Source of the DNA: an uncultured Pseudokineococcus sp.
Lineage (GTDB): Bacteria; Actinomycetota; Actinomycetes; Actinomycetales; Quadrisphaeraceae
Assembly (NCBI RefSeq): GCF_947495735.1
Contig: NZ_CANMAA010000021.1
Coordinates: forward strand, 1 to 47,855
Length of the DNA stretch: 47,855 bases
Direction: 5' to 3'
Shown here: positions 1 through 47,855 of the stretch, in pieces
How the letters are laid out: each line of letters opens with the position of its first letter
How positions within the stretch are numbered: position 1 is the stretch's first letter
Position numbers and translations under genes: made by a program
Notes under the pieces: generated by a model
What the model saw: the letters and a program-made list of their open reading frames with translations, nothing else
Told to the model about the DNA's origin: nothing
Database searches by the model: none

Positions 1-101
1 TCCTGAACGCCGCGAAGACGGCATAGTTCAACCCGCAGAGCAGCACGCGCACCTACACCACGCCACGGGACTCAATCAGGAGGGCGCCGCCGGAGCCGGA
101 A

Positions 102-140
102 CTGCGCTGCCCCTCCTGGTGCGACCGAGGGGCAGCGCAG
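102..140 (-). terminator. Hairpin terminator after the 157-879 gene
   Basis: A perfect 14-bp stem (102-115 pairs with 127-140) with an 11-nt loop lies 16 bp past the stop of the minus-strand gene ending at 157. No T-tract follows, as is common in very GC-rich genomes. Positions 1-101 hold no gene I can support. Confidence 0.6.
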
Positions 141-156
141 TTGTTGGCCGGCCGAC

Positions 157-879
157 TCAGGCGTAGCGGTAGGCGAGGGTGATCTTGGGGTCCGCCTGGA
201 AGGCCCAGCCGTAGGCCTGCTGCCCGCCGACGGCGACCGGCGCGTCGCCGCCGGCCACCAGGTTGGGCGTGGGCTGGTTGGGCATCGGCTCGACGAGCAC
301 CTGCTCGACGGTGCCTGCGAAGTCGAGGGGCAGCACGACGGTCGCCCCGAGGCGGACGTTGCTGACGGGAGCGAGGCTGAGCTGGGGGGCGTACATGGTA
401 AAGCGGTAGTGCCGGGGGTCGCCGTCGACGGGCAGCAGAAGCTGGCTGGCGTGGATCCGGATGGTCTGCTGCCCGGCCGGGACCCGAATGTCGGAGACCT
501 TGTACCGCTGCGCGTGCTGTTCGAGCTGGCGCTTCTCGTTCGTGGTCGTGTCGAGGACCTCGCCGGCCTTGTCGAGGACGGGGCGGATGATCTCGGCGTC
601 CTTCTTGATGATGCGCTTGAAGGGGCGGACGTCCTTGAAGTGGGCCTTACTGGCGGAGATGACGCGGGCGAAGGCGGAGGTCCCGGCCTCGAGGTCGCCC
701 TGCAGGACGAGTCGGTAGTCCTGGTCGGCAGGGCTCTGCACGACCGCGGTGATGGTCATGTTGGCGACGTCGTAGGAGCTGGCGCCGAAGCCCTGCGTCG
801 GGGCGATGGACTCGATGTCGATGTTGATGCTCTGGGACAGGACCGGCAGGTCCGTGGTGATGGGGGTCGTGGCGCTCAC
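157..879 (-). CDS. Hypothetical protein of unknown function, probable transposon cargo
   Basis: This 240-residue protein is not recognised. It has no obvious signal peptide or membrane segment. The middle (roughly residues 70-140) is Lys/Arg-rich and probably helical; the rest reads as beta-rich, with alternating hydrophobic residues and many Pro/Gly turns. GTG at 879 is chosen because GAGGAAG lies about 10 nt upstream; the longer frame from ATG at 939 has no ribosome site and runs towards the divergent promoter. It is transcribed away from the XRE gene at 1098 across a palindromic operator, so that repressor may control it. The function is unknown; the gene itself is likely real because codon third positions are consistently G/C. 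Confidence 0.6.
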   Translation of the reverse strand: MSATTPITTDLPVLSQSINIDIESIAPTQGFGASSYDVANMTITAVVQSPADQDYRLVLQGDLEAGTSAFARVISASKAHFKDVRPFKRIIKKDAEIIRPVLDKAGEVLDTTTNEKRQLEQHAQRYKVSDIRVPAGQQTIRIHASQLLLPVDGDPRHYRFTMYAPQLSLAPVSNVRLGATVVLPLDFAGTVEQVLVEPMPNQPTPNLVAGGDAPVAVGGQQAYGWAFQADPKITLAYRYA

Positions 880-964
880 GCTGGCCTCGCTTCCTCGCCG
901 GCCCCTCTCACGGGTGCCCGCGGGTCGTGGGACGACCATCTGGCAGATGATCTAATCCCGGAAC

Positions 965-1026
965 GGTGGGTCGAGATCGAACCACCTGGAGCAGTGGACC
1001 ACGCCGGTGGGTCGAGACGCAACCAC
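965..1026. promoter_or_regulatory. Palindromic operator and partial second copy between divergent cargo genes
   Basis: Positions 965-986 form a 22-bp palindrome with arms GGTGGNTCGA and TCGANCCACC around a 2-nt centre. A second, degenerate copy begins 41 bp later (1006-1026) and keeps the left arm GGTGGGTCGAGA and the ACCAC half of the right arm. Both sit between the 157-879 gene and the XRE gene at 1098, where a repressor controlling both promoters would bind. Binding by the XRE protein is inference. Confidence 0.6.
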
Positions 1027-1097
1027 TGGCTCGAAACTGCGACACTCGGTGCATCGGGACACAGCGAGCCCCGACACCGACACGCAGGAGCCCCGCC

Positions 1098-1463
1098 ATG
1101 ACCAGTTCAAAGATCAACGTTGCAGCACTCGTCGCGTCTTTGGACGCGCACAGGGAAGGGCACAGCCTGTCGTGGCGTCAGATGGCCAAGGACATCGGCG
1201 TGAGCCCGTCACTCCTGTCCCGGCTGAGGAACGGGTACCGCCCTGACGCTGACGGGTTCGCGACACTGGTGACATGGCTGGGGCAGCCGGCCGAGTCCTT
1301 CATCATCCAGGAGGGGGGCGCTACGGTTCAGGAGCCTGAGCTGGTCGCTCAACTGGCTCCGCTTCTCCGGGCGCGCTCGGACTTGACCGACGACGACGTC
1401 GCATACCTCGAGGACGTCATCCAGGCGACAATCCGAAGGGTTAAGTCGCAGAAGCAGCCATGA
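1098..1463 (+). CDS. XRE-family HTH transcriptional regulator
   Basis: A 121-residue protein with an N-terminal Cro/C1-type helix-turn-helix at about residues 25-60 (SWRQMAKDIGVSPSLLSRLR), which should bind DNA as a dimer. The C-terminal half is acidic then basic and has no recognised domain. ATG at 1098 follows CAGGAG at 1085-1090; the frame is open further upstream, but that stretch has no ribosome site and overlaps the operator. Its stop overlaps the start of the ImmA-like gene (ATGA), so the two are co-translated. XRE plus ImmA/IrrE pairs are known from mobile elements, where the peptidase inactivates the repressor (as in ICEBs1). That this pair controls the transposon or its cargo is inference. 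Confidence 0.85.
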   Translation: MTSSKINVAALVASLDAHREGHSLSWRQMAKDIGVSPSLLSRLRNGYRPDADGFATLVTWLGQPAESFIIQEGGATVQEPELVAQLAPLLRARSDLTDDDVAYLEDVIQATIRRVKSQKQP

Positions 1464-2020
1464 TCAAGAAGCACCTTAAGGACCTAGCCATCGAGTTACG
1501 GGCCGAGCTCGGCACCGGTCCCTTCGACATCTTTAACCCGTACGCCCTGGCGAAGCTCTACGGCGTTCCTGTGGTCCACCTTAACGACCTCAACTGCTCT
1601 GCAGCGGCAAAGGAGTACTTCGCGGGAGCCGGCGTTAGTGCGCTGTCCGGTGCTCTCATTCCCCTACAAGACGGGTCAGCAATTATCCTCGAGAACGCCG
1701 CCCACGCTCCCGAGCGACGTCGCGCCACAATCAGCCACGAGCTGGCCCACCTGATCCTCGAGCACCGCTTCGACACCCGCCTAGTCGATCAGCGGGGCTG
1801 CCGCGTCGCCGACGGCGAACAGGAGCAGGAGGCAGCCGAGCTTGGTGCTGAGCTGCTGCTGCCAGCGGTCGCAGCCCTCGCCCGCGCCCGACGACAGGCC
1901 AGCGACGAAGACGTGGCCGCTGCTTTTGGGGTGAGCGTCGAGCTTGCCGCCTGGCGCTTGAATGGAACGGGCGCCCGAAAAAGGGCTGACCGAGAGCGCC
2001 GCCGCCGCTTAGAACACTGA
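1460..2020 (+). CDS. ImmA/IrrE-family metallopeptidase
   Basis: This 186-residue protein has a zinc-protease HExxH motif at residues 93-97 (HELAHLILEH) and a downstream Glu-rich helix (about 121-135, EQEAAELGAELLLP) that normally gives the third metal ligand, as in ImmA and IrrE. The family cleaves its partner XRE-type repressor in response to a signal. It overlaps the XRE gene by 4 bp. It uses two TTA leucine codons (1496-1498 and 2009-2011), rare in such GC-rich DNA and in keeping with transfer. Its last 12 bases overlap, tail to tail, the open continuation of the tniQ frame on the other strand. Confidence 0.85.
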   Translation: MIKKHLKDLAIELRAELGTGPFDIFNPYALAKLYGVPVVHLNDLNCSAAAKEYFAGAGVSALSGALIPLQDGSAIILENAAHAPERRRATISHELAHLILEHRFDTRLVDQRGCRVADGEQEQEAAELGAELLLPAVAALARARRQASDEDVAAAFGVSVELAAWRLNGTGARKRADRERRRRLEH

Positions 2021-2443
2021 TGGAGCTTGAAAGGAGTCTAAGGGGGCTGCATCACCGGCGCTGAGGCGGCGTTCCATGCTTTCCCACAGGGGGTGGGTGT
2101 GGAAGCCGCCAGTGGTGTGGTGCAGGGCGCGGTCGGTCAGCCTCTCGAGGCGCAGTAGGCGTTCGACGGAAAAGGTTGTGAGGCCGGCGATGGCGGCGGC
2201 GTGGGTGGTGACAAGGTCGGGCAGGTGCTCGGTGTTGTCCACCTCGGGGATGCCGTAGATGCGGTTCAGGTAGTCCCAGATCAACTGGGCCGACGGGAGG
2301 CTGGTGCCGGCGTCGACGAAGGCGATGGCGGTCTGACGGGCGATCGTGGAGTGGTAGTCCCAGATGTCTTCGTGGTGGTGGTACTCCGGCGGGCCAGGGT
2401 CGGCGGGGCCGGGGCACCGGCGTCGCGGGCGGGGGATGTCGCT
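2009..2443 (-). pseudogene. In-frame continuation of tniQ beyond an internal TGA (C-terminal TniQ remnant)
   Basis: After the tniQ stop (TGA at 2444-2446) the same frame stays open for 144 codons to a TAA at 2009-2011. Its codons have strongly GC-biased third positions and the translation looks like real protein (for example DIWDYHSTIARQTAIAFVD). The only start-like codon is TTG at 2284, with no ribosome site, so an independent gene is unlikely. The simplest reading is one TniQ of about 755 residues broken by a nonsense mutation or base error. TGA readthrough is possible but unsupported. No known domain was recognised here. Confidence 0.55.
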
Positions 2444-4276
2444 TCAAGGTGGTTGCCACCACAACGGGTGGTGGGTGCGCTGGTCGAGGGTGGCCCGGGC
2501 CAAGCGCATCGCGGCGACCGCGAAGATGTGGTCGCTGTCGGTGCCGATGCGGCGGCGGACGGCCCGGTGGGTGGGGTGGTCTTCCTCGTTGACGCGCAGC
2601 GGTGGCGGCGCCAGGCGTAGGTCGCCGCCGGTGTAGACCTCCCAGAAGACCCGGACCAGGTGCATGGTCGGCCCGGGGTAGGGGGCCGGGTAGGGCACCT
2701 CGCCGATGGCGGCCTCGACGAGGGTGGTGAGCAGGTCGACGTCGGTGGCGATCCACCGGCGGGCGGAGTAGTTGATCGGCGGTGGGGCGTCGGCGAGGTG
2801 GTCGGCGAGGTCCTCGAGCTGGCCGAGGAAGTCCGGCCACGCCCCGGCGCGTCGTAGCCGGGCGACCATCGCCGGTGGGTAGCCGGCGAACCATCGCGGC
2901 AGGCCGAGGTCGACGGCGATCAGCTGCCACGGGCGGGGGTTGCCGAGGCGGGCCAGCAGCATCGCCGCGCACGCCCGGCCCTTGTAGTCGGTGGGCGCCA
3001 CGTGCGGTGCCAGCGTCCCTCGCCACAGCTGCTGGGGGATCCACGCCAGTGGCACCTGCCCAGCAAGCGCCAGGTCGGGGTGGAGCGGGCGGCGGTCCCC
3101 GGCGGGGTAGCGGGGCCGCCCGCGGCCGGTGCGGAAGGTCAGCTGTGCTGTCGGGGTCAGGTGCTCGGCGACCGACAGCAACCGGAGGGTCCCCAGCAGC
3201 GGGTGGCGGGCACGCCCGCGGGTGGCCCCGGCGATGGGGGTGTGTCCGCCGGCCGGGTTCAGCACCCCGTAGGAGTCGGCCACTGCCACAGCACGGACTC
3301 GGTCCGGTGCGGCCAGGACCTGCGCGGCGACGGCCAGCCCCTCGAGGACCACGTGGGGGTCTGCGGTGACCTCGAAGACCGCGGACTTGCCCTGGGCGAG
3401 CTCGTCCAGCAGGTCCAGCAGCGCGGTGAGGTGGTCGGCGTGGGTGCTCACCAGCCCGGCCACCTCGACCGGGCCGTCGCGATCCTCCGCGGCCGCCAGG
3501 GCGAGATCGCGCACCAGGCGTGCGGTGGCCATCTGCTCCGCGGTCGCCGGGCGCGCCGTCGCGGTGCGCAGGTCACCGGGGCACCAGACCCGCCGGGTCC
3601 GCCGCGGCTGCTCGCCCGGCGCAACCTCGGTGCACGACCACGACGGGCGCGAGCGGCCGGCCCACGCCGAGGTCGACCACGGCGCCACCCCGCAGTCAGG
3701 GCAGTGCTGCTCCAGCAGCACCAGGTGCTCGGGGCAGACCAGGTGCAGCGGGGACCGCCACCGCTCGGGCCAGACGCCACCGTTGTCGGCCAGGCAGGCC
3801 GGGCAGTACCGGGTGCCCTTGGTGGCCACGGTGCGCGGCGCGTCACCGCGGTAGTGCTGCCGGTACCCGGCCAAGCCCTGCTCGAGGGCGTGCGCGAGGA
3901 CGTCACCGGCGGCGCCCAACGGCAGCCCGTCCAGACCGAGACGCTCGAGCACCGTCGCGCGGTGGCGGTCGACGTGGACCCCGGCGCGGGCAGCGCCGGT
4001 CAGGACCGTCCGTGCGCCCATCGCCGCCAGCAGCTGCTGCGGGCTGAGGTCGTAGCGGTACCCGACCCGGGCCAGCCAGCTCGTCGCCTGCTCACCGGGC
4101 ACAGCCGGCACCGCGATCGGCCACCGCCCGATGCCGGGGGTGCCGTCCCGCCACGGCCGGGCGGGCGCGGCGACCCGCAGCCGCGGACCACGCGCGGCCC
4201 GACGCCTCGCCTGCACGTCCGCGGGGATCTGCCACGGCATCAGCCCACCCGGCGTCTCCTCCTGCTCGTGCCTCAC
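2444..4276 (-). CDS. tniQ: TniQ-family transposition target-selection protein (610 aa, probably truncated)
   Basis: TniQ/TnsD proteins link the target site to TnsC. Here the N-terminal domain has the family core around residues 65-85 (SWLARVGYRYDLSPQQLL), then a zinc ribbon with Cys158, Cys161, Cys181, His184, Cys192 and Cys195 (YCPAC...CPEH...CPDCG). The rest, to residue 610, is a long C-terminal region of unknown fold that in TnsD-like proteins reads the attachment DNA. GTG at 4276 is used; an internal ATG at 4240 preceded by AGGAGGAG is an alternative. It starts 37 bp after tnsC ends. The frame ends at TGA 2444-2446 but continues open for 144 more codons, so this copy may be damaged. Confidence 0.8.
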   Translation of the reverse strand: MRHEQEETPGGLMPWQIPADVQARRRAARGPRLRVAAPARPWRDGTPGIGRWPIAVPAVPGEQATSWLARVGYRYDLSPQQLLAAMGARTVLTGAARAGVHVDRHRATVLERLGLDGLPLGAAGDVLAHALEQGLAGYRQHYRGDAPRTVATKGTRYCPACLADNGGVWPERWRSPLHLVCPEHLVLLEQHCPDCGVAPWSTSAWAGRSRPSWSCTEVAPGEQPRRTRRVWCPGDLRTATARPATAEQMATARLVRDLALAAAEDRDGPVEVAGLVSTHADHLTALLDLLDELAQGKSAVFEVTADPHVVLEGLAVAAQVLAAPDRVRAVAVADSYGVLNPAGGHTPIAGATRGRARHPLLGTLRLLSVAEHLTPTAQLTFRTGRGRPRYPAGDRRPLHPDLALAGQVPLAWIPQQLWRGTLAPHVAPTDYKGRACAAMLLARLGNPRPWQLIAVDLGLPRWFAGYPPAMVARLRRAGAWPDFLGQLEDLADHLADAPPPINYSARRWIATDVDLLTTLVEAAIGEVPYPAPYPGPTMHLVRVFWEVYTGGDLRLAPPPLRVNEEDHPTHRAVRRRIGTDSDHIFAVAAMRLARATLDQRTHHPLWWQPP

Positions 4277-4313
4277 GCCGGCTGCCGTCGCCCTCGTCGG
4301 CGTCTCAACGTCC

Positions 4314-5468
4314 TCACCGGCCGGCGGCTGGTTGGAGTCGTTGACCGGCGGCGGCGTAGCTGTTCTGGGCGGCGTTGTCGGTCACGACGTGGGACAGGAC
4401 GGCCTCGTCGATCCTTTCGGCGCCGGTGGTGATCGCGAGGTAGCAGGCCCGGTCGAGCAGGTTGGTCAGGGAGGCGATGTGGCCCTGGGTGCGGGCGAAG
4501 AGCAGGTCGGCGTGGTCGGTGAGCATCCCCGGGCGGGCCTCGGCCAGCTTCAGGTGGCCTTCCAGGGCGGCGAGCAGGTCCACCCATGCCCGTGCTCCCG
4601 CCGCCGTGGTGGTGCTGAAGGGGACGACGGGGCAGCGGGTCGCCCGCCGTGAGGTCTGGGCGTAGACGACGTCGGAGCCGTGCAGGCCTTCGTCGAAGAA
4701 CTTCTTCGCGGCCAGCCCGACCCCGGTGTAGACGAACGTCACGGGCATCTCGTTGGCCAGCCACTTCAGGTGGTTGGAGACCTCGGTGCCGGCGCGGTGG
4801 GCGAAGTCGACGAAGTGCAGGTCGTCGATCACCACCAGCCGGGTCTGGCAGGAGACCACGCAGTCCACCGCCAGCGACGCCAACCGCGTCGACGTCGTCC
4901 GTTGCGCGGCGGGGTGGCCGTAGAACTCCAGCAGCTTGCTGTTGAGGGTCTTCAGCGTCATGTTCGCCGTCAGCGCGACGAACGCCACCGGCAGCCGTTG
5001 GTGGCCCTCGGGGGTCGTCGGGCCGTGCCGGCGGTACTGGGCCCGGTGGAAGTCCTTCGCGAAGCGCGTCGCGATCGTCGTCTTGCCCAGGCCGGGGGCG
5101 GCGTCGATGACCACCGACCCCCGCAGCCGGTCCCCGTCCCGGCGCCCCGAGGCCAGCACCTGGCCCATCAGCGAGAACGCCGAGGCCATCTGCGCGGTCC
5201 GGATCGTCGGCAGGTTCGCGTTCCACACCATCCGCGCCTCGTCGTAGTCCTCCCGCGCGCCGGCGCCCAGGCCCTCCATCTGGGTCCGGGTGAGGGTGGC
5301 GAAGTCCTCCCGCGGGCCGGCGGCGACGAAGGCGTCCCACCCGGCCTTGCGGGCCAGCTGGTAGGGCTGCACGTCGTGGCGGGCCAGCCACGTCGCCCAG
5401 GGGTTGGCCGCCCCCTCTTCATCGGCGTGGGGACCGGTGGTGCTGGTGTCGTCGTCGAGGGTGGTCAC
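4314..5468 (-). CDS. tnsC: TnsC/TniB-like AAA+ transposition ATPase
   Basis: A 384-residue AAA+ ATPase that would assemble on target DNA and pass the TniQ signal to TnsB/TnsA. Walker A is at about residues 123-131 (AAPGLGKTT) and Walker B at 211-218 (LVVIDDLH). The N-terminal 90 residues probably contact the transposase and the C-terminal tail TniQ. GTG at 5468 overlaps the tnsB stop (GTGA), so the two are translationally coupled. The size is closer to TniB/TnsC of simple Tn5053- and Tn7-like elements than to the 555-residue TnsC of Tn7. Confidence 0.85.
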   Translation of the reverse strand: MTTLDDDTSTTGPHADEEGAANPWATWLARHDVQPYQLARKAGWDAFVAAGPREDFATLTRTQMEGLGAGAREDYDEARMVWNANLPTIRTAQMASAFSLMGQVLASGRRDGDRLRGSVVIDAAPGLGKTTIATRFAKDFHRAQYRRHGPTTPEGHQRLPVAFVALTANMTLKTLNSKLLEFYGHPAAQRTTSTRLASLAVDCVVSCQTRLVVIDDLHFVDFAHRAGTEVSNHLKWLANEMPVTFVYTGVGLAAKKFFDEGLHGSDVVYAQTSRRATRCPVVPFSTTTAAGARAWVDLLAALEGHLKLAEARPGMLTDHADLLFARTQGHIASLTNLLDRACYLAITTGAERIDEAVLSHVVTDNAAQNSYAAAGQRLQPAAGR

Positions 5469-7666
5469 TCGTCGAACACCTCCAGGCCGTCGGCGTCGGG
5501 GTGCTCGGCGTAGTACTGGGCGAAGACGTCGACGTCGTCGACGACCTCCAGCCGCCGGGCCCGCTCGGAGCGGCGGGCCATCAGGTCCACCACCCCCGGC
5601 AGGCTCGCCACCTCCCGAGCCGCCTCCCGGGCCGCGGCCGCGGACGCAGCCGCTGTGGTCGCCGCGTCGCTCGTGCCCGCCGCCGGCGGAGCCGTGGGCG
5701 TGGTGTCGGCGGCGGCGCGCTGGGCGCTGAGCCGGCGGGCCAGGGCCCGGTCCCGGCGGGCGGTGACCTCGCCGGCCGACCACTGCCCCAGCAGGTCGTG
5801 CACAGCCTGCTGGGGGTCGACGTGCCGGTGGGTGCGGACGCTGACCTGGCGGGCGTAGTCGGCCGCGGCCTGGGAGAACGGGGCGTCCAGGCCGTGGGCG
5901 TGCTCCCACACCAGGCGGTGCCACTCGCCGGTGTCGGGGTCGCGGAAGTGCACGTGCCGGACGTCGGACACGTCGACGTGGAAGGGCCACTTGCCCGCGT
6001 GCACCCCACCGAAGGGGGAACGGTGCCCGCGGTGCAGGTTCAGGCCCGGCCCGTTGTACCGCTGCCCGTGGATCTCCACGCCGTAGTGCTGGATGGTGCG
6101 CCACACCACCGCCAGGAAGTCGTACGCCAGCCCAGGCCGGGCGGGCAGCCGCAGCGTCCCGGCCCGGGCCAGGCCCACCGCGAACATCTCCGCCGGGGAG
6201 AACGACGCCTGCGGCAGCTGCGGGACGCACAGGCCCGCGTGGGCGGTGTGGTGGTACACCGAGCCGACCCACTGGCGGATCACCGCCTCGAGCTCGGTGA
6301 CGTAGAAGAACGCCTGCCCCTCGACGTCCTTGCCCCGGTTGGCGACGTCGGGGCCCTTGTAGGCGGGCAGGTGCTGCAGCAGCCCCTGGCGCAGGGTCCG
6401 GAAGAACCGCTCCACCGTCGGCTTGTCGGTGGGCTTGCGGGGGATCGCCGGCTGAACCGTGATCCCCAGCCGGGCGCAGACCCCCAGCACGTGGGAGGAC
6501 ATGTACGCCTTGCCGTGGTCGATGACGATCGCCTCGGGCATGCACGCCGGCAGCCCGCCCACCCGCGCCTGGGACACCCCGTCCGGTGTCTCGGTGCCGA
6601 CCAGCACGTTCGCCGGCACTCCGTGGAAGGGCCACACACCCTCCCGGGGAGCACCGCGACCACCGTCGGAGTCGTCCTCTCCCTCGTCGTCGGTGGGCGG
6701 GTCCAGCGGCAGCCCGGCCAGCGCCGCCGGCGGCTCCCCGGCGCGGACCGGCTCCTGCGGGGTGACGCACTGGAACAGCACGTTGGCGACGTCCTGGGAG
6801 GTCGTCGAGATCGGCGACAGCCGCAGCCCCAGCACGCACCGGGTGTAGAGGTCGAGGGCGACGGTCAGCTCCACCGGCACCCACCGCAGCGTCACCGGCT
6901 CCATCGCGAAGACGTCCAACGGTGTCGAGTCCAGCACCACGTACTCACCCGGCCGCGTCGCCACCAGCCGCCCGTAAACCCCCTGCGGGCGCGCGGCGAC
7001 CGACCGGCGACCCTTCGCGCTGCCGAACGCGTGCCGACCTTTCGACAGCTGGCGGAGCCGGACGTAGGCCGCGGCGCGGGACGGCAGCGGGACGACGTCG
7101 GCGCCGTGGGTCGCCGCCAGGTCGCGGGCTACTCGGGCGATGACCACGCTCATCGTGGGGGTCGAGGCGTCGACCAGGTCAGCCAGCACCCGTAGGCATG
7201 CCGCGTCCCAGCGCTTGTCGATGCGGCTGCCGTACCGGTTGAGCAGCCTGCTGTCGGCCAGCCCGGCGACACCGGCATCCCGGTAGCCGGCGACCCAGCG
7301 GTGCAAGGTCCGCACGGACACGCCGAGCTCGGTCGCCTTCGCCGCGAAGCGGCCTCCCGCGGGCTCGTCCTCGCCACCGGTGGTCGTCAGCAGCTGCCGC
7401 ACGTGCCGGGCGCGCTCTTCCAGGGCTGCCATCTGCGCGGGCTTGAGGCTGCCGAGTAGGAGCGACACGAGCTCCTCGTCGTCCGCGGGCTCGGTGTCGT
7501 CGCTGACCACGCTTGCTTGCGCAGAGACCGCGGCCGTCGCCACGGCGCGCAGCTGCTTCCCGCGCGAGAGCGTCACCGTGGCCGCGGTCACCTCCTGCAC
7601 CGTCCAGACCGCGCCCTCGAACCACAGCTGGGTCCCCGGGGCCAGGTCGACGGTGCCGCCGCTCAT
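5465..7666 (-). CDS. tnsB: TnsB/TniA-like DDE transposase
   Basis: A 733-residue Mu/TnsB-type integrase that joins the 3' ends of the element to the target. It has an N-terminal HTH region (about 107-140, LGVSVRTLHRW), an RNase H-like catalytic core with Asp246 (VVLDSTPLD), Asp383 (AIVIDHGKAY) and Glu419 (DKPTVERFFRTL), a Mu C-terminal beta-barrel region (about 490-575), and a basic Ala-rich tail likely to contact TnsC. An acidic loop (about 320-340) is inserted in the core. ATG at 7666 overlaps the tnsA stop (ATGA). All three catalytic residues are present, so the enzyme looks intact. Confidence 0.9.
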   Translation of the reverse strand: MSGGTVDLAPGTQLWFEGAVWTVQEVTAATVTLSRGKQLRAVATAAVSAQASVVSDDTEPADDEELVSLLLGSLKPAQMAALEERARHVRQLLTTTGGEDEPAGGRFAAKATELGVSVRTLHRWVAGYRDAGVAGLADSRLLNRYGSRIDKRWDAACLRVLADLVDASTPTMSVVIARVARDLAATHGADVVPLPSRAAAYVRLRQLSKGRHAFGSAKGRRSVAARPQGVYGRLVATRPGEYVVLDSTPLDVFAMEPVTLRWVPVELTVALDLYTRCVLGLRLSPISTTSQDVANVLFQCVTPQEPVRAGEPPAALAGLPLDPPTDDEGEDDSDGGRGAPREGVWPFHGVPANVLVGTETPDGVSQARVGGLPACMPEAIVIDHGKAYMSSHVLGVCARLGITVQPAIPRKPTDKPTVERFFRTLRQGLLQHLPAYKGPDVANRGKDVEGQAFFYVTELEAVIRQWVGSVYHHTAHAGLCVPQLPQASFSPAEMFAVGLARAGTLRLPARPGLAYDFLAVVWRTIQHYGVEIHGQRYNGPGLNLHRGHRSPFGGVHAGKWPFHVDVSDVRHVHFRDPDTGEWHRLVWEHAHGLDAPFSQAAADYARQVSVRTHRHVDPQQAVHDLLGQWSAGEVTARRDRALARRLSAQRAAADTTPTAPPAAGTSDAATTAAASAAAAREAAREVASLPGVVDLMARRSERARRLEVVDDVDVFAQYYAEHPDADGLEVFDE

Positions 7667-8403
7667 GACGCGTCCTGCGCCCAGGCGATGACCGTCGCGT
7701 CTGACAACGGCACCTCGAGGTCGGCGACCCAGGCGCCCGACCACAGCAGCCACCGGGTCACCGGCGCCGCCAAGCTCGCGGGCACCTGTGGCGTGGTGGC
7801 GGCGATCACCTCGCCGAGCGTCATCCCGGTCGCCGCGACCCGCTGCACCACGTCCAGTGCGTCCGGGTCCACCAGCTCCAGCCGCCGGGTGCCACCGAGC
7901 CAGCGAAGGTTGTCCATCAGCACCGCCGACGCGCCCGACCAGACCTCGTAGCGCCAGCCCTTCGCCGCGCACAGCCGGCCGGTCCAGGCGAAGACCTCCG
8001 CGACTCTCGGAACCTCGACGAAGGCGGCGGGCTTGACGTCCACGAGGGCGAAGGAGCCGTCGGCGTGCTGCAGCAGCAGGTCCGGGGCGTGCCGGCGCCG
8101 GACCGGCCCGTCGTCCCCGGACAGCCACACCGGCTGGCTGGCGATCCACGCCACCGTCGGGTCGTGGTCGGCCAGCCACAGCCGGTCCAGCTCGAGGCGG
8201 CTCTCGTAGCCCACGTGGTCGCCGGTCGTGGCCGACCAGAAGGACCCTGGGTAGTGCCGCTGGCCTGCGTGCGAGGAGATCCGCCGCACCGGCAGGCCCC
8301 GCACCGCCTCGGCTCCGTCGAGGGCGCCCCAGGTCGTGACGACGTCCTCACCGACGGCGCTGACGTACCGCACCTCGGTCCCCGACGAGCCGGCGATGGC
8401 CAC
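7663..8403 (-). CDS. tnsA: TnsA-like transposon-end endonuclease
   Basis: A 246-residue PD-(D/E)xK nuclease that cuts the 5' strands so the element moves by cut-and-paste rather than cointegration. Catalytic-type residues are Glu67 (GYESRLELD), Asp108 (HAPDLLLQ) and the VDVK motif at 121-124. The C-terminal third resembles the TnsC-interacting winged-helix region. GTG at 8403 is chosen because GAGGA lies upstream and because longer starts (GTG at 8430, or 8541) would run into the end repeats. First gene of the transposition operon. Confidence 0.8.
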   Translation of the reverse strand: MAIAGSSGTEVRYVSAVGEDVVTTWGALDGAEAVRGLPVRRISSHAGQRHYPGSFWSATTGDHVGYESRLELDRLWLADHDPTVAWIASQPVWLSGDDGPVRRRHAPDLLLQHADGSFALVDVKPAAFVEVPRVAEVFAWTGRLCAAKGWRYEVWSGASAVLMDNLRWLGGTRRLELVDPDALDVVQRVAATGMTLGEVIAATTPQVPASLAAPVTRWLLWSGAWVADLEVPLSDATVIAWAQDAS

Positions 8404-8422
8404 GACTACGAGCGTCCTCGCG

Positions 8423-8478
8423 GGTGACACGGAATCTGGATAGTGACACGCAGGTGACACGAAAGCTGGACGCTGACA
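8423..8478 (-). repeat. Transposon right end: two TnsB-type binding repeats
   Basis: Two 26-bp repeats, 8423-8448 and 8453-8478, share the pattern GGTGACACG-N-AA-N-CTGGA followed by NNNTGACA, with a 30-bp period. Read inward on the minus strand each begins TGTCA and ends GTGTCACC. This matches the layout of multiple transposase sites at Tn7/Tn5053-type ends, with the outer TGTCA at 8478 as the likely terminus. The next five bases (TGTAG, 8479-8483) would be one copy of the target duplication. Confidence 0.7.
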
Positions 8479-8551
8479 TGTAGTCCTGGATCCCACAACG
8501 GGGGCCCGCCCACGGCCCGCCAGGAAGCGGGAACACCTCACCCGCTCCTCC

Positions 8552-8574
8552 AGTTGAGTGAGGCAGGCTCAACT
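8552..8574. promoter_or_regulatory. HAIR element 1 (HspR operator) upstream of dnaK
   Basis: Inverted repeat AGTTGAG-N9-CTCAACT, close to the actinobacterial HspR consensus CTTGAGT-N7-ACTCAAG. It lies 74 bp inside the backbone from the transposon end and 15 bp upstream of the predicted -35 box. Confidence 0.75.
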
Positions 8575-8588
8575 ACAGCGGCCCCGGT

Positions 8589-8617
8589 TTGACACCCGCC
8601 GGCGCCCGACGCAGAGT
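8589..8617 (+). promoter_or_regulatory. dnaK operon promoter
   Basis: TTGACA (8589-8594) and CAGAGT (8612-8617) are separated by 17 bp, a good vegetative sigma-70-type promoter. The -10 overlaps HAIR element 2, so bound HspR would block RNA polymerase. Confidence 0.6.
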
Positions 8618-8636
8618 TGAGCGCACTCGGCTCAAG
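8616..8636. promoter_or_regulatory. HAIR element 2 (HspR operator) at the dnaK promoter
   Basis: GTTGAG-N9-CTCAAG overlaps the -10 box and the probable transcription start. The same arrangement occurs upstream of clpB (28628-28648). Confidence 0.8.
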
Positions 8637-8675
8637 ACCTGAGCGAACACGGCACCACGCAGGAGGAGCACCCCC

Positions 8676-10568
8676 ATGGCACGAGCTGTCGGCATCGACC
8701 TCGGCACCACCAACTCCGTCGTCTCGGTCCTCGAGGGCGGTGAGCCCACCGTCATCGCGAACGCCGAGGGCGGCCGCACCACCCCGTCGGTCGTCGCGTT
8801 CGCCAAGTCCGGCGAGCCCCTGGTCGGCGAGATCGCCAAGCGCCAGGCCGTCACGAACGTCGACCGCACGATCGCCTCGGTCAAGCGCCACATGGGCACC
8901 GACTGGTCGCAGGAGATCGACGGCAAGAAGTACACGGCGCAGGAGATCTCCGCCCGCGTGCTGCAGAAGCTCAAGCGCGACGCCGAGTCCTACCTGGGCG
9001 AGAGCGTCAGCGACGCCGTCATCACCGTCCCGGCGTACTTCAACGACGCCGAGCGCCAGGCCACCAAGGAGGCCGGCGAGATCGCGGGCCTGAAGGTGGC
9101 GCGCATCATCAACGAGCCCACCGCCGCCGCGCTGGCCTACGGCCTCGACCGCGGCAAGGAGGACGAGCTGATCCTCGTCTTCGACCTCGGTGGCGGCACG
9201 TTCGACGTCTCCCTCCTCGAGGTGGGCAAGGACGCCGAGGACGGCTTCTCCACCATCCAGGTCCGCGCGACCAGCGGTGACAACCGCCTGGGCGGCGACG
9301 ACTGGGACGCGCGCGTCGTCCAGCACCTCGTCACCACGGTGAAGAACAGCTCCGGCGTGGACCTGTCCAAGGACAAGATCGCCATGCAGCGCCTGCGCGA
9401 GGCCTCCGAGCAGGCCAAGAAGGAGCTCTCGAGCGCGACGAGCACCAGCATCTCGCTGCAGTACCTGTCGATGACGGAGAACGGCCCCGTCCACCTCGAC
9501 GAGAAGCTCACCCGCGCGCAGTTCGAGCAGCTCACCAAGGACCTGCTCGACCGCACCAAGGAGCCCTTCAACCGGGTCATCGCGGACGCCGACGTCAAGG
9601 TCGCCGACATCGACCACATCGTCCTCGTGGGCGGCTCCACCCGGATGCCGGCCGTCGCGGACGTCGTCCGCAGCCTCACCGGCGGCAAGGAGCCCAACAA
9701 GGGCGTGAACCCGGACGAGGTCGTCGCCGTCGGCGCCGCCCTGCAGGCCGGCGTCCTCGGTGGCGAGCGCAAGGACGTCCTCCTCATCGACGTCACGCCG
9801 CTGTCCCTGGGCATCGAGACCAAGGGCGGGATCATGACCAAGCTCATCGAGCGCAACACGGCCATCCCGACCAAGCGCTCCGAGGTCTTCACGACGGCCG
9901 ACGACAACCAGCCGAGCGTGCAGATCCAGGTCTTCCAGGGCGAGCGCGAGCTGGCGCAGCACAACAAGCCGCTGGGCAACTTCGAGCTGACCGGCATCGC
10001 GCCGGCGCCGCGGGGCATCCCGCAGATCGAGGTCACCTTCGACATCGACGCGAACGGCATCGTGCACGTGTCCGCCAAGGACCGCGGCACGGGCAAGGAG
10101 CAGTCGATGCAGATCACCGGCGGCAGCGCGCTGTCCAAGGACGAGATCGACCGCATGGTCCGCGACGCCGAGGCGCACGCGGAGGAGGACAAGCAGCGCC
10201 GTGAGGAGGCCGAGGTCCGCAACGGGGCCGAGCAGCTCCTCTACTCCACCGAGAAGTTCCTCGCCGACAACGACGACAAGCTCCCCGAGGACGGCAAGTC
10301 CGAGGTCAAGGGCAAGGTCGAGGCGCTGCGCACCGCGCTCGCCGGCGACGACGTCCAGGCCGTCAAGTCCGCCCAGGAGGAGCTCTCCACGGCGAGCCAG
10401 ACCCTCGGCGCCGCGATGTACGCCCAGCAGCAGGAGCAGGGCGCGCCGGCCGACGACGCCACGTCCGAGGGCGCTGCTGACGGCGGCGCCCAGGGCTCGG
10501 CCGACGACGACGTCGTCGACGCCGAGATCGTGGACGACGAGGATGACCGCACGGACGGCACCCGGTGA
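8676..10568 (+). CDS. dnaK: Molecular chaperone DnaK (Hsp70)
   Basis: A 630-residue Hsp70 that binds unfolded peptides in an ATP-driven cycle with DnaJ and GrpE. The N-terminal ATPase domain (about 1-370) carries the signature near the start (GIDLGTTNS) and the phosphate-2 motif ([10 protein letters not shown]); the substrate domain (about 380-500) and helical lid follow, ending in an acidic disordered tail ([15 protein letters not shown]) typical of the family. ATG at 8676 follows AGGAGGAG. First gene of dnaK-grpE-dnaJ-hspR; grpE starts in its stop codon (GTGA). Repression by HspR at two HAIR sites is expected. Confidence 0.98.
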
Positions 10569-11248
10569 CGGCCGGCGCGAGCGGACCGGAGCAGGGCGGC
10601 CAGCGGGACCCCCGCGAGGGCGACCCCGTGGTGCGCGACCGACGTCGCATCGACCCGGAGACCGGCCAGGTGCGCGAGCAGCCGGCCGGGTCGTCGCCGG
10701 CGGGCGGGACTGCGGACGCCGACCAGGCGCCCCACGAGCCGGACGCCACGGCGGGCGACCCCGACGCGAGCGCCTCGGACTTGACGGCCGAGGACGTGCT
10801 CGCCGGTGCCGCCGGCGGGGACGCGGCCGTGCAGCAGCTGGCCGACCAGCGGCTGGAGGACCTCCAGCGCCTGCAGGCGGAGTACGTCAACTACCGCAAG
10901 CGCGTCGACCGCGACCGCGACGTCTCCGCCGCCTCGGCGAAGTCCTCGGTCTTCGAGGCGCTGCTGCCGGTGCTCGACGACGTCGTGCTGGCCCGCACCC
11001 ACGGCGGGCTCAGCGACGGCCCGGCGGCCTCCATCGCCGACAAGCTCGAGTCGACGCTGGAGCGCCTGGGACTCGAGCGCTACGGCGAGGCGGGGGAGGT
11101 CTTCGACCCGGCCGTGCACGAGGCGCTCATGCACGGCGCCGGCGAGGGCTACGAGGTCACCACGGTGACCCAGGTGCTCCAGCCCGGGTACCGGGCCGGC
11201 GGGCGCGTCCTGCGGGCGGCGCGCGTCGCCGTCGCGGGCCCCCAGTAG
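10565..11248 (+). CDS. grpE: GrpE nucleotide-exchange factor
   Basis: A 227-residue GrpE that releases ADP from DnaK. About 90 N-terminal residues are disordered, acidic and Pro/Gly-rich, followed by the long dimerising helix (about 90-130, [19 protein letters not shown]) and the C-terminal beta domain with the conserved FDPAVHEAL and [20 protein letters not shown] segments. GTG at 10565 overlaps the dnaK stop by 4 bp. The N-terminal extension is longer than in E. coli GrpE (197 residues in total). Confidence 0.95.
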
Positions 11249-11433
11249 GGGCCTCCAGCACCAGCGATCTGCGGGGCAGTCCCGCACCGGCGCCCCGCCC
11301 GGCCACCCGGCCGGGCGGGGCGCCGCGCATCGTCCGGCGCGCCGAGAGCGCGGCGGACGAGCCAGCACCACGACCAGCACCGGCCCGGCGGCCCGCCCGC
11401 CCCGGTCGCCACCCCGGCAGGGAAGGAGCCGCG

Positions 11434-12495
11434 TTGTCCGGCCAGGACTGGATCGAGAAGGACTTCTACGCCGAGCTCGGCGTGCCCAAGGACGCCAGCG
11501 CGGCGGACGTCAAGAAGGCCTACCGCAAGCTCGCCCGCACGCTGCACCCGGACGCCAACCCCGGTGACGCGGCGGCGGAGCGGCGCTTCAAGGAGATCGG
11601 CGAGGCCTACTCGGTGCTCTCGGACCCCGAGAAGCGCGAGCAGTACGACGCCGTGCGCGCCATGGCGGGCGGGGCGCGCTTCAGCGCCGGCGGCAGGGGC
11701 GCGGGCCCGGGCGCCGGGAGCGGGGGCTTCGAGGACCTCTTCGGCGGGATGTTCGGCCAGGGGGGCGGCCAGCGCGCTCGCTACGGCGCGGGCCCGCAGG
11801 GCGGCGGCGGCGCCGCGCCGCCCGGGTTCGAGGACCTGCTCGACGGCATCTTCAACCAGGGCGGTCCGGGGGCGAGCTACGGCGGGGGGCCGTCGCGCCC
11901 GCGCCAGGGCTCGGACCTCCAGGCGTCGACGACGCTGGACTTCACCACGGCGGCCGAGGGCTCGACGACGACGCTGCGCGCCGGCGACGGCACGACCGTC
12001 ACGGCCCGCATCCCGGCCGGTGTGCGCGACGGCCAGAAGATCCGCCTGCGCGGCAAGGGAGCGTCCGGGGGGAGGGGGGTGCCGCCGGGCGACCTCGTCA
12101 TCACCGTCACGGTCCGCCCCCACCCGGTCTTCACCCGCGACGGGGAGGACCTGCGCGTCACCCTGCCGGTGACCTTCGCCGAGGCCGCCCTCGGCGCGGA
12201 CGTCGAGGCGCCCACCCTCGACGGCGGCACCGTCCGCCTGCGCGTGCCGCCGGGCACGCCGTCGGGCCGGGTGCTGCGCGCCCGCGGCCGCGGGGTCACG
12301 ACGGCCAAGCGCACCGGCGACCTGCTGGTCACGCTCAGCGTCGTCGTCCCGCAGCGGCTCGGCGACGAGGCCCGCGCCGCGGTCGAGGCGTTCGCCGCGG
12401 CCACCGCCGACACCGACGCCCGGGCCGACCTGCTGCAGAAGGTGCGCGGCGCGAGCGGGCGCGGCCCCCAGAGCGGGGCCGGAGCGCCGCGATGA
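11434..12495 (+). CDS. dnaJ: DnaJ-type co-chaperone lacking the zinc finger
   Basis: A 353-residue Hsp40 that delivers substrates to DnaK and triggers its ATPase. The J domain (about 10-75) has the His38-Pro39-Asp40 motif; a long Gly/Phe-rich linker (about 80-160) follows, then the two C-terminal substrate-binding domains (about 170-330). No CxxCxGxG repeats are present, so this is a type II (CbpA/DnaJB-like) protein although it occupies the dnaJ place in the operon. TTG at 11434 follows GGAAGGAG. The 185-bp gap after grpE holds only GC-rich spacer. hspR overlaps its stop by 4 bp. Confidence 0.9.
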
Positions 12496-12941
12496 GCCGG
12501 GCGTCCGGCCCCTCGACCCCTCGCGGGGGGTCGGAGGTCGACGTCGACGCCGCGGTGCTTCCCATCTCGGTCGCCGCGGAGCTCGCGGGGATGCACCCGC
12601 AGACGCTGCGGCAGTACGACCGCCTCGGCGTCGTGGAGGCGCGCCGCTCCACCGGGCGGGGGAGGCGCTACAGCCTGCGCGACGTCGCCACGCTGCGGGA
12701 GGTCCAGCGCCTGTCCCAGGAGGACGGCGTCAACCTCGCCGGCATCAAGCGGATCCTGGAGCTGGAGCGCAGGGTCCTGCGCCTGTCCGAGGAGGTCGAG
12801 CGGCTGCGGAGCCTCGTCGGCGCCCAGCGCCGCGTCTTCACCGCCGACCGCGCCGGCGACGTCGTCGCCGGGACGATGGGGCGCCGGGTCAGCCGCGCCA
12901 CCACCGGCGCGCTCGTCCTGTGGGACCCGCGCCGGCGGTGA
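12492..12941 (+). CDS. hspR: HspR heat-shock repressor (MerR family)
   Basis: A 149-residue MerR-type repressor. The N-terminal HTH (about 20-60, [22 protein letters not shown], shown here in part as [14 protein letters not shown]) and wing precede a dimerising helix with leucine-type heptads. In actinobacteria HspR binds HAIR sites and uses DnaK as co-repressor. ATG at 12492 overlaps the dnaJ stop. HAIR sites upstream of dnaK and clpB in this window make it self-regulating and a controller of clpB. The tail is basic (RRVSRATTG...DPRRR). Only 13 bp separate it from the convergent sugar permease gene. Confidence 0.93.
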
Positions 12942-12954
12942 GCGGGCGGGCCGC

Positions 12955-13881
12955 TCAGCCCTTGACGGCCCCCGAGGCGAGCCCGGCGACGTAGTAGCGC
13001 TGCAGCGCCATGTACAGGACGACGCAGGGGATCATCGCGATCACGGCGCCGGCGGAGAGGAGGCCGTAGTCGACCTGGCCGTACGCGCCCTGCTGGAGGT
13101 TCAGCAGGGCGACGGGCAGCGTGTACAGCTCGGCCCGGGTGAGGAACGTCAGCGCCCCGAGGAACTCCGTCCACGAGACGAGGAAGGCGTAGAGGGCCGT
13201 GGTGGCGATGCCGGGAGCCACGAGGGGCCGCAGCACCGAGAAGAAGGTGCGCGAGGTGCCGGCGCCGTCGACGAACGCCGCGTCCTCCAGCTCCGCCGGG
13301 ACGCTGGCGAAGGCGTTGCGCATGACGAAGACGCCGAACGGCAGGTTGACCGTCGTGTAGAAGAGCACGAGCCCCAGCAGGCTGTCCGTCAGGCGCATCG
13401 CGTTGAGCTGCAGGAACAGCGGCGTGAGGATCGCCTGGAACGGCACCATCAGCGTCAGCAGGATGGCGCCGAAGGCGACGCCCGAGAGGCGGAAGCGGAA
13501 GCGGCCGAAGCCGTACCCCGCGGCGGTCGCCAGGACCGCCGTCAGCACGGCCGTGCTGACCGCGACGAGCAGGCTGTTGCCAACGGCCCGCATCAGCCCC
13601 AGGCCCTGGAGGCCGGCGAAGTTGGCCGCCGTGAGGTCGAAGAAGGTGCCCCACGTGGGGGCGGCGGTGATCACGGCGTTGGGCTGGAACGCCCGCAGCA
13701 GCGCCCACAGGAGCGGGGCCAGGAAGACGGCGACGGCGAGCACGGCGGCCAGGCCGTAGAGCAGCACCTTGGTGCGGCTCTCGGACCGGCCGTCGGGGTT
13801 CGACCGCCCCGAGCGCGCTCCCGCCGGCCTGCCCTCCCCGGTCCTGCCCTCCCCGGTGCGCGGTGCGGTGGTCGTGGCCAT
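12955..13881 (-). CDS. Carbohydrate ABC transporter permease (MalG/AraQ-like)
   Basis: A 308-residue inner-membrane permease with six predicted helices and a cytoplasmic coupling loop near residues 205-225 (LEDAAFVDGAGTSRTFF) that docks the ATPase. The N-terminal 35 residues are hydrophilic and contain a short tandem repeat (GEGRTGEGR). ATG at 13881 follows GGAGGGA. Last gene of the minus-strand operon GH127, binding protein, permease, permease. No ATPase gene is present, so a shared MsiK-type ATPase elsewhere is likely. The substrate is inferred from GH127 to be an L-arabinofuranose-containing sugar. Confidence 0.88.
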   Translation of the reverse strand: MATTTAPRTGEGRTGEGRPAGARSGRSNPDGRSESRTKVLLYGLAAVLAVAVFLAPLLWALLRAFQPNAVITAAPTWGTFFDLTAANFAGLQGLGLMRAVGNSLLVAVSTAVLTAVLATAAGYGFGRFRFRLSGVAFGAILLTLMVPFQAILTPLFLQLNAMRLTDSLLGLVLFYTTVNLPFGVFVMRNAFASVPAELEDAAFVDGAGTSRTFFSVLRPLVAPGIATTALYAFLVSWTEFLGALTFLTRAELYTLPVALLNLQQGAYGQVDYGLLSAGAVIAMIPCVVLYMALQRYYVAGLASGAVKG

Positions 13882-13967
13882 GGTCGTCCCTCCGGTCGTG
13901 GTGCTGGTGCTCGTCTGCGGGGGCTCGTCGCCGGTCCCGGACGGGCCGGCGACGGGCGGAGGACGGG

Positions 13968-14930
13968 TCAGTCGCGCTCGCGCAGGAGCCAGAACTGCGC
14001 GGCGGTGACGAGGCCGACGACGAGCACGAGCGCGAGGGACAGCGCCGTCGCCGCTCCCACCTGCAGCTGCACGAAGGCCCGGTTGTAGATGTTGAGGACG
14101 ACCGGCGTCGTGGAGGTGCCGGGGCCGCCCTGCGTGAGGATGAAGAACTGCGTGAAGGCGAGGAAGGAGCCGATCACCGACAGCACGAGGCTCATGGCGA
14201 TCGGCCGGCGGATCATGGGGATGACGATGCGGCGCTCGCGCTGCCACCACGTGGCGCCGTCCATCTCCGCCGACTCGTGGACCTCGCGCGGCACGGACTG
14301 CATGCCGGAGACCAGCAGGATCATCGTCAGGCCGGAGACCCCCCAGACCACGAGCACGGTGATGAGGCCCGTCGCGAGGCCGGCGTCGACGAGCCACGCC
14401 GTCTGGCCGTCGGTGATGCCGAGGGCCCCCAGCAGGAGGTTGACGGCGCCGCTGCCGGGCTGGGCTTCCAGGACGAGCATGAAGCTCAGCGTCGACAGGC
14501 CGATGACGTAGGGCAGGAAGAAGAGCGTCCGCAGCGCGGTGGACCCCCGCCGGTTGGTCCGCACGACCACCGCCATGAGGTAGCCGACGACGAGGATCGG
14601 TCCGGTGACGATCGCCGTGTAGAGCAGCGTGTAGCCCACGGCCTGCAGGAAGGCCGTGTCCTGCGCGATGGCCGTGAAGTTCTGCAGGCCGATGAGCTCG
14701 TAGTCGCCGATGAGCGGCCAGTTGGTGAAGGAGATCCCGACGGCCAGCACGAGCGGCAGCAGCACGAAGACCGAGACCATGGCCACAGCCGGCAGGACGA
14801 GGAGGACGCCGGTGCGCTCGCGGTGGGTCAGGCTGCCGTGGGACGCCGAGCGCCGCGGTGCACGGCCGCCGGCAGCGGCTCCCGCGGCGGCGGAGGCGCC
14901 GGCGCCCGCGGCCTGGGCGGGGGCGCTCAT
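13968..14930 (-). CDS. Carbohydrate ABC transporter permease (MalF/UgpA-like)
   Basis: A 320-residue permease with an Ala/Gly-rich N-terminus, six predicted membrane segments and an EAA loop near residues 220-240 (HESAEMDGATWWQRERRI). It pairs with the product of 12955-13881 to form the membrane channel. ATG at 14930 overlaps the stop of the binding-protein gene (ATGA), showing tight coupling; an 86-bp gap separates it from the next permease. Confidence 0.88.
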   Translation of the reverse strand: MSAPAQAAGAGASAAAGAAAGGRAPRRSASHGSLTHRERTGVLLVLPAVAMVSVFVLLPLVLAVGISFTNWPLIGDYELIGLQNFTAIAQDTAFLQAVGYTLLYTAIVTGPILVVGYLMAVVVRTNRRGSTALRTLFFLPYVIGLSTLSFMLVLEAQPGSGAVNLLLGALGITDGQTAWLVDAGLATGLITVLVVWGVSGLTMILLVSGMQSVPREVHESAEMDGATWWQRERRIVIPMIRRPIAMSLVLSVIGSFLAFTQFFILTQGGPGTSTTPVVLNIYNRAFVQLQVGAATALSLALVLVVGLVTAAQFWLLRERD

Positions 14931-16234
14931 CGCTGGGCCTGCTCGAGGATGCGGTCGAACTCGGCCTGCGCCTGCTCCAGGGCCGGGTCCACCCCGCGGC
15001 CGAAGACGGCCTCCCGGAACATCGCCAGGTAGGGGCTGTCGGCCTGGTTGAACAGCAGGTTGTACGACAGCGTCCGCGGCGCGTACCCCTCGCTGATCTG
15101 CTCCAGCGGGAGCACCGCCAGGGGGTAGCTCTCCCGGTAGCGCTCGGTCGCCGCATCGGCGCGGATCGGGAGGAAGCCGTGGTCGGGCATCCGCTCCTGC
15201 TGCTCCACGGCCAGCGCGAAGCGGACGAGCTCCCACGCCGCCGACGGGTTGCGCGCCCCCCGCGGGATGCAGAGGTTGTCGCCGCCGGCGAAGAAGGCGC
15301 CGCCGCCGCCCGGGCCGGGGAGCAGGCGCACGTCCGTGCGCTCCCGGTGGGCCTCGTCGCCCTCTAGCGCCCCGGAGATGAAGTTGCACGGGAGCAGCCC
15401 CACCGACCCGGCGCGGAAGTCGGCCCCCCACGCCGCGCCGCTGTCGGAGAAGTTGGCGGGCGGCATCGAGCCGGCCTCCCACATCGACCGGTAGGCCTCC
15501 AGCGTGCCGCGCAGCGCGTCGTTGCCCACCAGGTCCCCGGTCTGCGAGCCGACCTCGCCCTCGAGGATCCGCCCGCCCGCGGCCCACGTGTGGGGCTGCA
15601 CGGTGAAGCCGAGGATGCCGGGGTTGTTGCCGGCGGTCGACCACCCGTGGACGTCCGGACCGAGGTCGCTCACGGCGGCGGCGGCCTCGGCCGCGGCCTC
15701 GAGGCTCTCCAGCGACGCGAGGTCGACGCCCGCCCGGTCCAGCAGCTCCGTGTTGCCCCAGAGCAGGGAGACGTCGGCCAGGAACGGGACGCCGTAGACG
15801 CGGTCGTCGACGGTGGCCAGGCCCAGGTGCGCCGGGCTCAGCTGGTCGCGGCCCTCGAGCTGCTCGACGAGCGGCGTCAGGTCGGTGAAGACGTCCCGGT
15901 AGATGAAGAGCATGGCGTTGATGTCGTCGATGTCGACGACGTCGGGCACCTCGCGGCCGCGGATCGCGGTCGCCAGCTTGGTGACGTACTGCCCGTCGAG
16001 CACGGGCGTCAGCTCGACGCGGATGCGGTCCTGGCTGGCGTGGAAGGCGTCCACCACACCGCTCATGCCCTCGACCGTCGCCCCGCGCGTCCACACGCGG
16101 ACGACGCCGCTCGCGTCCTCGCCGAAGCCCGCGGCGGTGACGTCCGCCTCGGGCAGCTGGCCCGCGCACCCCGCCAGAGCCCCCGCCGTGCCGACACCTG
16201 CGAGCGCGAGCAGCTCGCGCCTCGTCAGCCGCAT
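14927..16234 (-). CDS. Extracellular sugar-binding lipoprotein of the ABC transporter
   Basis: A 435-residue family-1 solute-binding protein. The N-terminus has a twin-Arg-like RLTRRELL stretch and a lipobox LAGC with Cys23, so it should be exported and lipid-anchored. The body matches MalE-like binding proteins (VEQLEGRDQLSP, GVPFLADVSLLWGNTELL). ATG at 16234 follows GGAGGGG. It would capture the oligosaccharide and hand it to the two permeases. Substrate unknown; the neighbouring GH127 gene suggests arabinose-containing sugars. Confidence 0.88.
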   Translation of the reverse strand: MRLTRRELLALAGVGTAGALAGCAGQLPEADVTAAGFGEDASGVVRVWTRGATVEGMSGVVDAFHASQDRIRVELTPVLDGQYVTKLATAIRGREVPDVVDIDDINAMLFIYRDVFTDLTPLVEQLEGRDQLSPAHLGLATVDDRVYGVPFLADVSLLWGNTELLDRAGVDLASLESLEAAAEAAAAVSDLGPDVHGWSTAGNNPGILGFTVQPHTWAAGGRILEGEVGSQTGDLVGNDALRGTLEAYRSMWEAGSMPPANFSDSGAAWGADFRAGSVGLLPCNFISGALEGDEAHRERTDVRLLPGPGGGGAFFAGGDNLCIPRGARNPSAAWELVRFALAVEQQERMPDHGFLPIRADAATERYRESYPLAVLPLEQISEGYAPRTLSYNLLFNQADSPYLAMFREAVFGRGVDPALEQAQAEFDRILEQAQR

Positions 16235-16277
16235 GTCCCCTCCTCGTCCGTGCGGCGCCGTCGCCGCGGTGGTCCGG

Positions 16278-16300
16278 GACCGGCCCCCTCGGGGCCGGTC
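16278..16300 (-). terminator. Intergenic hairpin between GH127 and binding-protein genes
   Basis: A perfect 10-bp stem (16278-16287 with 16291-16300) and 3-nt loop in the 103-bp gap. It may be a partial terminator or an mRNA-stabilising element that sets the ratio of enzyme to binding protein. Confidence 0.45.
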
Positions 16301-16337
16301 GACGTGCGTCGGGCCGGGTGGTCCGGCCGCGCCGCGC

Positions 16338-18344
16338 TCAGGCGGTCGGGACCCACACCCGCACGGGGCCGGGCCCGCGGTTCGCCCACGTCGCGTAGGG
16401 CACGGCGACGAGCTCCAGCTCGTCGTCCCGCCCCGGCGCCGGGGCGTCGGCGGGCAGCCAGGTGCTCGCCCCGCTCTCCGGCCCGCGCACCCGGCCGCGG
16501 GCGCGCACCCGCACGGCGCCGTCGAGGGCCTCGTCCGTCCCGGCGTCCTCGAGCGCACCCGTCGGGTCGAGGACGACGTCGTCGAGGGCCACGCCCTCGG
16601 GCAGGTCGTGCTCCTCCACCGCGTAGACCAGCGGGCCGCGCTCGAGCGCCAGGCACCCGCGGGCGTCGTCCACCCGGGCGTGCGGCCGCGTGAGCCGCGG
16701 CGCCACGGGGAGCACGAGCTCCACGACGTCGCCGGGCGTGAAGGTGCCGCGCGCGACGGCGTACGCGCCGGCCGGGACCGACTCCTCCGTCGCCTCGTCC
16801 GAGGCGCCGCGGCGCAGGACGGCGCCCTCCGCCCAGCCCGGCACCCGCAGCGAGAGGGCCACGGGGCTCTCGGGCGCCTGCTCGACGCGCACGACGACGC
16901 TGCCGTGCCACGGGTAGGCGGTCTCGACGACGAGCGAGAGCCGCCCGCCGGGCACGTCCGCCTCCACGCGACCGGGCGCGTACTGGTGCAGCTGGAGGCC
17001 CTCGTCGTCGGTGGTGGCGAGGTAGGCGTCCAGGCTCGACAGGGTGCGCATGACGTTGGGCGGGCAGCAGGCGCACCCGAACCAGGTCTGGCGACCGGCG
17101 GCGACGCTGCGCTCGTGGTCGGGGTGCGCGCCGCCGCGCACCTGCAGGGCGTTGACGTAGAAGTACTGGTCCCCGGAGAGGGAGACGCCGGCGGCGAAGC
17201 CGTTGTAGAGCATGCGCTCCAGCGCGTCGGCGTAGAGCGCGTCACCGGTGGCGAGCAGCATCCGCCAGGCCCACTGGACGCCGCCGATGGCGGCGCACGT
17301 CTCGGCGTAGGCGCGGTCCGACGGCAGCTCGTACGGGTCGCCGAACGCCTCGCCGTCCCACCGGGAGCCGAGGCCCCCGGTGAGGTAGGTCTTCGTGGCC
17401 AGCATGTGCGCGAACTGGGTGCGCAGCGCCTCGAGGAGCTCGGCGTCGCCCGTCTCGGCGGCGACGTCCGCCGCGCCGGCCGCGAGGTAGACGGCGCGCA
17501 CGGCGTGCCCCTCGACGGTCGTGGCCTCCCGCACGCGGACGCGGTCGGAGAAGTAGGTCGGGCCGTGGCCGTGGGCGGCGACCAGCCCCTGGCCGCGCGC
17601 CTCCACGAACCAGCCCGCGAGGTCGAGGTAGCGGCGGTCGCCGGTCTCGCGGAACAGCTCCGCGAGACCCATCTCGACGACCGGGTGCCCGTCGACGTCG
17701 CGGATCTGCCCCGGTCCGTCGCCGAAGGTCTCCACCAGGTGGTCGGCCAGGCGCACCGCGACGTCGAGGAGGCCGCGCTCGCCGGTCGCGCGGGAGACGG
17801 CGACGGCCGCCTGCATCAGGTGGCCCGCGCAGTAGTGCTCGTGGCTCCACGGGAGGTGGGAGTAGCGCTCGCGGGAGCCGGCGTCGCCGTCCGGGCCCGG
17901 CTCGACCGCGCTGCCGCGCTCCTGCACCACCGAGTCCAGGTAGCCGTCCTCGGCCTGGGCCGCGGCCACGACGGCGGTGACCTCGCGGATGTCCTGCAGC
18001 AGCTGCGCCGACGGCTCGCGCCCGTGCTCCCACGCGGCCGCCTCGAGCCACTTGTAGACGTCGGAGTCCATGAAGACCGGCCCCCGGACGACGCCCTCGC
18101 GGGTGCCGGCGGCGATGCGGAGGTTGTCGAGGTTGCCCCACTCCTCGAGGTGCTGGCGCCCCTCGGGGATCGCCCGCTCGCGGTTGGCCCGCTGCCGCGC
18201 CGCCCACCAGCCGCCCTCGAGCCGCGCCGCGCCGGGGGCCACGGGCGCGAGGCGCGTGCTGCCGGGCGTCGGCGCCGCCGGTCCGGCCGTGGTCGCACCG
18301 GCGGGGGCGGTGGTGCCGGGGGTCTGGGCTGCGGTGGTGCTCAC
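16338..18344 (-). CDS. GH127 (DUF1680) beta-L-arabinofuranosidase-like glycoside hydrolase
   Basis: A 668-residue protein of the HypBA1 family, which releases L-arabinose from beta-L-arabinofuranosides. The (alpha/alpha)6 barrel region holds the catalytic Glu348 and Cys350 (YAETCAAIGG) and the zinc-binding Cys424/426/427 cluster (WFGCACCPPN); by comparison with HypBA1, Cys426 would be the nucleophile. A beta-sandwich C-terminal region follows. There is no signal peptide, so it acts inside the cell on imported sugar. GTG at 18344 has GGAG upstream; the first 40 residues are Ala/Thr/Pro-rich linker. First gene of the sugar operon and divergent from the LacI-type regulator. Confidence 0.88.
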   Translation of the reverse strand: MSTTAAQTPGTTAPAGATTAGPAAPTPGSTRLAPVAPGAARLEGGWWAARQRANRERAIPEGRQHLEEWGNLDNLRIAAGTREGVVRGPVFMDSDVYKWLEAAAWEHGREPSAQLLQDIREVTAVVAAAQAEDGYLDSVVQERGSAVEPGPDGDAGSRERYSHLPWSHEHYCAGHLMQAAVAVSRATGERGLLDVAVRLADHLVETFGDGPGQIRDVDGHPVVEMGLAELFRETGDRRYLDLAGWFVEARGQGLVAAHGHGPTYFSDRVRVREATTVEGHAVRAVYLAAGAADVAAETGDAELLEALRTQFAHMLATKTYLTGGLGSRWDGEAFGDPYELPSDRAYAETCAAIGGVQWAWRMLLATGDALYADALERMLYNGFAAGVSLSGDQYFYVNALQVRGGAHPDHERSVAAGRQTWFGCACCPPNVMRTLSSLDAYLATTDDEGLQLHQYAPGRVEADVPGGRLSLVVETAYPWHGSVVVRVEQAPESPVALSLRVPGWAEGAVLRRGASDEATEESVPAGAYAVARGTFTPGDVVELVLPVAPRLTRPHARVDDARGCLALERGPLVYAVEEHDLPEGVALDDVVLDPTGALEDAGTDEALDGAVRVRARGRVRGPESGASTWLPADAPAPGRDDELELVAVPYATWANRGPGPVRVWVPTA

Positions 18345-18388
18345 GGGGCTCCGCTCGTGGTCGGGGCGTCCTGCGGAACGGCAGGAAC

Positions 18389-18404
18389 ACGTTTTCTGAA
18401 ACGT
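18389..18404. promoter_or_regulatory. LacI-type operator between GH127 and its regulator
   Basis: The 16-bp palindrome ACGTTTTCTGAAACGT has 6-bp arms ACGTTT/AAACGT around TCTG. It lies 45 bp from the GH127 start and 132 bp from the regulator start, where a LacI-family repressor would act on both genes. Confidence 0.7.
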
Positions 18405-18535
18405 ACCGGTGCGCGACGGCGCAGGACAAGGCCTCGGCGCCAGCGGTTTGACTAGGCTGCGCCGGGTGCGGCGACGCGTCCGCGGCACGTCGGGCGCGCT
18501 GCGTGCCGTCGCGGGAGGCCGTCGAGGAGGTCCGG

Positions 18536-19561
18536 GTGGAGCCAGCCGGTCCTGCCGCGTCGGCCGGGCGCACGCGCCCCGTCCGCATCGTCGACGTCGC
18601 GGCGCTGGCCGGCGTCGCGCCGGGGACGGCGTCGAAGGCCCTCAGCGGGAGCGGGCAGCTGCGCGCGGAGACGCGCGAGCGGGTCCGCCGCGCCGCCGAC
18701 CAGCTGGGCTTCGTCCCGGACGGCGTGGGCAGGGCGCTGTCGTCGGGGCGCAGCTTCACCGTCGGCCTGCTGACCACGGACAGCATCGGCCGCTTCACCC
18801 TGCCGGTCGTGCTCGGCGTCGAGGACGCCCTGGGGGCCGGGGACGTGGCCGTCCTGCTCTGCGACACGCGCGACGACCCGCTGCGGGAGCGACACCACCT
18901 GCGGTCGCTCGCCTCGCGCCGCGTGGACGGCATCGTGGTGACGGGGCGGCGCACCGACCCGCGGACGCCGGTCTCCGCCGACGTGCCCGTCGTCTACGCC
19001 TTCCAGCCCTCGCGCCGCGAGGAGGACACCTCCGTCGTCGTCGACGAGCGCGGCGGCGCGGTGGCCGCGCTGGCGCACCTGCTGGCCCTGGGCCGCACGC
19101 GCGTCGCCCACATCACCGGGTCGTCCCGGCACGCCGCGGCGCGCTCGCGCGCCGAGGCCGTCGTGGACGCGGCCGCCTCGGCCGGGAGACCGCTGGTCGT
19201 CGACCCCCTGCACGGGGCGTGGAGCGAGGAGTGGGGTCGGCGCGCCGTCGACCTGCTCGTGCGCCAGGTCCCCGACGTCGACGCCGTGAGCTGCGGCAGC
19301 GACCAGATCGCCCGCGGGGTCGTCGACCGGCTGCGCGAGCTGGGCCGCACCGTGCCCGACGACGTCGCCGTCACGGGCTTCGACGACTGGGACGTCATGG
19401 CGCTGGCCAGCCGCCCTCCCCTGACCACCGTGGGGCTGCAGATGCACGAGGTGGGGCGGACCGCGGCGCGCCTGCTGCTGGAGGCGGTCGACGGCCGGCC
19501 GCAGCCGGGGACCGTCGTGCTGCCCACCCACCTCGTCGTCCGGGGCTCCACCGTCGCGTGA
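18536..19561 (+). CDS. LacI-family transcriptional regulator
   Basis: A 341-residue repressor with an N-terminal HTH and hinge (about 17-70, IVDVAALAGVAPGTASKALS) and a periplasmic-binding-like effector domain ending in the family pattern TGFDDWDVMALASRPPLTTV. GTG at 18536 is preferred because GAGGAGG lies 7 nt upstream; the earlier GTG at 18503 has no ribosome site. Divergent from the GH127 operon, with a palindrome between them, so it most likely controls that operon in response to a sugar. Its 3' end is 13 bp from the convergent epimerase gene. Confidence 0.88.
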   Translation: MEPAGPAASAGRTRPVRIVDVAALAGVAPGTASKALSGSGQLRAETRERVRRAADQLGFVPDGVGRALSSGRSFTVGLLTTDSIGRFTLPVVLGVEDALGAGDVAVLLCDTRDDPLRERHHLRSLASRRVDGIVVTGRRTDPRTPVSADVPVVYAFQPSRREEDTSVVVDERGGAVAALAHLLALGRTRVAHITGSSRHAAARSRAEAVVDAAASAGRPLVVDPLHGAWSEEWGRRAVDLLVRQVPDVDAVSCGSDQIARGVVDRLRELGRTVPDDVAVTGFDDWDVMALASRPPLTTVGLQMHEVGRTAARLLLEAVDGRPQPGTVVLPTHLVVRGSTVA

Positions 19562-19574
19562 GCGCCCCCCGGCG

Positions 19575-20492
19575 TCAGGCCGGCGGGTCGACCGTCACGG
19601 TGCAGCCCACCTCGCGCACCCCGCCGGGCGCCACGGAGACGGTGCACGGCTTGTCGGCCACCTCGCCCTGCCAGCCCTCGGGCGAGGGCAGCCCGGCCCA
19701 CGGCTCCAGGCAGACGAAGTCGGCGCCCGTCGGCTTGGACCAGACCCCCAGGTGCGGGAAGCCCTCGAGGTCCAGGCGCAGCACCGGCGTCCCAGGGGCG
19801 GAGAAGCGCAGCGACCGGCTGGCCAGCTGCTCGAGGACGACGGCGTCGTCGGCGAACAGCTCCTCCGCCAGGGGCAGCACGCGGTCCTGGACCGGGCTGG
19901 GCTGGGGCTCGGGGGTCAGCAGGGTCGCGCGCACGCGCCGCACGGGGGCGTCCTCGTCCTCGGCGAAGACGACGCGGTGGTCGGTCTTGGCCGCGCCGTC
20001 GACGAGCGGCCAGCGGAAGGCGGGGTGCCAGCCGAGGGAGAAGGGCATCGGCCGCTCACCGGTCGTGCTCACCGTCCACCGGACGGACAGCGAGGCACCG
20101 CTCACCTCGTAGGCGACGACCAGCGAGAACGGGAAGGGCCAGCGACGGCGCGTCTCCTCGGAGTCCTGCAGGCGCAGGACGGCGCGCGACGGCGAGGCCT
20201 CGAGCAGCTCGAAGTCGAGGTCGCGGGCGAAGCCGTGCTGGCCCATCGGGTAGCGCTGCCCGTCGACGACGACCTCGTCGTCGACGACCCGGCCCACGAC
20301 CGGGAAGAGCACCGGGGCGTGGCGGCGCCACTCCTCGCCCGCCTGCCACAGCAGCTCGTGCTCCTCGGCCCGGTCGCCACCGGCTCCCTCGCCGTCGCCC
20401 CCCGCCGGGCGCCAGCGCAGCGAGGTCGGCTCGGCGCCGTGCCGGGCGACGACGACGGTCAGACGGTCGCTCTCGATGCTCACCTGGTCCAT
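19575..20492 (-). CDS. Aldose 1-epimerase family protein
   Basis: A 305-residue galactose-mutarotase-fold protein of the LacX/YihR-like type. Family features are the early HAPVLFPVVGRV segment, the GQHGFARDLDFEL histidine motif near residues 84-96, SLGWHPAFRWPL near 150-161 and a late GADFVCLEPWAGLP. It would interconvert alpha and beta sugar anomers, which fits the neighbouring sugar operon, although it is transcribed separately. Some family members bind hexose phosphates, so the substrate is open. Confidence 0.8.
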   Translation of the reverse strand: MDQVSIESDRLTVVVARHGAEPTSLRWRPAGGDGEGAGGDRAEEHELLWQAGEEWRRHAPVLFPVVGRVVDDEVVVDGQRYPMGQHGFARDLDFELLEASPSRAVLRLQDSEETRRRWPFPFSLVVAYEVSGASLSVRWTVSTTGERPMPFSLGWHPAFRWPLVDGAAKTDHRVVFAEDEDAPVRRVRATLLTPEPQPSPVQDRVLPLAEELFADDAVVLEQLASRSLRFSAPGTPVLRLDLEGFPHLGVWSKPTGADFVCLEPWAGLPSPEGWQGEVADKPCTVSVAPGGVREVGCTVTVDPPA

Positions 20493-20797
20493 GGCGACAT
20501 CCTGGCCGCGCCGGCCCCGCCGCGCCCGGTCCGGACGCGGTGGGGCGCCCGGGCGTGGACCTCTGCGGTGCCCGGTCGGACCCGCTGCCGGGCCACCACC
20601 CGCCGTCCACCTGCACGTCGCCGCGCGGTCGCCCGCACTTCGTAGCCTTCATGCCGCGACACGCCGGTCCGGGGCGGCACCGAGACGACGAAGTGCGGGT
20701 CAGGGCGCGGAGGGTGCAGGGCGCAGAGAGCGTGAGCAGGACGCGCTGCGGCAGGGGGCCGACGAGGTGCGCTGAGGAGTGCGGGACGGAGACGGAC
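20493..20797. other. 305-bp intergenic region with a widely spaced inverted repeat
   Basis: Between the divergent epimerase and amino-acid permease genes. Apart from the repeat at 20632-20699 I see no gene. TAGCCT at 20643-20648 is a weak -10 candidate for the permease. Confidence 0.5.
20632..20699. repeat. 12-bp inverted repeat with 44-nt spacer
   Basis: CCCGCACTTCGT (20632-20643) and ACGAAGTGCGGG (20688-20699) are perfect complements. They lie 99 bp before the permease start. They could form a long RNA stem in the leader or be paired protein sites. Confidence 0.6.
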
Positions 20798-22069
20798 GTG
20801 ACACACGCGGCTGCTGGGGGTCCGGGGCTGCAGCGCCGGCTCGGCACGGGCGACGCGGTCGTCGTCGGGATGTCGTCGATGCTCGGCGCCGGGATCTTCG
20901 CGGCGTTCGCGCCCGCGGCCGCCGCCGCGGGCGCCGGTCTGCTCGTGGCCCTCGCCGTGGCCGCGGTCGTCGCCGCGTGCAACGCGACGTCGTCCGCCCA
21001 GCTGGCGGTGCAGCACCCGTCCTCGGGCGGCACGTACCTGTTCGGGCGCCGCCAGCTCGGGGAGTGGTGGGGCTACGTCGCCGGCTGGGGGTTCGTCGTC
21101 GGGAAGACGGCGAGCTGCGCCGCGATGGCGCTGACGGCGGCCGCCTACGCCGTGCCGGGGCCGTGGCAGCGGCCGGTCGCGGCGCTGGCGGTGGTCGCGC
21201 TGGCCGCCCTCGCCTACCGCGGCATGACCCGCACCGCCCGCGCCGCCCGGGTGCTGCTCGTCGTCGTCCTGCTCGCGCTGGCGCTCGTCGTCGCGTCGGC
21301 GGTCGCGGGGCCCTCGGCGGGCACCGCCCCCGCGGACCTGCTGGCCCTCGGCGACGGCGGGGGGCGCGGCGTGCTGCAGGCGGCCGGGCTGCTGTTCTTC
21401 GCCTTCGCCGGGTACGCGCGCGTGACGACGTTGGCGGAGGAGGTGCGCGCGCCGGAGCGCACGATCCCGCGGGCGGTCCTGCTGTCCCTGGCCGCCGTCC
21501 TCGCCGTCTACGCCGTCGTGGGCGTCGCGGCGCTGTCCGTCCTCGGGGCCGGCCCGCTGGCGACGGCGACCGCTCCCCTCGAGGAGGTCGTGGCCGCCGG
21601 CCCGTGGCCCGCGGGCGGCGCCGTCGTGCGCGTGGGCGCCGTGGCCGCGTGCTGCGGGGCGCTCCTGGCGCTGCTGGCCGGCGTCAGCCGCACGGCGCTG
21701 GCGATGGCGCGCCAGGGCGACCTGCCCCGCTGGTTCGCCGCGGTGCACCCGCGCCACGAGGTGCCGCACCGCGCGGAGGTGGCCGTCGCGGCCGTCGTCG
21801 CCGTCGCCGTGCTGGTGGGCGACCTGCGCGAGGTCATCGGCTTCTCCTCGTTCGGGGTCCTCGCCTACTACCTCGTGGCGAACCTGTCCGCGCTGACCCA
21901 GACGCGCGAGCACCGGTTCGCCCCGCGAGCGGTGAGCGTGCTGGGCGCCGCGGGCTGCGTCGTCCTCGCCCTGTCGCTGCCCCTCGCCTCCGTCGTCGGC
22001 GGAGCGGCGGTGCTGGCCGTCGGGGTGGTGCTCCGGCTCCTGCTGCGACGCAGCGCGCAGACCGCCTGA
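20798..22069 (+). CDS. APC-superfamily amino-acid permease
   Basis: A 423-residue membrane transporter. The first helix carries the APC substrate-loop signature GMSSMLGAGIF (about residues 28-38), and about 12 hydrophobic segments follow, including LLFFAFAGYARVTTLAEEV, typical of the YjeH/cationic amino-acid transporter groups. GTG at 20798 follows GGAG; the frame is open upstream but that stretch does not look like a membrane protein. It probably exchanges or imports an amino acid; the substrate is unknown. The hairpin at 22121-22155 ends the transcript. Confidence 0.82.
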   Translation: MTHAAAGGPGLQRRLGTGDAVVVGMSSMLGAGIFAAFAPAAAAAGAGLLVALAVAAVVAACNATSSAQLAVQHPSSGGTYLFGRRQLGEWWGYVAGWGFVVGKTASCAAMALTAAAYAVPGPWQRPVAALAVVALAALAYRGMTRTARAARVLLVVVLLALALVVASAVAGPSAGTAPADLLALGDGGGRGVLQAAGLLFFAFAGYARVTTLAEEVRAPERTIPRAVLLSLAAVLAVYAVVGVAALSVLGAGPLATATAPLEEVVAAGPWPAGGAVVRVGAVAACCGALLALLAGVSRTALAMARQGDLPRWFAAVHPRHEVPHRAEVAVAAVVAVAVLVGDLREVIGFSSFGVLAYYLVANLSALTQTREHRFAPRAVSVLGAAGCVVLALSLPLASVVGGAAVLAVGVVLRLLLRRSAQTA

Positions 22070-22120
22070 GGCCGGCGGGTCCCGGACGACCACCGCGCAG
22101 GGCGACTCCGGTACCGGCCG

Positions 22121-22155
22121 CTCGCCTGGTGCGGTGGTGGCCACCGCGAGGCGAG
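22121..22155 (+). terminator. Hairpin terminator after the APC permease
   Basis: Nested stems CTCGCCT/AGGCGAG and GCGGTGG/CCACCGC with a 3-nt apical loop, 52 bp after the permease stop. Confidence 0.6.
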
Positions 22156-22244
22156 ATGGAGGTCCGGGTCACGGACGGGGCGGCCCGGTGCCCCGAACCC
22201 CCATCTCGACCGCCGTGACGCCGGACCCCGGACCCCTGACGCGA

Positions 22245-22280
22245 GGAGCGCCCCGCGAGCAGGTGCTCGCGGGGCGCTCC
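22245..22280 (-). terminator. Terminator of the AGCS symporter gene
   Basis: A perfect 17-bp inverted repeat (22245-22261 with 22264-22280) with only two bases between arms, 43 bp beyond the symporter stop at 22323. Confidence 0.7.
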
Positions 22281-22322
22281 GGCGGTGCTGAGGGTCTCGG
22301 ACCGGCTGGTCCGCCCCGGGGG

Positions 22323-23864
22323 TCAGTGGTCCTTGGACTCGCCCGGGTGGATGAGCGACTGCGGGTTCTCGACCTCCTGGAGGCGACCGCTCTTGAGGTC
22401 GTCGAGGAAGCCGCGCACCTCGGACTTCACCACCGGCATCAGCAGGTAGAGGCCGATGATGTTGACGAACGCGCAGGCGAAGAGCATGGCGTCGGCGAAG
22501 TTGAGCACCGCGGTGAGGGTGACCAGCGTCCCCAGCACCGTGAAGAACAGGTAGCCGACCTTGAAGATGTTCTCCGAGAGCCGGCTGCGGCCGAAGAGCG
22601 TCGTCCACGCCTTGAGGCTGTAGTAGCTCCAGGTGACCAGCGTCGAGTACGCGAAGAGGATCACCGCGAAGGCCAGCAGGTACGGGTACCAGGTGGCGAC
22701 CTCGGCGAAGGCGTCCGAGGTGAGCACCACGCCGTCCGCGGTGGTCGCGCCGGTCTCGGCGACCTCCTGGCGAGCGGCCACGTAGGAGGCGGGGTTGGCG
22801 ATGATGATCGTCAGCGCCGTCATCGTGCAGATGACGACCGTGTCGATGAAGGGCTCGAGCATCGCCACGAAGCCCTCGGTGACGGGCCGCTCGGTCCGGA
22901 CGGCGGAGTGGGCGATGGGGGCCGAGCCGATGCCGGCCTCGTTGGAGAAGGCCGCGCGCTGGAAGCCGATCACCAGGGCGCCGAGCACGCCGCCGGAGAC
23001 GCCCTCGGGGGAGAACGCGCCGCCGAAGATCGACCCGATCGCCTCGGGGATCTGGCCGACGTTGATGGCGAGGACGAGCAGGCACGACAGCACGTAGAAG
23101 ATCGCCATCGCCGGGACGAGGCGGCTGGTCACGGCGCCGATGGACTTGATGCCGCCGAGGATCACGACGCCGACGAGCGCGGCCAGGGCCAGGCCGAACA
23201 GCAGGGTGGCGAAGGTGCTGCCGAAGAGGCCGTCCGCGCCACCGGTCACGTTGCGGACCTGGGCGAAGGTCTGGTTGGCCTGGAACATGTTGCCGCCGCC
23301 CATGCCGAACAGCAGGATCGCGGCGGCGAAGAACCCGACGAGGAACTTGGAGAGCAGGCGCGCCGGGACGCTGTCGCCGAAGCGGCCGAAGGCGACGCGC
23401 AGGTAGCGGAACGGCCCGCCGGTGACGCTGCCGTCCTCGTGGATCTCCCGGTACTTCACGCCCAGGGTGCACTCGACGAACTTGGTGCACATCGAGATGA
23501 GGCCGGCGACGACCATCCAGAAGGTGGCGCCGGGCCCACCCAGGGAGACGGCCACGCCGACGCCGGCGATGTTGCCGAGCCCGACCGTGCCGGAGACCGC
23601 CGACGTCAGCGCCTGGAAGTGGGTGACCTCGCCGGGCTCGTCGCCGCGGGTGAACTTGCCGCGGACGATCTTCAGCGCGAGCGGGATGTGGCGGATCTGC
23701 GGGGCGCCGAAGTAGACGGTGAAGATGATCCCGGCGGCGATGAGCCAGATGACGACGATCGGCACGGACAGCCCGAAGGCCGTCAGCGGGTAGAAGATGA
23801 TCGCGCTGATGGCGTCGCTGACGGGCGTGAAGCCCGTGTTGACGAAGTCCTCGATACCGGTCAC
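22323..23864 (-). CDS. AGCS-family sodium:alanine/glycine symporter
   Basis: A 513-residue membrane transporter of the alanine-or-glycine:cation symporter family. Signatures include SAVSGTVGLGNIAGVGVAVS (residues about 87-106), GGPGATFWMVVAGLI and FQRAAFSNEAGIGSAPIAHS, with about ten helices. It would import alanine, glycine or a related amino acid with sodium. GTG at 23864 follows GGAGG. The longer frame to 23987 is Pro-rich and unlikely to be translated. The neighbouring APC permease suggests a small amino-acid transport island. Confidence 0.92.
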   Translation of the reverse strand: MTGIEDFVNTGFTPVSDAISAIIFYPLTAFGLSVPIVVIWLIAAGIIFTVYFGAPQIRHIPLALKIVRGKFTRGDEPGEVTHFQALTSAVSGTVGLGNIAGVGVAVSLGGPGATFWMVVAGLISMCTKFVECTLGVKYREIHEDGSVTGGPFRYLRVAFGRFGDSVPARLLSKFLVGFFAAAILLFGMGGGNMFQANQTFAQVRNVTGGADGLFGSTFATLLFGLALAALVGVVILGGIKSIGAVTSRLVPAMAIFYVLSCLLVLAINVGQIPEAIGSIFGGAFSPEGVSGGVLGALVIGFQRAAFSNEAGIGSAPIAHSAVRTERPVTEGFVAMLEPFIDTVVICTMTALTIIIANPASYVAARQEVAETGATTADGVVLTSDAFAEVATWYPYLLAFAVILFAYSTLVTWSYYSLKAWTTLFGRSRLSENIFKVGYLFFTVLGTLVTLTAVLNFADAMLFACAFVNIIGLYLLMPVVKSEVRGFLDDLKSGRLQEVENPQSLIHPGESKDH

Positions 23865-24127
23865 GGGCGGACCTCCGAGCTCAGGGACGTGCTGGCGCAC
23901 GTGGTCGGGGCCGACCGGCGGGACGCCGGCGGGCGGTGCTGCGGGCGGACGACGTCCGGTCTGGTCATCGGAGCAGGTTGACGGCACCCTCCCGGGTGCG
24001 CAAGGACCCTCGCCGTGAGAACGGCGTGATGTCGCCGGACCGTGACAGCCGGACGGCCCCCGCCGCGCCGTCGGAGAGCCGCGTCAGCGCAGCTCCTCGA
24101 CCTCGCCGCGAGGGCCGAGCTCCCGGA

Positions 24128-24880
24128 TCAGGCCGGCTCGCCGCGCTGGGCGCGCTCGACGATGCCGGCGGCCATGTCGCGCAGCTTGGTGTTGCTCTGC
24201 TGGCTGCTGCGGGAGAGGTGGGCGAAGGCCGCCTCGTCGTCCACCTGGAGGCGGGCCATCAGGACGCCCTTGGCCTGCTCGATGACCGCGCGCGACCGCA
24301 TCGCCTCCTGGAGCTGGTCGGCGAGGCGGGTCGTCGAGCCGTAGAGGGCGGCGTTGGCCAGGGCCACGGCGGCGTAGGAGGCGAACGCCCGGGCGAGGGC
24401 GAGGGTCTCCTCGTCGATGTCGCCGGTGAGGCTGTACATGTTGAGCGCGCCGACGACGCGCTGCGGCACAGGCATCCCGACGGAGGCGACGGCGCGGACG
24501 CCCTGGCGGCGGGCGATCGCGGAGAACTCGGGGTAGACCCCGTCCTCGCCGCTGAGGTCGACGCGCACGGTCCCCCCGGACGTGGCGGCGTCCAGGCACG
24601 GGCCGAACCCCGCCTCGTACTGGCGCTCGTCGAGCATCGCCGAGACGGAGGAGGTGAAGGCTGCGGACCGGGCCCTGCCGTCCTCCACGAGGGTGACCGA
24701 CAGGCCGTCGACGCCGGGCAGCGTCTCGGCGGCGAGGTCGGCGACCCGCTGCAGGTACTGGCCCACGGGCTGGTCGAGCATCAGGCGCCCCAGCTCGACG
24801 AAGGCCCGCTGGGCGTCGGGGTGCATCTCGGGCGCGGGGTCCTGGCCGTCGCTGGACGTGGTGGGGTCGGTGGTCGTCAT
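24128..24880 (-). CDS. GAF-ANTAR domain regulator
   Basis: A 250-residue protein with a GAF sensor domain (about 30-170, with ALNMYSLTGDIDEE typical of the group) and a C-terminal ANTAR RNA-binding domain (about 180-240, RAVIEQAKGVLMARLQVD). ANTAR proteins bind twin hairpins in mRNA leaders and prevent termination; GAF-ANTAR proteins are common in actinobacteria. ATG at 24880 follows GGAG. TAGACT on the minus strand at 25047-25052 may be its -10. It lies next to the AGCS gene but 263 bp apart, so co-regulation is uncertain. Confidence 0.85.
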   Translation of the reverse strand: MTTTDPTTSSDGQDPAPEMHPDAQRAFVELGRLMLDQPVGQYLQRVADLAAETLPGVDGLSVTLVEDGRARSAAFTSSVSAMLDERQYEAGFGPCLDAATSGGTVRVDLSGEDGVYPEFSAIARRQGVRAVASVGMPVPQRVVGALNMYSLTGDIDEETLALARAFASYAAVALANAALYGSTTRLADQLQEAMRSRAVIEQAKGVLMARLQVDDEAAFAHLSRSSQQSNTKLRDMAAGIVERAQRGEPA

Positions 24881-25126
24881 GTCGGAGCTCTCCGCCGTAG
24901 CCGCCGCGCCGTCTCGGCGGCGGTGCATCTGCCGCACGAGCGCCCAGGCGGGCGTTGCGCGGACCAGTGGGAGCTGCTCGTCTCAACCCGGGCCACTCGG
25001 TCGCGCGCTGCGGAAGGCGTCGACCGGTGGTCCACCAGCACCGTCGAGTCTAGGTGCGTCCGTCGACGCGCGTCGCCTCGACGACCTCGGCGGGGCCGGC
25101 GCCCCCGCGCGCCGTCGATCGCTGGC

Positions 25127-25132
25127 TAGCAT
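25127..25132 (+). promoter_or_regulatory. -10 box of the RT leader
   Basis: TAGCAT lies 7 nt before a GTG at 25140, the spacing of actinobacterial leaderless promoters, putting the transcript start near 25139-25140. No clear -35 box is seen. The same TAGCRT-start spacing occurs before xthA and pyrE in this window. Confidence 0.45.
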
Positions 25133-25139
25133 CCGGGCG

Positions 25140-25351
25140 GTGCGGCGGCTCCCCGGCGAGGACGCCGACCCGCGAACCGGGACGGCGGGTCCGGGGCTAC
25201 CCCGGGCGCTGCAGGACGAGCACACGACCCCACCGCAGGCACCGCGCCGCGCTCCGCGCGGCCGGGTGCCCGCACGACGGGACAGGTCGCCGGGGGCCGC
25301 CGCACTCCCGCCGCGGTCCGTCGCAGCTCCCGCGACGGGTGCGGGCGGCTC
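25140..25351 (+). ncRNA. Candidate structured leader RNA of the retron-type RT (possible msr-msd)
   Basis: Between the predicted start and the RT gene are consecutive perfect stems: 25167-25173/25185-25191 (7 bp), 25191-25196/25200-25205 (6 bp, 3-nt loop), 25242-25247/25256-25261 (6 bp), an enclosing stem 25268-25275/25339-25346 (8 bp) and, inside it, 25320-25324/25332-25336 (5 bp). Retron RTs use a structured RNA encoded directly upstream as primer and template. The high GC content makes chance stems likely, and no retron RNA consensus was identified. The region is also open as a 71-codon frame ending in the RT start (GTGA), so it could instead be a coupled leader ORF. Confidence 0.3.
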
Positions 25352-26689
25352 GTGAGGACGGACGCGCCCGACCCCGTCGCCCAGGCGCTCGCCGACGCCC
25401 TCCTCGCCGAGGGCGACTGGACGAGCGAGAGCCTGGTGACCGCGGCCGCGCGGGTGCTCGGGAGCCGGCGGCGCTGGCTGCCGGCCCTCGCCGCGCACGT
25501 CCTGGCCGAGTGCCCCCGGCCGCCGCGGGACGCCCCGCGCCACCTGGCGGGTGTCGCCGGGGCCGCACCGCCCTTCGTCCGGGCGCGCGAGCGCGCCCAG
25601 CGGCGCGGCCACCCCCTCCGCGCGCGCCGCCACCCCGTGGTCCCGACCCGGGCCGGCGGCTCGCGCTGGCCCACGGCGCGCCTGGACGACGTCGGCGACG
25701 TCGCCCGGCTGCTCGACCTCGACGTCGGGCACCTCGACTGGATGGCCGACGTCCGCTCCCTCCAGCGGCGCGCCCGCCCCGGCCGGCTGCACCTGCACGG
25801 GTACCGGTGGCTCGAGCGCCCCGGTCGCGCCCCGCGGCTGCTGGAGGTGCCGACGCCGCGGCTCCGGCGGGTGCAGCGCGTCGTGCTCGACGAGGTGCTC
25901 GCCGGCGTCCCCGCGCACCCGGCCGCCCACGGCTTCGTCCCCGGCCGCGGCGTGCTGAGCGGGGCCCGCCCGCACGTCGGCGCGGACGTCGTGGTCAGCG
26001 CCGACCTGTCGTCCTTCTTCGCCGCGGTCACCGCCGGCCGCGTCTACCGGGTGCTGCGTGCGCTCGGGCACCCGGAGGCGGTGGCCCACGTGCTGACGGG
26101 CCTGTGCACGCACCGCGCGCCCGTGCGGGTCCTCGCCGCGATGCCGCCCGGGGGGAGCGACGTCGCGCGCTCCGCCCTGCGCCGGGCGCTCGCGAGCCCC
26201 CACCTGCCGCAGGGCGCGCCGACGTCGCCGCACCTGGCCAACCTGGCCGCGCACCGCCTGGACGTGCGGCTGGACTCCTACGCCCGCGCGTGCGGCGCCG
26301 CGTACACGCGCTACGCCGACGACCTCGCCCTGTCCGGCGGGCCCGACGTCGCGCGGCGCGCGGGGGCGCTGCTCGACGGCGTCCGGCGCGTGGTGCACGA
26401 CGAGGGGTACCGGCTCAACGAGGCCAAGACGCGCGTGCAGCCGCGCTCCCGGCGCCAGCAGGTGACCGGCGTCGTCGTCAACGACCGCCCCGGCGTCGGG
26501 CGCCGGGAGGTCGACGCCCTGCGCGCGCTGCTGCACAACTGCGTCGTGCGAGGGCCCGCGTCCCAGGACCGCGAGGGTCGGGGGCAGGGCCTGCGCGCCC
26601 ACCTCGAGGGGCGGGTGTCCTGGGTCGAGCACGTCTCGCCCGGGCGCGGCGCTGCGCTGCGGGCCGAGCTCGACCGCATCACCTGGTGA
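25352..26689 (+). CDS. Retron-type reverse transcriptase
   Basis: A 445-residue RNA-dependent DNA polymerase. RT motifs run from about residue 162 to 400: SADLSSFF with catalytic Asp218, LPQGAPTSPHLANL (285-298), YTRYADDLALS with Asp323-Asp324, NEAKTRV (356-362) and VTGVVVN (371-377), which is the retron-type VTG motif. GARPHVG (204-210) occupies the place of the retron NAxxH motif. The tail after VTG (GVGRREVDALRALLH, then a short helical end) resembles Ec86 RT. About 130 N-terminal residues form an extra domain of unknown role. GTG at 25352 overlaps an upstream frame (GTGA). There is no group II maturase or endonuclease domain. No effector gene is adjacent in the same operon. Biological role unknown; defence is inferred from the family. 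Confidence 0.88.
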   Translation: MRTDAPDPVAQALADALLAEGDWTSESLVTAAARVLGSRRRWLPALAAHVLAECPRPPRDAPRHLAGVAGAAPPFVRARERAQRRGHPLRARRHPVVPTRAGGSRWPTARLDDVGDVARLLDLDVGHLDWMADVRSLQRRARPGRLHLHGYRWLERPGRAPRLLEVPTPRLRRVQRVVLDEVLAGVPAHPAAHGFVPGRGVLSGARPHVGADVVVSADLSSFFAAVTAGRVYRVLRALGHPEAVAHVLTGLCTHRAPVRVLAAMPPGGSDVARSALRRALASPHLPQGAPTSPHLANLAAHRLDVRLDSYARACGAAYTRYADDLALSGGPDVARRAGALLDGVRRVVHDEGYRLNEAKTRVQPRSRRQQVTGVVVNDRPGVGRREVDALRALLHNCVVRGPASQDREGRGQGLRAHLEGRVSWVEHVSPGRGAALRAELDRITW

Positions 26690-26977
26690 ACGCCGCCCGG
26701 CGAGGAGGGCGCCGGCGTCTCGTGCGTCGTCCGTCCGGCCCAGCTGCCGCGACCCGGCCGGGCCGCAGGTCACGGGCCTGCAACGATCAGGAGGAGGCCT
26801 TGCCCCCGGGACCGCGGGCGGCTTATGTCCGTGTTGCGCGCGTCGTGCAGGCGTCCTCGAGGGCTCGACCGCCCAGGCGGTGGCGACGTGCGCGGGCGCG
26901 CGGGCGCGTGCTCACCGCAGCGCGCGACGCCCACCCAGCACGTGCACGTGCACGTGCGGTCGATCTCCAGGGGAGCC
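26690..26977. other. 288-bp intergenic region between RT and secreted protein
   Basis: It contains the GCACGTG-type palindrome at 26938-26957 and a purine-rich AGGAGGAGG at 26789-26797 with no convincing gene behind it. Nothing else recognised. Confidence 0.5.
26938..26957. repeat. Triple CACGTG palindrome upstream of the secreted-protein gene
   Basis: A 20-bp perfect palindrome made of three overlapping GCACGTGC units ends 20 bp before the ATG at 26978 and could be an operator or leader hairpin. Confidence 0.55.
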
Positions 26978-27943
26978 ATGACCAGGACCACGTCGCTCGT
27001 CGCCGGGCTGGCCCCCTTCGCCCTGGCCGTGTCCAGCAGCCTGGTGTTCGCCGCGCAGCACCCCGCAGCAGCGGCCTCGCCGACGCCGGCGGCTCCGTCG
27101 ACGTCGCAGAGCCAGCCGTTCGAGCTCGCGGAGAGCCCCACGACGGCGGAGGGCTCGTTCGACCACTCCGCGGGCCAGGTGGAGGTGGAGGCCGCGGCTG
27201 TCACGACCACGGAGGACAGCGCCACCGTCACGGTCAACGGCAAGGACTTCACGGTCACCCGTGACGACGTCGCGCAGACGGTCACCCGAGACGGGCACGG
27301 GAACGTCCTCCAGCAGGAGGACCTGGTCGCGCTCGAGGCGCTGGCCAGGGACCTCAACCACGAGCATGTGGAGCCCTCCGCCACGACGAGGGCCGGCCGG
27401 GACCACGTCGACCTGCTGGTCCGGTACGTCGCCCTGCTCGCCTCCGCGCCCGTCGGCCAGGAGATCGGTGCACGGGTGATCGACGAGCCGCGGATGGTGC
27501 TCGTGACCGACGCGGCGGTGAGGTCGGACGAGTCCGCCGCGGAGGCCGTGGCGGCCGAGGAGTGCGCCCAGCGGGCGGCCGACGCGGCCGATGGAGTGGA
27601 CCGGGCTGACCGGGCCGACGCCGCCGCTGCGCCCTGCCAGCGGGCGGACGAGGACGGGATCCTCTACATGTCGTGCTCCCGGAGCCGGCGCAGCCTCTAC
27701 TACGACGCCCAGGACCGGTGCTGGAGCCGCGACTACGTCGTCAGCGGCCCCGGGTCGGCCGGATCTCTGGGCGAGTGCGGCCCCGGGAGCGCCGGCATCG
27801 ACACCTACACCTACGACTGCGGTGAGCACGACCGCTGCGGCCGCGTCCACGGCGGCTCCTTCAACCCCTGGGACCGCAACTGCGGCGACGAGTTCTTCGA
27901 GGCCGAGGACGACTTCCTCTACGCGCCCATCAACCGCTGCTGA
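26978..27943 (+). CDS. Secreted Cys-rich protein with phospholipase A2-like motif
   Basis: A 321-residue protein with a signal peptide (about 1-33, hydrophobic core LVAGLAPFALAVSSSLVF then AAAAS). The N-terminal half (35-190) is acidic with a beta-rich segment (VTVNGKDFTVTRDDV). The C-terminal 105 residues carry most of the cysteines and the string ECGPGSAG then YDCGEHDRCG with Cys281, His284, Asp285 and Cys287. This resembles the CG-G calcium loop and the C-x-x-H-D-x-C active site of secreted phospholipase A2; the final Cys321 and Cys302 could form disulfides. Overall length differs from known bacterial PLA2, so the assignment is by motif only. ATG at 26978 follows AGGGGAG. Confidence 0.55.
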   Translation: MTRTTSLVAGLAPFALAVSSSLVFAAQHPAAAASPTPAAPSTSQSQPFELAESPTTAEGSFDHSAGQVEVEAAAVTTTEDSATVTVNGKDFTVTRDDVAQTVTRDGHGNVLQQEDLVALEALARDLNHEHVEPSATTRAGRDHVDLLVRYVALLASAPVGQEIGARVIDEPRMVLVTDAAVRSDESAAEAVAAEECAQRAADAADGVDRADRADAAAAPCQRADEDGILYMSCSRSRRSLYYDAQDRCWSRDYVVSGPGSAGSLGECGPGSAGIDTYTYDCGEHDRCGRVHGGSFNPWDRNCGDEFFEAEDDFLYAPINRC

Positions 27944-28086
27944 GCGGCAGCGGCGTCCTCGGCGGCTCGGCCCTCGAGGACCTGCGACGACGTGCGACCG
28001 GTCCCGTCCGACGTCCGCGACCCGCCGCCGGTCCACGACGGGGACGGCAGCGAGGACCGCGCGGTGTCGCACCTCGCGGCACGGCA

Positions 28087-28141
28087 CCCGAGACCCGAGG
28101 CTCGAGACCCGAGGCTTGAGACCCGAGACCCGAGACCCGAG
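28087..28141. repeat. Tandem GAGACCCGAG repeats
   Basis: About five imperfect copies of GAGACCCGAG, spaced 8 to 14 bp apart, just before the membrane-protein start at 28151. Such slippage-prone repeats can vary in number. Confidence 0.6.
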
Positions 28142-28150
28142 GGGCTCGTC

Positions 28151-28515
28151 ATGGCGCTGCGGACGACCGCTCTGGCCCTCGAGGTGGTCGCGACGGTCGT
28201 GGTCGTGGCGCTGGTGGTGCTCTTCGGCGCGACCGTCGCCCGGGAGAACGGGCTCGTCGTGGTGGCGCTGCTGGGCGTCCCCTGGTCGCCGCGCTGGCCG
28301 CTCTCGTGGCGACGGCGGGGGACGGGCTCCCGCGAGCGGGGACGGTGACCGCGGTCGCCGGGGTGCTGTCGCTGGTGCGGGCGGTCGTGACCGTCGTGGG
28401 GCGCGGCCTGCACCTGCTCCTGCCCGCCCTGGTGCTCCTCGCGTCGGCCGTCATCCTCGGCGTCGCCGCCGTCGAGGACTCCGGGGGTCGCCGGGCCGCT
28501 CGGCACGCCGCGTAG
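28151..28515 (+). pseudogene. Small membrane protein gene with a probable one-base frameshift
   Basis: Two overlapping frames together make one sensible protein. The first (ATG 28151) encodes hydrophobic helices (ALALEVVATVVVVALVVLFG, ENGLVVVALLGVP) and then turns into Arg/Trp-rich shadow sequence before stopping at 28348. The +1 frame picks up at 28282 with hydrophobic LVAALAALVATAGDGLPR and two more helices (AVVTVVGRGLHLLLPALVLL) and ends at TAG 28513-28515. Adding one C to the CCCC run at 28279-28282 joins them into about 121 residues with four helices. It is a true frameshift or a sequencing error. The function is not recognised. Confidence 0.6.
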
Positions 28516-28590
28516 GCCGAGCGGACCCTCTCCGCGCGCGCGGGGGCGGATGCCGGTCGGCGGCGACGCGCGGTCGTGGCGGCACCGCCC

Positions 28591-28606
28591 CCTCCGTCGA
28601 CGGAGG
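28591..28606. repeat. 16-bp perfect palindrome upstream of clpB
   Basis: CCTCCGTCGACGGAGG lies 22 bp before the clpB HAIR site. It could be the terminator of the upstream membrane-protein gene or a second regulatory site for clpB. Confidence 0.5.
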
Positions 28607-28627
28607 AATGGCGCCGCGCCGACCAGG

Positions 28628-28648
28628 GTTGAGCGACGTAGACTCAAG
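28628..28648. promoter_or_regulatory. HAIR element (HspR operator) upstream of clpB
   Basis: GTTGAG-N9-CTCAAG, the same arms and spacing as HAIR element 2 of dnaK. TAGACT (28639-28644) inside it is a plausible -10, so HspR would block clpB transcription. HspR control of clpB is known in Streptomyces. Confidence 0.85.
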
Positions 28649-28726
28649 TCTCGACGGACGGCCGGCTGGCCGAGCCGTCACCCCGTCAGACCCGCCGGGC
28701 CCCCGGCGCGCACCAGGAGGTGGACG

Positions 28727-31546
28727 TTGGACGCCGAGTTCACGACGAGGACCCGCGAGGCGGTCACCGCCGCGGTCCAGGCCGCAGCCGCGGCCGGCAA
28801 CCCGCAGGTGGAGCCCGCCCACCTGCTCGTCGCCCTCACCGAGGACGCCGGCGGCGTCGCCGCCGGCCTGCTCGAGGCGGTCGGCGCGCAGCCGGCCCGC
28901 GTCGGCGAGCAGGCCCGCGGTCTGCTCGCCGCGCTGCCCCGCACCGCGGGCGAGACCGTGGTGCAGCCGCAGCTCTCGCGCGGCGCCCTCGCCGCCGTCC
29001 CCGTGGCGCAGCAGGAGATGCGCGCGCTCGGGGACTCCTACGTCTCGACCGAGCACCTGCTCCTCGCCCTGGCCGCCGACACCGGCGCGACGGGGGATCT
29101 GCTGCGCTCGAGCGGCGCGACGCGCGAGGCGCTGCTGGACGCGCTGCCGCGCGTGCGGGGGGCGGCGAAGGTCACCTCGCCCGACCCCGAGGGCACCTAC
29201 AAGGCCCTCGAGCAGTACGGCGCCGACCTCACCCAGGCGGCCCGCGACGGGCGCCTCGACCCGGTGATCGGCCGGGACGCGGAGATCCGGCGCGTCGTCC
29301 AGGTGCTGTCGCGGCGCACGAAGAACAACCCCGTCCTCATCGGCGAGCCCGGCGTCGGCAAGACGGCCGTCGTCGAGGGGCTGGCCCAGCGCATCGTCGA
29401 CGGCGACGTGCCCGAGTCGCTGCGCGGCAAGCGCCTGATCTCCCTCGACCTGGCGGCGATGGTCGCGGGGGCCAAGTACCGCGGGGAGTTCGAGGAGCGC
29501 CTCAAGGCGGTCCTCGCCGAGATCCAGGGCTCCGACGGCCAGGTCGTCACCTTCATCGACGAGCTGCACACGGTCGTGGGCGCCGGCGGCGGCTCCGAGG
29601 GGGCGATGGACGCCGGCAACATGCTCAAGCCGATGCTCGCCCGCGGCGAGCTGCGCCTCGTCGGGGCGACGACGCTCGACGAGTACCGCGAGCGGATCGA
29701 GAAGGACCCGGCGCTGGAGCGCCGCTTCCAGCAGGTCTTCGTCGGCGAGCCGGACGTGGCGGACACCGTGACGATCCTGCGCGGGCTCAAGGAGCGCTAC
29801 GAGGCGCACCACAAGGTCACCATCACCGACGGCGCCCTCGTCGCCGCGGCCCAGCTCTCCGACCGCTACATCACCGGTCGCCAGCTGCCCGACAAGGCGA
29901 TCGACCTCGTCGACGAGGCCGCCTCGCGCCTGCGGATGGAGCTGGACTCCTCCCCGGTCGAGGTCGACGAGCTCAGCCGCGCCGTCGACCGCCTCGTGAT
30001 GGAGGAGATGGCGCTGTCCCGGGCCGCGGAGGACGACCCCGCGGCCGCCGAGCGCCTGGAGCGGCTGCGCGCCGACCTCGCCGACCGCCGCGAGAGGCTG
30101 GCCGGCCTGTCCGCGCGGTGGGAGCGGGAGAAGAGCGGCGTGAACCGGGTCGGCGACCTGCGCGCCCGGCTCGACGCGCTGCGCTCGGACGCCGACCGCG
30201 CCGTGCGGGAGACGGACTGGGAGACGGCCTCGCGGCTGCGCTTCCACGACGTCCCCGCGGTCGAGCGCGAGCTCGCGGAGGCGGAGGCCAGCGAGGCGGA
30301 CGACGGCGGCGAGGAGCCGATGGTCGCCCAGCGCGTCGGCGCCGGGGACATCGCCGACGTGGTGGCCGCGTGGACGGGCATCCCCGCGGGGCGCCTCCTG
30401 GAGGGCGAGCAGGACAAGCTGCTGCGGATGGAGGACGTGCTGGGCGCGCGCCTCGTCGGCCAGCGGCGCGCGGTGGAGGCCGTCTCCGACGCCGTGCGGC
30501 GCAGCCGCGCCGGCGTCAGCGACCCCGACCGGCCCACGGGCTCCTTCCTCTTCCTCGGGCCGACCGGCGTCGGGAAGACCGAGCTCGCCAAGTCGCTCGC
30601 GGACTTCCTCTTCGACGACGAGCGCGCCATGGTCCGCATCGACATGAGCGAGTACGGCGAGAAGCACTCGGTGGCCCGGCTCGTGGGCGCCCCTCCCGGG
30701 TACGTCGGGTACGACCAGGGCGGGCAGCTGACCGAGGCCGTGCGCCGCCGCCCGTACGGCGTCGTCCTGCTGGACGAGGTGGAGAAGGCCCACCCCGACG
30801 TCTTCGACGTGCTCCTGCAGGTGCTCGACGACGGCCGTCTCACCGACGGCCAGGGGCGGACGGTCGACTTCCGCTCGACGATCCTCGTGCTCACGAGCAA
30901 CCTCGGCAGCCAGCACCTCGCCGACCCCTCGCGCTCGCGCGAGGACCAGCACGCGGCCGTGATGACGGAGGTCCGCCGGGCGTTCAAGCCGGAGTTCCTC
31001 AACCGGCTCGACGAGGTCGTCGTCTTCGACCCGCTGGGCACCGAGGAGCTCAGCCGGATCGTCGGGCTCGCCGTCGAGCGGCTGGCCGCGCGCCTGGCCG
31101 ACCGCCGGCTCGGCCTCGAGGTCACGACGGCCGCCCGCGACTGGCTGGCGCTCGAGGCCTACGACCCCGCGTACGGGGCCCGGCCGCTGCGCCGGCTCGT
31201 GCAGCGGGAGATCGGCGACCGCCTCGCCCGCGCCCTGCTCGCGGGTGAGGTCGGGGACGGCGACGTCGTGGTCGTGGACGTCGACGGGCCGGAGCCCGCC
31301 GACGCCCACGAGCCGCTGGCGCTGACCGCCGCGCCGCTCGGTGCCGGGGCGGGCGACCACGAAGGGGCCGGCGACCAGGCCGCTGACCGCAGCGCTGGCG
31401 ACGGGCGGGCGGCTGACGGGGTCTCCGGCGGCGGGCGGACGGCGCCCGACCGACCGGGGGATCAGCCGCTGGGCGAGGCCGGCTCGGGTCGCCGCGACCG
31501 CTCGGGGCTCGTGCTGCGACGCCGCGAGCGGGTCACCGACCGCTGA
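28727..31546 (+). CDS. clpB: ClpB disaggregase (Hsp100)
   Basis: A 939-residue AAA+ hexameric chaperone that pulls apart aggregates with DnaK. The N domain (1-145) is followed by AAA-1 with Walker [14 protein letters not shown] and Walker B FIDELH, the coiled-coil M domain (about 400-520), then AAA-2 with [14 protein letters not shown] and [15 protein letters not shown] at 28727 is 6 nt after AGGAGG. The protein is about 70 residues longer than typical ClpB because of a Gly/Ala/Asp-rich disordered tail ending in RRRERVTDR. Stress control comes from the HAIR site at 28628-28648. Confidence 0.97.
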
Positions 31547-31595
31547 GCCGCAGCCGCTCGAGCGACCTGCGCGGGCGGCCCTCTGGGCCGCGCGC

Positions 31596-31613
31596 GTCCA
31601 CACAAGTGTGGAC
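31596..31613. repeat. GTCCACAC/GTGTGGAC inverted repeat after clpB
   Basis: Two perfect 8-bp arms around AA, 50 bp past the clpB stop. Ten bases further on lies the hairpin at 31624-31647. Possible terminator part or protein-binding site. Confidence 0.5.
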
Positions 31614-31623
31614 ATCGCAGAGG

Positions 31624-31647
31624 GCTTCGAGGGTGGTTGCTCGAAGC
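31624..31647 (+). terminator. Candidate clpB terminator hairpin
   Basis: GCTTCGAG and CTCGAAGC form an 8-bp stem with an 8-nt loop, 78 bp after clpB. Confidence 0.45.
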
Positions 31648-31702
31648 AGGGGAGTCCTACGCTCTGTCGGACGGTGCTCCGGTGGGGCGCTGAGCAGTCG
31701 TC

Positions 31703-31737
31703 GACGGCCGTGGCCCGCGGGGGGGTCCACGGCCGTC
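31703..31737 (-). terminator. Terminator of the SDR gene
   Basis: An 11-bp perfect stem (31703-31713 with 31727-31737) and 13-nt loop, 44 bp past the SDR stop at 31781. It may also stop transcription coming from clpB. Confidence 0.6.
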
Positions 31738-31780
31738 GGTGCGTCTGCCCCCGGTCGGCCCGCCCGCGGGGACGCCCCGG

Positions 31781-32545
31781 TCAGCTGCGGGCGGAGACGA
31801 CCGCCCGCGAGCCACGGCGCACGAGGCTGCGCGGGGCGTGGCGGATGAGGTGCACGAGAGCCGCGTAGCGCGCCGTGGGCACCGAGATGACGCGACCGCG
31901 CGCCACGTCGTCGAGGGCGGTGCTCACCAGCTCCTCGACGTCGACCCAGCCGAGCTCGGGCAGCTTCGACATGTGCAGGTCGGCGCGCTCGTGGAACTCC
32001 GTGCGCACGAAGCCGGGGCACAGCGCCGTCACGGTGACGCCGCTGCCCGCGAGCTCGCCCGCCAGGCTCTCCGAGTAGGCCGTCACCCACGCCTTGACGG
32101 CGGAGTACCCGCCCATCGTGACGAAGCCGGCGACGCTCGAGACGTTGAGGACGGCGCCCCGCCCGCGGGCGCGCATGCCCCGCCCCGCCGCGCCGCCGAG
32201 CACCAGCACGGCCTTGGCCATGACGTCGAGGGCGCGCTCCTGCTCGGAGGTGTCCGGGTCCAGCAGTCGCGACGCCAGGCCGAAGCCGGCGTTGTTGACC
32301 AGCAGGTCGACCGGGCGACCGGCGTCCTCGAGGCGGTCGGCGACCCGCTGGACGTCCACGCGGTCGGCGAGGTCGGCGCGCAGCACCTCGACCTGGACGC
32401 CGCTGCCGCGCAGGTCCGCGGCGACCTCCTCCAGGCGGGCGGCGTCGCGCGCGACGAGCACCAGGTCGTGGCCGCGGCGGGCCAGCTGCCTCGCGAAGGC
32501 CGCCCCGATGCCGGAGGTGCCGCCCGTGACCAGTGCCGTCGCCAT
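31781..32545 (-). CDS. Short-chain dehydrogenase/reductase
   Basis: A 254-residue classical-type SDR with a Rossmann fold. It has the cofactor motif TGGTSGIG at residues 7-14, NNAG at about 89-92, the catalytic Ser near 138 (NVSSVAG) and YSAVKAW with Tyr/Lys at about 150-154, then PGFVRTEF. The acidic residue after beta-2 is replaced by Arg (VARDAARL), suggesting NADP. It groups by appearance with the DltE/YqjQ-like general oxidoreductases; the substrate is unknown. ATG at 32545; no operon partner. Confidence 0.88.
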   Translation of the reverse strand: MATALVTGGTSGIGAAFARQLARRGHDLVLVARDAARLEEVAADLRGSGVQVEVLRADLADRVDVQRVADRLEDAGRPVDLLVNNAGFGLASRLLDPDTSEQERALDVMAKAVLVLGGAAGRGMRARGRGAVLNVSSVAGFVTMGGYSAVKAWVTAYSESLAGELAGSGVTVTALCPGFVRTEFHERADLHMSKLPELGWVDVEELVSTALDDVARGRVISVPTARYAALVHLIRHAPRSLVRRGSRAVVSARS

Positions 32546-32690
32546 GCCCCGCACCGTACCCAGCCCTCGTGCGCCGGGCCCTCGTGAGCCCGGCCCTCGT
32601 GCGCCGACCGCCCGGCGCCACGGCCGGTCGGCTCCGCAGCCGCCCGCCGCGCCCCGCGGACGGCGCGGCGCCCGCCCCGGACGTCCCGGG

Positions 32691-32696
32691 TAGCGT
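32691..32696 (+). promoter_or_regulatory. -10 box for a leaderless xthA transcript
   Basis: TAGCGT ends 8 nt before the GTG start at 32705 and no ribosome site is present, so translation probably starts at the 5' end of the mRNA. Confidence 0.5.
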
Positions 32697-32704
32697 CGCC
32701 GTCC

Positions 32705-33493
32705 GTGCGCATCGCCACCTGGAACGTCAACTCCGTCCGCGCCCGCGTCGACCGCCTCGTGGCATGGCTGGAGCGCAGCGACGTCGACGTCGTGGCGCTG
32801 CAGGAGACCAAGTGCAAGGACGAGCAGTTCCCCGAGGAGCGGCTGCGCGAGGCCGGCTACGAGGTGGCCCACCACGGCCTGAACCAGTGGAACGGCGTCG
32901 CGGTGCTCTCGCGGGTGGGGCTGGAGGACGTGCGCGTCGGCTTCCCGGGCCAGCCCGGCTGGGGGGAGGGCTCCGAGGCCGAGGCCCGCGCGCTCGGGGC
33001 GCGGTGCGGCGGCGTCGACGTGTGGAGCCTGTACGTCCCGAACGGGCGCGCGCTCGAGGACCCGCACTACGCCTACAAGCTGGACTGGCTGGCCAGGCTG
33101 CGCGACGCCGGCGCGGCGTGGCTGGCGGAGGACGCCGACGCGCAGGTCGCCCTCTGCGGCGACTGGAACGTGGCCCCGACCGACGAGGACGTCTGGGACC
33201 CCGCCGTCTTCGCGACGAGCACGCACACCTCCGAGCCGGAGCGGGCGGCGTTCCGGGCCGTGGTCGACGCCGGGTACGCCGACGTGGTGCGCCCGCACGC
33301 CCCTGGGCCGGGCACCTACACCTACTGGGACTACACGCAGCTGCGCTTCCCCCGCCGCGAGGGCATGCGCATCGACTTCGCCCTGTGCTCCCCGGCGCTG
33401 GCGGCGCGGGTGACCGGCGCCGAGATCGACCGGCAGGAGCGCAAGGGCAAGGGCGCCAGCGACCACGCGCCCGTGGTCGTCGAGCTGGGCTGA
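32705..33493 (+). CDS. xthA: Exodeoxyribonuclease III (AP endonuclease)
   Basis: A 262-residue Mg-dependent enzyme of base-excision repair that cuts at abasic sites and trims 3' ends. It has the EEP-family motifs: WNVNSVRARVDRL at the N-terminus, LQETKCKDEQFP with the metal Glu near residue 36, CGDWNVAP with Asp/Asn near 155-157, and C-terminal GASDHAPVVVEL with the catalytic Asp-His. GTG at 32705 with a -10 box 8 nt upstream. Normal length for XthA. Convergent with the unknown gene 32 bp downstream. Confidence 0.93.
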   Translation: MRIATWNVNSVRARVDRLVAWLERSDVDVVALQETKCKDEQFPEERLREAGYEVAHHGLNQWNGVAVLSRVGLEDVRVGFPGQPGWGEGSEAEARALGARCGGVDVWSLYVPNGRALEDPHYAYKLDWLARLRDAGAAWLAEDADAQVALCGDWNVAPTDEDVWDPAVFATSTHTSEPERAAFRAVVDAGYADVVRPHAPGPGTYTYWDYTQLRFPRREGMRIDFALCSPALAARVTGAEIDRQERKGKGASDHAPVVVELG

Positions 33494-33525
33494 CCACCTC
33501 CTCGGCGCCCCCGGCCGCGGGGTGC

Positions 33526-34542
33526 TCACGGGGCGACGAGCGCGCCGGCGACGGGGTCGGCGGCGCCCGCACCCCGCCGCGAGCCGGTGCGCAGCAGCTC
33601 CCCGCGCCACGCGAGGTGGTCGACCTCCCGCGGGGACGCCTGCGCGAGGTCGGCGGCCAGGTCGAGCAGGCGGGCGGCGACCCACACGTCGGGCGCGCTC
33701 CCGGCGCGCGGCGGGGCGCTGCGCCCCGCCGCGGCCGCGGCCGCGCGCGGGCCGCGGTGCCAGCGGGACGCGAAGCGGCGGACGTCGTCGTCGGGCACCA
33801 CGCGCTGCGCGCCCGCCAGGACGAGCAGCCGGTGCCAGGAGCGGCCGGACGCCTGCCCCGGGACGGCGCGCCACGCCGCCCGGACGGCGTCCCAGCGGTC
33901 GCGGGCGGCCCGCAGCGCCGGGTCGCGGCTGAGGTCCTGCTCCGCGGTGGGCCAGGCGTCGGGGTCCTGCGCCGCCGGGTCGGGCTCCGCCCGCGCCGCG
34001 TCCAGGAGCTCCACCAGCTCTTCGCAGGAGCGGATGCCGTGGTCGAGGAGCACCTGCGCCCCCTCCCGGGCGGCCGTCGCCTTGAGCGGCGCGTCGAGCG
34101 CCGGACGGGCGCGGTGCCGGGTGGCACGGGCCCGCGCCCAGGCCTCGTCGCCTCCGGCGTCCCGGACGGCCGCGACGAGCACGTCGGCCCCGGCCCCCGG
34201 GGGGTGGCTCTCCCGGAAGCGGCGGACGACGCGGTCCGTGGTGGCCGCGTCGACCCGCGGGGTCCAGACCGCCTCGAGGACGGCCAGCGCGAGGGACGGG
34301 TGCGGCGCGGGCGGGTGGAGGTCCTCGCCGGCGGCCTCGAGGCGGCGCGCGGTGGCGACGAGCGCGGGGACCAGCCACGAGGCCGTCCGCCGGGCGAGGA
34401 GGTCGGGCGCCCCGGCCGGCACGACCGGGCGGAAGCGCTCGTCCTGCTCGGGCGGCACGTCCTGCTCGGGCGGCGCGTGGGCCGCGGCGGCTGCGCCGTC
34501 GCGGTCGCCGTCGGCCCCTGGTGCGGTCTGCGTCGGGTCCAT
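33526..34542 (-). CDS. Hypothetical protein
   Basis: A 338-residue soluble, Ala/Arg-rich, mostly helical protein that I do not recognise. The N-terminal 35 residues are low complexity with a PPEQDVPPEQD repeat. Notable segments are LARRTASWLVPALVATARRLEA (about 49-70), a GIRSCEELVELLDAAR helix and GRSWHRLLVLAGAQRVVPDDDVRRF (about 230-255, quoted in part), which looks like a helix-hairpin region. ATG at 34542. It lies convergent to xthA and divergent from pyrE. Confidence 0.7.
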   Translation of the reverse strand: MDPTQTAPGADGDRDGAAAAAHAPPEQDVPPEQDERFRPVVPAGAPDLLARRTASWLVPALVATARRLEAAGEDLHPPAPHPSLALAVLEAVWTPRVDAATTDRVVRRFRESHPPGAGADVLVAAVRDAGGDEAWARARATRHRARPALDAPLKATAAREGAQVLLDHGIRSCEELVELLDAARAEPDPAAQDPDAWPTAEQDLSRDPALRAARDRWDAVRAAWRAVPGQASGRSWHRLLVLAGAQRVVPDDDVRRFASRWHRGPRAAAAAAGRSAPPRAGSAPDVWVAARLLDLAADLAQASPREVDHLAWRGELLRTGSRRGAGAADPVAGALVAP

Positions 34543-34608
34543 GCCCCGACCGTGGTGCGCGGGGCCGCGCCGCGCGAGGAGGTCCGCCGCGGCTGTGGAC
34601 GGCCTCGC

Positions 34609-34614
34609 TAGCGT
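34609..34614 (+). promoter_or_regulatory. -10 box for a leaderless pyrE transcript
   Basis: TAGCGT ends 8 nt before GTG 34623, the same spacing as at xthA. Confidence 0.5.
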
Positions 34615-34622
34615 GACCGCCT

Positions 34623-35243
34623 GTGGACCAGACCCGGACAGCCCCCTCCCTCGTCGACGACGCCGGCGACGACCGCGAGCGGCTGCTCGCCCTCGTCCGC
34701 GAGAGCGCCGTCGTCCACGGGCGCGTCACGCTCTCCAGCGGCGCGGAGGCCGACTACTACGTCGACCTGCGGCGCATCACGCTCCACCACGAGGCGGCGC
34801 CCCTGGTCGGGCGCGCCATGCTGGAGCTGCTCGACGGCCGCGGGCTGGCGCCGGACGCCGTCGGCGGCCTGACGATGGGCGCCGACCCCGTCGCGGGAGC
34901 CATGCTCCACGCCGCCGCCGCCCGGGGCCGCCGGCTGGACGCCTTCGTCGTGCGCAAGCAGGGCAAGGCGCACGGCCTGCAGCGCCAGATCGAGGGCCCG
35001 GGGGTCGAGGGCCGCGACGTCGTCGCCGTCGAGGACACGATGACGACCGGCGGGTCGGTGATGACCGCGGTGGAGGCGCTGCGCGCTCACGGCGCGAAGG
35101 TCCTCGCCGTCGCCGTGCTCGTCGACCGCGACACCGGTGCCCGCGAGCGCATCGAGGCCGAGGGCCTGGACTACCTCGCCGTCTTCACCAAGGACGACCT
35201 CGGCCTCGGCGGCTCCGGCGAGGCCGACCGCCCCTCCGCGTAG
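34623..35243 (+). CDS. pyrE: Orotate phosphoribosyltransferase
   Basis: A 206-residue enzyme that makes orotidine monophosphate from orotate and PRPP in pyrimidine synthesis. The N-terminal part has LSSGAEADYYVDLRRITLH, characteristic of PyrE, and the PRPP-binding motif VVAVEDTMTTGGSVMTAV is near residues 134-151. GTG at 34623. pyrE near clpB is also seen in mycobacteria. Length is normal. Confidence 0.95.
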   Translation: MDQTRTAPSLVDDAGDDRERLLALVRESAVVHGRVTLSSGAEADYYVDLRRITLHHEAAPLVGRAMLELLDGRGLAPDAVGGLTMGADPVAGAMLHAAAARGRRLDAFVVRKQGKAHGLQRQIEGPGVEGRDVVAVEDTMTTGGSVMTAVEALRAHGAKVLAVAVLVDRDTGARERIEAEGLDYLAVFTKDDLGLGGSGEADRPSA

Positions 35244-35257
35244 GTCCGCCGGGGGGA

Positions 35258-36013
35258 CTACGCGGCGCGGACGGGCGCCGCGGAGGCGCCCTGGGGCGCG
35301 GAGCCCGCTGCGGCGCGGCCGTCGACGGCCGCCGCGGCCGCCAGGTGGCGACGCTGGTGGTCGGCCACGGCCCAGGCGAAGAGGATGGCGCCCACCATCT
35401 CCAGGAGCTCCTCGACGCTGGAGATCCCGGCGTAGAGGGCGCTCTGCTCGCCCGCGGTGTCCCAGGCCCACCCTCCGGCGAACTCCATGCCCACGGCGCC
35501 GCCGACGAAGACGGTGCCCGCGAGGACGAACCGGAGGGCGGTGCGACGGGGAAGGGCGAGGAGGAACGGGATCATGAGCACGAGGAACACGAGCATCACC
35601 GGGATGGCCAAGGCGACCCACCCGAAGCGCAGACCTGTGTCGATCCCGGCTGCTTCGAGGACTGAGCTGCCTGTCTCGTGGAGGCGGCTCCCCTCGTCCA
35701 TGGACATGTAGGCGAAGACGACAGCCAGAGCGGCCCAGTGCCAGCGCCAGCGGCTGCCCTCGAGACGCGTCGTCCGCGCGACGTCGACGAGGAGGAGCGC
35801 GCAGAGGAGGAGCAGGCTGACCGAGAACCACGCCGGGATGGTGGTCTCCGCGTCCACGGCCAGCGCGGCCATCAGGCGCTCGTACCCCACGAAGGGGTCG
35901 GTGCCGGCTGAGGCGAGTCCGACGAGCGTCGCCGAGAAGCTCGCGAGCACGAGCAGGACCGCGATCGGCAGCAGCAGCCAGAGCAGGGCGCGGGGATGGA
36001 CGGTCAGGCGCAT
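35258..36013 (-). CDS. Polytopic membrane protein of unknown function
   Basis: A 251-residue protein with about six or seven membrane segments and an Ala-rich cytoplasmic tail. Polar residues inside the helices stand out: MSMDEGSRLHE (about 102-112), GMEFAGG (about 185-191) and SVEELLEMVG (about 206-215). This arrangement of Asp, Glu and His in membrane segments could bind a metal or catalyse hydrolysis, but no family is recognised. ATG at 36013. It ends 14 bp from the convergent pyrE stop. Confidence 0.75.
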   Translation of the reverse strand: MRLTVHPRALLWLLLPIAVLLVLASFSATLVGLASAGTDPFVGYERLMAALAVDAETTIPAWFSVSLLLLCALLLVDVARTTRLEGSRWRWHWAALAVVFAYMSMDEGSRLHETGSSVLEAAGIDTGLRFGWVALAIPVMLVFLVLMIPFLLALPRRTALRFVLAGTVFVGGAVGMEFAGGWAWDTAGEQSALYAGISSVEELLEMVGAILFAWAVADHQRRHLAAAAAVDGRAAAGSAPQGASAAPVRAA

Positions 36014-36176
36014 GAGGGACTCCCGGTGCCGGTGGGGCGTCGGGCCCGTGCCCAGCGGGTGGACGGCAGATGAACTGCCTGTGACGGTACTCGCCCCCGG
36101 CCGCCGACGACGGGTCGGACGCCGTCACTCCACGTGCTCGGTCGGGTGACGCGCCCTCGACCGCGTGCGGAACCGG

Positions 36177-36206
36177 CGCCCCGGGTGACGCGCGGTAGCC
36201 GGGGCG
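36177..36206 (-). terminator. Terminator of the HAD phosphatase gene
   Basis: CGCCCCGG (36177-36184) and CCGGGGCG (36199-36206) form an 8-bp stem just beyond the stop at 36213. Confidence 0.5.
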
Positions 36207-36212
36207 AGCGCC

Positions 36213-37004
36213 TCAGACCAGGTCGACGACGTCGGCGATCGACTCGCAGACGCGCGTCGGGCGGTAGGGGTAGGAGTCCACGTCCTCGCGGCGCGTGGAC
36301 CCGGTGAGCACGAGGGTCGTCGCGAGCCCGGCCTCGATGCCCGCGACGACGTCGGTGTCCATGCGGTCGCCGACCATCGCGGTGGTCTCCGAGTGGGCCT
36401 GGATCCGGTTCATGGCGCTGCGGAACATCATCGGGTTGGGCTTGCCGACGACGTAGGGCTCGCGCCGCGTGGCCCGCGTGATGAGCGCCGCGACCGCCCC
36501 GGTCGCGGGCAGGGGCCCCTCGGCCGAGGGGCCCGTGGGGTCGGGGTTGGTGGCGATGAAGCGCGCGCCGCCGTCGATGAGCCGGATGGCGGTGGTGATC
36601 GCCTCGAAGGAGTACGTGCGCGTGTCGCCCAGGACGACGTAGTCGGGGGAGGAGGTCGTCATCGTGTACCCGGCCTCGTGGATCGCGGTGGTGAGCCCCG
36701 CCTCGCCGATCACGTAGGCCGAGCCGCCCGGCATCTGCTGGGACAGGAACTCCGCGGTCGCCAGCGCCGAGGTCCACAGGGACTCCTCGGGCACCTGCAG
36801 GCCCGAGGCCGCCAGGCGGGCCCGCAGGTCGCGGGGGGTGAACATCGAGTTGTTCGTCAGCACGAGGAAGCGCCGCTCGCGGTCGACGAGGCGCTGGAGG
36901 AAGTCCGCGGCGCCGGGCAGCGCGTGGCCCTCGTGCACCAGGACGCCGTCCATGTCGGTCAGCCAGCACTCGATCTCCGCGGGCCCCGCGCCGTCGCTGC
37001 TCAT
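36213..37004 (-). CDS. HAD-superfamily phosphatase (NagD-like, subfamily IIA)
   Basis: A 263-residue phosphatase. The nucleophile motif DMDGVLVHEG lies near residues 17-26, motif II in VLTNNS near 48-53, the IIA cap follows, then VVGKPNPMMF and the metal motif MVGDRMDTDV. Family members dephosphorylate small sugar or nucleotide phosphates; the exact substrate is unknown. ATG at 37004. The longer frame to 37343 covers the small membrane-protein gene on the other strand and is not likely translated. Confidence 0.9.
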   Translation of the reverse strand: MSSDGAGPAEIECWLTDMDGVLVHEGHALPGAADFLQRLVDRERRFLVLTNNSMFTPRDLRARLAASGLQVPEESLWTSALATAEFLSQQMPGGSAYVIGEAGLTTAIHEAGYTMTTSSPDYVVLGDTRTYSFEAITTAIRLIDGGARFIATNPDPTGPSAEGPLPATGAVAALITRATRREPYVVGKPNPMMFRSAMNRIQAHSETTAMVGDRMDTDVVAGIEAGLATTLVLTGSTRREDVDSYPYRPTRVCESIADVVDLV

Positions 37005-37160
37005 GGGGCCATGCTCCCGCTGCGGGACGCAGGGCACCAGGGCTGGGGCGCCCGGAGGCGACGGGTCGCCGGCGCGCGCGCCCGGCCCGGGGCCCCTACC
37101 GTCTCTGGCGCCGCGGACCACGGCGGCGCCCGACCCTCCCCTGACCCTGGAAAGGTCCTC

Positions 37161-37310
37161 ATGGCCACCCTGCTCTGGATCCTCGGCGTCGTCCTCATCA
37201 TCGCCGGCGTCGTCTCCCTCGTCCGCCGCCAGATCCTCTGGGGAGTCGTCCTCATCGTGGTCGGCCTGCTCGTCGGCCCCGGCCTCAGCCTCTTCGGCAT
37301 CGGCGCCTGA
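37161..37310 (+). CDS. GPGG-type small transmembrane protein (49 aa)
   Basis: A 49-residue protein with two hydrophobic stretches (LLWILGVVLIIAGVVSLV and ILWGVVLIVVGLLVGPG) joined by RRQ, ending GPGLSLFGIGA. This is the pattern of the small GPGG-motif membrane proteins widespread in actinobacteria; their function is unknown. ATG at 37161 with GGAAAGG about 8 nt upstream. Divergent from the HAD gene and 35 bp before the methyltransferase gene. Confidence 0.8.
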   Translation: MATLLWILGVVLIIAGVVSLVRRQILWGVVLIVVGLLVGPGLSLFGIGA

Positions 37311-37345
37311 CCGGCGACCGCCCCAGCACCCGCGGCCGGGCACCG

Positions 37346-38011
37346 GTGGGCGCGACGCCGCCCGCCGGTGCCGGCGCGGACGACGAGCGCGTCGTCGGCG
37401 TCGGGCCCTGGCCCGGGGGGCCGGCGGCGTGGCCCTCCGACGAGCGCTACGACCCCGAGCTGCTCGCCCACGGCGACCGGCGCAACGTCGTCGACCGCTA
37501 CCGGTACTGGAGCGTCGAGGCGGTGCGCGCCGACCTGGACCGCAGCCGCGCCGGCGTGCACGTCGCCGTGGAGAACTGGCGGCACGACCTGAACGTCGGC
37601 TCGGTGGTCCGCACCGCGAACGCCGTCAACGCCGCCGGCGTGCACGTGGTCGGCCACCGCCGGTGGAACCGCCGCGGCGCCATGGTCACCGACCGCTACC
37701 TGCACGTGCACCACCACGCCGACGCCGCCGCGCTCGCGGCCTGGGCGGCGAGCGAGGCCCTGCCCGTCCTGGGGGTCGACAACACGCCCGGTGCGGTGCC
37801 GCTGGAGACCGCCGACCTCCCCGAGCGGGTCGTGCTCCTGCTGGGCCAGGAGGGCACGGGCCTGACGGACGGGGCCCTCGCCGTCTGCGAGGCCGTCCTC
37901 GCCATCCACCAGGCCGGGTCCACGCGGTCGGTCAACGCGGGCGCCGCCGCGGCGATCGCGCTGCACGCGTGGGTGCGGCGCCACGTCTTCGGGCAGGTCC
38001 CGGGCGGGTGA
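37346..38011 (+). CDS. TrmH/SpoU-family RNA 2'-O-methyltransferase
   Basis: A 221-residue SPOUT methyltransferase that would methylate ribose in tRNA or rRNA. It shows the three family motifs: NVGSVVRTANAVNAAGV (about 86-102), VVLLLGQEGTGLTD (about 162-175) and IHQAGSTRSVNAGAAAAIALHAW (about 188-210, quoted in segments: QAGSTRSVNAGAAAA). The trefoil-knot fold binds S-adenosylmethionine. GTG at 37346 is used; no strong ribosome site. The RNA target is unknown. Followed by fba after a strong hairpin. Confidence 0.88.
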   Translation: MGATPPAGAGADDERVVGVGPWPGGPAAWPSDERYDPELLAHGDRRNVVDRYRYWSVEAVRADLDRSRAGVHVAVENWRHDLNVGSVVRTANAVNAAGVHVVGHRRWNRRGAMVTDRYLHVHHHADAAALAAWAASEALPVLGVDNTPGAVPLETADLPERVVLLLGQEGTGLTDGALAVCEAVLAIHQAGSTRSVNAGAAAAIALHAWVRRHVFGQVPGG

Positions 38012-38013
38012 GG

Positions 38014-38063
38014 CGCTCCCCGGGCGTGGAAGGATCGCGGCGAGCACGAGGGCCCGGGGAGCG
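38014..38063 (+). terminator. Hairpin between methyltransferase and fba
   Basis: CGCTCCCCGGGC (38014-38025) pairs perfectly with 38052-38063, a 12-bp stem with a 26-nt loop, directly after the methyltransferase stop. It could terminate that transcript or lie in the fba leader. Confidence 0.5.
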
Positions 38064-38138
38064 GGCCGACCGACGACGGGTCCGGCGACGGGCCCGAGCA
38101 CGCACCACGACGCCGCACCACGCCCGAGGAGGCCCCAG

Positions 38139-39170
<1,032 letters not shown>

Positions 39171-39181
39171 CGCCCGCCCGC

Positions 39182-39229
39182 GACGCACGAGGGCCCCGAC
39201 CGCCGCGGCGGTCGGGGCCCTCGTGCGTC
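39182..39229 (+). terminator. 48-bp perfect palindrome, fba terminator
   Basis: Positions 39182-39205 and 39206-39229 are exact reverse complements with no spacer, 12 bp after the fba stop. It is the longest perfect hairpin noticed in the window. Confidence 0.75.
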
Positions 39230-39530
39230 TGCCCCGCCGCGGGGGCGCGCCTGGCGCGGGGACGTCGCCCCCCGCGCCGGGGCGTGGGAGCTCATCGCGG
39301 TCGTCGCGGGCGCCCTGGTGGGGCTGACGGCGGACGACCACGTCACGCGGGGCGTGGGGACCGACCTCGGGACCGCGTCCGGGGTGGCCCGCCGATCGGG
39401 GCCGATCGGGCCCGACCGGGACCGGGAGCGGCAGTCGAGCCCGGGCGCCCTCCTGCTCGTGGGGCTGCCCGCCTCCGCGCCCGGCGCGGTCGTGCTCAGC
39501 CTCCGAGGGCGCCCCGCGGAGGGCGGCGGG
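39230..39530. other. 301-bp gap between fba terminator and the STAS gene
   Basis: A plus-strand frame from GTG 39318 is open but runs on through the STAS gene in antisense and has no ribosome site, so it is not called. CCTCCG/CGGAGG at 39500-39505/39517-39522 may terminate the minus-strand STAS gene. Nothing else seen. Confidence 0.5.
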
Positions 39531-39971
39531 TCAGGCGGCGGCGGGGCCGTCGGTGTCGTCGTCGGGGGACTCCTCGGGGACCGAGTCGTCCACGCCGGGG
39601 TCGGAGTCGACGACGTCGAGGAGGTCGTTGATCGAGGTGACCTCGATGAGGAAGCGCACCACGTCGGGCGGGCGGATGAGCACCAGCCGCGTGGTGGAGC
39701 GCGAGGCGAGTCGGGCCAGGAAGGCCACGCCCGTGGAGTCCATGAAGGTGACGTGGTGGGCGTCGACCTCCACCGGGCGACCGGCGTCCTCGGCCTCCGC
39801 GGCGGCCTCGACGAGGTCGGGGCTGACCAGCGCGTCGATCTCGCCCGTGAGGACGATCCGGGTCTTGGTCCGGCCCATGATGACGTGGACGGACCCGGCG
39901 TCGGCGTCCTCGCCGCCCGCCGTCGTCACGCCCGCTCGGGGCGGTGCCCCGGTGTTACCGTCACCCGACAT
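39531..39971 (-). CDS. STAS-domain anti-sigma-factor antagonist
   Basis: A 146-residue RsbV/SpoIIAA-like protein. The STAS core (about 28-125) contains VTFMDSTGVAFLARL, where the Ser of DSTG is the residue phosphorylated by the partner kinase. An acidic tail (DDSVPEESPDDDTDG) follows. ATG at 39971 lies 8 nt after GGAGGG. It is divergent from the LOV-phosphatase gene, whose PP2C domain could reactivate it by dephosphorylation. A second STAS gene lies at 42229-42585. Confidence 0.85.
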   Translation of the reverse strand: MSGDGNTGAPPRAGVTTAGGEDADAGSVHVIMGRTKTRIVLTGEIDALVSPDLVEAAAEAEDAGRPVEVDAHHVTFMDSTGVAFLARLASRSTTRLVLIRPPDVVRFLIEVTSINDLLDVVDSDPGVDDSVPEESPDDDTDGPAAA

Positions 39972-40034
39972 CGAGACCCTCCGACCTGCTCTCCCGGTGC
40001 TGCCGCAGGCCATGCCGCGGAACGACGGTCACGC

Positions 40035-40040
40035 TAGACG
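40035..40040 (+). promoter_or_regulatory. -10 box of the LOV-phosphatase gene
   Basis: TAGACG, 13 nt before the GTG at 40054, with GGAG between. Confidence 0.4.
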
Positions 40041-40053
40041 ATCGGAGCCGCGC

Positions 40054-42168
40054 GTGGTCAACCCGGTGCTCGGGGGCGGCCGGTCGGCCGGTCCGGGGGG
40101 AGGCGGCGACCCGTCCGCCACGGCCCTCGCCGCGGTCGCGGCGCTGGCCACCGACGTCCCCGTGGTCGTCAGCGACCCGCGCCAGGACGGCGACCCGCTC
40201 GTGTGGGTCAACCGGGCCTTCACCCGCGTCACGGGCTACCCGCCCGAGGAGGCGCTCGGTCGCAACTGCCGCTTCCTGCAGGACGCGGCGACCGATCCGG
40301 AGGCGCTGGAGCGGCTGCGCCGCGGGATGGCCTCCGGCGAGCCGGTCACCGTCGTGCTCCGCAACGTGCGCCGGGACGGCACGCCCTTCTGGAACGAGGT
40401 CTCGGTCTCCCCGGTCCACGACGAGCACGGGCGGCTGGTGCACCGCGTCGGCGTCCAGGTGGACGTGACGGCGCGCGTGGAGGCCGAGCGCTCCGCCGCC
40501 GCGGCGCGGGCGCGGCTCGTCCTGCTGGCCGACGTCGCCGAGGCCGTCGCGGAGCTCGACACCCGGCGGGCGCTCGCGCGCCTCACCCGGGTGCTCGACC
40601 GGCTCGTCCCGTGGTCGGCGGTGGTCCTGCAGCAGGGCGGGCTGCGCCTGGCGGCCGCCTCGGGCGTCGACGCGCTGCCCCCGGTGGCGCCGCTGCCCCC
40701 GCCCGACGCGCGCCGGCGCGACGACCCGCTGGCCGCGCAGGCGCTGGGCGAGGCCACGGCGCCCGTGCGGCTGCGGCTGGACGACCCCGCGGAGCCCGCC
40801 GCCGACCCGGCGGCGCCGGGCGCCCAGCCCCCGGTGGGGCGGTGGCTCGCGGCGGCGCTCGACCAGGTCGCCGTCGGCGCCGGGCCCGGCCGACCGGCGC
40901 TCGCGGTGCCCGTCCCCGGCCGCGAGGGGGTGCTCGGCCTGCTCGTCGTCGGGGACCGCGGCGCGCAGGACGCCGGGGAGGGCGGCGGGCTGGCCGAGGA
41001 CGACGTCGACCTCCTCGTCGAGGCGGCCCGCCGGCTGGGGCTCTCGCTGGACAGCGCGCGGCTGCACGAGCAGCAGCACCTGCTCGCCGAGGCGCTGCAG
41101 CGGAGCATGCTGCCGGAGCAGCCCGCGGTCCCGAACCTGGACGTCTGGTCCTACTACGCGCCGAGTAGCGACCACGCGCAGGTGGGCGGGGACTGGTTCG
41201 ACGTCATGACGCCCGGCCCCGACGCCGTGGGCCTGGTCGTGGGGGACGTCGTGGGCCACGACATCGAGGCGGCCGCCGCCATGGGCCAGCTCCGCTCGGT
41301 CGTGCGCGCCTACGCGCACGAGCAGGAGGAGCCCGGCACCGTCCTCATGCGGGTGGACCAGCTGGTCACGGGGATGCGCATCCGGCGCTCGGCGAGCCTG
41401 CTGTACGCCCGGCTCGAGGACCTCGGGGACGGCTCGTGGGAGGTCTCCTGGTCGCGCGCGGGGCACCTGCCTCCCGTGCTCGTGCAGGCCGGGCGCGCCC
41501 GCGCGCTCGAGGGCGGGGAGGGCGTCCTGGTCGGCGTGGGCGACCGCCCGCGCACGACCGCCGTCGTCGAGGCGGGGCCGGGCGACGTCCTCGTCCTGTG
41601 CACCGACGGGCTCGTCGAGCGCCGCGCGCGCTCGCTGCGCGACGGGGTGGACGCGCTGGTGGCCGCCTGCGAGGCGAGCTGGGGGACCGACGCCGCGGGC
41701 ACCGGCGAGCACCTGCTGGAGGCCCTCGGGGACGCCCCGGAGGACGACCTCGCGGTCGTCGTCGTCCGCGTCCCCGGGCGCGCGGCGGTGCGGCCGGGCC
41801 CGCGCCGCCGGCGCTGGCAGCTGCCGGGCGACCCCGGCTCGGTCGCCCGCGCCCGCCGCAAGGTGGGGCAGGTGGGCCGGCTCTGGGGCCTGGCGAGCAC
41901 GGCCCAGGCCGAGCTGGTCGCCTCCGAGCTGGTCGCCAACGCCGTCCTCCACGGGTGGGGCCCGGTCGGCCTGCGCCTGGCGCACGACGAGCGGGGGCTG
42001 CTCCTGGAGGTCGACGACTCCAACCCCTCGCCGCCGGGGGTCGTCACCGAGCGGCGCGAGGGCCCCGGGGGCTTCGGGCTGCACGTCGTCGCGCGGCTGT
42101 CGGACTGGGGATGGCGCCACTCCGGCGCCGGCAAGACCGTCTGGGCCCGGCTGCCCGACGCCCCCTGA
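40054..42168 (+). CDS. LOV-PP2C-HATPase blue-light signalling protein
   Basis: A 704-residue fusion. Residues 25-140 form a LOV domain with the photoactive GRNCRFLQ motif (Cys72 makes the flavin adduct). Residues 150-335 look like a GAF-type linker. Residues 348-572 are a SpoIIE/RsbU PP2C phosphatase with metal Asp in GGDWFD (380, 383), GDVVGHD (398, 403), CTDGL (518) and EDDLA (565). Residues 590-700 are an RsbW-like kinase domain with N box ELVANAVLHG (Asn629), DDSNPSPP and GGFGLHVV. It can therefore in principle phosphorylate and dephosphorylate STAS proteins under light control. GTG at 40054 follows GGAG. STAS genes flank it on both sides. Confidence 0.9.
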   Translation: MVNPVLGGGRSAGPGGGGDPSATALAAVAALATDVPVVVSDPRQDGDPLVWVNRAFTRVTGYPPEEALGRNCRFLQDAATDPEALERLRRGMASGEPVTVVLRNVRRDGTPFWNEVSVSPVHDEHGRLVHRVGVQVDVTARVEAERSAAAARARLVLLADVAEAVAELDTRRALARLTRVLDRLVPWSAVVLQQGGLRLAAASGVDALPPVAPLPPPDARRRDDPLAAQALGEATAPVRLRLDDPAEPAADPAAPGAQPPVGRWLAAALDQVAVGAGPGRPALAVPVPGREGVLGLLVVGDRGAQDAGEGGGLAEDDVDLLVEAARRLGLSLDSARLHEQQHLLAEALQRSMLPEQPAVPNLDVWSYYAPSSDHAQVGGDWFDVMTPGPDAVGLVVGDVVGHDIEAAAAMGQLRSVVRAYAHEQEEPGTVLMRVDQLVTGMRIRRSASLLYARLEDLGDGSWEVSWSRAGHLPPVLVQAGRARALEGGEGVLVGVGDRPRTTAVVEAGPGDVLVLCTDGLVERRARSLRDGVDALVAACEASWGTDAAGTGEHLLEALGDAPEDDLAVVVVRVPGRAAVRPGPRRRRWQLPGDPGSVARARRKVGQVGRLWGLASTAQAELVASELVANAVLHGWGPVGLRLAHDERGLLLEVDDSNPSPPGVVTERREGPGGFGLHVVARLSDWGWRHSGAGKTVWARLPDAP

Positions 42169-42198
42169 CGCCGCCGCCGCTGCGCGGCGCTCGCCCCG

Positions 42199-42217
42199 CC
42201 GCCGACCGCGTCGGCGG
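42199..42217. terminator. Shared terminator of convergent LOV and STAS genes
   Basis: CCGCCGAC/GTCGGCGG, 8-bp stem with a 3-nt loop, in the 60-bp gap between the two stops. Confidence 0.5.
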
Positions 42218-42228
42218 GACGGGCGGTC

Positions 42229-42585
42229 TCAGCGCAGGGAGGCGGCCCAGGGGCTTGGGGCCTGGTCCGGCTCGCAGCGGTGGCCGTCGACGAGGCGGAA
42301 CATGTCCAGGGCCCCGCAGACCTCGAGGACGTAGAGGGTGCGGTCGTCCCCGCCGCGCAGGGACGTGACGCCGCCGCGCCGCGAGGTCGCGTCGGCCAGC
42401 GAGATGAGGAACGCGGCGCCCGTCGAGTCGAGGAACGTGGCCCGGCACAGGTCGACGACCAGCAGCTGGCGCCGCAGGCCGCTGACGCGGGCGACGATCT
42501 CCGGGAACTCGTGGCGCGCGGAGAGGTCGAGGTCGCCGGAGACGACGAGGACGACGGCCGTGGCGGTGGTCGAGAGCTCGATCAC
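42229..42585 (-). CDS. Second STAS-domain anti-sigma-factor antagonist
   Basis: A 118-residue STAS protein. The conserved phospho-site is in ATFLDSTGAAFLISL (Ser near residue 56). It is shorter than the STAS protein at 39531 and lacks the acidic tail. GTG at 42585 follows GGAG at 7 nt. Convergent with the LOV-phosphatase-kinase gene, which is its likely enzyme partner. The sigma factor and any separate anti-sigma factor are not in the window. Confidence 0.85.
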   Translation of the reverse strand: MIELSTTATAVVLVVSGDLDLSARHEFPEIVARVSGLRRQLLVVDLCRATFLDSTGAAFLISLADATSRRGGVTSLRGGDDRTLYVLEVCGALDMFRLVDGHRCEPDQAPSPWAASLR

Positions 42586-42750
42586 CGCGGGTCTCCGCCG
42601 CCGCCGACGGCCTGCGTGCTGGCCGGGGCGCCGGCGGTCGCGATCACGGCGGAACGGTACCCACGCGCCGGAGGCCCACGCCCGCCGAGCGGTCGGGGCG
42701 GACCCGATCGGGGGAGCGGCCCGCCCGCGCGGTCCGCCACACTGGCGGCC

Positions 42751-43198
42751 ATGAGCGCACCCACGCCCCCCTCGCGCGACGGCCGCGACCTCCTCGGCGG
42801 CCCGCCGGCGACGCTGCTGCCCGGCGACCTCGAGGAGCCCGCGGCCCGCGCCCTCGACCAGGGCCAGCACGCCTCCGAGGTGGCGGCGAGGACTCCGGCG
42901 GCCAGCCTCCCGTGGGCCGTCCTGGCCGAGGACGCGCTCGCCGACGGCGAGGTCGTGCAGGCCTACGCCTACGCCCGCACCGGCTACCACCGGGGGCTGG
43001 ACGCGCTGCGCCGGGCGGGCTGGCGCGGCGCGGGCCCCGTCCCGTACTCGCACGTGCCCAACCGCGGCTTCCTGCGCGCCCTCGCCGCCCTGGCGCGGGC
43101 CACGGCCGCGGTCGGGGAGACCGACGAGGCCGACCGCTGCGCCGGCTTCCTCGCCGACTGCGACGCCCAGGCCCCCGTCGAGCTCCTGCCCCAGCGCT

Positions 43199-43200
<2 letters not shown>
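42751..43200 (+). CDS. DUF3151-family protein
   Basis: A 149-residue actinobacterial protein of the DUF3151 family, recognised by LLPGDLEEPAARALDQG, DALADGEVVQAYAYARTGYHRGLDALRRAGW (quoted in part as QAYAYARTGYHRGLDALR) and VPYSHVPNRGFLRALAAL. Mostly helical, probably a TPR-like bundle; the function is unknown. ATG at 42751. It sits between the stress cluster and purA; DUF3151 next to purA is common in actinobacteria. Confidence 0.85.
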
Positions 43201-44690
<1,490 letters not shown>

Positions 44691-44696
44691 GCGCCC

Positions 44697-44725
44697 CTCC
44701 CGGCCGCGGCCCCCGCGGCCGGGAG
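44697..44725 (+). terminator. purA terminator
   Basis: A perfect 13-bp stem (44697-44709 with 44713-44725) and 3-nt loop, 6 bp after the stop. Confidence 0.7.
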
Positions 44726-44883
44726 CAGCCCCCTCCTCGGGGGGTGCCCTCGGGCGCCGGCACCGGCCACCTGGGGGCCGACCGCGCCGTCCGCGCGCGC
44801 CAGGCCCCACACTGGTGCTGCGCGCGGGGAGACCCTCGCGCCGGCCCGCGCCCGCGGGCCGCCAGCCGCGAGGAGAGGAGACC

Positions 44884-45048
44884 ATGAGCGCCGCACCATC
44901 CGACGCTCGGGACAGTACGACCGGGAAGGGCTCCAGACGCGCGACCGTCGCGCGACGGGCACCTTCCCCGCGGGCCGCGGCCCGCCGCTCCGACCTCCCG
45001 TCGACGCACACCGCCCCTGACCGGACCCGCACCGGGGGGCTCGCGTGA
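44884..45048 (+). CDS. Small Arg/Ser-rich ORF coupled to the CNNM/CBS gene
   Basis: A 54-codon frame starting with ATG after an excellent ribosome site (GAGGAGAGGAG, 44870-44880) and stopping inside the start of the next gene (GTGA at 45045-45048). The product is basic and disordered (RRATVARRAPSPRAAARR). It is probably a leader that sets translation of the following gene by coupling; a function for the peptide itself is unknown. Confidence 0.5.
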   Translation: MSAAPSDARDSTTGKGSRRATVARRAPSPRAAARRSDLPSTHTAPDRTRTGGLA

Positions 45049-46490
45049 TCGTCGACGTCCTCCTCCTGGTGCTCGCCGCCGGCCTCGTCCTCGCGTGCGG
45101 CGCCTTCGTGGCCGCCGAGTTCGCCTTCGTCACCGTGAACCGCAGCGCCGTCGAGCAGGCCTCGCGCGCCGGTGAGCCCGGCGCCGGCGGGGTGCTGCGC
45201 TCGCTGCGCACCCTGTCCACGCAGCTGTCGGGCGCCCAGCTCGGCATCACCGTGACCAACCTCGCCATCGGCTTCCTGTCGCAGCCGGCGATCGCCGACA
45301 TCGTCGACGGGCCCCTGGAGTCCCTCGGCCTCGGCGAGTCCGCCGCGAGCGGCGTCGCCACCGTCCTGGCCCTGGTCATCGCGACGGTCCTCACCATGAT
45401 CTTCGGCGAGCTCGTCCCGAAGAACCTGGCCATCGCCCAGCCGATGCGCACGGCGCGCGTCGTCAACGGCTTCATGCGCGGCTTCACCCGCGCCACGGGG
45501 CCGGTGATCCGCCTGTGCAACGGGGCGGCCAACCGCATCCTGCGGGTGCTGGGCTTCGAGCCGCAGGAGGAGCTCGCGTCCGCGCGCTCGCCCGAGGAGC
45601 TCGCCGGGCTGGTGCGCCACTCCGCCGACCAGGGCACCCTCCGCGCGGACACGGCGGACCTGCTCCAGCGCTCGCTCGCCTTCGGCGACCGCCGGGCGCG
45701 CGACGTCATGACGCCGCGGGGCCTGATGGACACCAGCGACCTCGACGACACGGTGGCCGACGTCCTGCACGCGGCCGCGGAGAGCGGCCACTCCCGCTTC
45801 CCCGTCCTGGACGACGAGCACGACGAGGCCATCGGCATCGTCCACGTCCGCCACGCCCTCGGCGTCCCGTTCGCGCAGCGGGCGACGACGACCGTGCGGG
45901 ACGTGATGGCCGAGGCCGTGCACGTGCCCGACACCGTGCCGTTGGACGCGCTGCTGGACCGGCTGCGCGAGGGCGGCCTCCAGATGGCCGTCGTCGTCGA
46001 CGAGTTCGGCGACGTCGCGGGGCTGGTCACGCTCGAGGACCTCGTCGAGGAGCTGATCGGGGAGGTCCGCGACGAGCACGACACCGACGAGGAGCCCGTC
46101 CCGCCGGACGCGGACGGGCGCTGGCAGCTCGCCGGCAGCCTGCGCCCCGACGAGGCCACCGAGCTGCTCGGCGCCGTCGTGCCCGAGCACGAGGACTACG
46201 ACACCCTCGGCGGCCTGGTGACGCTGAACCTCGAGCGGCTGCCCGTGCTGGGCGACCGGGTCGTCGTCCGCGCCGACGAGGCGCCGGGACGCCCGCCCAA
46301 GGACATCGCCCTGGAGGTCACCGCGCTGGACGGGCACCGCATCGAGCAGGTGGTCGTCGAGCTCCTGGTGCCCGAGGGCGCCGAGGAGGACGACGACGCC
46401 CGCGAGGGCGGCGAGGGCCAGCCCGCTGCGGGGGCGCCGGTGGGCGCCTCGCGGCCGGGCGCTGACGACGAGGGGCGGGAGGCGCGATGA
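45045..46490 (+). CDS. CNNM/CBS-domain membrane protein (CorC/HlyC-like hemolysin family)
   Basis: A 481-residue protein: an N-terminal CNNM transmembrane domain (about 1-190, with AAEFAFVTVNRS, QLGITVTNLAIGF and IFGELVPKNLAIAQP), two CBS repeats (about 210-335, VMTPRGLMDTSDLDDTV and VVVDEFGDVAGLVTLEDL) and a C-terminal CorC/HlyC domain (about 350-430), then a disordered acidic tail. Family members take part in magnesium/cobalt export or homeostasis; hemolysin is a historical label. GTG at 45045 depends on coupling to the small ORF. The next paralogue overlaps its stop by 4 bp. Confidence 0.9.
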   Translation: MIVDVLLLVLAAGLVLACGAFVAAEFAFVTVNRSAVEQASRAGEPGAGGVLRSLRTLSTQLSGAQLGITVTNLAIGFLSQPAIADIVDGPLESLGLGESAASGVATVLALVIATVLTMIFGELVPKNLAIAQPMRTARVVNGFMRGFTRATGPVIRLCNGAANRILRVLGFEPQEELASARSPEELAGLVRHSADQGTLRADTADLLQRSLAFGDRRARDVMTPRGLMDTSDLDDTVADVLHAAAESGHSRFPVLDDEHDEAIGIVHVRHALGVPFAQRATTTVRDVMAEAVHVPDTVPLDALLDRLREGGLQMAVVVDEFGDVAGLVTLEDLVEELIGEVRDEHDTDEEPVPPDADGRWQLAGSLRPDEATELLGAVVPEHEDYDTLGGLVTLNLERLPVLGDRVVVRADEAPGRPPKDIALEVTALDGHRIEQVVVELLVPEGAEEDDDAREGGEGQPAAGAPVGASRPGADDEGREAR

Positions 46491-47542
46491 GCGACTGGCT
46501 GGGACTCGCGCTGACCGCGCTGCTGCTGGCGCTCAACGCCTTCTTCGTCGGCGCGGAGTTCGCGCTGATCTCGGCGCGGCGCACGATGATCGAGCCGCGG
46601 GCCGCCGAGGGGTCGCGGGCCGCCCGCACGACCCTGCACGCCATGGAGCACGTGTCGCTGATGATGGCGGGCGCCCAGCTCGGCATCACCATCTGCTCGC
46701 TGCTGCTCGGCGCGCTGTCCGAGCCCGCGATCGCGCACCTCATCGAGGTGCCGTTCGAGGCGGCGGGCCTGCCCGAGGCGCTGCTGCACCCGGTCGCGTT
46801 CGCCATCGCCCTGACGATCGTCACGCTGCTGCACGTGGTGCTGGGCGAGATGGTTCCCAAGAACATCGCGCTCGCCGGGCCGGACCGCGCCGCCCTCGTC
46901 CTGGCGCCGCCGCTCGTCCTGGTGGTGCGGGTGCTGCACCCGCTCATCTGGCTGCTCAACCGCACCGCGAACCTCATCCTGCGGGCCTTCGGCGTGACGC
47001 CGAAGGACGAGGTGACGAGCGTGTTCACCCGCGACGAGGTGGCGGGCCTGGTCACGGAGTCGCGCGAGGGCGGCCTGATCGACGAGCGGGAGGGCGCGCT
47101 CCTGCTGGAGGCCCTCGAGTTCGACGAGCACGACGTGTCCTCGGTGATGATCCCCCTCGACCGGGTCACGTCCCTGCCCGTGGGCGTGACCCCGGCGCAG
47201 GCGGAGGAGACGGCCGTCCGCGGCTTCTCCCGCTTCCCGCTGCGCGGGGGCGACGGCGCGCTGCACGGCTACGTGCACGTCAAGGACCTGCTCGAGACGG
47301 ACGCCGACCGGCGCGAGCAGCCGATCGACCCCGCTCGGGTGCGCCCGCTGCCCGAGGTCCCCGCCGACGCCGCGCTCCGCTCGGTGCTCGGGACGATGCA
47401 GATCGACGGCGCGCACCTCGCCGCCGTGCGGGACGCCGCGGGCGCCGTCGTGGGCATCGTCACCCTGGAGGACGTGCTCTCCGAGCTCGTCGGCCAGATC
47501 CGGGACGACTCCCGCCGGGCGGCCGTCGCCGGCCAGCGCTGA
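46487..47542 (+). CDS. CNNM/CBS-domain membrane protein, second copy
   Basis: A 351-residue paralogue with the CNNM domain (about 1-180, GAEFALISARRTMI, GEMVPKNIALAGP) and two CBS repeats (about 200-345, SVMIPLDRVTSLPVG and VVGIVTLEDVLSELVG). It lacks the C-terminal CorC/HlyC domain of its neighbour. ATG at 46487 overlaps the upstream stop (ATGA), so the two probably form a complex. Tandem long-plus-short pairs of this kind are usual in actinobacteria. Confidence 0.9.
   Translation: MSDWLGLALTALLLALNAFFVGAEFALISARRTMIEPRAAEGSRAARTTLHAMEHVSLMMAGAQLGITICSLLLGALSEPAIAHLIEVPFEAAGLPEALLHPVAFAIALTIVTLLHVVLGEMVPKNIALAGPDRAALVLAPPLVLVVRVLHPLIWLLNRTANLILRAFGVTPKDEVTSVFTRDEVAGLVTESREGGLIDEREGALLLEALEFDEHDVSSVMIPLDRVTSLPVGVTPAQAEETAVRGFSRFPLRGGDGALHGYVHVKDLLETDADRREQPIDPARVRPLPEVPADAALRSVLGTMQIDGAHLAAVRDAAGAVVGIVTLEDVLSELVGQIRDDSRRAAVAGQR

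Positions 47543-47855
<313 letters not shown>

Follow-up and report, generated by a model that had tools for sequence, protein, structure and literature searches.

The window analysed here, a stretch of 47,855 nucleotides from an uncultured Pseudokineococcus sp. (contig NZ_CANMAA010000021.1), probably carries a two-component retron, consisting of an RNA and a reverse transcriptase (RT), in which the RNA would also be translated, as the start of the message for the RT. The RT is a true retron RT and not a group II intron RT, and its retron identity is strongly supported. Translation of the RNA is well supported by the comparison of related loci, and a translation-coupled, effector-less retron is the most likely description of the unit as judged from sequence. 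The features discussed below are the following.

25125..26689, + strand: whole unit common to the window and a sister species, where it lies at another chromosomal site (blastn block)
25127..25132, + strand: predicted -10 hexamer, TAGCAT, of a promoter for the retron RNA (71 of 77 loci have TANNNT at the corresponding position)
25139..25306, + strand: msr-msd retron RNA (covariation; covariance-model match 25132-25309, 121 bits; single-strand fold of -116.7 kcal/mol, z -5.28)
25139..25159, + strand: a1 arm of the a1/a2 stem (20 bp with 25287-25306)
25140..25355, + strand: predicted ORF of leaderless type, 71 codons long and spanning the entire msr-msd (start after the -10 box, open frame, overlap with the RT)
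25160..25160, + strand: presumed branching guanosine, in GAG 25158-25160 (GAG invariant in 34 of 34; role assigned from known retrons)
25163..25187, + strand: msr stem-loop 1 (fold and alignment pairs)
25189..25207, + strand: msr stem-loop 2, core CGGGGnnnCCCCG (six of eight pairs never vary)
25229..25281, + strand: msd hairpin, which would be copied into the presumed msDNA (covariation in helices 5 and 6)
25287..25306, + strand: a2 arm (pairs with a1; covariation)
25352..26689, + strand: retron reverse transcriptase, 445 aa (ORF, profile matches, tree)
25376..25576, + strand: conserved N-terminal block, residues 9-75, with W23 in 53 of 53 sequences
25658..26686, + strand: retron RT domain, residues 103-445 (hhalign to Mx162-like RTs)

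The unit, its neighbours and its distribution

The boundaries of the unit are given by a comparison with a sister species (genome G001, RT 81% identical). Only 25125-26689 is common to the compared 16-kb stretches. This block contains the predicted promoter, the RNA and the RT with no other gene, and it ends at the RT stop codon at 26689. At the window site, between the ANTAR regulator gene and clpB, the gap separating the matching stretches is about 3.8 kb, compared with about 310-320 nt in G001 and G003. At the G001 site, the flanks in G003 are 94-96% identical, and 15 nt are found there instead of about 1.8 kb in G001. The retron is placed differently within one genus and is missing at those sites in relatives. 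The nucleotide identity of the unit to G001 is 81%, within the range of the neighbouring genes (78-89%), so that both relocation of an inherited unit and transfer could account for it. The insertion ends carry no clear target-site duplication.

The sequence-only reading had found no effector gene in the operon, and this agrees with the common block, which holds the RNA and the RT, and with the search for conserved neighbours. Within 1.5 kb the widest cluster of neighbours occurs in 5 of 33 genus-level groups (labelled by us; the comparison had no positive control). We take it to be an ABC-transporter-like ORF, and its places vary. When the comparison was extended to 6 kb, again with no positive control, the most widespread cluster occurred in 13 groups, but its distance from the RT was scattered and both strands were represented. 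A recurring cluster of short upstream ORFs in the 6-kb comparison is apparently the ORF across the RNA. On these counts, which reach at most 5 of the 33 groups within 1.5 kb, no conserved neighbour that could be the effector was found.

The secreted protein encoded downstream at 26825-27943, which had been suggested as a partner, was rejected, since it lies outside the common block, which stops at the RT stop codon, and no conserved neighbour was found. It belongs to the extra segment that also holds the retron, and its C-terminus is cysteine-rich around CGEHDRCG, a stretch that to us is reminiscent of phospholipase A2-like motifs. Elsewhere in the window, 39553-42168 encodes a LOV/PAS-type protein that matched blue-light photoreceptor models below their cut-offs.

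Relatives of the RT were collected by scanning one genome per species. The best 80 of the 302 found were used and are mostly from Actinomycetota, together with Archangium, another Myxococcota MAG and an Acidobacteriota MAG; the closest named genome among these 80 is Pseudokineococcus marinus (RT 81% identical). The RT gene and the match to the RNA covariance model are each present once in the own genome. Counting this genome, the family occurs in 4 of 59 related genomes and, at E<=1e-40, in 7 of 396 genomes of the phylum, which is a sporadic distribution. In the order of the Archangium MAG, there are 6 direct members (>530 bits) among 60 genomes, and any RT match is found in 15 of the 60. Two large Burkholderia replicons, and records of Tsukamurella and Dietzia that are listed as plasmids, also carry members, with RTs of 421-457 aa. 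Carriage by phages was rejected: of 12 phage records not one spans 80% of the RT, and the relatives on viral contigs (best 80 of 146) have at most 37% identity with no match N-terminal of residue 108.

Several individual records should be mentioned here. The Archangium genome G059 holds four different retron-type RTs (L103, L118, L127 and L129). A member on a contig titled Vibrio cholerae strain 35D (L031) is Arthrobacter-like and is probably an assembly contaminant. The RT of an Acidobacteria MAG (L018) is positioned among Microbacteriaceae and Micrococcaceae in the tree, by transfer or from a mis-binned contig. In Kineosporia rhizophila (L045, 8001-8693), there is a stop within the RT frame, and the RNA is still found by the model.

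With no effector in the unit, its effector may be encoded elsewhere, or the msDNA itself may act in regulation, repair or recombination, so that the retron would not be a self-contained defence system. This is a real possibility, though not one that we favour. The unit is located among housekeeping genes (ANTAR regulator, ClpB, symporter), and when ten neighbouring proteins of the window were run against PADLOC, ClpB gave AAA-type matches and the one other match was weak, to a transporter. The RTs of the Mx162-like type, from retrons proven to make msDNA, are also N-terminally extended (PMC6868368, in part). However, the sporadic occurrence in the phylum and the different placement within one genus are unlike a housekeeping function.

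The reverse transcriptase and its N-terminal region

The RT ORF starts with GTG and has a GC3 of 0.98, similar to that of the adjoining genes. The motifs SADLSSFF, LPQGAPTSP, YADD and VTGVVVN, all named in the sequence-only reading of this 445-aa protein, are confirmed in the translation, with VTG at residues 371-373. YADD is kept in 53 of 53 aligned family members and VTG, the mark of region Y, in 43. The GARPH previously noted in place of NAxxH (region X) is also confirmed, at residues 204-208. At this site the family has A in 52 of 53 members and H in all 53, while N is replaced, mostly by G (36 of 53), so that NAxxH is retained in part. In retron RTs overall, NAxxH is present in 59% and VTG in 47% (PMC4244168, in part).

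Pfam recognizes RVT_1 alone in the protein (4.1e-17). The best PADLOC profile is RT_other (PDLC02949; 547 bits, 1.3e-164, residues 5-445), followed by RT_outgroup (PDLC03740; 521 bits, 8.2e-157) and RT_XIII (285 bits, 2.5e-85). The NCBIfam retron models reach at most 149 bits, under their own cut-offs, compared with 43 bits for group II (cut-off 300). The closest PDB sequences are the RTs of retron Ec86 (type II-A; 1.8e-34). In Ec86 the effector is separate and the RNA is not translated, in contrast to the arrangement proposed for the window unit.

In a tree of 49 rows, which took 28 of the family rows at hand and no DGR RTs, these 28 form one group (SH-aLRT 100) inside the retrons. The family and the other retrons are separated from six group II RTs, again with SH-aLRT 100. 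These six came from eight group II loci, L154 (internal stop) and L156 having been left out; the split E. coli TIR-RT (L161) was also excluded. The earlier assignment as a retron-type RT thus holds, by the RT_other score and by the tree, in which the family is not placed inside the group II RTs. An Acidobacteriota member and a myxobacterial member also score best with RT_other or RT_outgroup.

It is important to compare this RT with those of the Mx162/Sa163-like myxobacterial retrons, which have a related RT domain (39% identity over 320 columns) and a long N-terminus. RTs that score as RT_XIII in PADLOC are presumed here to be Mx162-like. Retrons of this kind consist of the msr-msd and the RT only, the RT carrying an N-terminal extension (PMC6868368, in part). 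However, the N-termini are not alignable with that of the window RT: the hhalign alignment begins at residue 103, and the Mx162 N-terminus was rejected as a homologue at E of at least 0.15. The window RT is not of type XIII, given the difference between the RT_XIII and RT_other scores and the differences in N-terminus and RNA.

The additional region at the N-terminus described in the sequence-only reading is indeed present. Its length had been put at about 130 residues, while the part that does not align with the Mx162-like RTs comprises residues 1-102. The length of residues 76-111 varies among members. The conserved residues of the block are W23, R39-R41, P58, P62, R63 and L65, and the mean pairwise identity is 0.385 for residues 23-75 compared with 0.561 for residues 112-445. 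Pfam gave nothing at E<=10 for the N-terminal regions of four members, and the best PDB match had an E of 0.25. The region had been called novel in the sequence-only reading; this holds only in the sense of uncharacterized, since the PADLOC models RT_other and RT_outgroup, made for unclassified retron RTs, already match nearly the whole protein with the N-terminal region included. These are protein models.

When 246 genomes of the class were searched with the N-terminal profile, eight RT-bearing loci, all with the RNA, and one short remnant were found. One of the eight (L251) has its RT divided between two frames. The remnant (L254, 1501-1626) is a 97-aa frame that resembles only the N-terminal block; a weak RNA-like match lies close to it, and it is probably left from a decayed copy.

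Residues 1-102 could be a built-in toxic effector that is curbed by the msDNA and released by phage, with death of the cell, as in single-gene fusion retrons. We consider this doubtful. It would fit a unit without an effector gene, the restriction of the region to this RT in the 246 genomes (save the one remnant), and its lower conservation than that of the RT, which is expected of an effector or of an interface. However, the region matches no enzyme family in Pfam or PDB, and its conserved residues look structural or basic, not catalytic. In addition, the block profile misses 7 of 64 non-fused loci, and those of Tsukamurella and Dietzia among the seven still have the RNA. A longer N-terminal profile is matched by both Burkholderia proteins.

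The upstream RNA and the open reading frame across it

The sequence-only reading had given the RT no RNA partner and had overlooked a structured msr-msd of about 170 nt directly upstream. A lack of RNA conservation upstream had been named there as evidence against a retron; the opposite was observed, the RNA being conserved and covarying. The DNA 5' of the RT is conserved in four relatives. The CGGGGnnnCCCCG hairpin occurs upstream of nearly all RTs at a variable distance and is flanked by the a1 and a2 arms at an almost fixed spacing. The a1/a2 complementarity score is at least 14 in 31 of 44 own loci, compared with 14 of 352 combinations swapped between loci and 0 of 220 shuffled ones.

For covariation, 34 of the 44 stretches, mostly divergent ones being left out, were aligned with MAFFT without the use of structure. 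Compensatory changes occur in 27 of 41 pairs, and 95.2% of the cells are paired compared with 77.1% after shuffling. The covariation is 0.477, compared with 0.140 for shuffled and 0.067-0.096 for slid versions. In the a1/a2 helix 13 of 15 pairs show changes on both sides. The invariance of stem-loop 2 is due in part to the selection of all aligned rows by its motif. The GAG at the end of a1 agrees in sequence with the AG-type contexts among those known for retron branch guanosines: TAGC, CAGA, CAGC, GAGC and ACGC (PMC6868368, in part).

The covariance model gave one match each in 94 of 96 family loci, 34 of which are its own training rows. One miss (L013) is an RT at a contig end, in a genome with a match near the end of another contig; in the other (L072) the RT was matched only from residue 132 onward. 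In a separate test, the RNA was found at 16 of 16 family loci, 15 of them also among the 96. The RNA ranges over Actinomycetota, Myxococcota, one Acidobacteriota MAG and Burkholderia. The model had no match at the six loci of other retron RTs searched (L112, L113, L120, L126, L119 and L110); for Mx162-like loci the outcome was 0 of 4. No Rfam family reached its gathering score in the window, no retron family matched 25050-25400 at E<=10, and no RNA for this RT family was found in Rfam 15. Neither this RNA nor the translation of any retron RNA was described in the literature excerpts consulted; Mestre 2020 or a 2021 review may contain an earlier mention.

The arrangement of the reading frame across the RNA is of particular interest. 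The TGA of the 71-codon ORF (25353-25355) overlaps the RT start codon as GTGA, by 4 nt. Overlaps of the form ATGA are known to couple translation (PMC6728339, in part). The family was counted over 91 loci with the RNA in RT orientation, L103 (the same locus as L079) being left out as a duplicate. A -10 box was found in the scanned stretch of 83 loci, and ATG or GTG stands at a spacing of 6-7 nt in 57, compared with at most 9 at any other spacing from 0 to 14. In 52 of the 91 the ORF starts with ATG or GTG 6-7 nt past the box, as in a leaderless message. Leaderless translation in mycobacteria requires no more than an ATG or GTG at the 5' end (PMC4633059, in part).

Under strict rules, 25 of the 91 loci are coupled and 27 fused in frame, while 26 have no ATG or GTG at the spacing, 8 no box, and 5 are of other kinds. 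The first pass over 92 loci gave 26, 27, 26, 8 and 5, respectively. On re-anchoring L045, with its broken RT frame, left the strict class and L012 joined it. Across the RNA, the 26 coupled loci have no stops in the ORF frame and 16 and 18 in the other frames; for the 27 fused loci these values are 0, 2 and 19, and for the 25 coupled loci of the recount 1, 16 and 16. Fused RTs would carry extra residues, encoded by most of the RNA, and this counts against the translated reading.

A second rule dropped the box requirement and asked for an RT start within RTGA and an upstream frame open across the RNA, with L103 and two inverted loci excluded. Coupling was found in 45 of 64 non-fused loci, compared with 3.62 expected from shuffled spacers, when the anchors of L131 and L133 were placed by hand, and in 46 of 64 compared with 3.48 when anchors were taken from the RT profile; the loci are related, so these counts are not independent. 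Of the 46, 25 belong to the strict class and 21 have no strict 5' ATG or GTG. The locus added on re-anchoring (L132) has its annotated start elsewhere and is not counted as support. The coupled loci include myxobacteria, Tsukamurella and Dietzia, and in the last two the overlapping start is the annotated one. A Shine-Dalgarno-like motif is absent at 20 of 25 coupled RT starts. For L052, L053, L076 and L099, chance may explain the coupled start, which precedes the N-terminal block by 140-250 nt.

In 18 of the 23 Curtobacterium-type fusions, the stretch from a2 to the N-terminal block contains none of the codons ATG, GTG and TTG, so that the RT must start upstream, 6 nt past the box. The codon at this position is GTG in 22 of the 23 and ATG in one. 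L060 is a fusion that starts at TTG and was missed by the ATG/GTG rule.

The coupling is not universal. The rule fails in 18-19 of the 64 non-fused loci, including L060 and five of seven Arthrobacter agilis-like loci. One of the two Burkholderia loci fails both counts, and the other passes only the re-anchored count, at a non-annotated start. Two Rathayibacter loci carry the RNA in the orientation opposite to that of the RT, which shows that coupling is not essential everywhere; there is no ATG or GTG at that spacing, and the RT start follows GAGG or GGAGG (by eye). The inverted RNAs are at L025 7793-7940 (-) and L037 7775-7952 (-), where the palindromic AGCCTAGGCT could yield a -10 box on both strands.

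The RNA could also be a normal untranslated msr-msd. Its start, open frame and RTGA overlap would then have arisen incidentally, from high G+C and from a conserved TGCG with which a1 begins. At 75% G+C open frames are frequent, some lineages lack the start or the coupling, and 23 Curtobacterium-type sequences have no third-codon-position excess (p 0.38). The last result gives no sign of selection on the peptide, so any selection would be for translation as such. We nevertheless regard an untranslated RNA as improbable: the RTGA coupling far exceeds its expectation, stops occur in the two remaining frames of these RNAs, and the start position of the fusions is occupied by GTG or ATG, or by TTG in L060. 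Moreover, the arrangement is not seen in the Mx162-like retrons of GC-rich myxobacteria, where the upstream frame is open for only 87-126 nt in 11 of 12 (279 nt in one). That the enzyme is a group II intron or DGR reverse transcriptase can be practically dismissed, since the common RT core and the weak group II profile match are outweighed by the tree (which had no DGR RTs), the retron profiles, the msr-msd RNA and the lack of an Rfam match at gathering score in the window.

Proposed mechanism and meaning

For the translation-coupled retron a mechanism can be proposed. Its inferred parts are the msDNA, the switch by feedback or shut-off, what the N-terminal region does, and any function in defence. 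One promoter, with its -10 box at 25127-25132, would give a transcript starting at or near 25139-25140. The RT would bind the folded RNA, prime on the 2'-OH of G25160 and copy the msd into a short branched msDNA. Ribosomes starting at the 5' end of the RNA would read across the msr-msd, and reinitiation at GTGA would then yield the RT. As long as ribosomes are running, the template would be unfolded and RT would be made. When RT accumulates, or when translation initiation fails, for example in a phage takeover, the RNA would fold, stop RT synthesis and become the template. Since no effector is encoded in the unit, the N-terminal domain would most likely be the contact of the RT-msDNA particle with an effector or target. 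In its complete form, as a self-regulated sensor of translational shut-off in which leaderless ribosomes keep the msr-msd unfolded while making RT, msDNA appears on initiation failure, and the output passes through the RT N-terminal domain, this proposal is tentative and may well prove incorrect.

A structured RNA with a translated upstream ORF is likewise found in the actinobacterial ppe2 and metE B12 riboswitches, and ppe2 is made mainly by termination-reinitiation (PMC11260477, in part). The riboswitch RNA is a ligand sensor, whereas the window RNA is the presumed template of reverse transcription.

To our knowledge, retron RNAs have been treated as non-coding. In this broad retron family, which extends over many actinobacterial genera, myxobacteria and Burkholderia, the template RNA lies mostly inside an ORF tied to the RT, and this makes the coupling of translation to reverse transcription directly testable. 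For the phylum, a 2019 review (PMC6868368, in part) describes retrons from bioinformatics only. For a retron class that PADLOC lists as 'other', the RNA partner and the boundaries are now defined, and the small RNA and RT pair could be tried as a tool for DNA production in actinobacteria.
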